Shown: positions 1-64,000 of the stretch, one piece after another
Layout: each line of letters starts with the position of its first letter
How positions within the stretch are numbered: position 1 is the stretch's first letter
Assembly: GCF_032854445.1 (NCBI RefSeq)
Contig: NC_088295.1
Location: 18,401,385-18,465,384, forward strand
Length of the DNA: 64,000 nt
Direction of reading: 5' to 3'
Source: Liolophura sinensis
Lineage: Eukaryota > Mollusca > Polyplacophora > Chitonida > Chitonidae
The notes under the pieces: generated by a model
The model's database searches: none
What the model was told of the DNA's origin: nothing
Seen by the model: the letters and a program-made list of their open reading frames with translations, nothing else
Made by a program: the position numbers and the translations under genes

Positions 1-64
1 GTTTTCAGCAACACACTGTGGTATACAAAGCAGCATAAGGAAATGGATAGGGTGGTGTTAAATG

Positions 65-118
65 ATTTATTTATTTATTTGATTGTTGTTGTATGCCGTA
101 CTCAAGAAGGTTGTTAAA
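65..118 (-). repeat. SINE-I tail fragment
   Basis: Short copy of the 3' end of the first SINE family: T-rich TTTATTTATTTATTTGATTG followed by a variant of the GCCGTACTCAAGAA box. Confidence 0.5.
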
Positions 119-307
119 TGGACAATGAACATATCTCTATATGATAAAATTATGACTATAAAAGTGTTGAAAGGTTCACTCTCTTTTTTGCACAAGGATG
201 GATGAAAAGCTAATAAGATAACCAGATTTTCCTTGTAACGCCATAGACAGGGCGTTGTCAGTCAAAACCATTCAACGACGATCAGTTTTTATCAGTAATG
301 GAACACG

Positions 308-425
308 TGTATTTATTCAGTTATTTACCCCATTGCTGTTTAGCGCCAAGGAATAATTACTTCACATTTATGGGGAGAGGAAACAGGACTGCCAGGGATA
401 AACCAGCGACACGTAACTGCCATAT
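308..425 (-). repeat. Degenerate SINE-I fragment
   Basis: Old copy recognised by TTTAGCGCCAAGGAATAATT in place of TTTACGCCGTACTCAAGAATATTT, then GGGGAGAGGAAAC. Weak match. Confidence 0.35.
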
Positions 426-458
426 ATATATATATAACTGTATATATATATATATATG
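421..458. repeat. (TA)n microsatellite
   Basis: Two TA runs separated by CTG. Confidence 0.9.
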
Positions 459-715
459 AACTACGCCTTCTGCCAAAAACTGGACAACGAAACACTATGT
501 TTGCACCATGCAATCTTGCTGAAAACATAAACGGAGAATTCAGTGCTTCTCCCGAGCACATTTTTTTATTCTTGTCTGTCTAAGTCCCTACACATATCGA
601 CGTCAGGGCCCACACGTCGTCAGATTTACAAAACTTCATTAAAATCATGAATGACATTTTAGCGTACATACCGACACTATATATTCGTTATTACTAACAT
701 CGAACTGGCGTCCAC

Positions 716-958
716 GCTTAGCGTTCAGCATAAAGGGGATAGTGCAACGACTGGTTGACGCGTATCAGTATAATGGCTCGGGCGGGACGGCTTACTTGCC
801 TTCGGTAAGGCGCCTCAGTGAAGCGGCACTAGATAAAAGGGCGGTGGAAATCTGTCCTACAACAAAGAGGTACATTGCATACACCCTAAGGATTCCTTCG
901 TCGTCATATTACTCAAAATTGTTGAGTACGACGTTAAGCCCCAAGCACTCACTCACTC
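716..958 (+). repeat. SINE-II copy, 5' truncated
   Basis: Body begins at GCGTTCAGCATAAAGGGGAT and ends in ACGACGTTAAGCCCCAAG plus CACTCACTCACT. The tRNA-like head seen in the 4.4-kb and 33.2-kb copies is absent. The open reading frame across it is a by-product of the repeat. Confidence 0.8.
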
Positions 959-3900
959 GAACTGTCGAGATTTTTCTCTCTCTAGACAATTGTGCCGTAC
1001 AGAACCAAAAAAGGAATATTTTTTACATTTATCGGGGATTTTTTAGAGAAAAGAAATCATTGGGTAATACTGATCCGTAATATGGGCTAGTTTATGGGGC
1101 TCCATGCTTGTTTCGGAAGATGAACTTCAAATTTCTGATGTCAAATGTTCATAGGGTGTAGTCGATTGATTACACAGGTCGATGTTGCGCACATACATAT
1201 AAAGTTCAGAAATATTTTATATGCGAAAAAGCCCGTTTAAATAAGAAAGATAAAGTGTCAATCTCAAAGCCGCACAGTTGATAATACGGCAAAGACAGTG
1301 CTGTCAGATCAGTTGGCTGTTTTGTGCCTCAGCTATGAAATGGTTTCTCTAAAAAAACGAATGTCGGGGTCGCGTCGTAACCGCATGGTGAAGACGATTG
1401 CCTTAATTACTAAATGTAGCCACGGACGTGAGCGGAACACCATTCTCGGGCAGGTTCATTTCTAAGGTACCAGCTTCCATGTCAAGTTATATCGGGGCCT
1501 TGATGTTCGCCAGTAACTTGCCAAATGTCAGGGTTTACTCCGTACATTCCAGTTTTCTCATACACTGCTCGCCATCACGTCAATGAAAATTCTCAAGTAT
1601 ACAATTTACATTTTACAATCGAATAAACAAAAGAAACATAAAATGTATCTATTGACATTTTTTTATTGCTCTTTTACATTGTATTCAGTAATATTTCACC
1701 TCTCAAATAGTGATTGCGTTTTTACGTTGGGGAAACCGGGGAAATCGTCAAGTGCAAGTTGTTGGGGTAACCCGATTGACAAGAGGAAGCGTGTCTCGCA
1801 CACAAAGATGATGCACTCATACGGTGGCAGTGAGTTTTATGACCAAACCCATTCTCGCTGTATCACGGGTAACCTCATGGCATCTGTAGAGGATAAATCG
1901 AGTTCATCTCAAATAGATGCAGCACGATTCGACTAGAAGAGTGCTATAGCGAATGGGCCGCTTCATGTGAACAATCCGACTAGCATTCTTAAGTGTGCGA
2001 TCATACAACGTGAATTCTTGTATATAGAAACATGAGGTATACGTTTCAGTCATCTAAAACTTATGCATAAAAAGTAAAATTAGGTTACGTGCAGGTTGTT
2101 TCAGGTCACGGTGACCATACATTATGTGAATACCGCTTCTTAAAACTTGAGTAAAATGGGCTTTACCTTGACCAGCGTTTGACACGTTTATAATAGCTAT
2201 ACAGTCGAGAGCACTATAAACTGTCATGTGACGAGTGCTTGACACAAAGAAAACAAGGCTGTACATATACTGGGGGTATAAATAAGCTAAAATTGCTGAC
2301 AAGTGGCTGTTCAGCAAGGGTTAATATCCTAACAAACATTAATACTTGGGCTTGTATTACTGGATATGCCTATCGTGGTCATATTACCGGGTGCCTATAT
2401 TTATACATTAAAGTTCTTCAGACGTTCATTTGAATCGGCATCTGTACATCATCATATATGACAGTTAGACTTACAGTACGATATACAAACAGCTATTTCC
2501 GATGTACCCGACATAGGCCTACATAAACAGATTAATCCGTTTGAATAGTTTGAATTCTCGCATTCAGTTACGGTAGTACATCTAGGCAATGTTAATTCGC
2601 TTTTTATTTATCTGATTTCTTTATTGACCATATCTTGGAATATTTCATTAATAACCCTCTTTTGTAGAAAAAACATCTCCAAACTAACATCGACAGACTA
2701 TAGCGATACTCAACAAACTCTCCGACACAGTATGCAGATATATAGGCCTAAGTTCCTCTCTCGGAGGTCATGTTGAGGTGTAAATGCTATATACTTAGTG
2801 TATCTCGTGACTTTAATATTCATATCTGCAAATCCGAGTTAACGATAACATTCAATTGTCCCGTTACGTACATATACAAGTCCAGCTGATAACCATTTAA
2901 TAACCAAGCTGACAATCAGCCCTGGATAGAGGCGGACGTGTTTGCGCATCAGCGAGGCTAGTAAAGGGACATCACTCTTACAAGGGCATCGTCCGGCTCT
3001 GGGGTCCGCCCATTCTACCATTCCTTTCTTTTTCGTAATTCTCAACGCAGCAGTATATCATATAAAGTACAGAGCACGGAAACATGGAGGAAACTTTAAA
3101 GGTAGGATACCACAGTAAACCTGTAGCATGACCTATATGTTCAACTCTGCAGCAGAGCTGAGAGATCATGCACGGTCCCTGAGATCTCGATATAGGCTAG
3201 ATGTATATGGTTTTAACGTTTGTGTATGGCGCTGCTTGGTGCCGTGTCTGTTAAACCAGTCAGCTGGTAATATTAATTTCTAGTTGACATTCAGATCTAC
3301 ATTAAACTGCCTTAACGGGTTGACAAGCGCATACATATCACTTGTATGATAAATGACTTGGCCTGATTAATTTAGTTCAGTCACAAAATGTCCCCGTTAG
3401 TAAGGGGAGGTAAATCTTTATAGCGTTAGTTCACCGTGTATACTGGGCCAATATAGTCTGTCTCTGTCCATAGCTTGTTCTCCTCTTGTATAAACAGGAT
3501 TCCCATGGTTTTCCATTTGTCGTACCTCATTGCTTGTCCACTAGATTTGTTTAATTTTTGCAAATCCCATGCACGTTTAATAATTTGGAGAATACGTTTG
3601 GATTAGGCCTGCCAACTACATATAATTCTGGATATAATTTACATCAAGCTGTTGTTGGTTTTACCGCTTAGAACTGAATTCCCCATCCCTCTGTCCTCAT
3701 GCCGATGTGAATTAAAGACTTGGCTCTACCACAGACTCATATGTTATTTTGTCTGCTTCGTTATTTGACTTGCATGGCAATGTACGGAAAAATCTGCGTT
3801 TCGTGAATATAAGACGCTTACAGTTCTCATGAAAAAAAAAAAAAACGTATAGGCCCATTGTTTGTCAGACACTGGATTCCCCAATGTGGCTGGTCATCGT

Positions 3901-4433
3901 GTGAAAATCCAGACATCGTGGTCATCGCTCCGTCTAATTTGAGTTTGCAATGCGTTCCACTAAACATGAAGTGGTCATCTGTATTGTGTGATGTTTCCTG
4001 GCTGGAAATTGGTTCTCTAACGTGGATTGTTTTGCCGCAAGTAGTGATTAATTGAGGCTATCCATTACTGGACAGTTTCTCATCTGCCGCTTTAGTAGCC
4101 TCCCTCTGGTCATGTCGTAGATTGTAAATGACGAGAATTCAGATCTGTGTAAAAACCGATTAAGTACAGGTATTGGTGGACGTACGCCCTAATCAGCTTA
4201 TGGTATCAGACATTTTTCCCTAAGGTCATATGCTTTATCACGCGATTGTCATTTACACCTTGAAAGGTCTTCATAAATAATAAATAGACGCTAAGATTGT
4301 TGTCGCATGTCGATGTAGGTCCTAGCTTGCATACTGACTCGTTTTTTAGGCTTCAAAATGTGAAAAACAAAAACACACAAAAAAGAACTACATTATGGAC
4401 GAAGAGATCAAGGTCAGCAAGCGTATTTTAAGT

Positions 4434-4786
4434 AAGTGAGTGAGTGCTTGGGGTTTAACGTCGTACTCAACAATTTTTCAGTCATATGACGACGAAGGAA
4501 TCATTAGGGTGCATGTACGTGTAATGTGCCCCCTTGTTGCAGGACGGATTTCCACCGCTCTTTTATTTAGTGCTGCTTCACTGAGACGACTTACCGAAGG
4601 CAAGTAAGCCGCCCCGCCCGAGCCATTATACTGATACGGGTCAACCAGTCGTTGCTTTATCCCCTTCATGCTGAACGCCAAGCGAGGAAGTTACAACTTC
4701 CTCTTTTAAAGTCTTAGGTGTGACTCGATCAAGGATTGATCCTGGATCTACCGGTCCCGAAGCGGACGCTCTACCAACTGCGTATT
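4434..4786 (-). repeat. Full-length SINE-II (tRNA-derived)
   Basis: Read on the minus strand it starts with a tRNA-like head, A-box-like AGTTGGTAGAGCGTCCGC, then a B-box-like stretch around GGATCAATCC. The body follows (GCGTTCAGCATGAAGGGGAT), and the tail is GTCGTACTCAACAATTTTTC in reverse, ending CACTCACTCAC. Pol III promoter boxes are recognisable. Confidence 0.8.
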
Positions 4787-5862
4787 TTAAGTGTCTATAC
4801 TTTCTTTGAATATAAATAATGCAAAGTGTTACACAATAACCGAGCATGGGTTGTAGTTTGAGATCGTCACCACATTGTTTAAATTTTGGTGTCGGTACAC
4901 AGTATTTTTGGCCTTGACAGCCTTGAATAATGGTGCTGTGCAGTTCTGAAATCCTCATAGACTTCTTTTCCTCGTTCATTCAGATATAGTTGTCGTGTGA
5001 TTGTTGTCCAAAGCTATATTTGCAGGAGTCAAGATCACTAGACTCGACTTTTTCTTTTCGTTAGAAGCTAATTATTCCATTGGATAAGGTAAATTAAATA
5101 TAATTTGCCTAGTACTTAACATAACGGATACAAACATATCTAAATTGATTTCGTTTATGACGCCCGTACATAGACCAGTGCTGGTTTATAGAGTATTTGG
5201 CCTTTGTTAAGATGTGGACACTCCAGTATTCACCATGCAACCACATACCTGATGGGGACCTCGCCGGCTCTGATGATGAAATTCCCGCTTCGCTACTATT
5301 GTCTCGCCCTATACCAATGATCGAGGTCGTGTGTTCGAATGCAATCCTCGTTGTTTCAATTAAACATTGCTTTAATCAGTTTTTAATTTTTCTCCCATCA
5401 ATTTCGATACGATCAAATAAGTTTTGAATCATCAACAACAAAGTTTGTTTCTCAGTATTGAAAGAGAATCTCCATGATCCCCATTTATAAATAATGTCAA
5501 AGAAGAAATCGGAAAACAGAATCCTTCTGTATCTTGCTGAAAATTACTACAAAAATGATTTATCTATCATCTATATATATTATCTATTTTATATGGTTTA
5601 ATGAGGCCATTACTCTAACTGCGAAGCCCCTGTATGTCATAAGAAAATATTGATTCATGACGAGTTTACTCTCTGATGGCAAAATGATGTTAAGCAGTCA
5701 CTGTGTTAAAAGTTTACGCATATCCGAATGTTTTTTAGCTTACCGATAAGTTTATTTTCGGTCCGGGTAAAGGGACTGGTTATTCAAAAATGTATTAAAA
5801 GTTAAGTCGGGCTTAAATCTTAACACCAGTCTTGCTACGTCATATACTACAAAACTAATGCT

Positions 5863-5982
5863 TGTGGGTTTCCGCCATGCTCTGCCCGGTTTCCCTCCAC
5901 CATAATGCTGGCAGCCGTCGTATCAGTGAAATATTCTTGAGTAGGGCGTAAAACACCAATCAAATAAATAAATAAATACAAA
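5863..5982 (+). repeat. SINE-I fragment, 3' half
   Basis: Has CCACCATAATGCTGGCAGCC, then CTTGAGTAGGGCGTAAAACA and an AATAAATAAATAAA tail. Confidence 0.75.
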
Positions 5983-6580
5983 ACTAATGGCGGTTTGGTC
6001 CAGACTAAAGTCAGTACTGGGCTTAAACTGCTAATACACTTTTGAACAACTGGGCCCAGAAAACTAAATAGCTCTTCTCTTTAACTTTCCTCGAGCATAT
6101 GAACACCCCAAGTATGTATAGCACGCCACGTTTTGCCAAGCACTCAGATCTATCAGTAGCCCGCATAAGGTCATATTGCCAGCGTCCAGTCAATAATTTT
6201 GATCAGTTCTGCCTTGTTTCAAAAAACAAGAAAAAGTTCTTTGTGCTTCTTACATCCGAATATCAATAACGCGTTTCAGTTTTGCTCTCTGGATTTCTCC
6301 TTTATGTCTGAGTAAGGATATAAAAATATGAGGCTGATTCTTGGTTGGGGATTGAACACGACCTCACGTGATCATATCTCCTACATATGTGTACACTGGC
6401 AGACCGATGGTGTCCGAAGGTTACAACCGCGGTCAGCCTGACCTGTAACATTTTCAACATATACTGTATGCTAACCAATATTATTATAAGTCTTTTTCGT
6501 ATCCATGCAGAACTAACCCGTTATTCAACAGGACATGTTAACATCTCATTATTATCTTTCTTTCTCTTCCTATATTTCAG

Positions 6581-9500
6581 AGTGTGTTAGAGTTCGAGGT
6601 GAAGGGAGTGTTGGCGGCTCCCGTAACGCCTATGACGGAGAACTGGTAAAATATATTTCCTTTGGCGGTCAATCATCATTGATATGATTTCGCTACTTTA
6701 TAGCCACACTCTTTGAACTCAAATTACACTTGCATTATCAGTATGTAAGTCACCAGACTAATACAAATGAATCAGCATCATGTACAAAGAGCATCGTAAA
6801 CTGAAAGCCTGTTGTTCTGGTGGAAGTATGCATACTTGCACACATATGCATATAGGTATTTGGATGTACATATATACACGTACTTGAGGCCTATAGTGGT
6901 TAGTCTGCTAGCGCAGCACCATGTCAATCTTAATCTGGCTTCCTCTTTGGTCGTACGTGGGAAGGTCTGCCAGCAAGTTGCGCATGACCGTGGGTTTCTT
7001 CCAGGCTCGGCCAGTTTTCCTTCAACCATAACGTTGGCCACCCTCGTATAATTGAAATATTCTTGTGTACGGCGTAAAACACCAATCAAATAAATTAGAA
7101 AATAAACATACATGTACTCACGTACTGCACGATGCTACGATGCATCGATAGTATACAAGGGAACATGCAATAATATATAAATAGCATATTTGCCATTGTA
7201 CAACCACATCGTAATGTCACGTCGCACTGCCATGTGGCAGTGAGTTAAGAATAACTACCTTGTACTATCCGTTGTACAATGGTTGGTTTCCTCCTACCAT
7301 AATGCTGGCCGCTGTCGTAAAAGTGACATATTCTTGAGTATGGCACAAGACACCAATCAAATAAATAAATCAAATATATGTCTAAATGTTATTTACAGGG
7401 AAATCAATTTGGATGCTGTAAAGGTATTAGCAGAGAAGATTGCTGATGATGGTATGACGGGAGTGTTCAGTGAGTATATTATTAGGAGAGTCAATATGCA
7501 TGTATGTATGCTTTGAGGTTTGCGTGGCACTTAACAATTTTTCGAATTGTCATTTTTATGTGTGTACATATACTGTGTCTTCTTGTGGCATGCCAAAGAC
7601 ACCAGACATTATTTCCCACCTGTTCACATTAAGTGAACTGAAGTTAATTTGTTAACAAACCGGCAGCTTAAAACCGGGCAAACTACACCATATTAGACGG
7701 CGATCGGGTTGTTCGTAAATTGACACGGCGACTGTTGACCTTTCCCAGCTGGCGCAGATTGTTGGATAACGACATTTGATAGTAGTGTCATCTACCTCGT
7801 ATGATATTGATCTTATCAGAAATGCATTTATAGGCAACACCTGTTGCGGCCGTATTGGTATATATTCTGGGCACATCATGACTGTTCAGACCATAAATCA
7901 CCCAGAATATGCTTGGTTTTTTTGGTCTACATGACTATATTATAGATTCATTTTCACAAAAAAACCCGTCCACATAAAGCACGAATAACAGTATACATTT
8001 ATACAATGAAACAACAGAAATGAAGACATGTGGAAAAAACTGTATGTTATGATTAGTCATCAGTGTGCGGTTTTCAAAATCTCGGTCATGGCAACCATGA
8101 CCCGTTACAGAATCACAGGTGCCATTGGGAGAGTGGGCTCACGACATGACCGTCCCCGACGAGAGTCCAAACGTGTGTCGGAGGCTTGAGGTTTAGGATT
8201 TGTAACCGTTATACATGATCAGACATGAACGTGAAATAGGAAGCTTAATCTTAACGTGAAACATCACGATTAATCCAGACCTGAACGAACACTCATGTGC
8301 CAATTGTGTACTATAATGAACTATCTAGGATAGCAACAAGACAAATTTTGAAAACAATGTTCAATCAAAACCACCAAAGAACTAAGAAAATATATAAAGT
8401 CTGAAATTAAAATGTGTTCATGTGTAGAGAAACAGTATACAGCCTCAAAGACTGCAGGCTCTAATAGCCAAATGTCAACCTTCAAAATCGTCCATCACGC
8501 GCAAGTGCACAAGCTTTCTCTAAACATGCTTCTTCGCTGCGCTTTAATTGTGACTGGTTATTCATATATCCAACGTGGTGATTTTGTTTCAACACGATAC
8601 GTATACATTCCCTGTAGTCCAGGATTTTAAAATCGTCATTATAGAGACGATCATACGTGATGGTTACATACATGAAAGTAGAAGTAGCCCGCAGTTTTCA
8701 GTGATGTCGTAAATGATTTTATACGATTGTTGTTTTGCGTATTTTGCTACGGAGCATGAATTTTTCCAGTCTTTTTGTGACCAGATTGCCAACTATAGTC
8801 TATTTCTTATAGAGAGTCGCCTATATTCAGCTGTCTGTAAAATCAGACTCGCTACCAAAATAGCCTTTGGTCAGTGACACGTAACAACATAGGCTCTACA
8901 CATTGTAGTGCGAAGTTCTTATTATTGCAAGGAAAATGAAGTCAGGACTCTTTTTCTAATTCATAATGTTTGAAATTGTTTACACGTTTAGTACAATGTA
9001 ACATTAATAAAGAAATTTAATATTATCTGTAGTAGTATGTCATCTCATGGCAGTATGGTTTTAAACCTGGATGTTAGGAAATTTTGTTATTAAAAAAAAA
9101 CAATGTAGTCTATTCGCGGAGAGTGTAGTGTATAGGCTGTCGGCGTGGATTTTGTTCTAAACGCATGCTGGTGCAGCTTTTGTAAAACGAATTGCTCTCA
9201 ACGCCCATTCCCCAGCATGCCAATAATTATGACGTCATCCGAGGCAATGAGTTCTTGGCGTCGAAACTGAGCTTATGCAGTTTAACATTATGAATTAGAA
9301 AACCTGTTCTGGTTTGATTTTCTTTGCTATAATATGGTTTTCCAACATATCCATGTGTACAGCTTGTGTTGTTACGTAACTCTGACTAAAAGTAATTTTG
9401 GTAGTGAGTATGATTGATTTTACAGACAGTTGAATATAGGCGACTCTCTAAAAGTAATAGAGTGTAGGACACTTTAACTCTCAATGTTATAGCTTGTCAT

Positions 9501-12500
9501 ACTGAATGTGCGCTTTAACGAGGATTCTGCTTGTCGACTAAGAGTCCACGAGGCTTGGTCCGTTTGAATTGTTTTTCTGTTCTTTTTTATTAAATGTCAT
9601 TGCACACAAGATGCGAGTAATTCTAGGCTAGTGCGTCTACTAAATTGTAATTAACATCATTGCATTTTGTTAACATAATTCTGCCTCAGCCATGCTGCTA
9701 TAGGGGTGTTTAAGTTCCTATTATTTAAGCAATTGCATGACAATGCCGTGGATGCTCTGGTTTTACTCTCCATGCAAGTGTTTATATTGTATGTCCACAC
9801 AAACGAGGATTCTGCGGGTGGACTAAGAATCCCCGAGGCCTGGTCCTCTTTCATTGTTTTAATGTGATTGTATGTTAAATGTGATGACCACACAACCTTT
9901 GAATAATTCTAAACCATTAACAGCTAATAGATTGCCATTACCATCACCGCATGTTTTGCACCTAATTCTGCTTAAGTCATTATGATAGGGGACGTATAAG
10001 TTTCTACATGTACTGATTAATTAAGCATTTAGGTTACCAGCTTGATTAAAACCGGGTTTTCTAGGTTACGTGGAACCATTTTTCAAGTATCACACTGTCG
10101 CCACTTGCTCTAATGTTTATGTGAGCATATTTTTTTTAAACATTCTTATAATCTGTTTAAACAGTTAGCGGTACGCTGGGTGAAGGTATCGCTATGACGT
10201 TAGAAGAAAGAAAGCGTGTTACTGAAGCTTGGGTTGCTGCAGCTAAAGGGAGGTAACTATAGTTTCATTTCCTCAATCACTCAAAAGCTGTGGGGCTTAG
10301 TCTTGCTTAATCCGGCGTCGGTTTGTGCTTTTCGACACGATCATTATAACTGTGATCCAACTACAGCGTATTCTAGGTGTAATTGGTTGATTCTTTCATT
10401 TTCATTTGTTGCCAAAGACGAAATTCAGCGTTCGAAACTTCATTCTTATAATTTTGCCAATGAGACGACCGTATAACTTTTGACCCAGTCGTCTCCAAAC
10501 GACTATTTTGTCAAGAATTACTTTTGTGATGTGGCCATAACGTGTGAGTGGTAACCCATTAGGGTTGGTTTCGTTTGATTTCCTGACTGTGATGTAATGC
10601 TAATGTTTGAGATATTACAGTTCTTGTCGTTTGTCCGTGACTTGTCCCTACCTCTTCAGTTATTACTCTTCAAGGTACTTTTCTTGATGTCCATATGCAC
10701 TGTGACATGAGCGTAACTCTTCAGTATACTCTTGAGGATAGACTTCTCTACCTATAGATTTTGACAACGCGACAAAAGCGCTAAGTTAAAGTTTTAACAT
10801 ATCCTGCAGACTTCAGTACGTGGTGGCTCACATCGGAGCTGGGAACATGCACGACAGTATTGAGTTGGTGAGTAAATTGTTACAGCGGAGCTTTCATGAC
10901 GATGTCGATCCCCATGCTAATATGATCGTTTGAATTAATGAATAAAACAATCACATGGCTTGTCAGCTGACAAAGTCAGTTTAGTTAATATTAGTATAGT
11001 GACCTTGAATCTCTTTAAAATGGAAGCTGTGTTGTTGAGGTAAAGGCATAATCGGAATTATAGGTCGTAAAAAGTCCGTCAAAATTGTAATGTAAAAGTT
11101 GTATACGACCATATGTGAGAAATGTAATGTAAAAGTTACACACGACAGAATGTGAGAAACGTAATGTAAAAGTTACACACGACAGAATGTGAGAAACGTA
11201 ATGTAAAAGTTACACACGACCGAATGTGGGAAATGTAATGTAAAAGTTACACACGACCGAATGTGGGAAATGTAATGTAAAAGTTACACACGACCGAATG
11301 TGGGAAATGTAATGTAAAAGTTACACACGACCGAATGTGGGAAATGTAATGTAAAAGTTACACACGACCGAATGTGAGAAACGTAATGTAAAAGTTACAC
11401 ACGACCGAATGTGGGAAATGTAATGTAAAAGTTACACACGACCGAATGTGGGAAATGTAATGTAAAAGTTACACACGACCGAATGTGGGAAATGTAATGT
11501 AAAAGTTACACACGACCGAATGTGGGAAATGTAATGTAAAAGTTACACACGACCGAATGTGAGAAACGTAATGTAAAAGTTACACACGACCGAATGTGAG
11601 AAATGTAATGTAAAAGTTACACACGACCGAATGTGGGAAATGTAATGTAAAAGTTACACACGACCGAATGTGGGAAATGTAATGTAAAAGTTACACACGA
11701 CCGAATGTGAGAAATGTAATGTAAAAGTAGTTGTTTCGTATATATGATACGTCTCTGAAAAACGTAATGTAAAATGAATGCATGCTGTAAGAGATGTATA
11801 ATGTTAAAGATATATCCGTTGTTTGGAAAGTAAACAGTGTATAAAGCCGATCAAGTGAAAATTGGAGTTATTGTTTTAGGCGAAACACGCGGAGAAGGCC
11901 GGTGTCTGTGCTATATCATGTGTGTGTCCTACATACTTCAAGGCTACTTCAGTTGGTGAGTGTAGGTGGAACATGTATCTCGTCTATATCTTGTACAGAA
12001 CAAATTATATCTTGGATAGACAAATAATTCTGGGTTAAACCAGAAGTTACAGTAACAGGATGGCCAGCGAAAATTGTAAATCAAGAAGTAGTGAGAAAAC
12101 TTCATTTATCATTCACATAGTTATCATGCTTTGAAAAACATCTTCGTGAACATTTACGGAATTTCCAGATAATTACAAGTGTATTTTGGAATCTACTGCT
12201 TTTCACATTTTTTTTTTTCGGCAGAGGGGCTGATACTTTACATGAAACACGTGGCGGCGGCCGTGCCCACTTTACCATTTTACCTGTATGAGATTAACCA
12301 AGTTACTGGAAACGTGGGTAAGTGTAACACCCTAACGTGGGTAAGTATAACACCCAAACGTGGGTAGGTATAACGCCCAAATGTGGGTAAGTGTAAGACC
12401 CAAACGTAGGTAAATGTAACATCCAAACATGGGTAAGTGAAACGCCCAAACGTGGATTAGTGTAACGCTAAAACGTGAGTAAACGTAACGTCCAAACGTG

Positions 12501-15500
12501 GGTAAGTGTAATGCTCAAACGTGGGTATGTGTAACGCCCAAACGCGGGTAAGTACAACGCCCAAACGTGGTTAAGTATAACGCCCAAAAGTGGGCAAGTG
12601 TAACGCCCAAACGTAAGCGTAACACCCAAACGTGGGTAAGTATAACGCCTAAACGGGGGTAAGTGTAACACCCAAACGTGAGTAAGTGTAACACCCAAAC
12701 GTGGGTAAGTGTAACGCCAAAACGTGGGTAAGTGTGGCACCCAAACGTGGGTAAATGTAACACCCAAACGTGGGTAAGTGTAAAACCCAAGCGTGGGTAA
12801 GTTCAACACCCAAAAGTGGATAAGTGTAACACCCAAATTTTGTTCTATACAATCAGTTATGCTGTCCCCTCTTGAAAAGGGGAGGGGGGAGGGGGTCCTT
12901 GGAGTTTTAGATATGTAATGAATTTCATGGTTTTCATTGTACCCTGAATTTTATGCAGTAACTGGTCCAATTACTGTTTGATCCTTACATAAGATTTGCA
13001 CATATCATTATGTCCTCGAACCTGGTTGGATGTGAGTCAGGTTCTGTAATTTTGTCGAATCTTGAAATCCAATCAGAATCGTCAATCCCACCAATCACGT
13101 CAATTACATTGCTTATATGAGCTCTCAATTCACATCTGAAAATCATCTCCATTCATGCTTAAGTTTTTCATATTTTATGAATTTCGTGACCTTTCGGATC
13201 CTCGCATAAGTTTTGCATATGTAAGGATATTCTAAATGATCGTTGGTTCATGCGCAATAACTGCTTCAAGTATTGCTTGATTTTAATGAAATTTTGTGTT
13301 CAGGTTCGTTTGTGGCTCTTCATGTCAGAATTTAGTGTGTTTCCTTCGTTCTTCTTGACCGAAGCTTTCCCTGCTATAACTGCTCCAAATACTCTCCGAG
13401 CTAGATAAGATTTTGGTCGCAAATTCAAGATAAATGAAACATAACATGAAGCGCGGTAACCAGTCAGTTCCGTGCATAAGTTTTGCATATTTATCGATTT
13501 CAGTGATTTTGATTGGTCGTTGGTTAACGCGCAATAGCTGCTTGATAATATTGTGCGATTTATTGTGCGTGGAGGTTCAGTTTGTAAGCCCTCAGCTCAA
13601 GTTTAAAACCAGCTTAATCCTTACATGTTTTTTCTATATTTAGAGTGAATATAAAAGCCCTGAAATTAGCTTTGTATGCCCTCTCAATACTCTCGCCATG
13701 CAGCGGTAGGGTCATCATTAGATATTAGGTAGCAAGTCAGGGACTAAATTTATCAAACCACTGAAGTTAAAAATTCAAACAGAGCTACGATAAAAATATT
13801 TTACTCTTGAAAGCTGGAAATTTTTACAGATTCTTTACTGCAGAATAATGTACCAACCACAATTTGAGTTCCTTCTTGTTCTGAATATGGCTTTATAAGC
13901 ACTTGAAATTCATGGCTTAAATCTTGACTTGTTTGATAAATACGAGCCCAGGTGTTTTTGTAATTTGCCAATGTTTTGAAAACTTTTCTTGAAAAAGAAA
14001 AAAAACAAGGTTGGGGGAATCGATACTCACAAAGTATTGATTGTATCTCATCGTATTTCCAATCTAATGAAGCTAGAGCAGCGGTTTGGACTGTGGCTGT
14101 GTGCATTTATGCACAAGGATAAGAGACTTACATGCTTATAATTGCAATTGGCTTACTCTTGCCGCTTTGGATTCTTCCATCCGTAAACGTGACTGCCGTC
14201 ATAGAAGTGAAAATTCTTAAGTATGCAGGCGTTAAACACTAATCAAATAAATTGCAAATGGCGACAGTTGTTAATCAAGTTTGTTTGTTTTCTTGCATCG
14301 GATTTTTTAATCGCTTTATCCATTAATTGGGTTATATCACTAGAATGTCCTCTTTGGGCAAGCCGATGCACAATGACGAAAAATTTATACTGCTGTATCT
14401 CTGGAACTGTTCTATTAATGATGGTGGTACAAGAAAATCTATGAATCTTTAAATCTATCGAAGACACCAGATTGAACGCACTGTATACCCAGTCACAGTA
14501 TATACTGACACCAAACTGATCAGTTCTAAAGTCTTGGACATAGTATTCCATGTTGAAAGTGCCTCGCCAGTATTAAATTCTTGTTTGGTGTATGTTGCCA
14601 GTGGACATCGAAAAGTTCTTCGCCCAGGTCAAATCGCAAATTCCAACTCTCCGCGGCATGAAATATTCCAACCTGTATGTGCCGGCTGGTTATAATGTAG
14701 CTCAGATGGAGAACGGCAGATTCCAGGTCATGACTGGTACTGACGAGGTAGGTCCGGACGGCGTCACGCAAAGTGATTCTTACACCAACAATGATACTAA
14801 CATTGCCATGTCATGTATATAGCGCCATCGTGTCTAAGGCTATCTTGCCCATGACAATCATCAATGGTGTATAAAAATGTCCACTAATCTGGAAAGCTCC
14901 TGTAATAGGTCCCTAAACTGTGGTTTGTTCATACCATGAAACGCAGGGCGAGTTGTTCCAATCTATGTATGGTGTAATTCTCTTTTGAGAGCGACTCCCA
15001 CCATCATCAGAAATGATACACACAAAAGAACGGAAAAGAAAATCCACCATTTATAAATAATATTAAATAATGTAATTTTACATATATTATGTATATTCAT
15101 GCTTATTAATGCGAAATAGGTTTAACACCAAAACACAAACACTACATATAGAATCCCATAGAACAATGTTTGGTGTTGCTATTCCCAGCAAATGCTTGCA
15201 ACTGCCTCCTTGGGCCTCACCGTGAACATCGTGAATGCACATGTGGGTTACTTCTCCGTAAAGCTCTTAAAAGCCGTCCAGGAGGGGAACTTAAAGGAAG
15301 CTCAGAAGCAACAGGTAAGTAAATAGTCATAAGCCATCCGTGACTTAGCTTAATTTGGAAATAGTTTTGCATATTTTCAACAGATAACAATTATATAGCT
15401 ATCGCTAAACTGTGCTTATTTGACATTCATATCAATTGCAACGATCAGTTAATTTTTTTTCGAATTCCAGGTAAGGCTCCAGAAATTACGTAACCTGTTG

Positions 15501-16094
15501 TTTTCTAGAGGTAAGTGACAGATATCCTGCTAGTCAATATCCTGTATTTTAAATGGTAACATCATTTCCGACATATCATCGCTAAACTACGGAAGACATT
15601 TCAGTCGAACAGCAAAGCACCGGTAAATTTGAAATACAGCTGTTATCACGAGTTACCAAAAGATCATGGATATATGAAGGAATATGCGCAGCCTTTTAAC
15701 CTACTGATTTATTGATTGTTTCTTGATGCTTTGGTTGATTTATTCACTAAGTGGGTTTTTGATTGATTGATTGATTGATTTATTTATTTATTGCCTAAAT
15801 GACTGACCGATTACTCCGTTCATCCACGGCATAGTGAACTTTGCACAGTGAACCAAGTAGACCGTAAACGATTTTTACTATTGATTCGCTTGTGTTGTTA
15901 TTTATAAATGCTTGCACAATTTTCCTCTCTCCACAGGTCCTGATATTGGAGTGGCTAAGGCGCTGGGCTCTGTCGCGTTTGGGATTGAGCTGGGCCCAGC
16001 TCGACCCCCTGCTGTACCCCTGACTAAGGAAACACGGGAAGAGCTGAGGCGAGAGCTTAAGGCACTAGGATATTTTGACTGGAAGAAGGAATAG
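6581..16094 (+). CDS. NPL: N-acetylneuraminate lyase (sialic acid aldolase), ten visible exons, first codons missing
   Basis: Cytosolic class I aldolase that cleaves N-acetylneuraminate to N-acetylmannosamine and pyruvate. Exons read with GT..AG boundaries: 6581-6645, 7399-7469, 10165-10252, 10810-10867, 11880-11955, 12225-12317, 14602-14747, 15189-15314, 15471-15510, 15937-16094 (TAG). They join in frame to 306 aa; human NPL is 320 aa. Visible family marks: VLAAPVTPMTEN near the N-terminus, the carboxylate-binding loop GTLGEG at about residues 48-53 (GTTGEG in the human enzyme), the catalytic Tyr at about 141 in PFYLYEIN, and the Schiff-base Lys at about 171 in LRGMKYSN. The first visible exon starts in phase 0 after a good polypyrimidine tract, so a small upstream exon must carry the ATG; I could not place it. 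The catalytic residues are intact, so it is probably functional. Introns 4 and 6 hold minisatellites; intron 2 holds a foldback element. Confidence 0.93.
6888..7107 (+). repeat. SINE-I copy, nearly full length, in NPL intron 1
   Basis: Head with a decayed A-box (TGGTTAGTCTGCTAGCGC), middle GTACGTGGGAAGGTCTGCCA, then the CGGCGTAAAACACCAATCAA box and A-rich tail. Confidence 0.75.
7279..7375 (+). repeat. SINE-I fragment, 3' end
   Basis: TACCATAATGCTGGCCGCTG followed by TTCTTGAGTATGGCACAAGA and an AATAAATAAAT tail. It ends 23 bases before NPL exon 7399-7469. Confidence 0.75.
7500..7605 (-). repeat. Degenerate SINE-II (variant b) fragment
   Basis: CACTTAACAATTTTTCGAAT and TGTGTCTTCTTGTGGCATGC match the tail and middle of the variant-b copy at 59.5 kb. 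Confidence 0.5.
8812..9448. mobile_element. Foldback/MITE-like DNA element with long terminal inverted repeats, TA flanks
   Basis: The outer ends are GAGAGTCGCC and GGCGACTCTC. Inverted similarity continues inward for about 165 bp: left arm 8812-8976, right arm 9284-9448. Shared blocks are TATATTCAxCTGTCTGTAAA, CTACCAAAAT, GTAACAAC and TTTTCTAATTCATAATGTT. TA dinucleotides flank both ends (8810-8811 and 9449-9450), as expected for Tc1/mariner-type target duplication. The roughly 300-bp centre holds no transposase. It lies in NPL intron 2. Confidence 0.8.
9519..9735 (+). repeat. Unnamed dispersed repeat, copy 1
   Basis: Starts ACGAGGATTCTGCTTGTCGA and contains GCGAGTAATTCTAG and CCATGCTGCTATAGGGG. 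A diverged second copy follows at 9800 and a partial third is at 40556. No coding or terminal structure seen. Confidence 0.6.
9800..10032 (+). repeat. Unnamed dispersed repeat, copy 2
   Basis: Starts ACGAGGATTCTGCGGGTGGA and follows copy 1 with the same order of blocks, including GGCCTGGTCC, AATAATTCTAAACC and ATGATAGGGG. It ends about 130 bases before NPL exon 10165-10252. Confidence 0.6.
11025..11765 (+). repeat. 37-bp minisatellite in NPL intron 4
   Basis: About 17 near-perfect copies with a period of exactly 37 bp across 11090-11730, each reading GTAATGTAAAAGTTACACAC then GACCGAATGTGGGAAAT. Three variants occur at the junction (GTGGGAAATG, GTGAGAAACG, GTGAGAAATG); degenerate copies flank the core. 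It stays clear of both splice sites. Confidence 0.95.
12310..12840 (+). repeat. 23-bp minisatellite that begins with the exon 6 splice donor of NPL
   Basis: About 22-23 copies of AAACGTGGGTAAGTGTAACA + CCC, period 23 bp. The first copy overlaps the end of exon 6 (AACGTGG at 12311-12317) and its donor GTAAGT, so almost every later copy repeats a consensus-like donor (GTGGGTAAGT). Within a unit TGGGT and ACCCA can pair as a small hairpin. Long minus-strand open frames across it are repeat artefacts. Confidence 0.95.
12900..13640 (+). repeat. Diverged three-copy tandem repeat of about 280-300 bp in NPL intron 6
   Basis: Related blocks recur near 12956, 13254 and 13529: GCAGTAACTGGTCC..TACTGTTTGAT, GCGCAATAACTGCTTC..TTGCTTGAT and GCGCAATAGCTGCTTGA, preceded by CATAAGTTTTGCATAT in the last two. 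Old and strongly diverged. Confidence 0.5.
14155..14262 (+). repeat. Degenerate SINE-I 3' fragment
   Basis: TGACTGCCGTCATAGAAGTG, then ATTCTTAAGTATGCAGGCGT and ACTAATCAAATAAAT. Confidence 0.6.
15764..15795 (+). repeat. (GATT)n/(TTTA)n microsatellite
   Basis: Tetranucleotide run in NPL intron 9. Confidence 0.85.
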
Positions 16095-17709
16095 CGCATA
16101 GCGGGAGATAGCAGAGGGTCGGACAAACACTGGATAGTATTGTCCACTTATACAAAGCGATAATTTGCGTGTTGTTATTGAAACCGGATAGAGGACAAAT
16201 CATTCACAACTAACGAAACTGTTTCAAAAACACAAAGCACGACAATGAATGATTAACACGCCATTTCCAGAGCGCCACGTATCAAATAAATGTCCAATAA
16301 AGGGACATATCGATAAATATTGGGGGGGGGGGGGGATTGTTTTTGACTGTTTTATATTGTTCTTGGCTGTTTAAAACTGTGAAGGTATTCCACGACAAAT
16401 AAAAATTGTTACAGAGAAAGTATTTTGAATTCCATTATTGCTAACTGAGTTACCTCCCTTATACCAACCAACGAATGAAAGTAGTTCGGGTTGAGTTTTG
16501 AGGTTGACTTCCCTTGCCCTTTGAGATTGACTTCCCTTGCCCTCAAGTCAAAACGAATTTTCCAACAAATTTCATTCTGCAACTTACAAAATCTTGTTTT
16601 TATTGCCTCAATGAGACAAACATACAAGATATCACAACGCAGTTCTATATAACCATTAAAAGGTATGTGTAAAACCATGTCTAAGTAACAACAATAGATC
16701 AACTAACTCAGTGTACTGTCGCTGAGTAAAATATGAACACCTACCTCGGTCTTTCATCTTAATACATCATGCATTCATATCTTATCTTTTTAGTGCCCTT
16801 TGTATACTGTGTAGGTTATCGTGTATTGAACATCACCCAGGCAAACTCATTTTTCATTCACTTGATATCACTACTGAAACAGATAACAAATCGTTCACAT
16901 TAAATCACGTCATGGTAGACGTAAGAGCTGAGGCACCGGCTCTACACAACGCGTTCGTTAGAACGTAGGCCTTATATCACTCTCCTAAGAACGCCATTAC
17001 TGAGATTTTCCAGAGAGATTGATGACACTGCCCATTTTGCTACGGTTCATTTTAGCAATTTGTTTGTGGCACAACCCGCAGAATGAAGATCAAGTCTCTG
17101 AAGCTCTTTCCCGCGAATACACAGATCTGCATTTAAACCATATTTTCTGTTTTAGCGATGAATCATACAACAGTCCATACTTTTGTCGTTGTCATGAAGT
17201 CTATCTTAATGTAGTGTACAACATTCCGCATTTTTAAAATTACGGTGCCTCAAATGTTTCTTCCCAGATCCAAGATTGAAAGGTTATATTCTATAAACTT
17301 ATGTATATGTACGTTGATTTGTCCATTATGTAAACAGCACACACACTTTTGTCCCGCCAACAAAACGTGTATACCTAGTTTATAGGTCAGTCAATGCCAT
17401 CATGACATTGCAATAAAGTTTGCGTATAACGCGTTCACTCGCACATGCATGCAAATATTTATAATTCACTCATAGTTGTATAACTAAATGGATGACCGGT
17501 AGACGCCAAGAGCACCCTGGTTAAATATTGTTTATATCTTTCATCATTACTTCAATTCTGTCTCACAGAAAACATATATCCATTGTGGTGATTTCACCAC
17601 ATTTTGAGGATTCCTCTGTGGACAAGTAGCACAAAATTGGCCAAAATCATAATCTGTCATTATTTGAAGTTTTGGAATTATTATTGTTTCAAAAATAAAC
17701 AACTTTGAT
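16095..17709. other. Convergent intergenic segment between NPL and choline transporter A
   Basis: Contains the NPL 3' end, a G run (16322-16335) and a two-copy 24-bp duplication (GATTGACTTCCCTTGCCCT-like, 16501-16546). The 3'UTR of copy A must fall in the right part, but no clear minus-strand AATAAA was found near the stop. No gene seen. Confidence 0.6.
16285..16403 (+). promoter_or_regulatory. Candidate polyadenylation signals of NPL
   Basis: AATAAA hexamers lie at 16285-16290, 16296-16301 and 16398-16403, about 190 to 310 bases after the NPL stop codon. The first two are the likelier signals. A run of G (16322-16335) sits between the second and third. Which one is used cannot be told from sequence alone. 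Confidence 0.45.
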
Positions 17710-20700
17710 TTAGTCCAACTCAGACATGTCGTTTGTAACGCCTGTGCTCACAGAGTTTAAAGAGGGTCCATTTATAATGTTCGCGGGATCTTTGAGGATT
17801 GTTTGTCCATTACCAAGGGCTTCTTTAGAGTACTGTAGGTGAGGCGTTACAGAGCCGTTCACCTTTGGCGTTTCCGTGGACAGGACAGTGAGTTCTCCGA
17901 CCGACCCGACCTTCTCCGCCAGGGCTATGTGCTCCTCTTCGATGTTCACCACACATTTGAATACGTCATGACGCTTCTGTAGATAACCGTTCTCGAACAG
18001 GAACTTGCTCCCGTAGGAAAATATTAAAATTGAAGCGAAATTCAGCAACATGGAAAACGTCTTGAAGGGAAACTGCTGGCCATACTCGTCCGTGTAGAGG
18101 GGATATTTGATAAGGGGAGGTAAACGCAGCATGGGTTCCCCTCCCGCCAGGCGGAAGAACAGACCAACCAGATAGCCGGCGAGTGACCCGTATGTGTTAG
18201 TGTCCTTCAGGTAAACCACTGATATCAGCTGGGGAAATAGTATAACATAGACGAGGTCAGAGCACAGGTACCACAGACCATATATAGAGTCTACAAATAT
18301 CGCCATTAACGTCGCCATGAGACCGACACCGAAAATAGCCACTCTCATCACACGCAAGATCTCAATTTCGGATGCCTGGAGGAAAGAAGGAACAACCAGT
18401 TAGAAAAGAGCATTAAAACTGCAAGCATGTGGGACGTCTGCACCGCTGTTTAAGCCATATAATGCTCAACCAGTTGTTATGAATGTATACCTTATATTCT
18501 GATATGTGTAAAATTTCATTCGGGTCAAGAATCGATGGTAATTTGTGCTCTTACATTTTGCCGTAAGATGGTTTTGTGAATGTTCCTAGCGTACATCGAG
18601 CTGGCTGAAAGGATAGAGGAATCGGCTGATGACATCACCGCAGCAGAAATGGCGCCCAGCCCAATGAAGGAAATGGCATCAGGACATAAGTACTGCAGTA
18701 CCAGGGGAAGAATTAGCTTCATGTCTTTAGGAGGTATGGGTTTCTCACCAGCGTACGATGTCAGGTTCCAGTCTGTTTACAACAAGAAAGCAAGATGGCA
18801 AACATGTGTTCTTGTGCAGAATTGCACCTATGTCAGTAATTTGTTCGTCTGGAAACAAGAAAAGAAACTGAAACTGAGTTATATAGCATTTGTCATTGTA
18901 GTACTGGAAATGTGCAATTCACTTCACTGATTTCGTTTTAGCATCATTTTACGTATTTCTATAATATAGTAAACTGATCCATTTCTCTACCTGTTTCTGC
19001 TGCCACGGCGCCAATAAGAACAGCCGGGGCGGCCATGATGATGCAACCAAAGGCTGCAATGTATGAGAGGAACTGAGCCCGGAATGCTGTCTTGGAGGAC
19101 AGGACTCGCTGAAAGTACACCTGAACAAGGAAAGATGAACATATTATAGCATGTGCGCTAAAGTCCTTAGTAATTGCTGCTCTCAAGACCCAACATTCAA
19201 AAAGAGTGTTTCGTTGTGCAGCAATAATATACAGGATTATTGACAAACCTTGTGTCACTTAAAACTATAGCCTATAGTCAGTGGTAACATATATTGTAAA
19301 ACCTGTAACTCCAAAGAGATTGTTTCGTTTGGCAGTGGTACTACAAAATTATTCATAAAAACCAATAATGCAACTGCTCAGAGTTTTCCGGATGACAATT
19401 TGGGAGGGTTTGCGGAGTGATAATTTAGGAGGATTTTCTGGGTGACAATTTGGGAGGGTTTTCTGGGTGACAATTTGGGAGGATTTTCTGGGTGACAATT
19501 TGGGAGGGTTTGCCGGGTGACAATTTGGGAGGGTTTTCTGGGTGACAATTTGGGAGGGTTTTTTGGGTGACAATTTGGGAGGATTTTCTGGGTGACAATT
19601 TGGGAGGGTTTGCCGGGTGACAATTTGGGAGGGTTTTCTGGGTGACAATTTGGGAGGATTTTCTGGGTGACAATTTGGGAGGGTTTTCTGGGTGACAATT
19701 TGGGAGGTTTTTCTGGGTGACAATTTGGGAGGGTTTGCTAGGTGACGATTTGGGAGGATTTTCTGGGTGACAATTTGGGAGGGTTTGCCGGGTGACAATT
19801 TGGGAGAGTTTTCTGCTTGACAATTTGGGAGAGTTTTCTGGGTGAGAATTTGGGAGGATTTTCTGGGTGAGAATTTGGGAGGATTTTCTGGTTGACAATT
19901 TGGGAGGATTTTCTGCTTGACAATTTGGGAAAGTTTTCTGGGTGAGAATTTGGGAGGGTTTTCCGGGTGACATTTTGGGAGGGTTTGCTAGGTGACGATT
20001 TGTGAGGGTTTTCTGGGTGACAATTTGGGAGGGTTTTCTGGTTGATCATTTGAGAAGGTTTTCTGGATGACAGTTTGAAATGATTTTTTTTTTTTGATGA
20101 TAATTTGGGAGGTTTTCCTGGATGACAATTTGGGAGGGTTTTCTGAAGGACAATTTTTTTTTTCTTTACGAACCTGCCATGGAACTCCTCCGAAAGTGAG
20201 CAGCAAAAAGCTGTCGACGTAACTGCCAGCGGTGTTAGGGTCAAGAGGCGTGACCCAGACCTCAGTGGCGTTGAGAGACAGGCTTCCTACAGCCTCATTG
20301 GTCATCGCAAACGGTATACAGACCCACTGTAAAAAAGCAAAATCAAGGAGTTTGAATCGGCCGATTGAATCCTGCACTTTACCCTTAAAGAAATCCCATT
20401 TAAAGTTATCCGATGAGTTCAATGACATTGCAAACATTTCACATTATATTTATTTTATTTGTCTGATTGCTGTTTAACGCCATTCCCAAGAATTTTTCAC
20501 CAATATGATGATGGTCGGTTTTATGAGCAGAGATAACCGGATAACCGGTTTTCAAAAGGAGTCAAACTGTTGTCGATCGTCTATTGTCACTCACATACAC
20601 TAAGACTGGGGAAGACAGACAAACGTATTGACCAATCGACGAACCTCTCCCAGAAACATTGAAGCTCACAATACAATATGTCTATCAGAAAGACATATTT

Positions 20701-23700
20701 TTGGGAAGACTGCTAGCAAGATGTGGTACTAGTGAATTTTGTGCATGACGTGTTTAAACTTGTTGTACACGGCAGAGTATAGTGAGCTAATTCCAACAGT
20801 CTGTCAGCTAGAGAAAAGGCCTGAGCCGTGTTCTAGAGGACAACATGATGAAAGACGGAGACGGTTGACAGTGTTGGAGTTATATTGATCCAGATGGTCT
20901 GCTTTTGGAAGGCATGCCTTGAACAAGTGGTTTTATCCCACTGGTTTAGTCTTGAAGTAAAAGAAAGCTAAAATATGAAGTAAGGTTCATCATACAGACA
21001 ACTGAAAACCATGCGTAAAACTACTTTCATTTTTTTTTTTTTATATTTTTTTAAAGAGTGTTGACAGGCATTCAAATATTGGAGTTCCGTGGTGGGCTTT
21101 ATGAGCCATACTGACGGTATGTAGGAACTCTGAAGTCGTATCGCCTGTTTTCCTGATGTTGACCAGAAGGATGGAATTTTTGTGAACATTATTTTAGTAA
21201 TCTTTTAGTCATGGGTAAAAAGAGTTATTCTAACACTTAGGGTCGTGATTAGAGTTGGATAAACTGTGACATATGGCATAAAGAGGAATATTTTTGATTG
21301 GTGAGTAAGAGTAAACCGCAAATGACAGGTTGAATTACAAACAAAAGATTGTTTCTCTCTCTCTCTACCACATTTGAACGTTTACAATGCAATTTGCCAT
21401 GGTTTATTAATAAGACAATTTGGCGGCTGAACCGAAATCTTTTCCTTTAAATTCATTGACATTAAACTGGAATCCGCCATGAAATTGCTCATGTGGTTTT
21501 GGGACTGCATGGTCTCCACAAACTACAGCAAGCTGTCTGCACATCATTCAGGCTTGATTACGATTTATGATATACTATTACGTTACATTTTAACTGTCTT
21601 CTCGGAAGATAGCTTTTAGCATTCAGATTATGAAGCTGTATTGAAAACAACACTTGGTTTATGAATCCGTATTAAAGCCAGTGAGTGTATAAAGGTGTTA
21701 TGAAGCAAACAGGGTTCCTAACTCAGTCACATGTAACATATATGAATGAGCCGCTGTAAAGCCAATTTCACCTACACAGAAACAACAAAAACTCACCCGG
21801 ACCTGCGGTGTCATATATTAAGTTTCCGGTTGTAACTTACCCTAATAAACTTGCACATAACACGCCGTTCCTGTCATATTCATTAGTTTAATTTGGACCT
21901 CTTTTTACGGCGCCCATCCTTTGGAGCGGTGTTTGTCGTTATCATGACTCTCGTCTCAATAAAGCTGAACAAATATTGGGAATGCCAGTTGTCGAATGGT
22001 AATGCCATTCGGTGGCTTTTCTCATTGATTTCTACCCGAAGAAGAAATGATCGCACCGGCTGTCAAACACGCTCCAAGATGCGGGCTGTAGTCTTTAACT
22101 ATCTAAATCCCCGACATACAGTGTCTGTTGAGTTCCCCTGTAGTCTACACCCACGTTTGATCCGGATAAATTAGGTTTCACAAAAAATTATAGCAACGCT
22201 AATTTTTAACCTAAAATTGTATTTTAGCAAATGTGAGGTTTATCTGATATTGTATTAAATCTTCATAGATCCCAAGATATTGTTACAAGCGACATATCAC
22301 AAGTTTGCCAGGGTAAATACATTTAAATCCTAAGTCAACCGAAATAGATAGACAATTAACCGTTTGAGTTCATCAAATTGAACAAAAGCCATGGACCGGT
22401 CCAACACACTCTCCGACTTTCTACTTACAGACCTGAAACACCTGATTTTTAGTGGAATGATGGATATGAATATGAAAATCACAAGGAAATAATCTGTCAG
22501 TGAGTGTATCACATCAACTCAGCATTCATATGGACAGTCCGACATTCCCATGAACGTAGAAACCCGCTGCCATGTCAGAGTTACACATTTCAGGTGCCAT
22601 ATGGAACCAGCTACAAGACATATACAAAGGATACACAAAGAATTTCGCTAAATTTTGAAATTGGACTTAATAATCATTAATCAAGTCTTTGCATGAGTTG
22701 ACCACAATTCCACAATACAAAAGACTTAAGATATTTCCAAATCTTAATAAAAATAAAGACTTTTGTAACTTAAAGCCATGGTACCATAGAGAATGTGAAA
22801 TGATAACCTAACACTAATTACTAAGTATGTATATACTGTGTAACTTCCAAGACGTGGATGTCGTACGGTGTAAAATAGGCCAAGGCTTGGATGAGTTTTC
22901 CTAACAGTATAACAAATCTTAGGAACAGCCCAACACCTACTCCTGTCTGAAATGCTAATGGCAATCTTCTCATTAATTTTAAAACAAATAACAAAAAAAT
23001 CCAAAATGCATTCAAGAGATACTTAAAGCTGTGACAACGCCGTCATTAACAAGCGAATTAACGATTCTCGTTACGTGTACGGACCTCGAGGCTGTTTGTG
23101 TAGCGGGAAGAATTGGACGATAAACAGCGAATAGACAGCCTTATAATCAGTTCTAGAAGGCATTCCAGCAAACAATAAGGCACGGTGCTACCGCTGTGTG
23201 CAGCCACCGTATTTATTATGCATATGTGTTTTGCGTGAGACTCATAGTTAATTCTCTACACTAATTAAAGGTCAGCAGGGCTTTTTGTGGGGAAGAGTTG
23301 GAGGAGATAGGGACCCCCTGTTCGATTTTAAATACAGCTAAACGTCTCCCTGTTCGAAAATTCATCAATGAATTTGAACACAGGCGTGAATCTCCGTTTG
23401 TTACAGAGGTCTGTAGCGTGTGCTTTATGCAATTCACTTACCAGTCCGATGAATATAAAAAGGCCTTGAATGACGTCGGTGTAAGCGACGGAGTAAAGTC
23501 CACCAATCAGAGTGTAGAAGACAGCAATGATGGCTGACACAATGATGGAGATGGTATTCTTCAGCTCGATGATGACAGAGAGAGTAGAACCTAGGCAACA
23601 AAAGTTCAACACATCTGCTCATTAAAACCTCCTTAACCAAACCATGCTCTCACCCACAGTCTTCGTTTAGTTACAAATTTATCTTCCTCAAACAGGCTGC

Positions 23701-26700
23701 TTTTATAATGAGCACATTGTTGCAAGCGTTGGCCAGGGTCTCTGTGCAGGCATATCTGCGCCGAGTGTTATGTAGATAAATCAATGACTTTTTGTCCCTG
23801 CACCAAGTACGGGATACAACGACACCAGGGTAATCAAGCGGCGCAAGGGCACACAAGACATAGAATTTCCCAGGCTGAAGCGGTTCGTTAGGGAAGCTTA
23901 ATTTCACACATTTTACATCACAGCAGATAGGATGTTTTAGACCCTAAGGCTAAAGGATTTATTATCGTTTGAAGTTAAATAAGATTTGGACACATTTCAT
24001 ATTTAAATTTATGAGAAAACAGATGACAAGAACTTTACAATGAACGTACTAAAGAAAGAAATGGCTCTTTTAATTTCAAAACGTATATCTTACAAAACAA
24101 TTTTACCTAAAGCAGCCAAGATGGCGGCCGTCCAAAAGGTTTCTCCAAGAAGAGCAGGAATATACAATAGTCCGCCCATGCGCTCACCGTACTTTCGTTG
24201 GAATGGATCCAACATTGTAACATAACCTTGCTGCCGCATTCTGTTCGCAAAGAACAGTCCGCCTAAAATGCGAATAGAATAAACATTGTTCTGTTGTAGT
24301 AATTTATGCATGGTTTACGCATGGTCGATACAATACAGAAATGATTGCTTAAGCTCAATACTGCCTCCTGTAACACACGTTTGACATATATGAAGCAACC
24401 TTACATTAGTTTTTTTAATTTGATTTGTTTGAAGAAAAATTCAGCATTTTTAACATAGTTTTGGCGAAAATTCAGATGGATTTCAGACTTACCTATAACT
24501 AGACTCAAGGCATATCCAAATGGTGCTTGGCAATACACGAGTCCTGAGGCGGCGATAACCTCTGCAGTGCCGTTGATGTACGCCCCACCCACCCAGGTAG
24601 CTGTGTACAGAATAAACAATCAACATCAGTTGTGCAAGTGAAATAGGAGTGCGGGTCTAGCGGGCAAACACATGTTTAACTTGTGTTTCAAACGGCAAAT
24701 TAACAGCAATAACGCTGGTTGTATTTAAGAGTCACAGGGTAACACACATGTTTTTGTTTGAGTCGTTTTAGCACAAATTGCACCTTCTACTGGGTACTCG
24801 GAACGAAGCCCGAAGAAAATAAAACGTTGTGCGATGCCAGTTGTAACACGCCAATTGCTCTGATGGCTTATCAGATTTTATTATGGATTTCTTCCAACAC
24901 AAAATCGAGTATTAGAAAAGTAAATATTTTCATCGATCATAATTTTAAGTTTAAAATCAGATAAAAGATGTTCTGTGACACGATGCCCTTTCGTCAGACT
25001 TGAGCAACAATATAATTGTGCACAAATACGTTTCGTCTTACGCCATACTAAACATCTGAAATTAAATCATTTTTTTTCTCGTACATAAGACCGGTTTGGT
25101 TTCAAGATCTATTTTTTCCTTACTACGATGGTGGAAGAGAATCATCGACCTGATAAACACCAGATCAGCTTGTGCCACAATAATGGTTTTGTGTAATACT
25201 ACCTCATCATATTATGAAACATTCGGCCAGCACGACCGCTTGTCCCACTCGATTAGGCTGTTACTTGTACCGTTATTGATCTCGTTCAGAGCGGATCGGA
25301 TCCAGTCGAGAGAGAATGGCGGGGGAAGAAGAGATCACGTGATACGCTATATAACAAGTGTAAATAGAACAGAAGGAACATGTCAATAACATGTCCACAC
25401 TGAGACATCGGGGTCAATCTTTTTGGATCATCGTGACGTGGAGGAAACAGTTCTGCGAGGGAGAAGAAGTTTCCCGGGTTAATTCCTACTGCGTGACCTG
25501 GCATTAGCGAGTGGTCGGCGATGGCACGTGGTCGATTAAGCAAATCCCGTCTGATGGGCTAAGCCGTGTCTCCTGGGTGTTGGGTGTCAGGACGTAGTAT
25601 ATACATATCCCTCATAACCTATTCTTCACCGACATCATCGACCTCTTCTGTGACGTTCTGTAAACTTTAATATATTAGTATCTGTCCAGATTAGTATCAT
25701 TCTCGGCAATTTGCCTTGCATTTTTAGCGAAGCGACAAATATTATAATATAAACGACAAGTATTGCTCCGTTTACATATGTGGGGGCAACTGGTTTACAA
25801 TGACATAAACTTAACTAATGAGAAGAAAACTATATACTGACTTATGAAATTATGAACTGACTTATTCTGTCGGACATATGAAACTTTTCCACATAATATC
25901 AGGACAGTTTCTCTCCAATATATTCTTAAGAGAAAACTTCTTTTGTGAAGTGGTAAGTAACTGGTCGATGTGATCGTTCCATGTTCCCTGGTTATTTAAT
26001 ATTACACCTAGATGTTATGTGATTTTCATGTTGTATTACATTTTGTGCAAAAATCTTCTACAGAAAGGCAGGTGTGACAGAGCTGAAATTTACCCTCAAG
26101 TAAAAACTCGCTGTTGATTGAGAATGTCATGTGACCGAAAACGTCTGCCATTTATATGATTGTATACTTTCACGGGTTTCCTAGTTTTCTCTGATACAGT
26201 TTTGCAGGCTTATATTTTTTACCGGAAATTTCGCAATTTTTCTGGAAGTAAAAGTGTCCCCATCTTGTAAAATGCCTCTTTTCATTCTGTATTAGATCCA
26301 TTTACAGAGATGGTAGCAGTAGCAGATAGGTTTAAAAGCGCTGGAGATGAAAAGTCAACTGAAGCTGTGCATTTACACAGTAATGGAAGAAAAGACAGTT
26401 CACAGTGTTCAGATTTTAGCTATATTTTAGCCATATTTAACTTGGTTACATATCATATTTGAAAGAGACTGGATATGTCGCACCATTCACAGAAACTCTA
26501 GTGTTTTGAGTTTTAGAGTGTCTACCTCATGATGACGGAATGCAAACAGTCTACAACAAAATATAATAGATTTCATATAATTTTGAATTAATTTGTCTAA
26601 TTTCTGTGGTGATTTATGGTTTGGGAAACGGTTGCCGGGTAAATATGAGCTTTGAATATCGAAGTATTCTCTGCAAACTGCAAACACTTCATAAAGCTAT

Positions 26701-29700
26701 TTTTATATGTTTGTCATGCCATTATATGTTTGGCACCTCGACTATATTCTGCTCTCTGGAAACATGCCATATATTCAGTATCGAATGTCTTGTGTTCGTT
26801 TTCACAGGTAACCTTGACATTTGATACGGTAGTTTAATGGTGGCAATCCGATGCTCGCCACTTCACAGTTGCCAACGACGAGATTGTTATAATCCTAGAC
26901 TTGTCCTCTCTTGGTTTGGCTTATTAACAAGCTTCAGTATAAAAGGTTACCCCAAATAGGTCCTCCTCGTCATGCAAATCCCGTGGATGAAGGTGAGAGC
27001 AGGTTGTTGTGGGGGTTGATATATCGGCGATGAGGGAGGAAGCCTGAGTGTATGGATCATGGAATAGCTATGATTAGCCACTATTAGTCTGAAGGGAGAG
27101 AATGCGGTCTGCGCATGAGACAGTCACGCACCTCCGTCTCACGCAGCCGCCATGTTACCGACACGCAAGTACCTTATTCTCGCTGTTCCCTAATCGCACG
27201 CGTCTTTAGGCTCGCTTTGCAGAATAAGTTATTTATAGATAAAACTAGAACAAAGGGTATCTTCATACCAACCATTACAACTCCCGCGGGCCTTAAGCTT
27301 GTCTGCCAAAACACTTGGCTTAAATTAAGCAGTGTTGTCACGCGACACTGTTTCCAGTGTCACCAGCAGGTTAAATCAATGATCATAGAACTACTGTTTA
27401 GCATGGTTAGTGGAATATAAGGTCATCAGCATCAATTGTTTCAGTCATACAGGAACTGTAAGTTCTTTTCTTTTGTTATTGGTTTTATGTTTATAAATGA
27501 GAACTTCAACGTTTATAGTGTTGGGCAACAATAATATTCTTGAGAACGTTGTAAAACACCACTCAAATGAATAAATACATTGTGGCAGCAACACGACTCC
27601 TGGACTTTGATCATTAAATTTGGACCAATAAGACCACCAACGTCCAATGACGGACCGTCCTGTCTTCGTTCAGGCGGAAATCCTAATATTTTACCTGACT
27701 CTCTGGTTTCCCATGGAAGGAATGCTTATGAAGGGCTTCATGAGAAACTTCCTATTTTCATATTCAAAGTGGACGTTCTCCAGTTTGACCAGTTAGTGTA
27801 AACGTACAGACGGCATATTCAAAGGCACTTTATTTTTTCATTTTATTTCATGTCCTTCACTCCTTCTACGGGGGTAAAACAATTGTAACAGTTTTGTGTG
27901 AGGGAAATCAGAAGAAATCTACCTGCGTAGATTTAAGGGCTTGAAAGTTGCTCCCACCAGCATGTGCGGAAAATCTGATCAAGATGGCCAAATTGAAACA
28001 TCACAAGGTTAGCGAAACCTCGATCTGGCATGGACCGGAAGTTGAAAGCTGGGCGCTTACACATGCCCCCGCACCTATATACCGTGTGTACATTGCCTCT
28101 GGCGTATGCACAGTTTCACAGTTAACGATTTCCTGAAGATAAATACTCTCCTGAACTAATGGAAACGTGAGTCTTCGTATGTATTCTACTGATGCTAATA
28201 AAAGGATGCGGGTAATAATTTCCATACATATATACTCTGAGGGGTCATAAATATAGATATGCCAATCGCTTATATACATAAAAAATAACTTACCTTGAAA
28301 AACATTTTCAATGGTGTAGTGAATCCATGTAGACTGCTTTTAAATATATCGAACAAAGCTTGTGTGGGCGTTTGACGTTTGGCTTCGGTATACATATATA
28401 TGTATAATTAAAGCCTTATCAGTACAATTCATTTTCTGTCTACTTTTTTCTTTAAAAGCCTTTTTTGCTTACACTAAATAATCATTTCATCAGTACTGAA
28501 ACATTATTTTCAATACACCATTGTTATGTATGACTATTTAACGTTTTCATGTACTGTTAGTCTGCGGACCTTTGTGAAAGCATAACAGGCCCTGTTATAT
28601 ATGTACAGCGCGAACCTGGCCGAAAGCACCTTGTTCAATGCTCTGTTTATTTAACTGACTGTTCATTGGCTGTTAATTCTGTGTCTAAGAATAGTTGAAT
28701 CCACCTGGAGCGTATATAAGCCGTGTTTTCTGTGCAGAGAGGGGGTATTTTTGCTGCATCCACTGGGAGCCTGGAGAGTGTGCGACGCTCTCGTATCGAG
28801 TCCATTATATTTATATGAGCTGGTGATGCCAGTTTCGTTTGGGAGGTCAGATTTTTATGCCGGCACGGTTTTTGTACCACAGTAGTACTGATGTCTGGTT
28901 TATGTGAATTTCTGCGGAAGTCACGTTTATTGGTGTTCGGATCTTTATTATGATTATACAGTGTTGACTGTGTAATTTGTTTAACACGCTGACCTCACCT
29001 GACCGACAAGGTCGTCAAGGACTCTAAACTGAAGTTTTCAGTTTTGTAAAGGACGTTCGTTCTGCCACAAGGTGACATTACTCTACGTCTCTGAACGGCT
29101 CGTTTGTGAGTTTCTGCGGGAAACTGTTCTAAAGTGGATTATACCTCCATGCCTGTATTTACCCTGTGTTGTGCTCTGCGGGTGCGACGTCATTCAAAGG
29201 CTTGACTGTTCCAGTTCTGTGTAACCTGTGTACTGTGTTCGCGTTCGCTATCCTAGCGAAGTACCTGACTAGGACAATTTGTGACTTGTGTGAATTGTGT
29301 GTTTATCCCATGGTCTTTACGTTGGAGCTCCTGGAACAACACGTTCCTTGGGATGCAAAGGTGAACTGGAAACTTTTAAAGACCGGTAATACTGATGTGT
29401 ATGTTTTTTATGTTGTTGTTGTTGAACTGTCTGTAAAACTATACGTCTCATTTAGTATATATAAAGCCATTGTTTACATTGTAATATTGAGTCACTGAGT
29501 CTGTTTTCTGTTGCTGTTTTCAATACCGTAACACCATAGCTGACCCAGCGGTCGCCCCAGCTTCTGTTCAGACTACCAAAACTTGACCAGTGATTTTGTA
29601 TGTCAGGATGCAGTACCACTATTGGACTGTGTATGAGGGTTGACACGCCCATGCAGTTTTCTATATATCTGTTACATTTACATATCTGTTACTCTGTCCG

Positions 29701-30408
29701 CTGTCATAAGAGTGAGTGAGTTCTTGGGGTTTAACGTCGTGCTCTACAATTTTTCAGTCATATGATGACGAGCTGTCATAAAACGGTGTTACACCTATGA
29801 TACGAGTCATATATCCATGGCCACGATTTATAGCAAATAGACAATAAATATATCTGCTAAATTATTTTTTTAATACCAAATATTCCATTTTCTTTTCCAA
29901 ATGAACCAAAAATGTGAGGAAGATCAATTTTTTCAAAGGGTGCACTCGGTGAGGATGGGGTGGGGGTTTGGGGGGAGAACACGTCGGTACCTCACACGGG
30001 CGCCTGCCACTGTGTACGTCGGTACCTCACACGGGCGCCAGCCACGGTGCACGTCGGTACCTCACACGGGCGCCTGCCACGGTGCACCCGTCCTCCATAC
30101 CACCATGAATTGCACCATCAATCCGCTAATCGGAGTGCCAAGCAATCTAAGGGGAAATCGCCTTGAGCTACAGAATAAAGACAGCTCTGACAACTAGAAG
30201 ACCATAAGCATTACAAGCAGTGTACCCACTAACCTGTCATGGTAAAGACGCCGACCAAGAGTCCAATGTTCCTGCCTGCAAGCATCACATCTTCACTCTC
30301 GGGGTTCACTCCGGATGCCTTGTTCTTACGGGCTGCCCATATCCCAACGATAAGAATTAACACGTAGAAAAATATAATAGCAATCACCCCAGCAACGTGG
30401 ACCGCCAT
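17710..30408 (-). CDS. SLC5A7: High-affinity choline transporter, CHT1/SLC5A7 type, copy A (complete, 8 exons)
   Basis: Na+/Cl- dependent choline uptake carrier of cholinergic terminals, plasma membrane, SLC5 fold. Coding exons in gene order: 30408-30234, 24600-24493, 24262-24107, 23590-23442, 20326-20174, 19120-18991, 18772-18555, 18375-17710 (TAA); 584 aa against 580 in human CHT1. Intron phases 1,1,1,0,0,1,0. Diagnostic motifs: [55 protein letters not shown]. Aromatic and acidic positions equivalent to human W62, Y91, W141, W254, D349 and E451 are present (W61, Y88, W138, W246, D341, E443). The NxT sequon after DW is kept. The start is ATG at 30408; an acceptor AG at 30441-30440 implies a 31-nt 5'UTR in this exon and an upstream noncoding exon. 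The cytoplasmic tail differs from both human CHT1 and copy B. Exon 4 reads VIQGLFIF where copy B and human read VIQLFCIF or VVQLFCIF. Confidence 0.96.
19378..20155 (+). repeat. 25-bp G-rich minisatellite in intron 5 of choline transporter A
   Basis: About 31 copies, period 25 bp, unit GGGTGACAATTTGGGAGGGT + TTTCT. The right end is degenerate and includes T runs; it stops about 19 bp from the exon 5 donor. On the gene-sense (minus) strand the unit has no stop in any frame, and because 25 is not a multiple of 3 the frames cycle, giving long Pro/Ser/Lys-rich open frames that are not genes. GGG clusters with 1-, 6- and 9-base loops could form G-quadruplexes on the plus strand. Confidence 0.95.
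20327..23441. other. Intron 4 of choline transporter A
   Basis: A 3.1-kb intron. A weak SINE-I fragment is at 20450-20535 (TGCTGTTTAACGCCATTCCC, AAGAATTTTTCACC). Apart from short T and CT runs I see nothing else. Confidence 0.6.
24601..28517. other. Left part of intron 1 of choline transporter A
   Basis: No coding exon recognised between exon 2 (24600) and the solo LTR. A weak SINE-I tail fragment is near 27490-27578 (CTTGAGAACGTTGTAAAACA). Short open frames such as 27115-27420 look random. Confidence 0.55.
28522..29533 (+). mobile_element. Solo LTR, probably of a Ty3/Gypsy-type retrotransposon
   Basis: The 1012-bp segment starts TGTTATGTATG and ends CCGTAACA, giving the TGTTA..TAACA inverted ends of an LTR. 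CCAT flanks it on both sides (28518-28521 and 29534-29537), a 4-bp target duplication. A TATA box TATATAAG lies at 28713-28720. No internal protein domains lie next to it, so the element has recombined to one LTR. It sits in intron 1 of choline transporter copy A, in opposite orientation to the gene. The Gypsy assignment rests only on the 4-bp duplication and the end sequence. Confidence 0.65.
29708..29772 (-). repeat. SINE-II tail fragment
   Basis: GTGAGTGAGTTCTTGGGGTT + TAACGTCGTGCTCTACAATT, then ATTTTTCAGTCATATGATGA; about 65 bp of the 3' end only. Confidence 0.75.
29981..30085 (+). repeat. Three copies of a 35-bp CpG-rich repeat next to exon 1 of choline transporter A
   Basis: Copies start at 29981, 30016 and 30051 with ACGTCGGTACCTCACACGGG, followed by CGCC(T/A)GCCAC(T/G)GTG. 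It lies about 150 bp inside intron 1, downstream of exon 1 in the gene sense. Confidence 0.9.
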
Positions 30409-30439
30409 GTCAGATTTAGTCCGGAGTCAGAATGTTCGT

Positions 30440-31548
30440 CTGAAAACAGAAATTTGGTGTTTGACTTTAGTTAACAAATACCATGTCCAAGTGCTTCTCC
30501 TTACAGTGAGTGTGGCGTGACACCTGGTGAAGTAGCAGCAAATGTAGTTCTAATCTAAGCCAGCATATCAGCGATCTATCGCTGCTTTGACGGAGGCTCA
30601 CAGTGATGTGTGAATTGGACACAGTGGCCCTTATAGAGTGCGAACTGCCGTATGTTCTGAACACGTGTTCTAGCCTGGACAGGAGACAATGGGTGGACGT
30701 CCCGCCCCCATCTGCCACGCTGCCACACCGTTATACTGCTTACTGACCACGTGCGGCAGGGTGAACCTGATGATTTCGCAGACTACCTGAGTACTGTTGT
30801 ATATTTGTACACTTCTAGACATGTAATATCTTACGAGATAGCCAAGATGACACTGTTTTCTCAATCCAGCGTAGTGAAGCGATAAACACAGAAGATTAAA
30901 TATGACCAATAAATGTTACATGCGCTGATCTCATTAGCCAAGTGAGGTAAACATAAACATTGGGTATGCATGTACCTAGAGAGTCTCTGATAAGCTGCAC
31001 ATGTATGTGTATAGGGTTAGTACAATAATGGAATTGAGTCGAATCCCACAGTTCAGTTTGTCGTATTAACTCGTGGAATTCGACTAGGACAAATGCTATT
31101 TCATATAAGTCTCCTTCACACGGTGTGATTTGTCGAATTCTACGAATTGCATGAAGTAAGGTTTGTCCTGTTTTCGTTCGACTTACCGAATTTAAGATGT
31201 CGATACGACAAAACGCACATAATTGTATTCATCACTGTTTTGATTGAGAACGTGCACAGCAGTAGTACATATAGCTTTCTGAAATATAGACAATGACTTG
31301 AATATACTCTGTTATTTTTTGGGCCTGTGTGGCGTATGAACTAAAAAGCCCTAAAGCAAAAGGCGTTGATCCAGTCATCCCTGTTCCGGGCCTATAGACG
31401 ATCGGACGTGTCGGGGGGTGGGGGGGGGGGGGGCGCTTCCGGAGTATTCATACCCCCAGTAAACTAGGGTTTATCAAACAATCTTATTCCATAAACCCCT
31501 TGGGACAAAGTTTTATTGTGACGCTTGCCGGAAATGTCGCAGTTAGAG

Positions 31549-31592
<44 letters not shown>

Positions 31593-33160
31593 GTCCGAAG
31601 TTATATATGAGGACTGTCCCGGCTTGGGTCAGCTGGACTAAAAACTTGCTCCCTTCTCATCGAAACTACTGGGTGCAGCAGTGCCAGTTATATGCCTCTG
31701 ACGTCACTGGTCTTCTTGATGAGCGACATATTGATTTAACCTTTGCCCAAATTTGGGAGAGGGACTGAGGTCTGCCAAGAAGAATCACCCAATCTGGGGG
31801 AATCACTTCTTCAGTTTATTCATAGTAACAAAAGTCAAATCGATTTGTCTTTGCTTCTCAACTTTCGCCGAGTTATTCCTGGCGGACCAAGATCACGTGG
31901 GTAGACGAGATTACCGGGCTGTCACGTGTGATATATTACCTCCATAAAGTGATTTTTAAGACTGCTCAGCAAATACGCAGCTGCCCCTCCTGAATGAAAA
32001 ACAAACCACTGTCTTTATTAGCCTACGCCTGGTCTCAAAGTTCTCCAAGCCATCTGATTGCTCTTAATAAGACAATATATCTTATATCATCCCACAGCTT
32101 ACATGCAACTGTCCGTTATAAAAATCAATCATCGTAAAATTGTCTACGTGTATCCTTATTTTGTGCTCTACTCTAATGTGTCAGGCTCTGTTTGCTGTAT
32201 GGTGTAATGGAGTTTCCTGGGTGAACTTGAATGGAGCCGATTGCTGAAATATTTTCGGCTAAACTCTTTTTTCTCCCATCGTCAGTATGCTTACATATAT
32301 AATGTGTATTCAAAACGGGTAAAATGTAAGAAAGGAATAAGGCCATTAGATTAAGACGAAGCACTAGAGTGGAATAAGCAAAAGCTTTTAGTTGTGAAAA
32401 TTATATTTTTCTTTAGTTTTAGACTACTACACAACGCATTGCCGCTGTTACAAGGTGTACCACTACACTCCTTGTAACTACACTCCTTGTAACACAAATA
32501 CACATCTCACGTCACATAGGATAGAGTTTGAACCTTCGGAATGGTGTTAACAGCCTTTCATCACATAAGAACAATACGTAAAGAACAATAGGAACAACTG
32601 AAGTAATAATGAAGTCAAACAATACTTAAAAACGTGCAAGTATCACTTCAGGATATATTGCCAATACAGTGTACACTATCTCATGTATCACGTATTCCTC
32701 TACATTACACCTGGAATTTACCAATCTGACCTGAACTGATCGCTCATAAACCAGAAATAAACATATCTACCGGCACAGGTGATTGTTACCCAGAAGCCAT
32801 AATTTTTGTACTGCAACAAACACCAACTGTGTGTCGAATTGCATTACAAATTAGGTAACAGAGTAAACAGGTTAAAGTTGCATTTTTTAACACTACATGT
32901 GCCCAATTACCCCCAACACAAACACAGCGGTCACATGAATAAGACAGCACATTGAAACATTGAATTAATAAGCACATGCCAATGCAGTGAATAACTAAAA
33001 AGAGAAAACTCACGATACAACCACGTCCTGAACAGAACAATGTTCACATGATTCTAGAGTTCTCATGAGACAACCACCATTTAAACGATGCATGAGAGTT
33101 CTCACGATACAATCACGTTCTCATGATACCAGAGAGTTACCAACATACAGCCATATTCTC
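30440..33160. other. 5' flank of choline transporter A
   Basis: Should contain the upstream noncoding exon and promoter of copy A, since the exon carrying the ATG begins with a splice acceptor at 30441-30440. Nothing can be fixed by eye. Holds a G run (31413-31433) and a (TA)n tract. No gene seen. Confidence 0.5.
31551..31590. repeat. (TA)n microsatellite
   Basis: About 20 TA units, uninterrupted. Confidence 0.95.
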
Positions 33161-33162
33161 CT

Positions 33163-33486
33163 GAGTGAGTGAGCGCTTTGGGTTTAACGTCGTACTTTAC
33201 AATTTTTCAGTCATATTACGACTTAAAGTACGGCTTTCCACCGCTTTATTATCTAGTGCTGCTTTACTGAGACGCCTAACAGAAGGCAAGTAAGCGGCCC
33301 CGCCCGAGCCATTATACTGACACGGGTCAACCAGTCGTTGCACTATCCCCTTCATGCTGAACGCCAAGCGAGGAAGTCACAACTTCCTCTTTTAAGGTCT
33401 TACCCAGATGTGATTCAACCCAGGATTGACCCAGAATCTAACGCTCCCGAAGGACGCTCTACCATCTGTGCTATCGGGGAGCCGGT
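33163..33486 (-). repeat. Full-length SINE-II (tRNA-derived)
   Basis: On the minus strand: tRNA-like head with A-box-like TAGCACAGATGGTAGAGCGT, B-box-like GGTCAATCCTGGGTTGAATC, body GCGTTCAGCATGAAGGGGAT, conserved GGCTCGGGCGGGGCCGCTTA, and tail ending CACTCACTCAC. Slightly diverged from the 4.4-kb copy. Confidence 0.85.
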
Positions 33487-34212
33487 CATGTTTTCACGAT
33501 GTGAGAGAGTCATAACGATATGAACCCTCTTGATCCATCTATCGTGGTCCGATAGCCTACAACCGAGTTCCATTTGAAACCTTTTTGGTTTCACTGCTAG
33601 TATTTACCGTTCTCATAATCTGACCAAAATATTAAACGCTTAAGACACTTTGGAGACACATGATCAGTAAAAGTGAATTGAAAGCCGTATAGCTCTAGCA
33701 ACAGCAACTTTACACGTTTGACAGGCGCGTGGTTCTTTGGCTCGCATGCTCCAAAAACACACCCATCAGCCACCCTGCCCTCATTGAGTTTATCTGTCTC
33801 TATCCGGAAACTGTGTGTCTCAAATTCGCCTATATTCTTTGTATCAATGAAATCTGTTTCACAGTGTGGTGTTGCTATAACAGAGACCGCTTGTTTGTGA
33901 TGGAATAGATTTCTCAAGCATATACACATATATAGCTTGAACCATCTCAGCAGCTGATCATTTGGTCTTGTAACAAGCGAAAATGTGAGGGCCACAGACC
34001 GCAGTAAGTTCTCTCCACATGCTGAGAGTGTGCAAGGACACTTGATGATAATTGATCGATCGTAGCTGGACACCTTATAGTGTCTGTACACAGACATACA
34101 CGATGTAGTTCTGGAGTCATACATATACATAACCATGCTTGACCACAAACTATGAATACAGGTTTTCCTCCAATACATAGAATACATGGTAAATACAATG
34201 CGACATATACAT

Positions 34213-34370
34213 GCTATACTCAAGAATTTTTCACCTATATGTCGGTTGTAAGTATTACGGTGTGAGGAAACCCGGCAGAAGGTCCTGGCAGACCAGCATG
34301 ATTAGAGAGAGGCTCCTGGATCACTGTGCTGCGCTAACACCTTAACCACTAGGCCACGAAGTCCTCCCCC
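34213..34370 (-). repeat. SINE-I copy with tRNA-like head
   Basis: On the minus strand: head GTGGCCTAGTGGTTAAGGTG, a usable A-box, then a shortened middle, ending at the ACTCAAGAATTTTTCACC box. Middle partly deleted. Confidence 0.65.
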
Positions 34371-34498
34371 AACCCCCAAGAGTCTGTCTAACCTTATAAA
34401 AATGTTACCATATATGCAACTGTTACTGGGTATGCAACTGTTACTGATATGCCACGCGGTGATCCGTCAGACGGTTAAACGTGACGTATTATGTAGGT

Positions 34499-34598
34499 GT
34501 ATGTATGTATGTATGTATGTATGTATGTATGTATGTATGTATGTATGTATGTATGTATGTATGTATGTATGTATGTATGTATGTATGTATGTATGTAC
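34499..34598 (+). repeat. (GTAT)n microsatellite
   Basis: About 25 units of ATGT/GTAT. The repeated MYVC open frames are artefacts. It is joined to SINE-II tail pieces on its right. Confidence 0.95.
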
Positions 34599-34599
34599 A

Positions 34600-34705
34600 T
34601 AGACTTGGGGTTTAACGTCGTCATCTATCAGGTATTTATGTATGCTAGGGGTCTAACGTCGTTACCGGTTGTGTATGAACGTAGGCTTGGGGTTTAACGT
34701 CGTCA
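34600..34705 (-). repeat. Tandem SINE-II tail pieces next to (GTAT)n
   Basis: Three short pieces reading GGGGTTTAACGTCGT or GGGGTCTAACGTCGT, separated by GTATG/GTAGG-type spacers. More pieces follow at 34910-34990, beyond an inserted SINE-I. Confidence 0.7.
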
Positions 34706-34706
34706 T

Positions 34707-34905
34707 CTTATTTATTTATTTGATTGGTGTTTTACGCCGTACTCAAGAATATTTCACGGCGGCCAGCATTATGGTGGGAGGAAACCGGACATAGCTTGGT
34801 GGAAACCCACGACCATCCGCAGGTTGCTGGAAGACCTTCCCACGTACGATCGGAGAGGATGCCAGCGTGAGCTGAACTTGAACTCCCAGCGCGTCGTTAT
34901 CTTTC
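34707..34905 (-). repeat. SINE-I copy, 5' truncated
   Basis: TTTATTTGATTGGTGTTTTA, GTACTCAAGAATATTTCACG, then CCAGCATTATGGTGGGAGGA and CCACGACCATCCGCAGGTTG. The tRNA head is missing. It lies inside the run of SINE-II tail pieces. Confidence 0.85.
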
Positions 34906-34909
34906 ACGT

Positions 34910-34990
34910 ATGTATGTATGCTAGGGGTCTAAAGTCGTCACCAGTTACGTATGTACGTAGGCTAGAGGTCTAACGTCGTCATCTGTTATG
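34910..34990 (-). repeat. Further SINE-II tail pieces
   Basis: Two pieces, GGGGTCTAAAGTCGTCACCA and GAGGTCTAACGTCGTCATCT, continuing the series left of the inserted SINE-I. Confidence 0.6.
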
Positions 34991-34999
34991 TATTATCAT

Positions 35000-37655
35000 A
35001 TATGCTACAATGTCGTCGAGCACCAGCCTGGAATCCGTTTTTCTGTTACGTAGACGACTACACGTAGCTTGATTATGGTCGCATTCCTGTTATTAGGGTT
35101 TTTCACCACATAATGCCACCCCCACACTTGTATTATTGTTATCTTGCAAACTTCTGAAATTATAACTAAAATAAAATATTATGTATTTTAATACTCGTAT
35201 TCCTTTTAAATGATACACAAAACATTTTGATAGGTGCCAAAACAGTTTTTTTATATAGAGTCATTTTGTTTCTTCTTTCATTCTGAAAATCATGACCTTT
35301 GCTTCAGAGTTCCTTTGTAAGGAACATCCGATAAGGAACCTTTGCCTATCGGTATAACTTATCTCTGTGCGACCGGTGATACAATTAAACGAAGTACCCT
35401 GCCATACCATATCGTTTTGAGCCATATAGACATGCTTCGTCAGACTACAGTGAACTATCCGCAGTAAGATATAATTACACGAGCTATCTCTCATTCCTAG
35501 ACATGAGTCTGGCAGCCAATCAACTCTGCTGAAGATATATGCTAAGACGTTTTTCTGTAGAAGGAGTTACTGAATTTGAATTAGTATTAAGCAGCCAGAG
35601 TATTGATTTTCAGCACAACTCCGCCAGGATAGAAGCGAATGGGTTTGCACTTTGATTTAATGATCATATATTGTAGATATTGTATCCCTGTGGCTTGGGA
35701 GCATGGCGGCCTGATCAATGGGCGCTCTTTTCTCCGCTGTACGATTCACGGTCATAAACAGAACTTGATACAGGATCTAGAAATCGCTATCGACTCTCCT
35801 AGGCTATGGATGTTTTGATCTCAGCTCTATCTCAAACATCGTCGGATGTGAAAGAAAGTGGCGCGGTCAATGGATCACTTCGGAGAGTCTCGCTGTCACG
35901 TGACTATGGTCACGCGAAGAGAAATCTTCGCCATTAAGGTTTCTTCTGGAAGGCTGAAGACAAATATTAATTGAAAGGAAAGTTGAGCAATAGTGGATGT
36001 CTAGTTTGATATAGAGTAAGTAACAGGGCCAAGGACTTGAAGGAAGTGTTGCCACGCATCAGGAAGGATCAATCGGAGCACGGCATCATGATATGAACCA
36101 ATCACTTTGGCAACGCGGTCGGTTCAATCTGTCACGGACTCACCTTAAATAAGATCAGTGAAATGAGAACAGTTAAGCATCAGAGATGTGTGTTTCACTA
36201 AGTGCATAAACAAATAAACCTTGTTTATGGTCATGTGTCTCGCTCAGGTGGAACACTTCATTGTCTAAGCTTAAAGACATTCAAAAGTACGAGTTAAGCC
36301 TTAAACGATTTCATATAGGTATATAAGGCTAATGTAAATTGGTTTTGGTCAAAAAATATCATCTGCTTGTAGCAAGAATAGCAACATTTAAAACTGCTAG
36401 ATCAGCCTCAAGAAACGCGCTACAATTAATGTGGTGATCTTGGAAGTTAAAGTGAGCCAATCAAAAACCAGTACCTAAAGAATAACATAAAATCTCATCC
36501 TACTTCACGGATGAGCCATTGAGTGGAGGTTAAAAAGGCAGGACAAAAAGTATACATATATTGATGATGACAAGATAACGCTGAAAACAGAAATTTAGCA
36601 TCGGTTTCTCTGGGTTTTTTGCCTGAAAGGGACATCGTTTAATTATCTTTTATCTGCATTCCATCTCCACCTTTTAATTTGGCGTCACGGTGAATTCGTC
36701 ACGGTCAGACACGTGATTATTTCAATTTTTTCGAAAGCAGCTGAATACGTTTTGTATGATTTGGTCTGGTTGTCATGATTTTCAGGTCCAGTGATGGAGC
36801 TAACAATCGAGTTAAGACCCTTACGTTCCTGAATACACAAGAGCAACATGTTGATATTTGTGTATATAAGATACTACAGACATGACCGGAGACTATGTTT
36901 AATGGTACAACAAAACATAAGATCTGGAATGAGGTAAAATGACAAAACTGAAGTAATGAGGAAGATAAACATTCACAATTAGAATGGGGAATGGCGCTAG
37001 AAGTAGCCCCCATGTTTTATCCGATTCGAAATTTGACAAAAGAGGTAAAAATTTTAACCATAAAAGGTGGACATCACAGCTAACGATGGGATCAATTGCT
37101 ATTACCCCTACTCAAAATCTTGGGTCAAAGCGCGTAGAAAAAAAATAGATCTGCTAGCATTTTCACGGCTTTCAAGCGGCATTTTTCAGCTTTACTTCAG
37201 TCGCTCAGCAACACGACCATGCTCATATTTTAACATACACAGCCAAGCTTTGGAAAATCACGGAGTTATCTAGACAGTTAAACAGCACATAACTACCCTA
37301 ATTACCGTATAATTCTAAGTTAAATGAATGGGCTTAAATTTCTGAAATAGGGTGATGTCATTTAAACATTTGTAACGAGAAAACTGGTAGCTTAAAATGG
37401 TTCCAGCACGAAAAGAGCATATTTTGACCTATAATTAGGTGTGACTCACATATTTCTAGCTCTAATATTGTTAGCAAGCTTATTCAGCTCCTGAATAAAC
37501 GACACAACACCTAAGTATCATGTTAAGATTTATTTTATATTTATAATGGAGCACTTGAATGATAATATGAAACAGGGAACGTAAGGCAAAAAAATGTACA
37601 GTGAAATAAACCAGAACATAAGAATACACAGGCTATAGTTTCTGGACTTCACTTC
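35000..37655. other. Intergenic segment without recognised features
   Basis: I see no exon, RNA gene or repeat that I can name on either strand. Confidence 0.5.
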
Positions 37656-37659
37656 ACCG

Positions 37660-37920
37660 GAAATATTACTTCAATATTGCTCTCAACGTGTCACGTTACT
37701 TCAGTATTGTTCTCAACGTGCTACGTTAAGTCACTATTGTTCTCAACTTGTCACGTTACTTCAGTATTGTTCTCAACGTGCTACGTTACGTCACTATTGT
37801 TCTCAACTTGTCAAGTTACTTCAGTATTGTTCTCAACGTGTCACTTAACTCAGTATTCTTCTCAACGTGTCAGTTTACTTCAGTTGTGTTCTCAACGTGT
37901 CACGTTACTTCAATATTGTA
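37660..37920 (+). repeat. 30-bp minisatellite, about 8 copies
   Basis: Unit TATTGTTCTCAACGTGTCAC + GTTACTTCAG, with ACGTG/ACTTG and GTCAC/GCTAC variants alternating. Since 30 is a multiple of 3, each strand keeps one frame, which explains the repetitive open frames here. Confidence 0.9.
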
Positions 37921-38406
37921 TGGTATTATATTCAGGAACGTATTATTTATTTCATGACTGGCAATCAAGCACCAATAATGCAGCCTTCTACTGTAACAAA
38001 TATTACATTTCAAAAAGTTGTACTGCTACGCTTTATAATTTCAAAATGTGATCTTGTTTCATTTTATATTCCTATACATCAATTTTTTGAAAATATTAAA
38101 GTGTTTCAAGTTTTACATTGTACAATAGGCTAGGTTATTTATTAAAACTTCACTTTAACTATATTCTACAGTTGAAAATAAGTAGTTTGCAAACCATCTA
38201 CAGCGGCTCCAAACAATTGGTAATTATCTTGTATTCCACTTATATTTCCGCCAGATCATCTAAACTTGTTATCAATGACCGTTCTAACATGAGCCCATCT
38301 GTATGTTCGTTCTGTCGTGAGACAGTGTCAAACTGCAAAGTTGCTTTAAGGACTTTGTTAAAGTGTCAGATTTCCAACACTGTAGAAAGTGTTAACCTAA
38401 TATCAT

Positions 38407-38684
38407 ATTTATTTATTTAAATAAAATAATGACTAGTGTTTTACGCCGTACTCAAGAATATTTCGCTTATACGACGGCGGCCAGCATTATGGTGGGTGGA
38501 AACCGGGCACAGCCCGGGGGAAACCCACGACCATCCGCAGGTTGCTGGCAGACCTTCCCACGTACGGCTGAATAGGAAGCCAGCATGAGCTGGACTTGAG
38601 CTCACAGCTACCGCATTGGTGAGAGACTCCTGGGTCATTACGCTGCGCTAGCGCGCTAACCAACTGAGCCACGGAGGCATCCCC
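38407..38684 (-). repeat. Full-length SINE-I (tRNA-derived)
   Basis: Best copy in the window. Read on the minus strand: head CCGTGGCTCAGTTGGTTAGC (A-box), then GAGCTCAAGTCCAGCTCATG (B-box region), the middle TACGTGGGAAGGTCTGCCAG, GGGTTTCCCCCGGGCTGTGC, then GCCGTCGTATAAGCGAAATA and the tail CGGCGTAAAACACTAGTC with an AATAAATAAAT end. Confidence 0.9.
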
Positions 38685-38689
38685 CCCTC

Positions 38690-41600
38690 TCTCCCCTAAT
38701 TTTATAAATGCTAGATTTAACATTATTCGAGGCATACCTTACATGTTAGTCTTAAGGGAGTACCGCAACAATACAACATATCCAGACGACTGAAAATGCG
38801 CACTCTCCATTATATCAGGAAACACTGATGTAAAACAATAAACAAAACACTACAGCATAGGAAGTAAAACCTGAACAGTGGCGAAAGCCTCTTGTCAGCT
38901 TACCTCATTTAGGGTTTCATTGCATTATTATTATTTTATTGAACTTACACGTCCCCTAGCACCATGGCTGACACAGAATTGTCCTACAAATGCACTCATG
39001 CTAATTGTAATTTATTAGACGGGACTAGTCTAAGAATTACACAAAATGCTGTGTTATTATCACATTATGCCGTGCATAGCACATTACATTTTTCTCTACT
39101 ACGTGTCTCTGTAACAGTCATGGCAGTTAAAGTACTTGAGGCTTTAATGAGCCTTACACAGTTGGATCTGTTTGTGGATAAGCATACATTGTAGTGTCTC
39201 AATTAATGCTTTACGGTATTAACGCGACACAGTCACTCATCTGACACTTTATAACCCATCCGTATTTGCAGTTCACTCAAACGAGAATGTTTGCTTTTCG
39301 CTGTTTAATTTTCACAAGATAAAAATAGAGCAAAACAAGAATCAAATGAAATGATAGCTTTTTTCTCAAGGATAATTATGATAATTTTGGAATATGTCAA
39401 CTAATTTTTAAAGATCCGGGTTTACAATGCGCCCGTTGATATCGTCTCCCCAAGTGATCATAAAACTGATTTCGGCAACGACGGACAGACTATACAATCT
39501 GACAGTGAGGAAAAATAAAAGATCTTTCAACAATTCATCAGACGTCCATTACCGACAAGAGAATAATTCAAACCCTCCACTGTTCTCTTGCCCCGTTTTT
39601 TTCCCGATTGCAAATTACGCAATACATCGCATTGCCTTTGTATATCAAACCGCCTTTCAAACAGCGCTTGAACAATGCCAAGTGTATTAAAGTTGGGTGC
39701 GGAGTGTTTTGGCGAATGGTTACCGGGCTTTTGGCGGAGTGGGAGTCCTTACAGGAATGAGACCTTACAGAAAGCACAGGAATAGCTGGCAATCGGCAAT
39801 CAAAAGAGTCTTCTTGATTTACACGGCGTTTAACGAGAGCCTGGGGTCGTTAGGCTCTACCAAGCTTCACAAATAGCCTCTCAACTTAACATCACTGTTA
39901 TATGTAACACATTTCCCCAAACCATACCAACCAAGAAAACTCAAACTGATAGGAATATAAAAACTATCCGTCTTTTACAGCCAATCGTTTCGCTGAGCGC
40001 AAATGGTGTTTTAGCACACTAAACAGGGAGCATGGAAACCTGGAAAATGTTCACATGCTCAGATTCAATCAATTCCTGTAATTTCTGCTTTCAGCCGTTC
40101 GTGGATCTGTCCGATAGCAGACGTTTTTATCCGCTTTCTCCTAAGACAATATCTAATGGTCTTATCAATCAACTGGTTCTCAGAACTGAACAATTAAGTT
40201 TCACTGAATTTCGCCATTTCTCATCTATTAATCACAAAATATAACCACATTCACTCCATGTAAGTGTTTTTTGTCTAATATAATACTGTCTATTTTCACG
40301 TCATTACGTCTTTTATATCGACTTCTCTACACCCACAAAAAATTGGCAGAAGCTATTCACATTTCGCATGTCTTTCGCTCTCAGTTAAATATGACAATTC
40401 TATACATTTTTTTTAATACTGTCATTTCTAAGAATTCATTCGTCACCATTTTCCAGTCCTCTACTCTGTGATAATTAAACGTATTTTTTGGTTCTGTGGG
40501 TTTAATTGTGACAACTGCCTTTCCCCTTTATATTGTTTTTATGTTACTGCTTATTAGATGTAATGGCAACACAGCATGCGAGTGATTCTAGACCGGTGAC
40601 GTCCAGTAAACTGTATTTTAATATCAAAGCATTTCTTTGCAGCTAAACCTGCTTAAGGTGCTCATGCCGCTTTATGGGTACCGTGTTAGTTGCTACTATC
40701 TATCCATTTACATGAACGGTTAGAAAACTCTAACAAAGGTAAATTTGACAAGAGGCCTGTTTCCATCGAGGTAACGTGTGACCATTTGCCAAATATCAAC
40801 TGTAGTCGCTACTCTGAATTTCTCCTCTGTGCCACACATTGTCTTTTTTTATTAAATACCGATCAAATAAATAAATAGATAAGTTTTTAACTTAAGTAAT
40901 TTCTCCCGTCTTTTTGTAGATGGGAAGGTTTTGCGCTACTCAAATCTTCCCACTAGAATTCAAACCATACTCGATTAAACTCACTCCCCTGTCACCTCTT
41001 TTAGGTAGTGATAACTATAAAAATTTCATCTCTTTGTTGTCGGATGTCTTCAGTTTTTCTGATCATTTTCAGCGTTGTATAAAGTGATATTCTCCCCAGT
41101 CAACCATTCATTACACGTGATTCGTTTTACAGGGTATTCCTTGTAGCATTTTCAGTATTTATAATATAACCATAGCTCTACTCAGCTAATCGTCTCATTA
41201 TCAGACACCCCACTCTACCCCCAACCCTCAAACCCGGCGTATACAGATTTTACATCGTCTTTGTTGAAAATTTCTTCGGAACAAATTAAGCCACAGGCCT
41301 CTTTTCTTCTCTCTCCTCTCCCTACCCCACCCCCATTTTTGTCTTCTTTAGGGGATAATTGTTTCTTGCATTAATTGATACCCTTTTGGTTATTCTTTTT
41401 AGCACGTGGCTTATAGTTTAGGTTTTTGTCCTTTATTTCAATCTGCGGACAAGGGATAAGGGATTGCGTGGGGGGAGGGGGAGTGGAGCGGAAAAGCAGT
41501 AGAGAACTATTCGATCCGGAGCTATCGCGCTCAGATGGCCGATAACACTATTACAGTACTGTTGTCCTGAAGACCATGCAGGCGGTAGTCGTGTCTGTGA

Positions 41601-44600
41601 CCGTGGATGAACCTATTCTCCACGCAGGTTCTTCCCGGACTTTCACTGTGACAAGTTGCCAAGAGATGATCTGTGGAGGAAATTGTTTGCCATCACTGAC
41701 ACTTTATTGTGAGCTTGCTCTCCTAGAGCTGATATTCGAGCAGGAAGAGATTAGCTCTGGAGTACTCCAAAGACCTCCTGCAAAACCGTTCAAGGACTTT
41801 CTCCTAATGTGGGGGAAAAGGAAGAAATGTTTGTCTAGTTGTATAAACATACTAAAGAAACGTGACGGGGTAGTAGGATGCGGCACCAATTATCGTCGGC
41901 GGTACAAGACAGCCGCATTGATTATCGACTCGGTGCTGATTCTACTCGGCCGCCATTGCACAGACATGAATGCTCAAAGCCTCAGTATTACACGCGTCTT
42001 CTTATCCATAGGCATGCGCATGATCACATGTAGTCGTAATTCACATCTATTATCACTGCCCTTATAATACCGACCGAGAGAGCTCAGGCCAGAAACACGA
42101 TTCTATAGAAGAAAATAATCAGAAATATACCGCGCAGATGTTAATCCTAAATTTGGAGCTCTAAATCGACCTGCCCATTTAAAGAATTTTACTTTGTTTC
42201 TAGGGCAATTCGTGGAATCCACAGATTTTAGCCAAATTCCCTCTGAATATGACCATCGGCTATATTGAGTTGTGCCGAGCTGCTAGTGTACGCCATTAGA
42301 CATTTATCTTATGTGGTTAATCGAAATATTTGCTTCTCTTAACTAGTCAGAAAAACCCATTTCCTCCGAATGTGCCAGGGCTAGATACTGTACCCTACGG
42401 CAATTTCCACTGCAAGAACTAAGGCGCTTCAGCTTTCATCAAGGTACTCTTAGAGCCCTGTCAGATACACGTACGACCAAACACACCATCGCAAACTTAT
42501 ACGCGCACGACAAGCATCCAAGCATGTAATTTACTGCATTCGTTTTCTAGTTAATTTTATTTTCCCCTAAGCACAATTATTGAATATAATCATGGTCTCA
42601 TGCAGAAATCTTATGGAATAGCTAGGTTTGATGTTTTTAACCTAATTATATTTTTGAAAAAAGAAAACCCAAAACAACAGGATAATAATGAGAATTATTT
42701 CCATAAATAAAACATTACAGTTTTATGCCGTTTTCCTGCGAAATATATTTATATAAAATTCAGTGACACCATGTTTTATCAGTGCGCAGGGATACAAAAG
42801 AGAACATTCTATACATTGATTCTGGCAGACTTTTGGCACACCTTTATATCCATGCAGAAGTTACCATTCGTTTTTTATGTCGATACTTACAAAGACAACC
42901 CATCTATTTTAAACACCTTGAAAGAAATGAATCATCTTTAAGGGGTAAAATTCTGTTCACATCCTATATCTTTTTTTATTGTTATTTTCATGATTGCCAT
43001 ATTCATGATTATTTCACTCATACGCTGTTATGTCCGCCTTCATCTTAACTTTTTCAAAATTTTACGCTCTTGGTGAGAAACACAGATGAGAGTTGACTAT
43101 GTCTGCTAGTTCGTTGCACCGTGTAAAATAATCACGGTGTTTTTGATCACATGACTAAAGCTTCTGAGCACTTGCCAATAAGAGCAATAAAAAAGTTTTT
43201 TTCTAAGTTTTAGTGTGTTGGTGAAGCTGTACATGATATTGTGATCGAGATGTCTGTGACATTTAATTACAGGTGGGTGGTATATGGACGCCTGCTCCCC
43301 CTGGCATTCGGCAGTGCATTGTCCACGTGGACTATTGTTCCTGTTGACGAGGTGACAGTAAGCAGATGGCGGTCGTTGGGTCGCTTGCGCAATCTAACGT
43401 TCGTTGAAGACCACAACTATGGCAAGCAAGTGTGTATGACACAAGTGGGAAAACGTTTTGCATCACATGTGGAACTGATCGCCATCGTTCAAGTGGAAAA
43501 TTTTTGAATTTGGCTTTAAATAATATACAAATAGATCTCACCCCAGGTCAAGTTAAACCATTCACATTGGTATGTGCGCGTCGTTTTAAATGACGGACGA
43601 CAACCAGTCCATAAAGCGTAGAGCTGGGCGTATCGTGAGGAGACTATCCAAGCTCCACGCCACTATCATACCTATTGAATGTTTACAGCTGTTGCACAAG
43701 ACATTTGATATCGGATAAGTAGTTGATAGTTAAGTAACGAACCCTGCTGCACTTTTCAAAACATGAAGGAGTTGTAGGTTAAAAGTGTACTTCTCTGTAA
43801 GTACTTACCTTATTCCTTCAAATGAAAGTGGTGTATACGAAATGCAAAGGAGGTGTGTCTCAAAAATCCCAAGTGAACATATGCAGCATAAAATTACTAC
43901 ATTTTCACAAAATAAACTGACCCTTTACGTCCAACCTGAGCCAAACAGCCATTTATAGGACAAAGTTAATTAGGGTTGTTTCTTGGGGACAGAAGGAAAT
44001 ACCAGTGTTGACAAAAATTAAACAACCAAATATCGTACAAGTAACAAATGATAAACATTTGATAAATTGTCAGGTTTACGCCACTTTACATCGCTCTTCA
44101 CAACTTTGTCGGTATCATCATGATTTTTAAAGTAAAATGTTGAATAAAAGTTTTTTTCTGGCCCAACACAAGGTCATTTGCTGGTTGGTAATGATTTATT
44201 TAAGACAGAAAAATTCAGGCGGGATAACCGCATGTCCTAAACCACTTTTTAAATTTATTGATATTAGGACGCGATATGTTTACTTGTTTCCATCTGACCA
44301 ACAGGTTACAGGCTCAAATCTGGTTCTTTCTTTCAGGCATTAGGTCTGTCGTGCTCCTAGAGAAGGGTGGTGGTTTACTTATCGCACCCATACACCTCAC
44401 CGCCGTCAAATAGTAGTGAAAAAAATTATGAGTAAGATGTTAATCATCAATCGAACAAATTCATGAAAAAAAAAATTGTTGTGCGAGCCAGTGTATTTGT
44501 GAAGTATGTTATGTAGCAAGGACAGAAACTTTGCTTACTCAGAAATCTGGGTCAAAACATTGATATTTTTTCTTTTAAGAGACAAGTAATTTATTAAAAT

Positions 44601-46890
44601 GTCTTAATTTATTTCCCAGCTCATGTCAATGAATCTTAAGTGTTTCATCATAATCTGCAAAGGTTTTGTCAACACAACTCTACCGGTATATTAAATAACA
44701 AAACATGCAAAAGATTGTAGCTCTTAGCTTTGCGTCACCATACAGACAGATCTTCCGTGAAGAATTCTGATATTATACAGAGATTGAGAGGTTTATATTA
44801 CCACCGATTGTGAGGACGTTTGTAAAGCCGTCCGTGAAGACCTGCAGAATACGCCCATCTTGTAACAGACTCCAGGCAGATTTATCGATAAATTGATCGG
44901 AAAATAATGAAATAAATACCGTCTGATAGTCCTCCAGTCTTGTCCTATTTAATGCCCATATTTCATTCATGTTCAGCTTTTATCCTCATGTTTCCAAGGG
45001 AACGACGCTCATGCCAATCACATGAATATTTAATGGTGGGATTTAGCTGATCTGTTTTCATGGCAAGCTCTGTGTTAACTGCAGTGGACGAAATTTTACA
45101 TCCTCACATAAATACTAAGAATAAAAGAAAAAGAGCAGCTACACTGTGCAACAGGGCACTTCCCAATTTCTTCTCTTATTTTTATTGTGACATGAAGAAG
45201 ATTGTGCTTAAGGGGATTGTAAAATCGATGAAAGGGTCACGAAAAATCCTTGAGTAAACGGAGAAAATTTACGGATTTTTTTTTTGCTCTCCAGATAACA
45301 GCTAAACAAACTGAGACCTTCTCTAATCTGCAAAGCTTTCTAGGAAACAGACAACAGATAAATGACATCAACCGTCAGCTCCATTTTTATCACACTATCA
45401 AAATGATGTTTATATTAACGATGGCCAATCGTGGAACCTTGTCATTAGCGAAATGGTAAATTCATCCACGAAAAGGTTATATTTCTACCTTTACATACAT
45501 AAGGACATATGCCTTAATAGTTCAGTTTATGTGTCTAACTTCTTTTGTAATCCCTTAAATTAAACATGAAAAAACAGAGATGTTTTTTACTTACATGGCT
45601 AAAGTTGGAGGCAGCCTTGGTGTGTAGATCTTATCGCTGTGCAGAGTAAATCAAACAGCCAAGAATTGTGTCTCCTGCTTTGTGAATCCCTGCTCAGTCT
45701 TGTCCAAAAAACAGAAGTGGCAATTCGTATGGTTCAGATTGGATAAGACTTCCTGGATTTGTGAATGATAAAATGTCAGCGATTGACTAGGACTGAAGCA
45801 CATCCTGTGAGAAGGTAACTTAACCGGAGATATGTGTAATGAGCATATAGAACTCATATATAGATTTTTCTGTCAGGCTGACAGTATTGAATTCTCTGTC
45901 CAGATCTACAGCGCCTGGCTTGATAGCGTCTTCTGCAGGGCTCCCAGGTGGCCTTGGAGTCTCAATCCAGTGAGCGCGTCAAGAGGTGGTCCAAGCCATC
46001 CTGGTAAAGGGTTATCAGTGTCAACAGTTCCAAACCCCGACCCATGGATCCTGAAAGACTCAGTACTTAGCTGAGGAGTCTGTGAAAATGTCGGGTTGAT
46101 TATCCGACAATGTTAGGTACAAATGAATCTCTCGTAGGAAGCTTGGTGAGTTTATTATGTCTACATTGATCTTTCCGTGGAGAAGCAAACAGCGATTTTC
46201 CTTTCAATTGATTTCGCCTTTGCCTCCATTGATGATCAATGAAGCCCTAAGAGCCTTGGCCCTGTCCTTGTCTCCGCGTTTGATCAGACACTAAATGCGC
46301 CGTCAAAACTCTCATTTACAGCAGGAGTTGTAGCTCTTCCTTCTATACTTTTCGTGTTCGATGTAATCCCTTAGCGTGAGTCTTCGTACAACGTGCGTCT
46401 GTTAGTAACAAGAGGCTGTCGTGCCGGACTTTCTTTATTTAGAATGTTAGTGTAAAAAGTAGCAAATCCCGAGTTCACGCAATAGGACAAGTGCGAATTT
46501 TCTACATGTAAGTTCAGTTGTGTATAACCATACAAAGAACAATTTTACATGAGTTTTTCAAATATTGTATTAACACAGTCATTAATACGCAATTTGGTTA
46601 GTTCAGATGAAGAAATTAAAAGAGTCTTGGATCCTGTAGGAAATGTATTAGGAGTTTTGAACGAGGTTTCAATATGTGGTACTCATTGCTCACGGCACAT
46701 GTTCGGTTTGAGAAACGGTAACCGGATGTCAGATTTGATCTGATCCAATCAGAATGCATTTCAAGAAATTCACAACACGTAAACTTTCACTTCATTCACT
46801 CAAAGAGAAAGCTGTAATCAGCTCAATGCTTGAGTATTCGCCGTACACCAGAAATCAGACTATCCTGTGGGAGACGAATCCCAGCAGACC
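38690..46890. other. Intergenic segment, no supported gene
   Basis: Contains the partial dispersed repeat at 40556-40690, weak SINE-I tails near 40840-40880 and 44395-44455, and scattered open frames. The longest (41576-42067, plus, 163 codons) and an isolated minus-strand frame (44773-44970) show no family I know. I do not call them genes. Confidence 0.5.
40556..40690 (+). repeat. Unnamed dispersed repeat, partial copy 3
   Basis: ATGTAATGGCAACACAGCAT, GCGAGTGATTCTAGACCGGT and ACCTGCTTAAGGTGCTCATG match the middle of the copies at 9519 and 9800. Confidence 0.5.
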
Positions 46891-46915
46891 TCAGCAGAGG
46901 AGTGGGTATACTAGA

Positions 46916-48098
46916 CTAGATGACAAGATAATACATTTTGTAATCCATGGTACCGAGCCTTGATGGGCGCGTTGAGGCAGAAAGCAGAAAATTAAATGGT
47001 AACAAGTTGAACAGGTTATTGATTGGAGCGGGCACTCGGGGACTAGTTGGGTGAATTTCGGCACTGGTTGATTCGGGCAATGATGGACTTGGCCTGAAGG
47101 CTGGTCGCGAAGTATGGGTGCCCTTGCGGAGTAAACCCGCACGGACCAGCACATCCCACCAATAGATTGTGTCGTCCAGCCGCTGCATACTAACGAGGTC
47201 TCTGAGGACCTTTTCCAGCTCAGCTCTGAGACATCCGTATTCCTGATTGGAAAGCGACAAAACCTTATTTCCAATTAAAGGGAAGACATGTGACCATGTC
47301 TCTTTTGAACATAACACGAAAATTGTCCACGTCACAGAAGCAGTCCGCAGAAGTTCACAGGACATGTAATGTTGTCTGTTCATAATTTAATTCAGACAAT
47401 GCTAGTTTCATATAGCTCAGAAAAGATGTGTGGACAGAATTAGGATATGAAACAGCCTGAGAATTTGAATACATTGTCCAGCCACGGGAAACTGAAACTG
47501 AAACAGGCTGCCACCGGAAGATCATTGGAACTATACTTTATACTTAACGTATGATTTTTTGTCAAGAATTGTTCAATCCTTTGAAAACGATGTGAAACGG
47601 TTGAAATTCCACACATAATTTCAGAGAATGTAACTTTTGCACAGGAAGTTATTTTCACGACACTAGAAATAATGATAGATAGAGATGGTATATCAATCTT
47701 CTTCAGACGTGTCGTGAGGTCACGAAATACACCACTATTGAAATACACAGTTTACGTTACGCAGTTGTATATGTTAGATGGCCTGCAACTTTCAGCTCAA
47801 TGTTCCACTTCGGTTTAATCATGTTTATGGTGTACAGAAAGTGATAGGCAAGTTTCCAGGAAAAAATGTCGTTGCCACAGAGATATTCCATATCTGAGGA
47901 CAAACTTTGGTTGAGGAGGTTATTGCACACACTGAAGCCCCCAGGATGAGTCTTAGTTCCTCTGATGTCTTCGTTATCGGCGGGTGCATGGGTTCTTAAG
48001 CAGTGATCACAGAGCAGTGGCATGAAAGCAAACTGCCAACATGCACAAGACTCCATGAGTGTAGTTACTTGAATGGGAGACTTCCAATTAGTAAGCAT
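46916..48098 (-). pseudogene. ORF-dense segment, possible unrecognised gene or remnant
   Basis: Three consecutive minus-strand open frames: 48098-47757 (113 codons), 47748-47440 (102) and 47383-46916 (155), in different frames and separated by only a few to about 60 bases. Composition looks protein-like in places, for example the amphipathic LRAELEKVLRDLVSMQRLDD followed by a Pro/Ser-rich end, and several Cys in the first frame. I recognise no domain. It could be a decayed single reading frame, a transposon remnant, or chance. Confidence 0.25.
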
Positions 48099-48203
48099 TG
48101 GAGACGGGTCTGGAGGCTAGGGACTGCAGGGGCTGGTTTGCTTTGATCCATGCGTATTGATGACTCCATAAGGCAAGATTTCATGCTGTACCATGAGGTC
48201 GAT

Positions 48204-48303
48204 ACAAACAAATGCTCGGGTTTCAAAGTTTGACTGGCAATACAGGTAATACTACAAACAAATGCTCGGGTTTCAAAGTTTGACTGGCAATACAGCTAAT
48301 ACG
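48204..48303 (+). repeat. Two-copy 50-bp tandem duplication
   Basis: Both copies read ACAAACAAATGCTCGGGTTT then CAAAGTTTGACTGGCAATAC, with one base difference (AGGTAAT/AGCTAAT), so the duplication is recent. Confidence 0.9.
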
Positions 48304-48642
48304 ATGGATCACAGCAGCTTAGTTAATCTTGTTAATTTTCTACTCTTACCCCTTAATCTGCTCTTCATTCACCGTGTATGTTATGAACCAGACGCATGCA
48401 AAGGCTATTGTTCATGCAGCAATGCATGGTAATGTCTCACGAAGAGAGAATGAAGAGCCACATCATACACTTCACTGCAGGTGACTTTCACAGTTAAACT
48501 TTTACTTAGAAGAATTAATCGGTTGAACTGGTAGGCTTACAGTAAATTACCGGAAGGGGAAATCGGTCGAAAAAATCAAATGGTCCTGTTGCATCATTAT
48601 CTCTGCACTTTCCATGGTGACAAATCATGATCAGCAGTGATC

Positions 48643-48905
48643 ATCGGGTCGACTTTAAAAAGCCGCACAGCACTGAGAGGTTAGAGCAGGAAGCAGGGCT
48701 AGTTGGCCCGGTGTCAGTAAATGTGACTCTGTGGGGTTGGCATGTCTGGTGTCTTCGGCATGATACTTCATTGGCGGCAGCGCTTTGGTGGCATGGATTC
48801 GCCCCGCCACAAGAAGACACAATTATATGTACACACCGAATGACTCCTCGTCGTCATATGTCTGAAAAGTGCTAAGTATGGCGTTAAATCTCAAGTATAC
48901 ATACA
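48643..48905 (+). repeat. SINE-II variant b, 5' truncated
   Basis: Shares GCCACAAGAAGACACAAT, CTCGTCGTCATATGTCTGAA and the GGCGTTAAATCTCAAGTATA tail with the copy at 59458-59736 read in reverse. A stretch around 48700-48760 has no match in that copy and may be an insertion or partial duplication. Confidence 0.7.
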
Positions 48906-51410
48906 TACATGTTTAAGACGTAATAAAGCCACTGGTTAGTTTGAACTCGACTCAAAATCGCTACAAAATAAAATAAGAACAATGTAGAGCAACACAAAGG
49001 AGTCGCTTTATTGTTATTGTCTGTGGGATTTCATTTACACAAATGCGCTAAAATAAATTAAATGTCTCCTCATTTAAAAACGAATGCCGAGCTCTTGAAA
49101 GAACTTGTTCGTCTCCAATATTTATTTCTTCTAAAAAAGGTCTCTTCGCCTTTTTTGTCACACCTCCTTCAGCTTAATTCCTCGCTTTAAGGCCTGGATT
49201 TTGCACGAAGTCTTCCAATTATTGCTACAAAGCGTTTGTCGGTATTGATCGTAGGATGAATTTAAATAGAATGTTGTAACTACCGTTACGGTTTACCGAT
49301 ATAAAGTATCTTTAGGCGCTTTTAAACTCTGTACAAGTCTTCCACACATAGTTTTGTGTTTTGCACGGCAGAATAAACTCTTGTGTGGTGAGATATTTTG
49401 TTATATATAATTCATAATACACATAATACAGAACTGGTAAGCGTGACCTTTTCATGTGCCACACAGGTCAGATGAACGATTGGCACTACCCACGTATTTG
49501 GTATTAATGTAAGGAAGTCCATCGAGACGTTTCGTCTATTATGTACTTGAACAGAGGATATGGCCTTCCATATTAATCCCAGGGTACCATCGTGTGTGCA
49601 TGTGTGGGAGTGCATCTTTTTAAGTCAGCTGGATTTGTATGTGACAGAGCAAAAATGTGGAGTAATTTATTCGGACAGCCAATCATCGGTTTGTGATCGA
49701 TCGGCCATGCGCCTGCAGTCAGATGGTCACGATGTCCTAGGAGTCACGCGCTATAACAAATGTTGGAGGAAGGGAGTCAGAATGAATGAACCGTCTCTCT
49801 CTCCAATATCATCTACTTCTCAGTGGCCTATTGTTTCATCATCAATCCACACGCAAACGGAAGCGATGGTTAGGAAAAGCACAGGATTCTAAGAAAGCAG
49901 TGAATTATTGATGCACCATAGACAGATGAAGACAAGAAGAAACACCTGTACACAGCATTAACACTACATTTCTCCCTCGCCTTCTTCGATGGAGGTGTTA
50001 CACAATGACTTATTTGAAGCAGACATTCTCGAGAATCTACTAATCACAAACGTGCTGAGGCGTCCAGGACAAAAACAGGTTCTTAGGTTGTGGATGCAGC
50101 ACCAAACTGCTCATTTACGAAGCTAAAGATGTCTTATCTTTCTGGAAATTTATTTAGCTTTGAAGGATTAAGCATACTTAGACACCTATATCCGTTAACG
50201 AAAGGAAATTGTTTCGGACGGTAGCAAGGAATTTGGGACTTACAGAAGCTGCCGTGAGCATCAAACTGAACACATGGTAGTGGTAGTCTCTGCTATACAT
50301 CCATTTTCATTTTCTCTTTCCTCCTCAATTAGTCGGTATAACTAAATCAACAAAGACAAGAACGTAACATCTGGAAGAGATTTCAACTTGCTTCAACAAT
50401 TTATTAAATGGCCGTGCCACGCATTGGGCAGATATTTTCATCTCCTATGTGTACATATATCACTACAAATGGTAACTGAGTAACTACATTCAAATGATGA
50501 AGATGAAAATATGTACATGTGCAGGTATTACATTCGCTCTAGAATAAACATGATCGACTTGTCATAGACAAATTATTAGGTTTACCAATTTAAAGTTACC
50601 ATGTCTGTAAGCTCTTGCTCCCATAAATGTGCTACCACATTTATGCCAAACTTCGCACCTACAAGGTGTAGGCATTCTCCTCAAGGTCTTACAATGTTTC
50701 GCTTTTACATCGAACATCATGCAATTCCATCTTTGTTAGAATGATCTTTGAGAGGCTTTCATCTCTACTCTCCCGTGAAGGTCATCTCAACAACAGTGAG
50801 TGAACTCTTTACACGCTGAAAGACTTCTTTCGAGATACATAGATACAATATTTTCATGACGTCAGCACATGACGAGTTATTTACAGAATGATGAACATCA
50901 CAATCTCACGATGAAGCAAAGCTTTATGTACAGGTCCGCTCCTGCGGGCGGGATATGTAAGGCTCGTACATTGTACACTACAGTGACCTACTTACCAGTT
51001 CTCTTTGTAATCTCTTTCGTATATAGGATGAGCTGATTAACTCCGCATTTAACTCCTAAAACGGGGCTTGTCTCTCAAACTAATTGGAGAAGGTCTAGGA
51101 TGTAAATACCAAATATTCGCATTCGTACCTCTTTAGAACTGGCATATATCAGCTATGAGTTAAACACACGACTTAAACGCATATTCTTAAGATGCTTTTC
51201 GCTCTTTTAGAGAACAAATCCATGGGTATATGTGTGTACTTAGCCATACCTATTGGCTACATTTCGAGTTATTCCTAGTGATTAGAACTGTCAGCGTAAC
51301 GCCTCTTGTACAGTGGCAAAGCTCCTACAATTTCTACTCAGAGCATAACGTCATACTCATACGAATTCTTCATGAGTTTCGTAAAAAAGTAAAAACAGGA
51401 GAACTACAAA
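48906..51410. other. Segment between SINE and 3' end of choline transporter B
   Basis: No exon, RNA gene or named repeat recognised. The 3'UTR of copy B may extend into its right part. Confidence 0.5.
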
Positions 51411-51416
51411 TTTATT
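51411..51416 (-). promoter_or_regulatory. Candidate polyadenylation signal of choline transporter copy B
   Basis: AATAAA on the minus strand, about 22 bases past the stop codon at 51438. If used, the 3'UTR would be very short; a more distal signal further left is equally possible. Confidence 0.3.
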
Positions 51417-51437
51417 CTGAGCTAAGATCAGCCTTGT

Positions 51438-54400
51438 TTAATTTCCTGTCGGGTGGAGCATAGCCGAATTCTCAAAATCAATGGGTGCCTTCTCCTCGCT
51501 GGGTTGAACAAAATCCTCTGCCAACGATCCGTAGTCCGAGATGATGTCCTCCCTGGACAGCTTTAGTGCCGGGTTTACGTTGCCTTTATATTCCTTTATG
51601 GGAGTTATTGCTGATAGCTCACTGGTGGGCTCTTTCGTCGCTAGGGCTATATTCTCCTCAGGAATCTTTACAATACAGTTAAAGAAATCGTAACGCCTGG
51701 GAATTTTGCCACTCTCGAAAAGGTACTTTAACAAATAGGACACAAAGATCACAGTGAATAGATTCAACAACATGGACAGCGTCTTGAAGGGAAAGTTCTG
51801 GGTTTTGGTCTCAGCGTTGTACATAGGATACTCTATTAATGCTGGTATAGAAATGGCATCTTCCCCGCCCGACAAACGGAAGAATAGGCCAACAATATAA
51901 CCGGATAAAGACCCGTAAGTATTTGTCCCTCGAAAATACACAACGCACACGAGTTGGGGAAACAGGATGACGTAGACAAGGTCCGAGCAAAGGTACCAGA
52001 GGAAATAAATGGAGTCCACGGTAATGGCCATAATAGTAGCTAGAATCCCCACCCCTAGGGTGGCCCCACGCATCACCCAGATGATCTCGCGTTCAGAGGC
52101 CTGTGAAGGAAAGACACAAATGTTGAAAACATTTCATAACTTGCATGCTATCTGCAAAATTTAAGTTTCCCCGAATCTTCATTTCATTTGAATATGAATT
52201 TTTAAATGTCTGATAATGAGTATAGACTGCAGATGGGGTTTTAGATAGCAACTTTCTGTTCCGACGTTTTGTCTTGCCATTTGATCTATCTGATTGTATT
52301 TTTTTTCTTACGTGTTATCTGAAAATGTTGATTTGTGAGAGAGTGTTGCAACTTTTTGTGTAGAAAGAGTCCATGAGTTCTGTCTGATTGTGAGTTTGAA
52401 GTTTGTTCTTACGTTTTCTCTGAAGATAAGTTTGTAGACGTTCCGTGCGAACATGGAGCTAGCGGAGAGGATAGAGGAGTCTGCAGACGACATGACGGCG
52501 GCGGACACTGCTCCCAGCCCGATGAATGAGATGACGTCAGGACAGAGGTACTGGAGCACCAGGGGTAGGATCAACTTCTGTTCCTTCTGAGGAATTGGCA
52601 CGGCACCTTTATAGTCAGTTTGATTCCAGTCTAACAGAAAGAATGGAATATTGAAATGCAACATGCACCAGTAAATACCAAATAAATATAAGATATATGA
52701 TATGAGTCTTAATAACAGCTCTCAAATTAACCAAGGCATTAAAACGTAAAGAAGAATGTCTTTAAAATAACAGATAACAAATAAAAAATTTAACATATGT
52801 GCAAACTAATCTGGAAGTCACTGTAGTTAAGCTACAGAAAGAAATCAGAATGGGTAGAATTGCTGGTCCATTCACACACCGTCCACTCTAATCTGCGTGT
52901 TTCCCCGCTGGGTCTTGTGGCTAAGAAAACAGATGGTGAATATCGCTTAATTCATCACCTGTCTTACCCACATGGTAAATCGGTTAACGACTTCATTGAT
53001 CCGCAGTACTGTGCAGTAACTTAGTCAAATCTAGATCATGCCATTCAAATGATTCAGAACACTAGGCAAATCAGCTTTCCTCGCAAAGATTGACATTAAA
53101 TCAGCATTTCGGCTACTCCCAATTGACTCTGGAGACTTTGATCAGATGGGCATTAAATTTTGCAGGGAGTACTTCTTCGATAAATGTTCACCGATGGGCT
53201 GTTCCGCTTCATGCTCAACTTTTGAGTGTTTTGGAACATTCGTTCAATGGTGCGTGAAAATCCAGAGTGGATTAGAAAGCCTTTTGCATCATCTTGATGA
53301 TTTTCTCTTTGCAGGTCAGACTGAGACTGCTGAGTGCCATCAGATGACGCAGGCTTTCTGTACAGTGTGTGCAGATTCAGGAATACCTATAGCTAAGGAG
53401 AAAAGCGAACACCCTTGTTGTAAGCTAACGCACTTGTGGTTAGAGCTCGATTCAGAGGAGCTCGTAGTGCGAATTCCGTTAGATAAATAACAACAACTGA
53501 GCATAAAATTGCAGCAAGTTATGATAAAAGATAAGATTACCTTAAGAGAATATCAATCCTTAATCGGTTTACTCAATTTTGCCTTTAAAGCCGTCGCTCC
53601 CAATCGAACTTTTTGTCAGAGGCTGATTAACGTCACGATCGGAATAAGTGAGCCACACCATCAGAGTATCAGACTCAATGAGAGCCTATGTCTCTATGTG
53701 GTTAGAGTTTTTACGCAATTGTAACGATACCACTATGTTTTTAGGTCAGCCGTGGATCTCCATTGATGTGTTACAAGTCTTTTTTGGATGCTGCAGGTGG
53801 TGTGGGTATGGCTGTGTACTTCAGTGGTCGATGGGGAGGGTCTGCATGGTCCCCTTACTGGGTTAAAGCAGGGTTAGTTAAAGATATAACATTCCTCGAG
53901 CTTTTTCCTCTGGTAGTCGCTATTAACCTCTGGGGCCCACAGCTACAGAACACGAAGATTCTGTTTCGTTCTGAAAACTCGGCCGTGGTAAAGATAGTAA
54001 ACAAGCAAACTTCTCGATCGAAGCCAGTTATGAGATTGATCCGCTCTTTGGTATTATCTTGCCTTAAGCACAATATTTTGTCCAAAGCGAAGCATATAGC
54101 TGGCATAGATAACGGTATCTGTGATGCCATTTCAAGTTTCCAGTGCCCGATTCCGTCGTTTGGCACCCCATGCAGACCCTCAGCCAACCAAGTTGGTTGC
54201 ATGCCTGTTGAAAGTTTTAGGACTGAATCAGCTGAATCAAACTATAGCCGGTACCCGTATGTCGCTCATTTGTCACGCCGACAGCTCTCAACTGTGAGAT
54301 TGTGGCACCTTATTTGGCGGGTATTGGTTGTTACCATAGATTTGATGGGTTTTCCGACCCAACACAAAATTTCATTGTATTAGGCTCCGCAGTTTGTTGC

Positions 54401-57400
54401 ATAGTTAAAGATCGTTCCTTTTCAAACATGCCTCTCCCGAGTTTATTTCAGATTTTCAGCTCACCTTGGTGTGAGGACAGCCTCAATAATGGGGTCCAGT
54501 TACATCTATTGGGCGACCACTATGTAAAATCGGTGGGAAACATCCTGGACATCTTTCCTCGTCTAAACTTGAACTTCAATGGTAGAAGAGGAATGAAGTG
54601 CACCAGTCTGCTGTCAACGACCAAGTATAGACCGTGTCGTAGCCCAGCACTAGACATCTTACTCATCCATTTGGGAACAAATGATCTGTGTAGCATACCA
54701 CTTCACGAACTGATGAGACTGGTGGGACGGATGAAAGCAGGTTTCAATGCCTTGAAAGGCTTGCTGCCAGAGTGTAACATTGGCTATTCTCACATGTTGC
54801 CGCGGTTAAGTTGGCGTGGTGCACGCGACGTGTAGGCTGTTGAAATCGCGCGTAAAGGGACGAATAAGTCCGTGAGTTCGCATGTGTTGTACATGGTGGA
54901 TTTCTTGTCAGCTATCCTGATATTCATCGAACATTACCTGCGCTATACTGGGATGACGGTGTTCACATGAGTGAAGTTGAGTGTGACTTTCTCCTTAACA
55001 CCCTGGAAGGCGCTTTAGAAGGCGTTTATTTGAGAAATGAGCGTTCAGTGGCTCTAAATTTTTTAACAAACTTTAGCTTAATTTGCTTAATAGAGAATGT
55101 AATCAGTTTGCCATGGAATAGGTAAATTAAGAGTGGCGATAACCTCTCGTTTGACGGAGTTCCCATGGGTATTCGGGGAGAAAATGGCACTAAATTATTT
55201 GTGTTGCGTGGTTTCTGTATCACCTGTTCGGTGTCTACTTGTGTGTACCCAAAGGACGCCGAGCAGGGATGAAGATTTGGTTAATACGGGTAGTTAAGCA
55301 CGTCTACTTGTGTCATACCCGGGGAACGCGTGTGGTTTACTCATCACTTGTTCGGTGTCTACCTGTGTCTACCCAGGGGAGGCTGAACAAGGTGAAAATT
55401 GTTCTTACCGTTTTTCACAAAGGGGAGTTCACCGTAGCGTGTAACACGGGGACCCAGGTCTATATTATACCCACGGGAACCGTCATTCTTGATAGTGTAT
55501 TATTATGATAAACATGGCAAACTTCTAATCTTCTCTTGTGGTTTTGATTCAATGGTTGTTAAGCTCTTCTCCTAAATAGTGGGAGCGACTAACTTGATAA
55601 CTGAAGATTTTCAAGGTATGAAATCTATTATGTTAGTCAGTCACACTTCATATAAATTTTTACAGGCCCACAGATGCGCAGCAGATAATTCACCTTCGTC
55701 TCCAAATACTTTCAATCCAGTGAAATCTCTGTAAATATTTGTCCGCTAGAGGCCTTTTCTAGAGAATACTAGAATACTAGAATAGTATCATGTATCATAT
55801 TTACTGAATATTGACACACGCACTCTTCTGTAAAACTGTATCTCGACATAAATATATGTCCTGTATTACTGTCTGAGCACAGTTCTGTAAAGTTACTTTA
55901 GTAAACTACTCAATAACTATAGCTAGATAGACCCGCGATTAACAACATGACTACATGTCCCAATGCCTTCATCTCGGAATGTCTAGAGCACGCACCTGTG
56001 ACAGAGGCTACTGCCCCGATAAGCACCGCAGGAAGGGCCATGACGATACAGCCTACAGCGGCAACATACGACAGCATCTGAGCCCGGAACGCTGTCTTAG
56101 AGGACAACACCCGCTGGAAGTACACCTGAAATAAACAACGACCTCTATTTTATATCATCCAAATAAGCAGTTTGTAAACTGCTGTTGAAATGAGATCGTT
56201 GCCTTTCTGGGGCAACCAAAAACCCGATTGGGAATTTCACTTAAGAAATACTTTGGTAATCGCACAAAATCCGTGCAGAGGTAAACCATGTCATTCTCCT
56301 TAGAAATGTACAACTTGGCCACCTTGATAAATCACCGAAAAATTTGGAAGTTTTTAGTTAACTAATTATCCAAGAGCTAAAACACGTCAACATTTCTTTT
56401 GATCCAACAGAATTGTGAAATCCTGGTTTCATACAAAATAGTTCTGTAAGGCAGTTTTACACATTTCAGCAGAACCTGGTCTGTGTAATAAAACCCAGAC
56501 ATTCTGTAAATATATCAACAAGTGACAACAACTGAAATGATTAGACGGGCTGAAGTTAATTCATTTAAGTGCTTGTTTTAGTTTTACCATGATAATGATG
56601 TAATATACAGTAATATTAAAGTCTGTCTCGGAACAGGCATACTGCTTATGTAATACTTTCATATCATCGCTAAGGCAACAGCAGGGTTGCCACGTTCCAA
56701 ACACGTTTCCGTCATGACATTACACTAAAAGACTTTCAGCGTAGGGAGAAAAACCAGAGCAACGACGACAGTGTAATAGTTGGCAAATGGTGGCAAAATG
56801 CGGAGAAATACGGCTTCTTGTCAGGTTACCTCAAACAGGATTTTATGTAATGTAAATGTTTACGTAAATGCATTACATGACTCATCTCCGAAATGAACAG
56901 AAAACAAATCTTATCAATCGGTAAAAACACTTTATGCGGCTTCTCGTGCTGTATGGGTAGCGAGAGAATAATTGGCCTTACCTGCCAGGGGATTCCCCCA
57001 AATATGAGAAGCAAAGAGGAGTCGATGTAAAAACCGGTATCCTTGGGGTCTAGAGTCTTGATCCACACTTCAGTGGCGTTAGCTGTGATACTTCCTACTG
57101 CGTCATTGGTCAACGCGAAGGGAAAGGCCAGCCACTGCACGACACACCAGAACAGAACAAATATGCATGTACACATCACTCAGTAATGTACTCACTTAGT
57201 AGGTCTCAATAAAACCACAACACCAGTTAAAACACCTTTATACGCCATGCTTCATGCGTTATGTGGTAGAGACAATCAAGTAGCACACTTCTTTTCTTGT
57301 TTTAATATGAACTCAGTTATGCTTTGTTGCGTAGTTGTCCCGTAGTCAAGTCAAAGGATTTATTCGCGCATTTGTCAGATTTAGTATTTTACATCCTGCG

Positions 57401-60400
57401 AGGTATCAAAGGCGAAATCGATTGTGTCATGGATTCACATGCGTTGACAGGGCAGAGTTGAAGAATATCTTACTTAAATGACGGTGGCCTAGTTTATGGG
57501 TAGAAAAAACCTTGCTAAGCCAGAAGGGACCACCGCACCTTGTGAGTACCAGACAAACCTCCTAACGTGAGGCCACAGTGGCATTAAAGCAGCGAGAGCT
57601 GCATTTCGACAGGTGTACAATTTGATCAAGGGCTCGTTGTCTAAACTGGAAGATAGTATTGAAACTTGATATTACACGAGCAGATATTCATTCATCATAA
57701 TCATAGTTCTGATTATACAAAATACACTGGTTTATTATACATACCAGCCCAATAAATATGCAGAAAAGTTGTATGACGTCCGTGTACGCCACTGAGTAGA
57801 GGCCCCCGAATAAGGTGTACATTAGGGCTATCAGAGCTGAGACGATAATCGATACGGTATTGTCCAGTTCGATTATCACAGATAATGTGGCACCTATTGA
57901 AAAAACACACATATATATGTTATTAATAATATATACTACTTTGCTTTTAACCAGCAAAACGGTTATCCACACAAGAAATTATTCTGAATAAATTGCTATT
58001 GCATTAGCCTAACCAGGCTCTTGTGGGATACGTGAGATTCACAATAAGTAGAGCGTCACTGTTTTCATGGAGAGAAGCGATGATTTAAGAATATGCGCTT
58101 ATTGATCACTAAAGATTCTAATTAAGTGACGAAAATCATAATCCAGCGGGACAGTAAAGTAACTCTATTTGAGCATATAAATATACCCAGCATAAATAGA
58201 CAAGACATTTACATTTCCAGGGAAAAAACGTGTCATTTGTTCTTTCAGTACGGTATTTAGTTTCCACTTTGACTTGGTAGTTATTTATATACACTTAGGT
58301 ATTTGTCTAAAAACACTGAAAGTGACAGATGATACGATGTCTACCCGTGTAAGACATTATATTAAAACTGATTCCTGAACGATTTGGTCTCAATCCACCT
58401 CCACACTCAAGCCAATATTGATTTTATCACAGTATAAATAGAGACACAAAGTGTAGTATTTATAGACAGACAAGATAGTGTACAAATTATGTACTGTTTG
58501 CTCAGGTCTGGGAAATGAAGTGGGCGAAAATAGGGTGGTATTTTTTAAAACCTAGTGATTAAAATGTATCAAGTGAAGACTCTTTCGAAGAAACTGAGCG
58601 GAATTGTGGGCATGGCCTTTGGTGAGACGCTCTATTTATAGGACCGGTTGAGAGAAGAAATCTTGGTGATAAAGGTTACTTCTGGAACCTGTTCTACAAA
58701 GCCGGTAAATAGGTTTACAAGGACACTATGAAATATAGCGAAAGTAAATTCTACTTTGAAACAAAATACGGGAGCACCATGTTAGTTACTACTGAGTGAA
58801 TAGCTATAAGATGTGTAACAGGTGTATAGTTACAAGATGCGCCATATGCAATATGTATTAACACGAGATACACGGATATTTTAAAATGGGTCGCCAGAGT
58901 GTATCTGTGGGAAGTGTCACCATTGTATGCATACAGAATGTATTACAAGATAAATTGTGTCTCCAATGTACGCTCCGTGTTGAATGTGCCACCATATGTG
59001 TTTGTAAAATGTGGCAACATAAAATATCTGTAGGATGTACCACCATAATGTATTACCGCGTAAATTTTTATATTCGTCACCAGGATACATGTATATCTGT
59101 AGAATGTTGTACCGGGATATATATGTCGAGTGAGTGAGTGATTGGGGTTTAACGTCGTACTCTATATATGTAGAATGTGGTACCACAATATACGTGTATC
59201 TGTAGAATGTAGCATTGGAATATATCTGTGAAATGTAGGACTGGAATATATCTGTAGAATTTGGCACCACTGAATGTCTAAAGAATGCAATACTAGCTAA
59301 ATTTATGGACGGGTAGCCAATATTGATTGCTTGATTTATTGATTGATCTGTTTCTTTATTTGGTGTTCAACACCATACTCAGGACTTGAATATGTGTCAC
59401 CAGTGTATATCACCAGGTAGCCTATATGTAAAGACTGTGGCAATGGTATATATTTGTACGTATGTATGTGTATATGTATGCATGCTTGGGGTTTAACGTC
59501 GTACTTAACAATATTTCTGTCATATAACGATGAGGAGTGACTAGGTGAGTGTGCATATATTGTGTCTTCTTGTGGCAGGGCAAGCCAATGCGGCCAAAGT
59601 TCTGCCGCCACTAACCTGCGCTAATCTCTCAATGCTGAGCGCCAAACGAAGCAGCAAGTATCATTTTAAAGTCTTTGATATGACCCGACCCGGGTTTGAT
59701 CCCGGGCTCTAATCATTAGGCCACCGAAGCAGCCGGTATATATTTGTAGATTGTTTCCTAAGTGTATGTGTCTTTATGGTTTGGCATGTCTCTGTAAATG
59801 TCTCCGGGTGTGTCAGACATACCAAGCGCAGAAAGGATGGCAGCTGACCAGAACGTCTCCCCCAAAAGGGCTGGAATGAAGAGCAGGCCGCCCATGCGCC
59901 CTCCGTATTGTCTCTGGAAAGGATCCAGCATAGTCACATAGCCTTCCTCTCTCATCCGCTTGGCAAAAAACAAACCGCCTGTATTACAAAAGATATCAAT
60001 GTAGAAAGTAAAACCAGAGCAGAGACGACAGTGTGATGCTTGGCATGTTTAAAATCAGGCCTCCGGTGAATTTACCTAGTTATATGAATGAAAACCTCCA
60101 CTGGACAAAAAACCTTCGCAAAATAGTAAAAATACCGAACAGAAAAAGAAAGGGTGAACATCGTGTTACAATCATATTTATTTGCTCATGAATATGTTTT
60201 ATGGGCATGATGGAAGACCTTACATGATGGCCGACATTATTTGTATTGTTCACATGGTCAAAAGTCAAAATTTTTGTAAAAAGCAATTCTGTACAAATCC
60301 TTGTGGAATGTTTCCAAACCTGTTAGATATATAAAATTGCTTATAATTTACGCATCGTTTCTGTCTTTGATGCTGCAGTCTACAGTAATTTATATCTACT

Positions 60401-60515
60401 GACATACCAATGGCCAGACTGAGAGCATATCCAAAAGGCGCCTGACACCAGACCAGACCACTGCCGTAGATGATCTCCGCCGTGCCGTTTATGTAGGCGC
60501 CACCTACCCAGGTCG
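51438..60515 (-). CDS. SLC5A7: High-affinity choline transporter, CHT1/SLC5A7 type, copy B (exons 2-8, exon 1 off window)
   Basis: Tandem paralogue of copy A. Exons in gene order: 60515-60408, 59978-59823, 57893-57745, 57134-56982, 56125-55996, 52630-52413, 52100-51438 (TAA). Exon lengths 108, 156, 149, 153, 130, 218 and their phases equal copy A exactly; the last is 663 nt against 666. The visible part encodes 525 aa; about 58 aa encoded by exon 1 should lie beyond position 60515. I found no exon 1 up to 64000, which fits the 5.6-kb first intron of copy A. Motifs [35 protein letters not shown] and SGGE are intact, so no disabling change is seen. In this copy the residue before CQAPFGY is W, as in human AWAQAPIGY; copy A has Y. 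Exon 4 matches copy A at about 40 of 50 residues. The tail has acidic stretches. A DIRS-type element lies antisense in intron 6. Confidence 0.95.
52866..53490 (+). pseudogene. DIRS-type reverse transcriptase, broken
   Basis: Frame 1 runs 52866-53024 ([13 protein letters not shown], then [19 protein letters not shown]) and ends in TAG. After a frame shift near 53083 it resumes with [20 protein letters not shown] and stays open to TAA at 53490. The catalytic box is present as HLDDF (usual form YxDD or LDDF). The end of the reading, near SEELVVRIP, corresponds to the end of the palm region. At least one stop and one frameshift show it is inactive. Confidence 0.85.
53509..54140 (+). pseudogene. 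DIRS-type RT connection and RNase H-like domain, broken
   Basis: The segment 53509-53724 has [15 protein letters not shown] and a following RTFCQRLI, typical of the thumb region after DIRS and Gypsy RTs. A shifted frame from 53763 reads [54 protein letters not shown] and CDAISSF, matching the order of RNase H acidic residues. The third catalytic Asp, normally in a DN pair before (x)AVV, is Glu here (SEN), and the last box reads CDAISS where ADALSR is usual. Both suggest decay. Confidence 0.8.
54215..54420 (+). pseudogene. Remnant of tyrosine recombinase N-terminal domain
   Basis: The reading [20 protein letters not shown] matches the core-binding part of DIRS/XerD-like recombinases, which typically read YLxGIRxxHxxxGxxDPT. 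After it the reading runs through [14 protein letters not shown] and then directly into the SGNH-like region. The catalytic half with the R..HxxR..Y residues is not seen, so an internal deletion is likely. Confidence 0.55.
54480..55025 (+). pseudogene. SGNH-hydrolase-like domain at the 3' end of the DIRS-type element
   Basis: Block I appears as LLGDHYVKS, the middle block as [11 protein letters not shown], then [15 protein letters not shown] followed by TAG. After a frame change a last block reads [10 protein letters not shown], with the Asp and His of SGNH block V. The usual block I Ser (GDS or GHS) is His here. A domain of this shape follows the recombinase in many animal recombinase-bearing repeats (recollection). 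Its role in the element is unknown to me. Confidence 0.6.
55220..55400 (+). repeat. Two direct copies of a GC-richer 55-60 bp sequence at the end of the DIRS-type element
   Basis: Copies begin near 55220 and 55345 with CAC(C/T)TGTTCGGTGTCTAC and continue through TGTGT(G/C)TACCCA. They may be remains of the split or inner repeats of a DIRS element, or simply a local duplication. Confidence 0.5.
59131..59166 (-). repeat. SINE-II tail fragment inside the minisatellite
   Basis: GAGTGAGTGAGTGATTGGGG + TTTAACGTCGTACTCT, about 35 bp. Confidence 0.7.
59458..59736 (-). repeat. Full-length SINE-II variant b (tRNA-derived)
   Basis: On the minus strand: head CGGTGGCCTAATGATTAGAG (A-box), GGGATCAAACCCGGGTCGGG near the B-box, then a body with TTTGGCGCTCAGCATTGAGA, CCACAAGAAGACACAATATA and the tail TACGACGTTAAACCCCAAGC. 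Head and middle differ from the 4.4-kb and 33.2-kb copies while the tail is shared. Confidence 0.85.
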
Positions 60516-61956
60516 CTGAAGGCAAAACAAAAATTATGTTTTATTGGATGACATTTTCGTCTGAGATACTTGAGAGCATCTTAGAGAGACGACCACTGAC
60601 CTACAACGGTTATAGGGATATACTCATTATTATGCTGAAGTATCAGCAAATAAGGCTACGTCCTGGCCAGTGGTTGACATTCCCTCTGCCACATGTCAAA
60701 TTAGGTGCAGCTTTACTCAGAACCCTAGATGTAATAACATTACACAAAACTGTCGTGAAGGTCTTCTTCAGATACAATATATAGATCCATAAATGTCAAA
60801 TGTGAAGTATTATTAGGAAACGATGTAATGATATCAGGCGTTTTGCTGAGCATTTTTTAAATGTCATGGTCATTAAATTGGGAGAAAAAAAAACAGATGG
60901 ATGGAAATGCAGTTTTCAGTACGTGATATCCGAACGTGAAGCAATTCCTTTTGATAAAACGGAAAAGGTAATTGTGATTTAAAATGTGAGTTTAGCAAAC
61001 TTATCTTTGCCTAGGAACCGTTGAGTACAAACAAGAAATTTGGGTGGGTGTTGTATAGGTGGTGTATGAGTGTTGGTCGGCCTACGGGTGGGGCATCCCT
61101 ACAGGGACTAGCTCTCGCTGCTCTCGGAACCAGCCCAGCCAGAACTGACCGGGAAGTTTCTCCACTAGAGAAGAAGATGGACATGCTTGACGAGGCGACC
61201 AGTCCATTTGTATAACTGATAGAGAAGCTCTGGCAAACGAACACGATTTCATCCAGTGAATACAAGTCCCTCGTCCATTGATTGAGTACCAGACTTCTCA
61301 ATTTATCACGAAAATCAATAGCCAGTGCTCGTAGCTGGAATTATCGGCTTACACCCATGCTTGGCCGAGCCTCCCTCCGCCACTTTGTACTCTCTTCTTT
61401 TCAATGGCGCATAATCTTGTAGGTCCGTGCGTGCAATTATGAGCGCCAATTTACGGCTAAGAACTCAGGAAATTGTGAAATGCTCTGCCATCAAACGCTT
61501 TCCACTGTTTTTTCTTATTGCCAAGCTGCCTAATCTGCTTGGCATCCGAGCAATAAACCTCGGACAAAAATCAGCTGATTATCCAGGCCTGTGAAAAGCC
61601 GGCTTACATTTCCCTGTCCGACCAGAGACACGGCTCCTATACGATTCTAATTTCCGCCACCGGTAACAACCGACTGTGGCAGACATGTTAGTTACGCTTG
61701 AGAGTTTCCCGAGCCCCGTGAAATTTCCATTGACTGGTAAAAGGGGCAACTACTTAGGCCCTTTAACTGTCCCAGTAATGAGCCCGAACAGATAAAGCAA
61801 TTAGCAGATATAGTTAAGAACACCAATTTTGACTAATCCGAGTTATTAGAATATCTTATAGAGGTCATAATAGTTCACGTATCTATTAAAGGTATCATTG
61901 TTATGTTTAAAATGCAGCTATTGACTATGTATTGGCTACGTAATCAGACTGTAAAG

Positions 61957-61960
<4 letters not shown>
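60516..61960. other. Intron 1 of choline transporter B, left part
   Basis: No exon 1 found. A GC-richer island at about 61010-61265 has open frames on both strands (64 codons plus, 96 codons minus) but no recognisable domain. The rest shows nothing I can name. Confidence 0.5.
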
Positions 61961-62040
<80 letters not shown>

Positions 62041-62051
62041 TATATATATAT
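61961..62051. repeat. (TA)n microsatellite
   Basis: About 45 TA units with one break near 62033. Confidence 0.95.
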
Positions 62052-62587
62052 TCGGCTTAAGTAACAAAATATCGAATTACTTTTGACTTTTGTAAAATAC
62101 ATGTTAATAACGAGAATTTTTGTGCTAGTGTAAGGTTAGTAAGAAGAGATGTGTTATGTGTATGTTAGAACAGACTGATACTTAAATCAGACGTAGCCTT
62201 GGTGTAAATGTAATGGTATGAGCAAGGATCCGTCTGCTATAATGAGTGACCCGAATCCCTCTTATAGAGACAGCAGTTCAGACATCTAAGATACCTCTTA
62301 TTGGTAGTCTGATCTTATTGGGATTCCCCTGATTGTCGGCATGAGCTGGGAAACTTCACACTGGGACATGACATGATACCTGTGATGCGGAATTTGGGGG
62401 ATCCTTTGAATAGGGCAAGAGTTGGGATACTTCCTATTGGGGCATAAAGGGATCCTTTTTATTAGAGACACGAACTGAGATGCCTCTGGATTGGGACATG
62501 TTGAAATCATTCTTACTGGGGGCAGAGGTTAGAATCGAGTTAGATAACTGGCAGCATGAGTTTTTCCAATTAGAGGCATGAGCTTGA

Positions 62588-64000
62588 GTACCACTGATGG
62601 AGTTTGGACCCTTCAGACTTTGGATAAGAACAGGTATCTCATGTTATGGGGATGTAAAGTGGGATACCACTGTTTGGGGGACAGGAGTTTGAACCCTTCC
62701 CACCGAGGATATGAGTTAGTATCTCATGTTATGGGGATGTAAGGTAGGATACCTCTGTTTGGGGGACAGGAGTTCGAACCCTTCCCACTGAGGATATGAG
62801 TTAGTATCTCATGTTTTGGAGATGTAAGGTGGGAAACCACTGTTTGGGGGACAGGAGTTTGAACCCTTCCCACTGAGGATATGAGTTAGTATCTCATGTT
62901 ATGGGGATGTAAGGTGGGAAACCACTGTTTGGGGGACAGGAGTTTGAACCCTTCCCACTGAGGATATGAGTTAGTATCTCATGTTATGGGGATATAAGGT
63001 AGGATACCACTGACTGGGGGACAGGAATTTGAACCCTTCCCACTGAGGATATGAGTTAGTATCTCATTTTTTGGGGATGTAAGGTAGGATACCACTGACT
63101 GGGTTACAGGAGTTTGGACCCTTCAGACTGAGGATAAGAGTTGGTATATCATGTTATGGGGATGTAAGGTAGGATACCACTGTTTGAGGGACAGGAATTT
63201 GGACTCTTCCCACCGAGGATATGAGTTAGTATCTCATGTTATGGGGATGTAAGGTAGGATACCACTGTTTGGGGGACAGGAGTTTGAACCCTTCCCACTG
63301 AGGATATGAGTTGGTATATCATGTTATGGGGGTATAAGGTGGGATACAACTGACTGGGGACAGGAGTTTGGACCCTTCCCACTGAGGATATGAGTTAGTA
63401 TCTCATGTTATGGGGATGTAAGGTAGGATACCACTGTTTGAGGGACAGGAGTTTGAACCCTTCCCACCGAGGATATGAGTTAGTATCTCATGTTATGGGG
63501 ATGTAAGGTAGGATACCTCTGTTTGGGGGACAGGAGTTCGAACCCTTCCCACTGAGGATATGAGTTAGTATCTCATGTTTTGGGGATGTAAGGTAGGATA
63601 CCACTGTTTGAGGAACAGGAGTTTGAACCCTTCCCACTGAGGATATGAGTTAGTATCTCATGTTATGGGGATGTAAGGTAGGATACCTCTGTTTGGGGGA
63701 CAGGAGTTTGAACCCTTCCCACTGAGGATATAAGATAGTATCTCATGTTATGGGGATGTAAGGTAGGATACCACTGTTTGAGGAACAGGAGTTTGAACCC
63801 TTGCCACTGAGGATATGAGTTAGTATCTCATGTTATGGGGATGTAAGGTAGGATACCACTGTTTGAGGGACAAGAATTTGGACTCTTCCCACCGAGGATA
63901 TGAGTTAATATCTCATGTTATGGGGATGTAAGGTAGGATACCACTGTTTGGGGGACAGGAGTTTGAACCCTTCCCACTGAGGATATGAGTTGGTATATCA
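62588..64000 (+). repeat. 85-bp minisatellite running off the window end
   Basis: About 16 copies with a period of exactly 85 bp (ATGAGTTAGTATCTCATGTT at 62711, 62796, 62881, 62966 and onward), unit also holding GGGGATGTAAGGTAGGATAC and GGAGTTTGAACCCTTCCCAC. Loosely similar, much decayed wording from about 62215 to 62587 suggests older copies. It probably lies in intron 1 of choline transporter B and continues to the right. Confidence 0.95.

Follow-up and report, generated by a model that had tools for sequence, protein, structure and literature searches.

A minisatellite spanning an exon end and its splice donor in a predicted molluscan N-acetylneuraminate lyase gene is probably a largely silent mirage

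If the end of an exon and its splice donor are repeated in tandem directly behind the original donor, does the resulting row of donor-like sites influence the splicing of the gene, or is it passed over and removed along with the intron? This question is raised by a locus of the chiton Liolophura sinensis, which lies in the window, i.e. the whole stretch of 64,000 nucleotides analyzed here. The host gene is a predicted N-acetylneuraminate lyase (NPL), its product matching the Pfam profile PF00701 at 8.5e-46 and the PDB entry 6arh, an N-acetylneuraminate lyase, at 2.4e-50. The coding model joins 11 exons into a single open 312-aa frame; ten combinations of exon borders were open, and the one chosen is that which preserves the family sequence. 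NPL is apparently single-copy: beyond the gene's own exons the only other match in the assembly is one 25% identical frame on C6, and no paralog sharing the same intron was seen there. The first-pass annotation counted the exon in question as number 6, which holds if the 18-nt first coding exon (3084-3101) is left uncounted; otherwise it is number 7 of 11. The features of the locus, in window coordinates, are:

11956-12224, plus strand: upstream intron of 269 nt (coding model)
12225-12317, plus strand: NPL coding exon of 93 nt, ending ...AACGTGG/GTAAGT, with its last 8 nt forming part of copy 1 (borders and frame from the coding model)
12310-12837, plus strand: minisatellite of 23 copies with a unit spanning the exon end and donor, a mirage (TRF; copies segmented)
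12310-12332, plus strand: copy 1, which matches the consensus exactly and is the exon-donor junction predicted to be used (copy comparison)
12318-12323, plus strand: predicted real donor GTAAGT, its phase fitting the acceptor of exon 14602-14747
12318-14601, plus strand: host intron of 2284 nt (coding model)
12333-12837, plus strand: the remaining 22 copies; the donor-position GT is kept in 17 and GTAAGT in 12 (donor scoring)
12365-12367, plus strand: TAG in the exon's reading frame, in copy 3, which halts every transcript using a donor from copy 4 on
14602-14747, plus strand: the NPL exon that follows, which encodes the invariant lysine, K177 in the coding model (coding model and family alignment)

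The minisatellite, which TRF describes as a 23-bp unit in 23.1 copies (80% matches, score 643), is also present in the source assembly (G000:C1:18413634-18414234). Its unit, AAACGTGG/GTAAGTGTAACACCC, joins 8 nt from the 3' end of exon 12225-12317 to the first 15 nt of the intron, which bears out the earlier reading that each unit starts with the exon end and donor. That reading had also placed about 22 donor-like sites behind the real one; many copies are indeed donor-like, but the count comes down to those with GT and GTAAGT given above, with the longer TGG/GTAAGT present in 9 of the 22. Likewise, the rule that use of copy n adds 23n bases fails beyond copy 14, because that copy is 4 nt short. 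A repeat unit that spans the exon-intron boundary and copies that carry splice signals are the hallmarks of the arrays termed mirages. The original hosts of this class are cephalochordates and the host here is molluscan; we treat the cephalochordate host range as a description of mirages rather than as part of their definition.

The provenance of the array is best addressed by comparing its copies. Copy 1 is the sole copy among the 23 without any difference from the consensus, and of the 22 full-length copies it is on average the nearest to the rest (mean distance 2.57, against 3.33-6.00). As copy 1 is constrained by coding and splicing, and the Poisson probability of zero differences in it by chance is 0.08, this identity is support rather than proof of seeding. 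Past the last copy the intron continues with AAATTT, and once the repeats are removed AAA can be read in the sequence on both sides of a 23-bp segment; a slip between these AAA tracts, 23 bp apart, would have generated the first duplicate, with a burst of copying perhaps following it. The family alignment is free of gaps around the junction in the 10 aligned members, so the exon end is not an addition made by the array, and a search of the 609-Mb assembly that skipped very common words found no second copy of the array, two weaker matches on C9 belonging to a different 25-bp array. Together, these observations support the proposal of the first-pass annotation that the array was seeded from the NPL exon end. 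The converse scenario, in which the repeat is older or came from elsewhere and captured the exon end by providing its donor, appears very improbable: a unit with a ready-made donor could effect such a capture, and a single genome cannot date the array relative to the exon, but the ungapped junction, the exact consensus sequence of copy 1 and the failure of that assembly search to find another copy all speak against it.

What would become of a transcript spliced from one of the later copies, hereafter decoys? The real donor is strong, with a U1 pairing energy of -12.2 kcal/mol that is the second best among the gene's 10 donors, and eight of the 12 GTAAGT decoys equal it, while one is better at -13.0 kcal/mol. 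All 17 GT decoys lead to a premature stop, those of copies 2 and 3 by frameshift and the others via the TAG at 12365, which the earlier annotation had correctly located in the third unit. Decoys for which n is a multiple of three, and which would not shift the frame, give no in-frame product either, because the TAG precedes every donor from copy 4 on. The stops fall 221-744 nt upstream of the last junction, and occasional decoy use would yield early-stop mRNAs that are presumably degraded. It would also lose or shift exon 14602-14747, whose invariant lysine K177 we take to be catalytic.

If decoys are used and do harm, more of them should have been destroyed than expected by chance; if they are useful, more should have been kept. 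When the changes of each copy were placed at random, excluding column 20 with its even mix of A and G, the 21 full-length decoy copies matched expectation throughout: GT was kept in 17 against 17.2 expected, GTAAGT was intact in 12 against 11.2, and TGGGTAAGT was intact in 9 against 7.7. Thus, within the power of 21 copies, the decoy donors decay at a neutral rate. Adjacent copies resemble one another no more closely than shuffled copies do (4.10 versus 4.18, P 0.35), so no recent turnover is visible and the array has the appearance of an old burst.

Our preferred explanation, which we hold to be likely, is that the NPL array is a mirage born by tandem duplication of the junction, with the downstream donors passed over and the array leaving with the intron. 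The unit, its register, the consensus sequence of copy 1, the premature stops, the neutral decay and the further arrays described below are direct readings of the DNA. A duplicate would keep the original junction in place and put the extra copies in the intron, making the array silent provided that splicing picks the upstream donor. That donor would be expected to win because the exon, 93 nt long, is flanked by introns of 269 and 2284 nt, a setting in which exon definition favors the donor nearest the acceptor. In the excerpts of PMC9225289 available, exon definition is set above a flanking intron length of about 250 nt, and of two identical donors under exon definition the upstream one was used exclusively in 5 of 5 minigenes with 365-nt flanking introns; counter to this proximity rule, the stronger donor dominated in 86% of events. 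Similarly, a strengthened decoy at +18 of a PAH exon was used in 8/30 and 26/30 clones, as reported in part of PMC5933811. Both sets of results are human and may not hold for a molluscan host. Against our preferred explanation there are also the strength of several decoys, the position of the real donor once structure is counted (only 2nd to 5th among 18 donors by U1 pairing) and the chance that the consensus identity of copy 1 reflects constraint.

Could the array instead tune NPL output, with decoys competing, array length setting the share of stopped transcripts and hairpins choosing which donors are open? The close U1 pairing of so many decoys would permit this; optimized decoys are usable (PMC5933811, in part), mirage length differs among individual lancelets according to the portion of PMC3087553 consulted, and a splicing effect is reported for an intronic VNTR of ABCA7 (PMC5954066, likewise in part). 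The hairpins, proposed in the first-pass annotation, do exist, since TGGGT pairs with ACCCA inside a unit and also, with an AACG loop, between units, but their masking of donors is unexceptional. The whole region folds like its own shuffles (z -0.57, 20 shuffles), and 50 of 200 shuffled units mask donors as well, on which grounds we reject hairpin masking as the mechanism. When short-range folding is applied to a synthetic consensus array, opening costs 2.3 kcal/mol at the first donor and about 4.8 kcal/mol at inner donors; longer-range folding (window 150) abolishes this difference for most copies. In the real sequence the net U1 energy of the first donor places it 2nd, 4th, 3rd and 5th among 18 across four window sizes. 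With decoys neither purged nor kept, no recent turnover visible and no decoy yielding a longer in-frame protein, the claim that array length tunes splicing is left without support, and it is also at odds with lancelet mirages, for which the accessible text of PMC3087553 and PMC3902484 reports no disturbance of splicing. We therefore consider tuning unlikely. Slightly less likely still is that the array aids the exon as an intronic enhancer of decoys, U1 on nearby donor copies boosting recognition of the real one. The efficient splicing of PAH exon 11, by the same partial account, needs U1 at a weakly used +18 site (PMC5933811), and the first NPL decoy lies just 23 nt past the real donor. However, the PAH effect weakened with distance (PMC5933811, in part) and most NPL copies are far off; moreover, they are conserved no better than chance, and the real donor is already strong. 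Hence, the best reading is that the mirage at NPL is largely silent: the original observation was right and its account of origin is supported, whereas its functional account is not.

To see this mirage in its genomic context, we surveyed twenty 10-kb slices spaced evenly along C1 (195 kb once N are excluded; period 10-100, at least 5 copies). They contain 25 minisatellites totaling 21.1 kb (10.8%), spread unevenly, so the genome is rich in such repeats. In keeping with a molluscan host, C8 carries eight consecutive hemocyanin beta-sandwich units, and 14 control genomes gave no match to them. The pattern GGTAAGTN{8,38}GGTAAGTN{8,38}GGTAAGT gave 658+703 matches (1361) against 743+1056 (1799) for the backward control, these being counts of matches rather than arrays, and the NPL array itself misses the pattern by one base of spacing; an excess of GGTAAGT-bearing arrays is accordingly rejected. 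The matches listed grouped into 18 arrays in the first 31 Mb of C1, the 5' sides of which were examined (the edge of L034 was not reached). At least four of these 18 begin on an exon end with database support, and three more do so by eye alone, the latter encoding what we take to be polycystin-like, GH18-like and TMC-like proteins. No exon was seen on the 5' side of L026, L031, L035, L037, L038, L039 and L041, and that of L025 gave an ambiguous picture. The arrays on or near exons are:

L028, C1:14889300-14890600: RNA polymerase III RPC1 exon end (database match 5.9e-8)
L029, C1:26352600-26353600: GH31 exon end (7e-13)
L032, C1:2772500-2773350: DUF4457 exon end (3.3e-15)
L040, C1:26643800-26644750: myosin head exon end (2.2e-10)
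L027: presumed polycystin-like exon end, by eye (PDB E 0.26), the array starting about 8 nt past a GC donor
L030: presumed GH18-like exon end, by eye, without database match
L036: presumed TMC-like exon end, by eye, without database match
L042: about 130 nt past a GMC oxidoreductase exon
L033: adjoining an apparent exon on the opposite strand

As a background we used isolated GGTAAGT sites from the survey slices and the window; the peptides scanned were chosen by eye on both sides, 10 of 40 for the background. Real exon ends were recognized by eye at 7/18 arrays versus 8/30 isolated sites, one of them doubtful (Fisher P 0.52), and by database match at E 1e-3 at 4/18 versus 3/30 (P 0.40). An excess of exon ends among donor-bearing arrays is thus rejected as well, and random birth of minisatellites over genes would suffice to explain the class. 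Unit lengths divisible by three are not enriched either among the five database-supported exon-end arrays including NPL (2/5) or among the eight obtained by adding the three recognized by eye (2/8).

Two of the four database-supported arrays have a first donor weaker than the next copy. At RPC1 the first donor, CAG/GTAAAT, pairs with U1 at -8.6 kcal/mol against -13.2 for CAG/GTAAGT in the next copy, and at GH31 the corresponding values are -8.6 for CAG/GTATGT and -12.4 for CAG/GTAAGT, i.e. both first donors are weaker by about 4-5 kcal/mol; at the DUF4457 and myosin arrays (L032 and L040) the first donor equals the GTAAGT copies. For RPC1 no next exon was seen in the 2.5 kb examined downstream, the array itself still taking up 1.4 kb of this. 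The next coding exon of GH31 was located beyond the array, in two similar versions. Joining it at the first donor aligns residues 5-90 to positions 206-291 of the Pfam profile with no net gap (140.1 bits), whereas joining at the second donor yields 132.5 bits in two stretches, indicating that it is the weaker, first donor that gives the family-like protein. It is conceivable, though we lean somewhat against it, that the recurrent exon-end mirages of this genome form a natural long series on donor choice, with one real donor ahead of a row of copies that equal or exceed it in strength, in which position beats strength far beyond what is seen in human genes, or in which decoy transcripts that are degraded impose a tunable cost.

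The mirage class itself is already known from lancelets. New here are the molluscan host, the high copy number, the recurrence within one genome and the two cases in which the first donor is outdone in strength by copies that follow it; the lancelet class of array is thereby extended to a mollusc and to several genes of one genome. In the literature searched we found no molluscan mirage. As such arrays line up one real and many near-identical donors at fixed spacing, RNA from this species could test the rule that the acceptor-nearest donor is used, even where it is the weaker one. At NPL itself the array probably does no harm, though gene predictors may mis-call the end of exon 12225-12317.

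Among known systems the closest are the amphioxus mirages of Adh3 and of the globin genes BflGb6 and BflGb9, which are likewise minisatellite-like tandem duplications over an exon-intron boundary with splice signals in many units, as in the NPL array (PMC3087553 and PMC3902484, in the portions available). The same portions report mirages in TnC and PGBD5 too, and describe the lancelet arrays as not interfering with regular splicing. They differ from the present case in host, lancelet rather than molluscan. BflGb6 has 3 and 6 units of 150-160 bp, against 23 copies of 23 bp in NPL, and shows recent homogenization, in the same partial account, of which the NPL array bears no sign. The intronic tandem repeat of ABCA7 resembles the NPL array in its location; it differs in that the title of PMC5954066 reports a splicing effect for it, and in that the NPL unit itself bears the donor. 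Finally, the variable internal tandem repeats of human segmental-duplication genes reflect minisatellite expansion at exon-intron boundaries, as in NPL; according to excerpts of PMC2812944 their units average 30 bp, repeated four times, and some are tied to novel introns, in contrast to the 23 copies found here in an apparently single-copy gene.

Among the loci fetched from the source assembly (G000), the exon-end array at a predicted GH31 gene is built of a 39-bp unit and the coding frame is open across its first copies, so that each early decoy, i.e. a donor copy lying downstream of the first donor, would add 13 in-frame residues if used. Downstream of this array the next exon is present as two similar versions. 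At a second locus, an exon that we take to be polycystin-like (PDB match, E 0.26) ends in an apparent GC donor, CAG|GCGAGT, and downstream of it lies an array containing copies of CAG|GTAAGT.

G000:C1:26352600-26356000, GH31 exon-end array and next exon versions (L029, L044)
G000:C1:3805300-3806300, polycystin-like exon and array (L027)

The window itself contains further tandem arrays:

11086-11728, minisatellite in a different NPL intron from the donor array, 37-bp unit, 17.4 copies, 96% matches
19383-20156, minus strand, minisatellite, 25-bp unit, 30.8 copies
62599-64000, tandem array, 85-bp unit, at least 16.5 copies, continuing past the window end

The 37-bp array is much more homogeneous than the NPL donor array. 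The 25-bp array is intronic, its unit does not include the donor, and it stops 17 nt from the adjoining exon (20174 upward), which presumably resembles a choline transporter; a Pfam search with a 54-aa piece of this exon gave no match.

Elsewhere in the assembly there is an NPL-family frame, which may belong to a different aldolase of this family or be foreign sequence:

G000:C6:30784246-30785112, 344 open codons without introns, 25% identical
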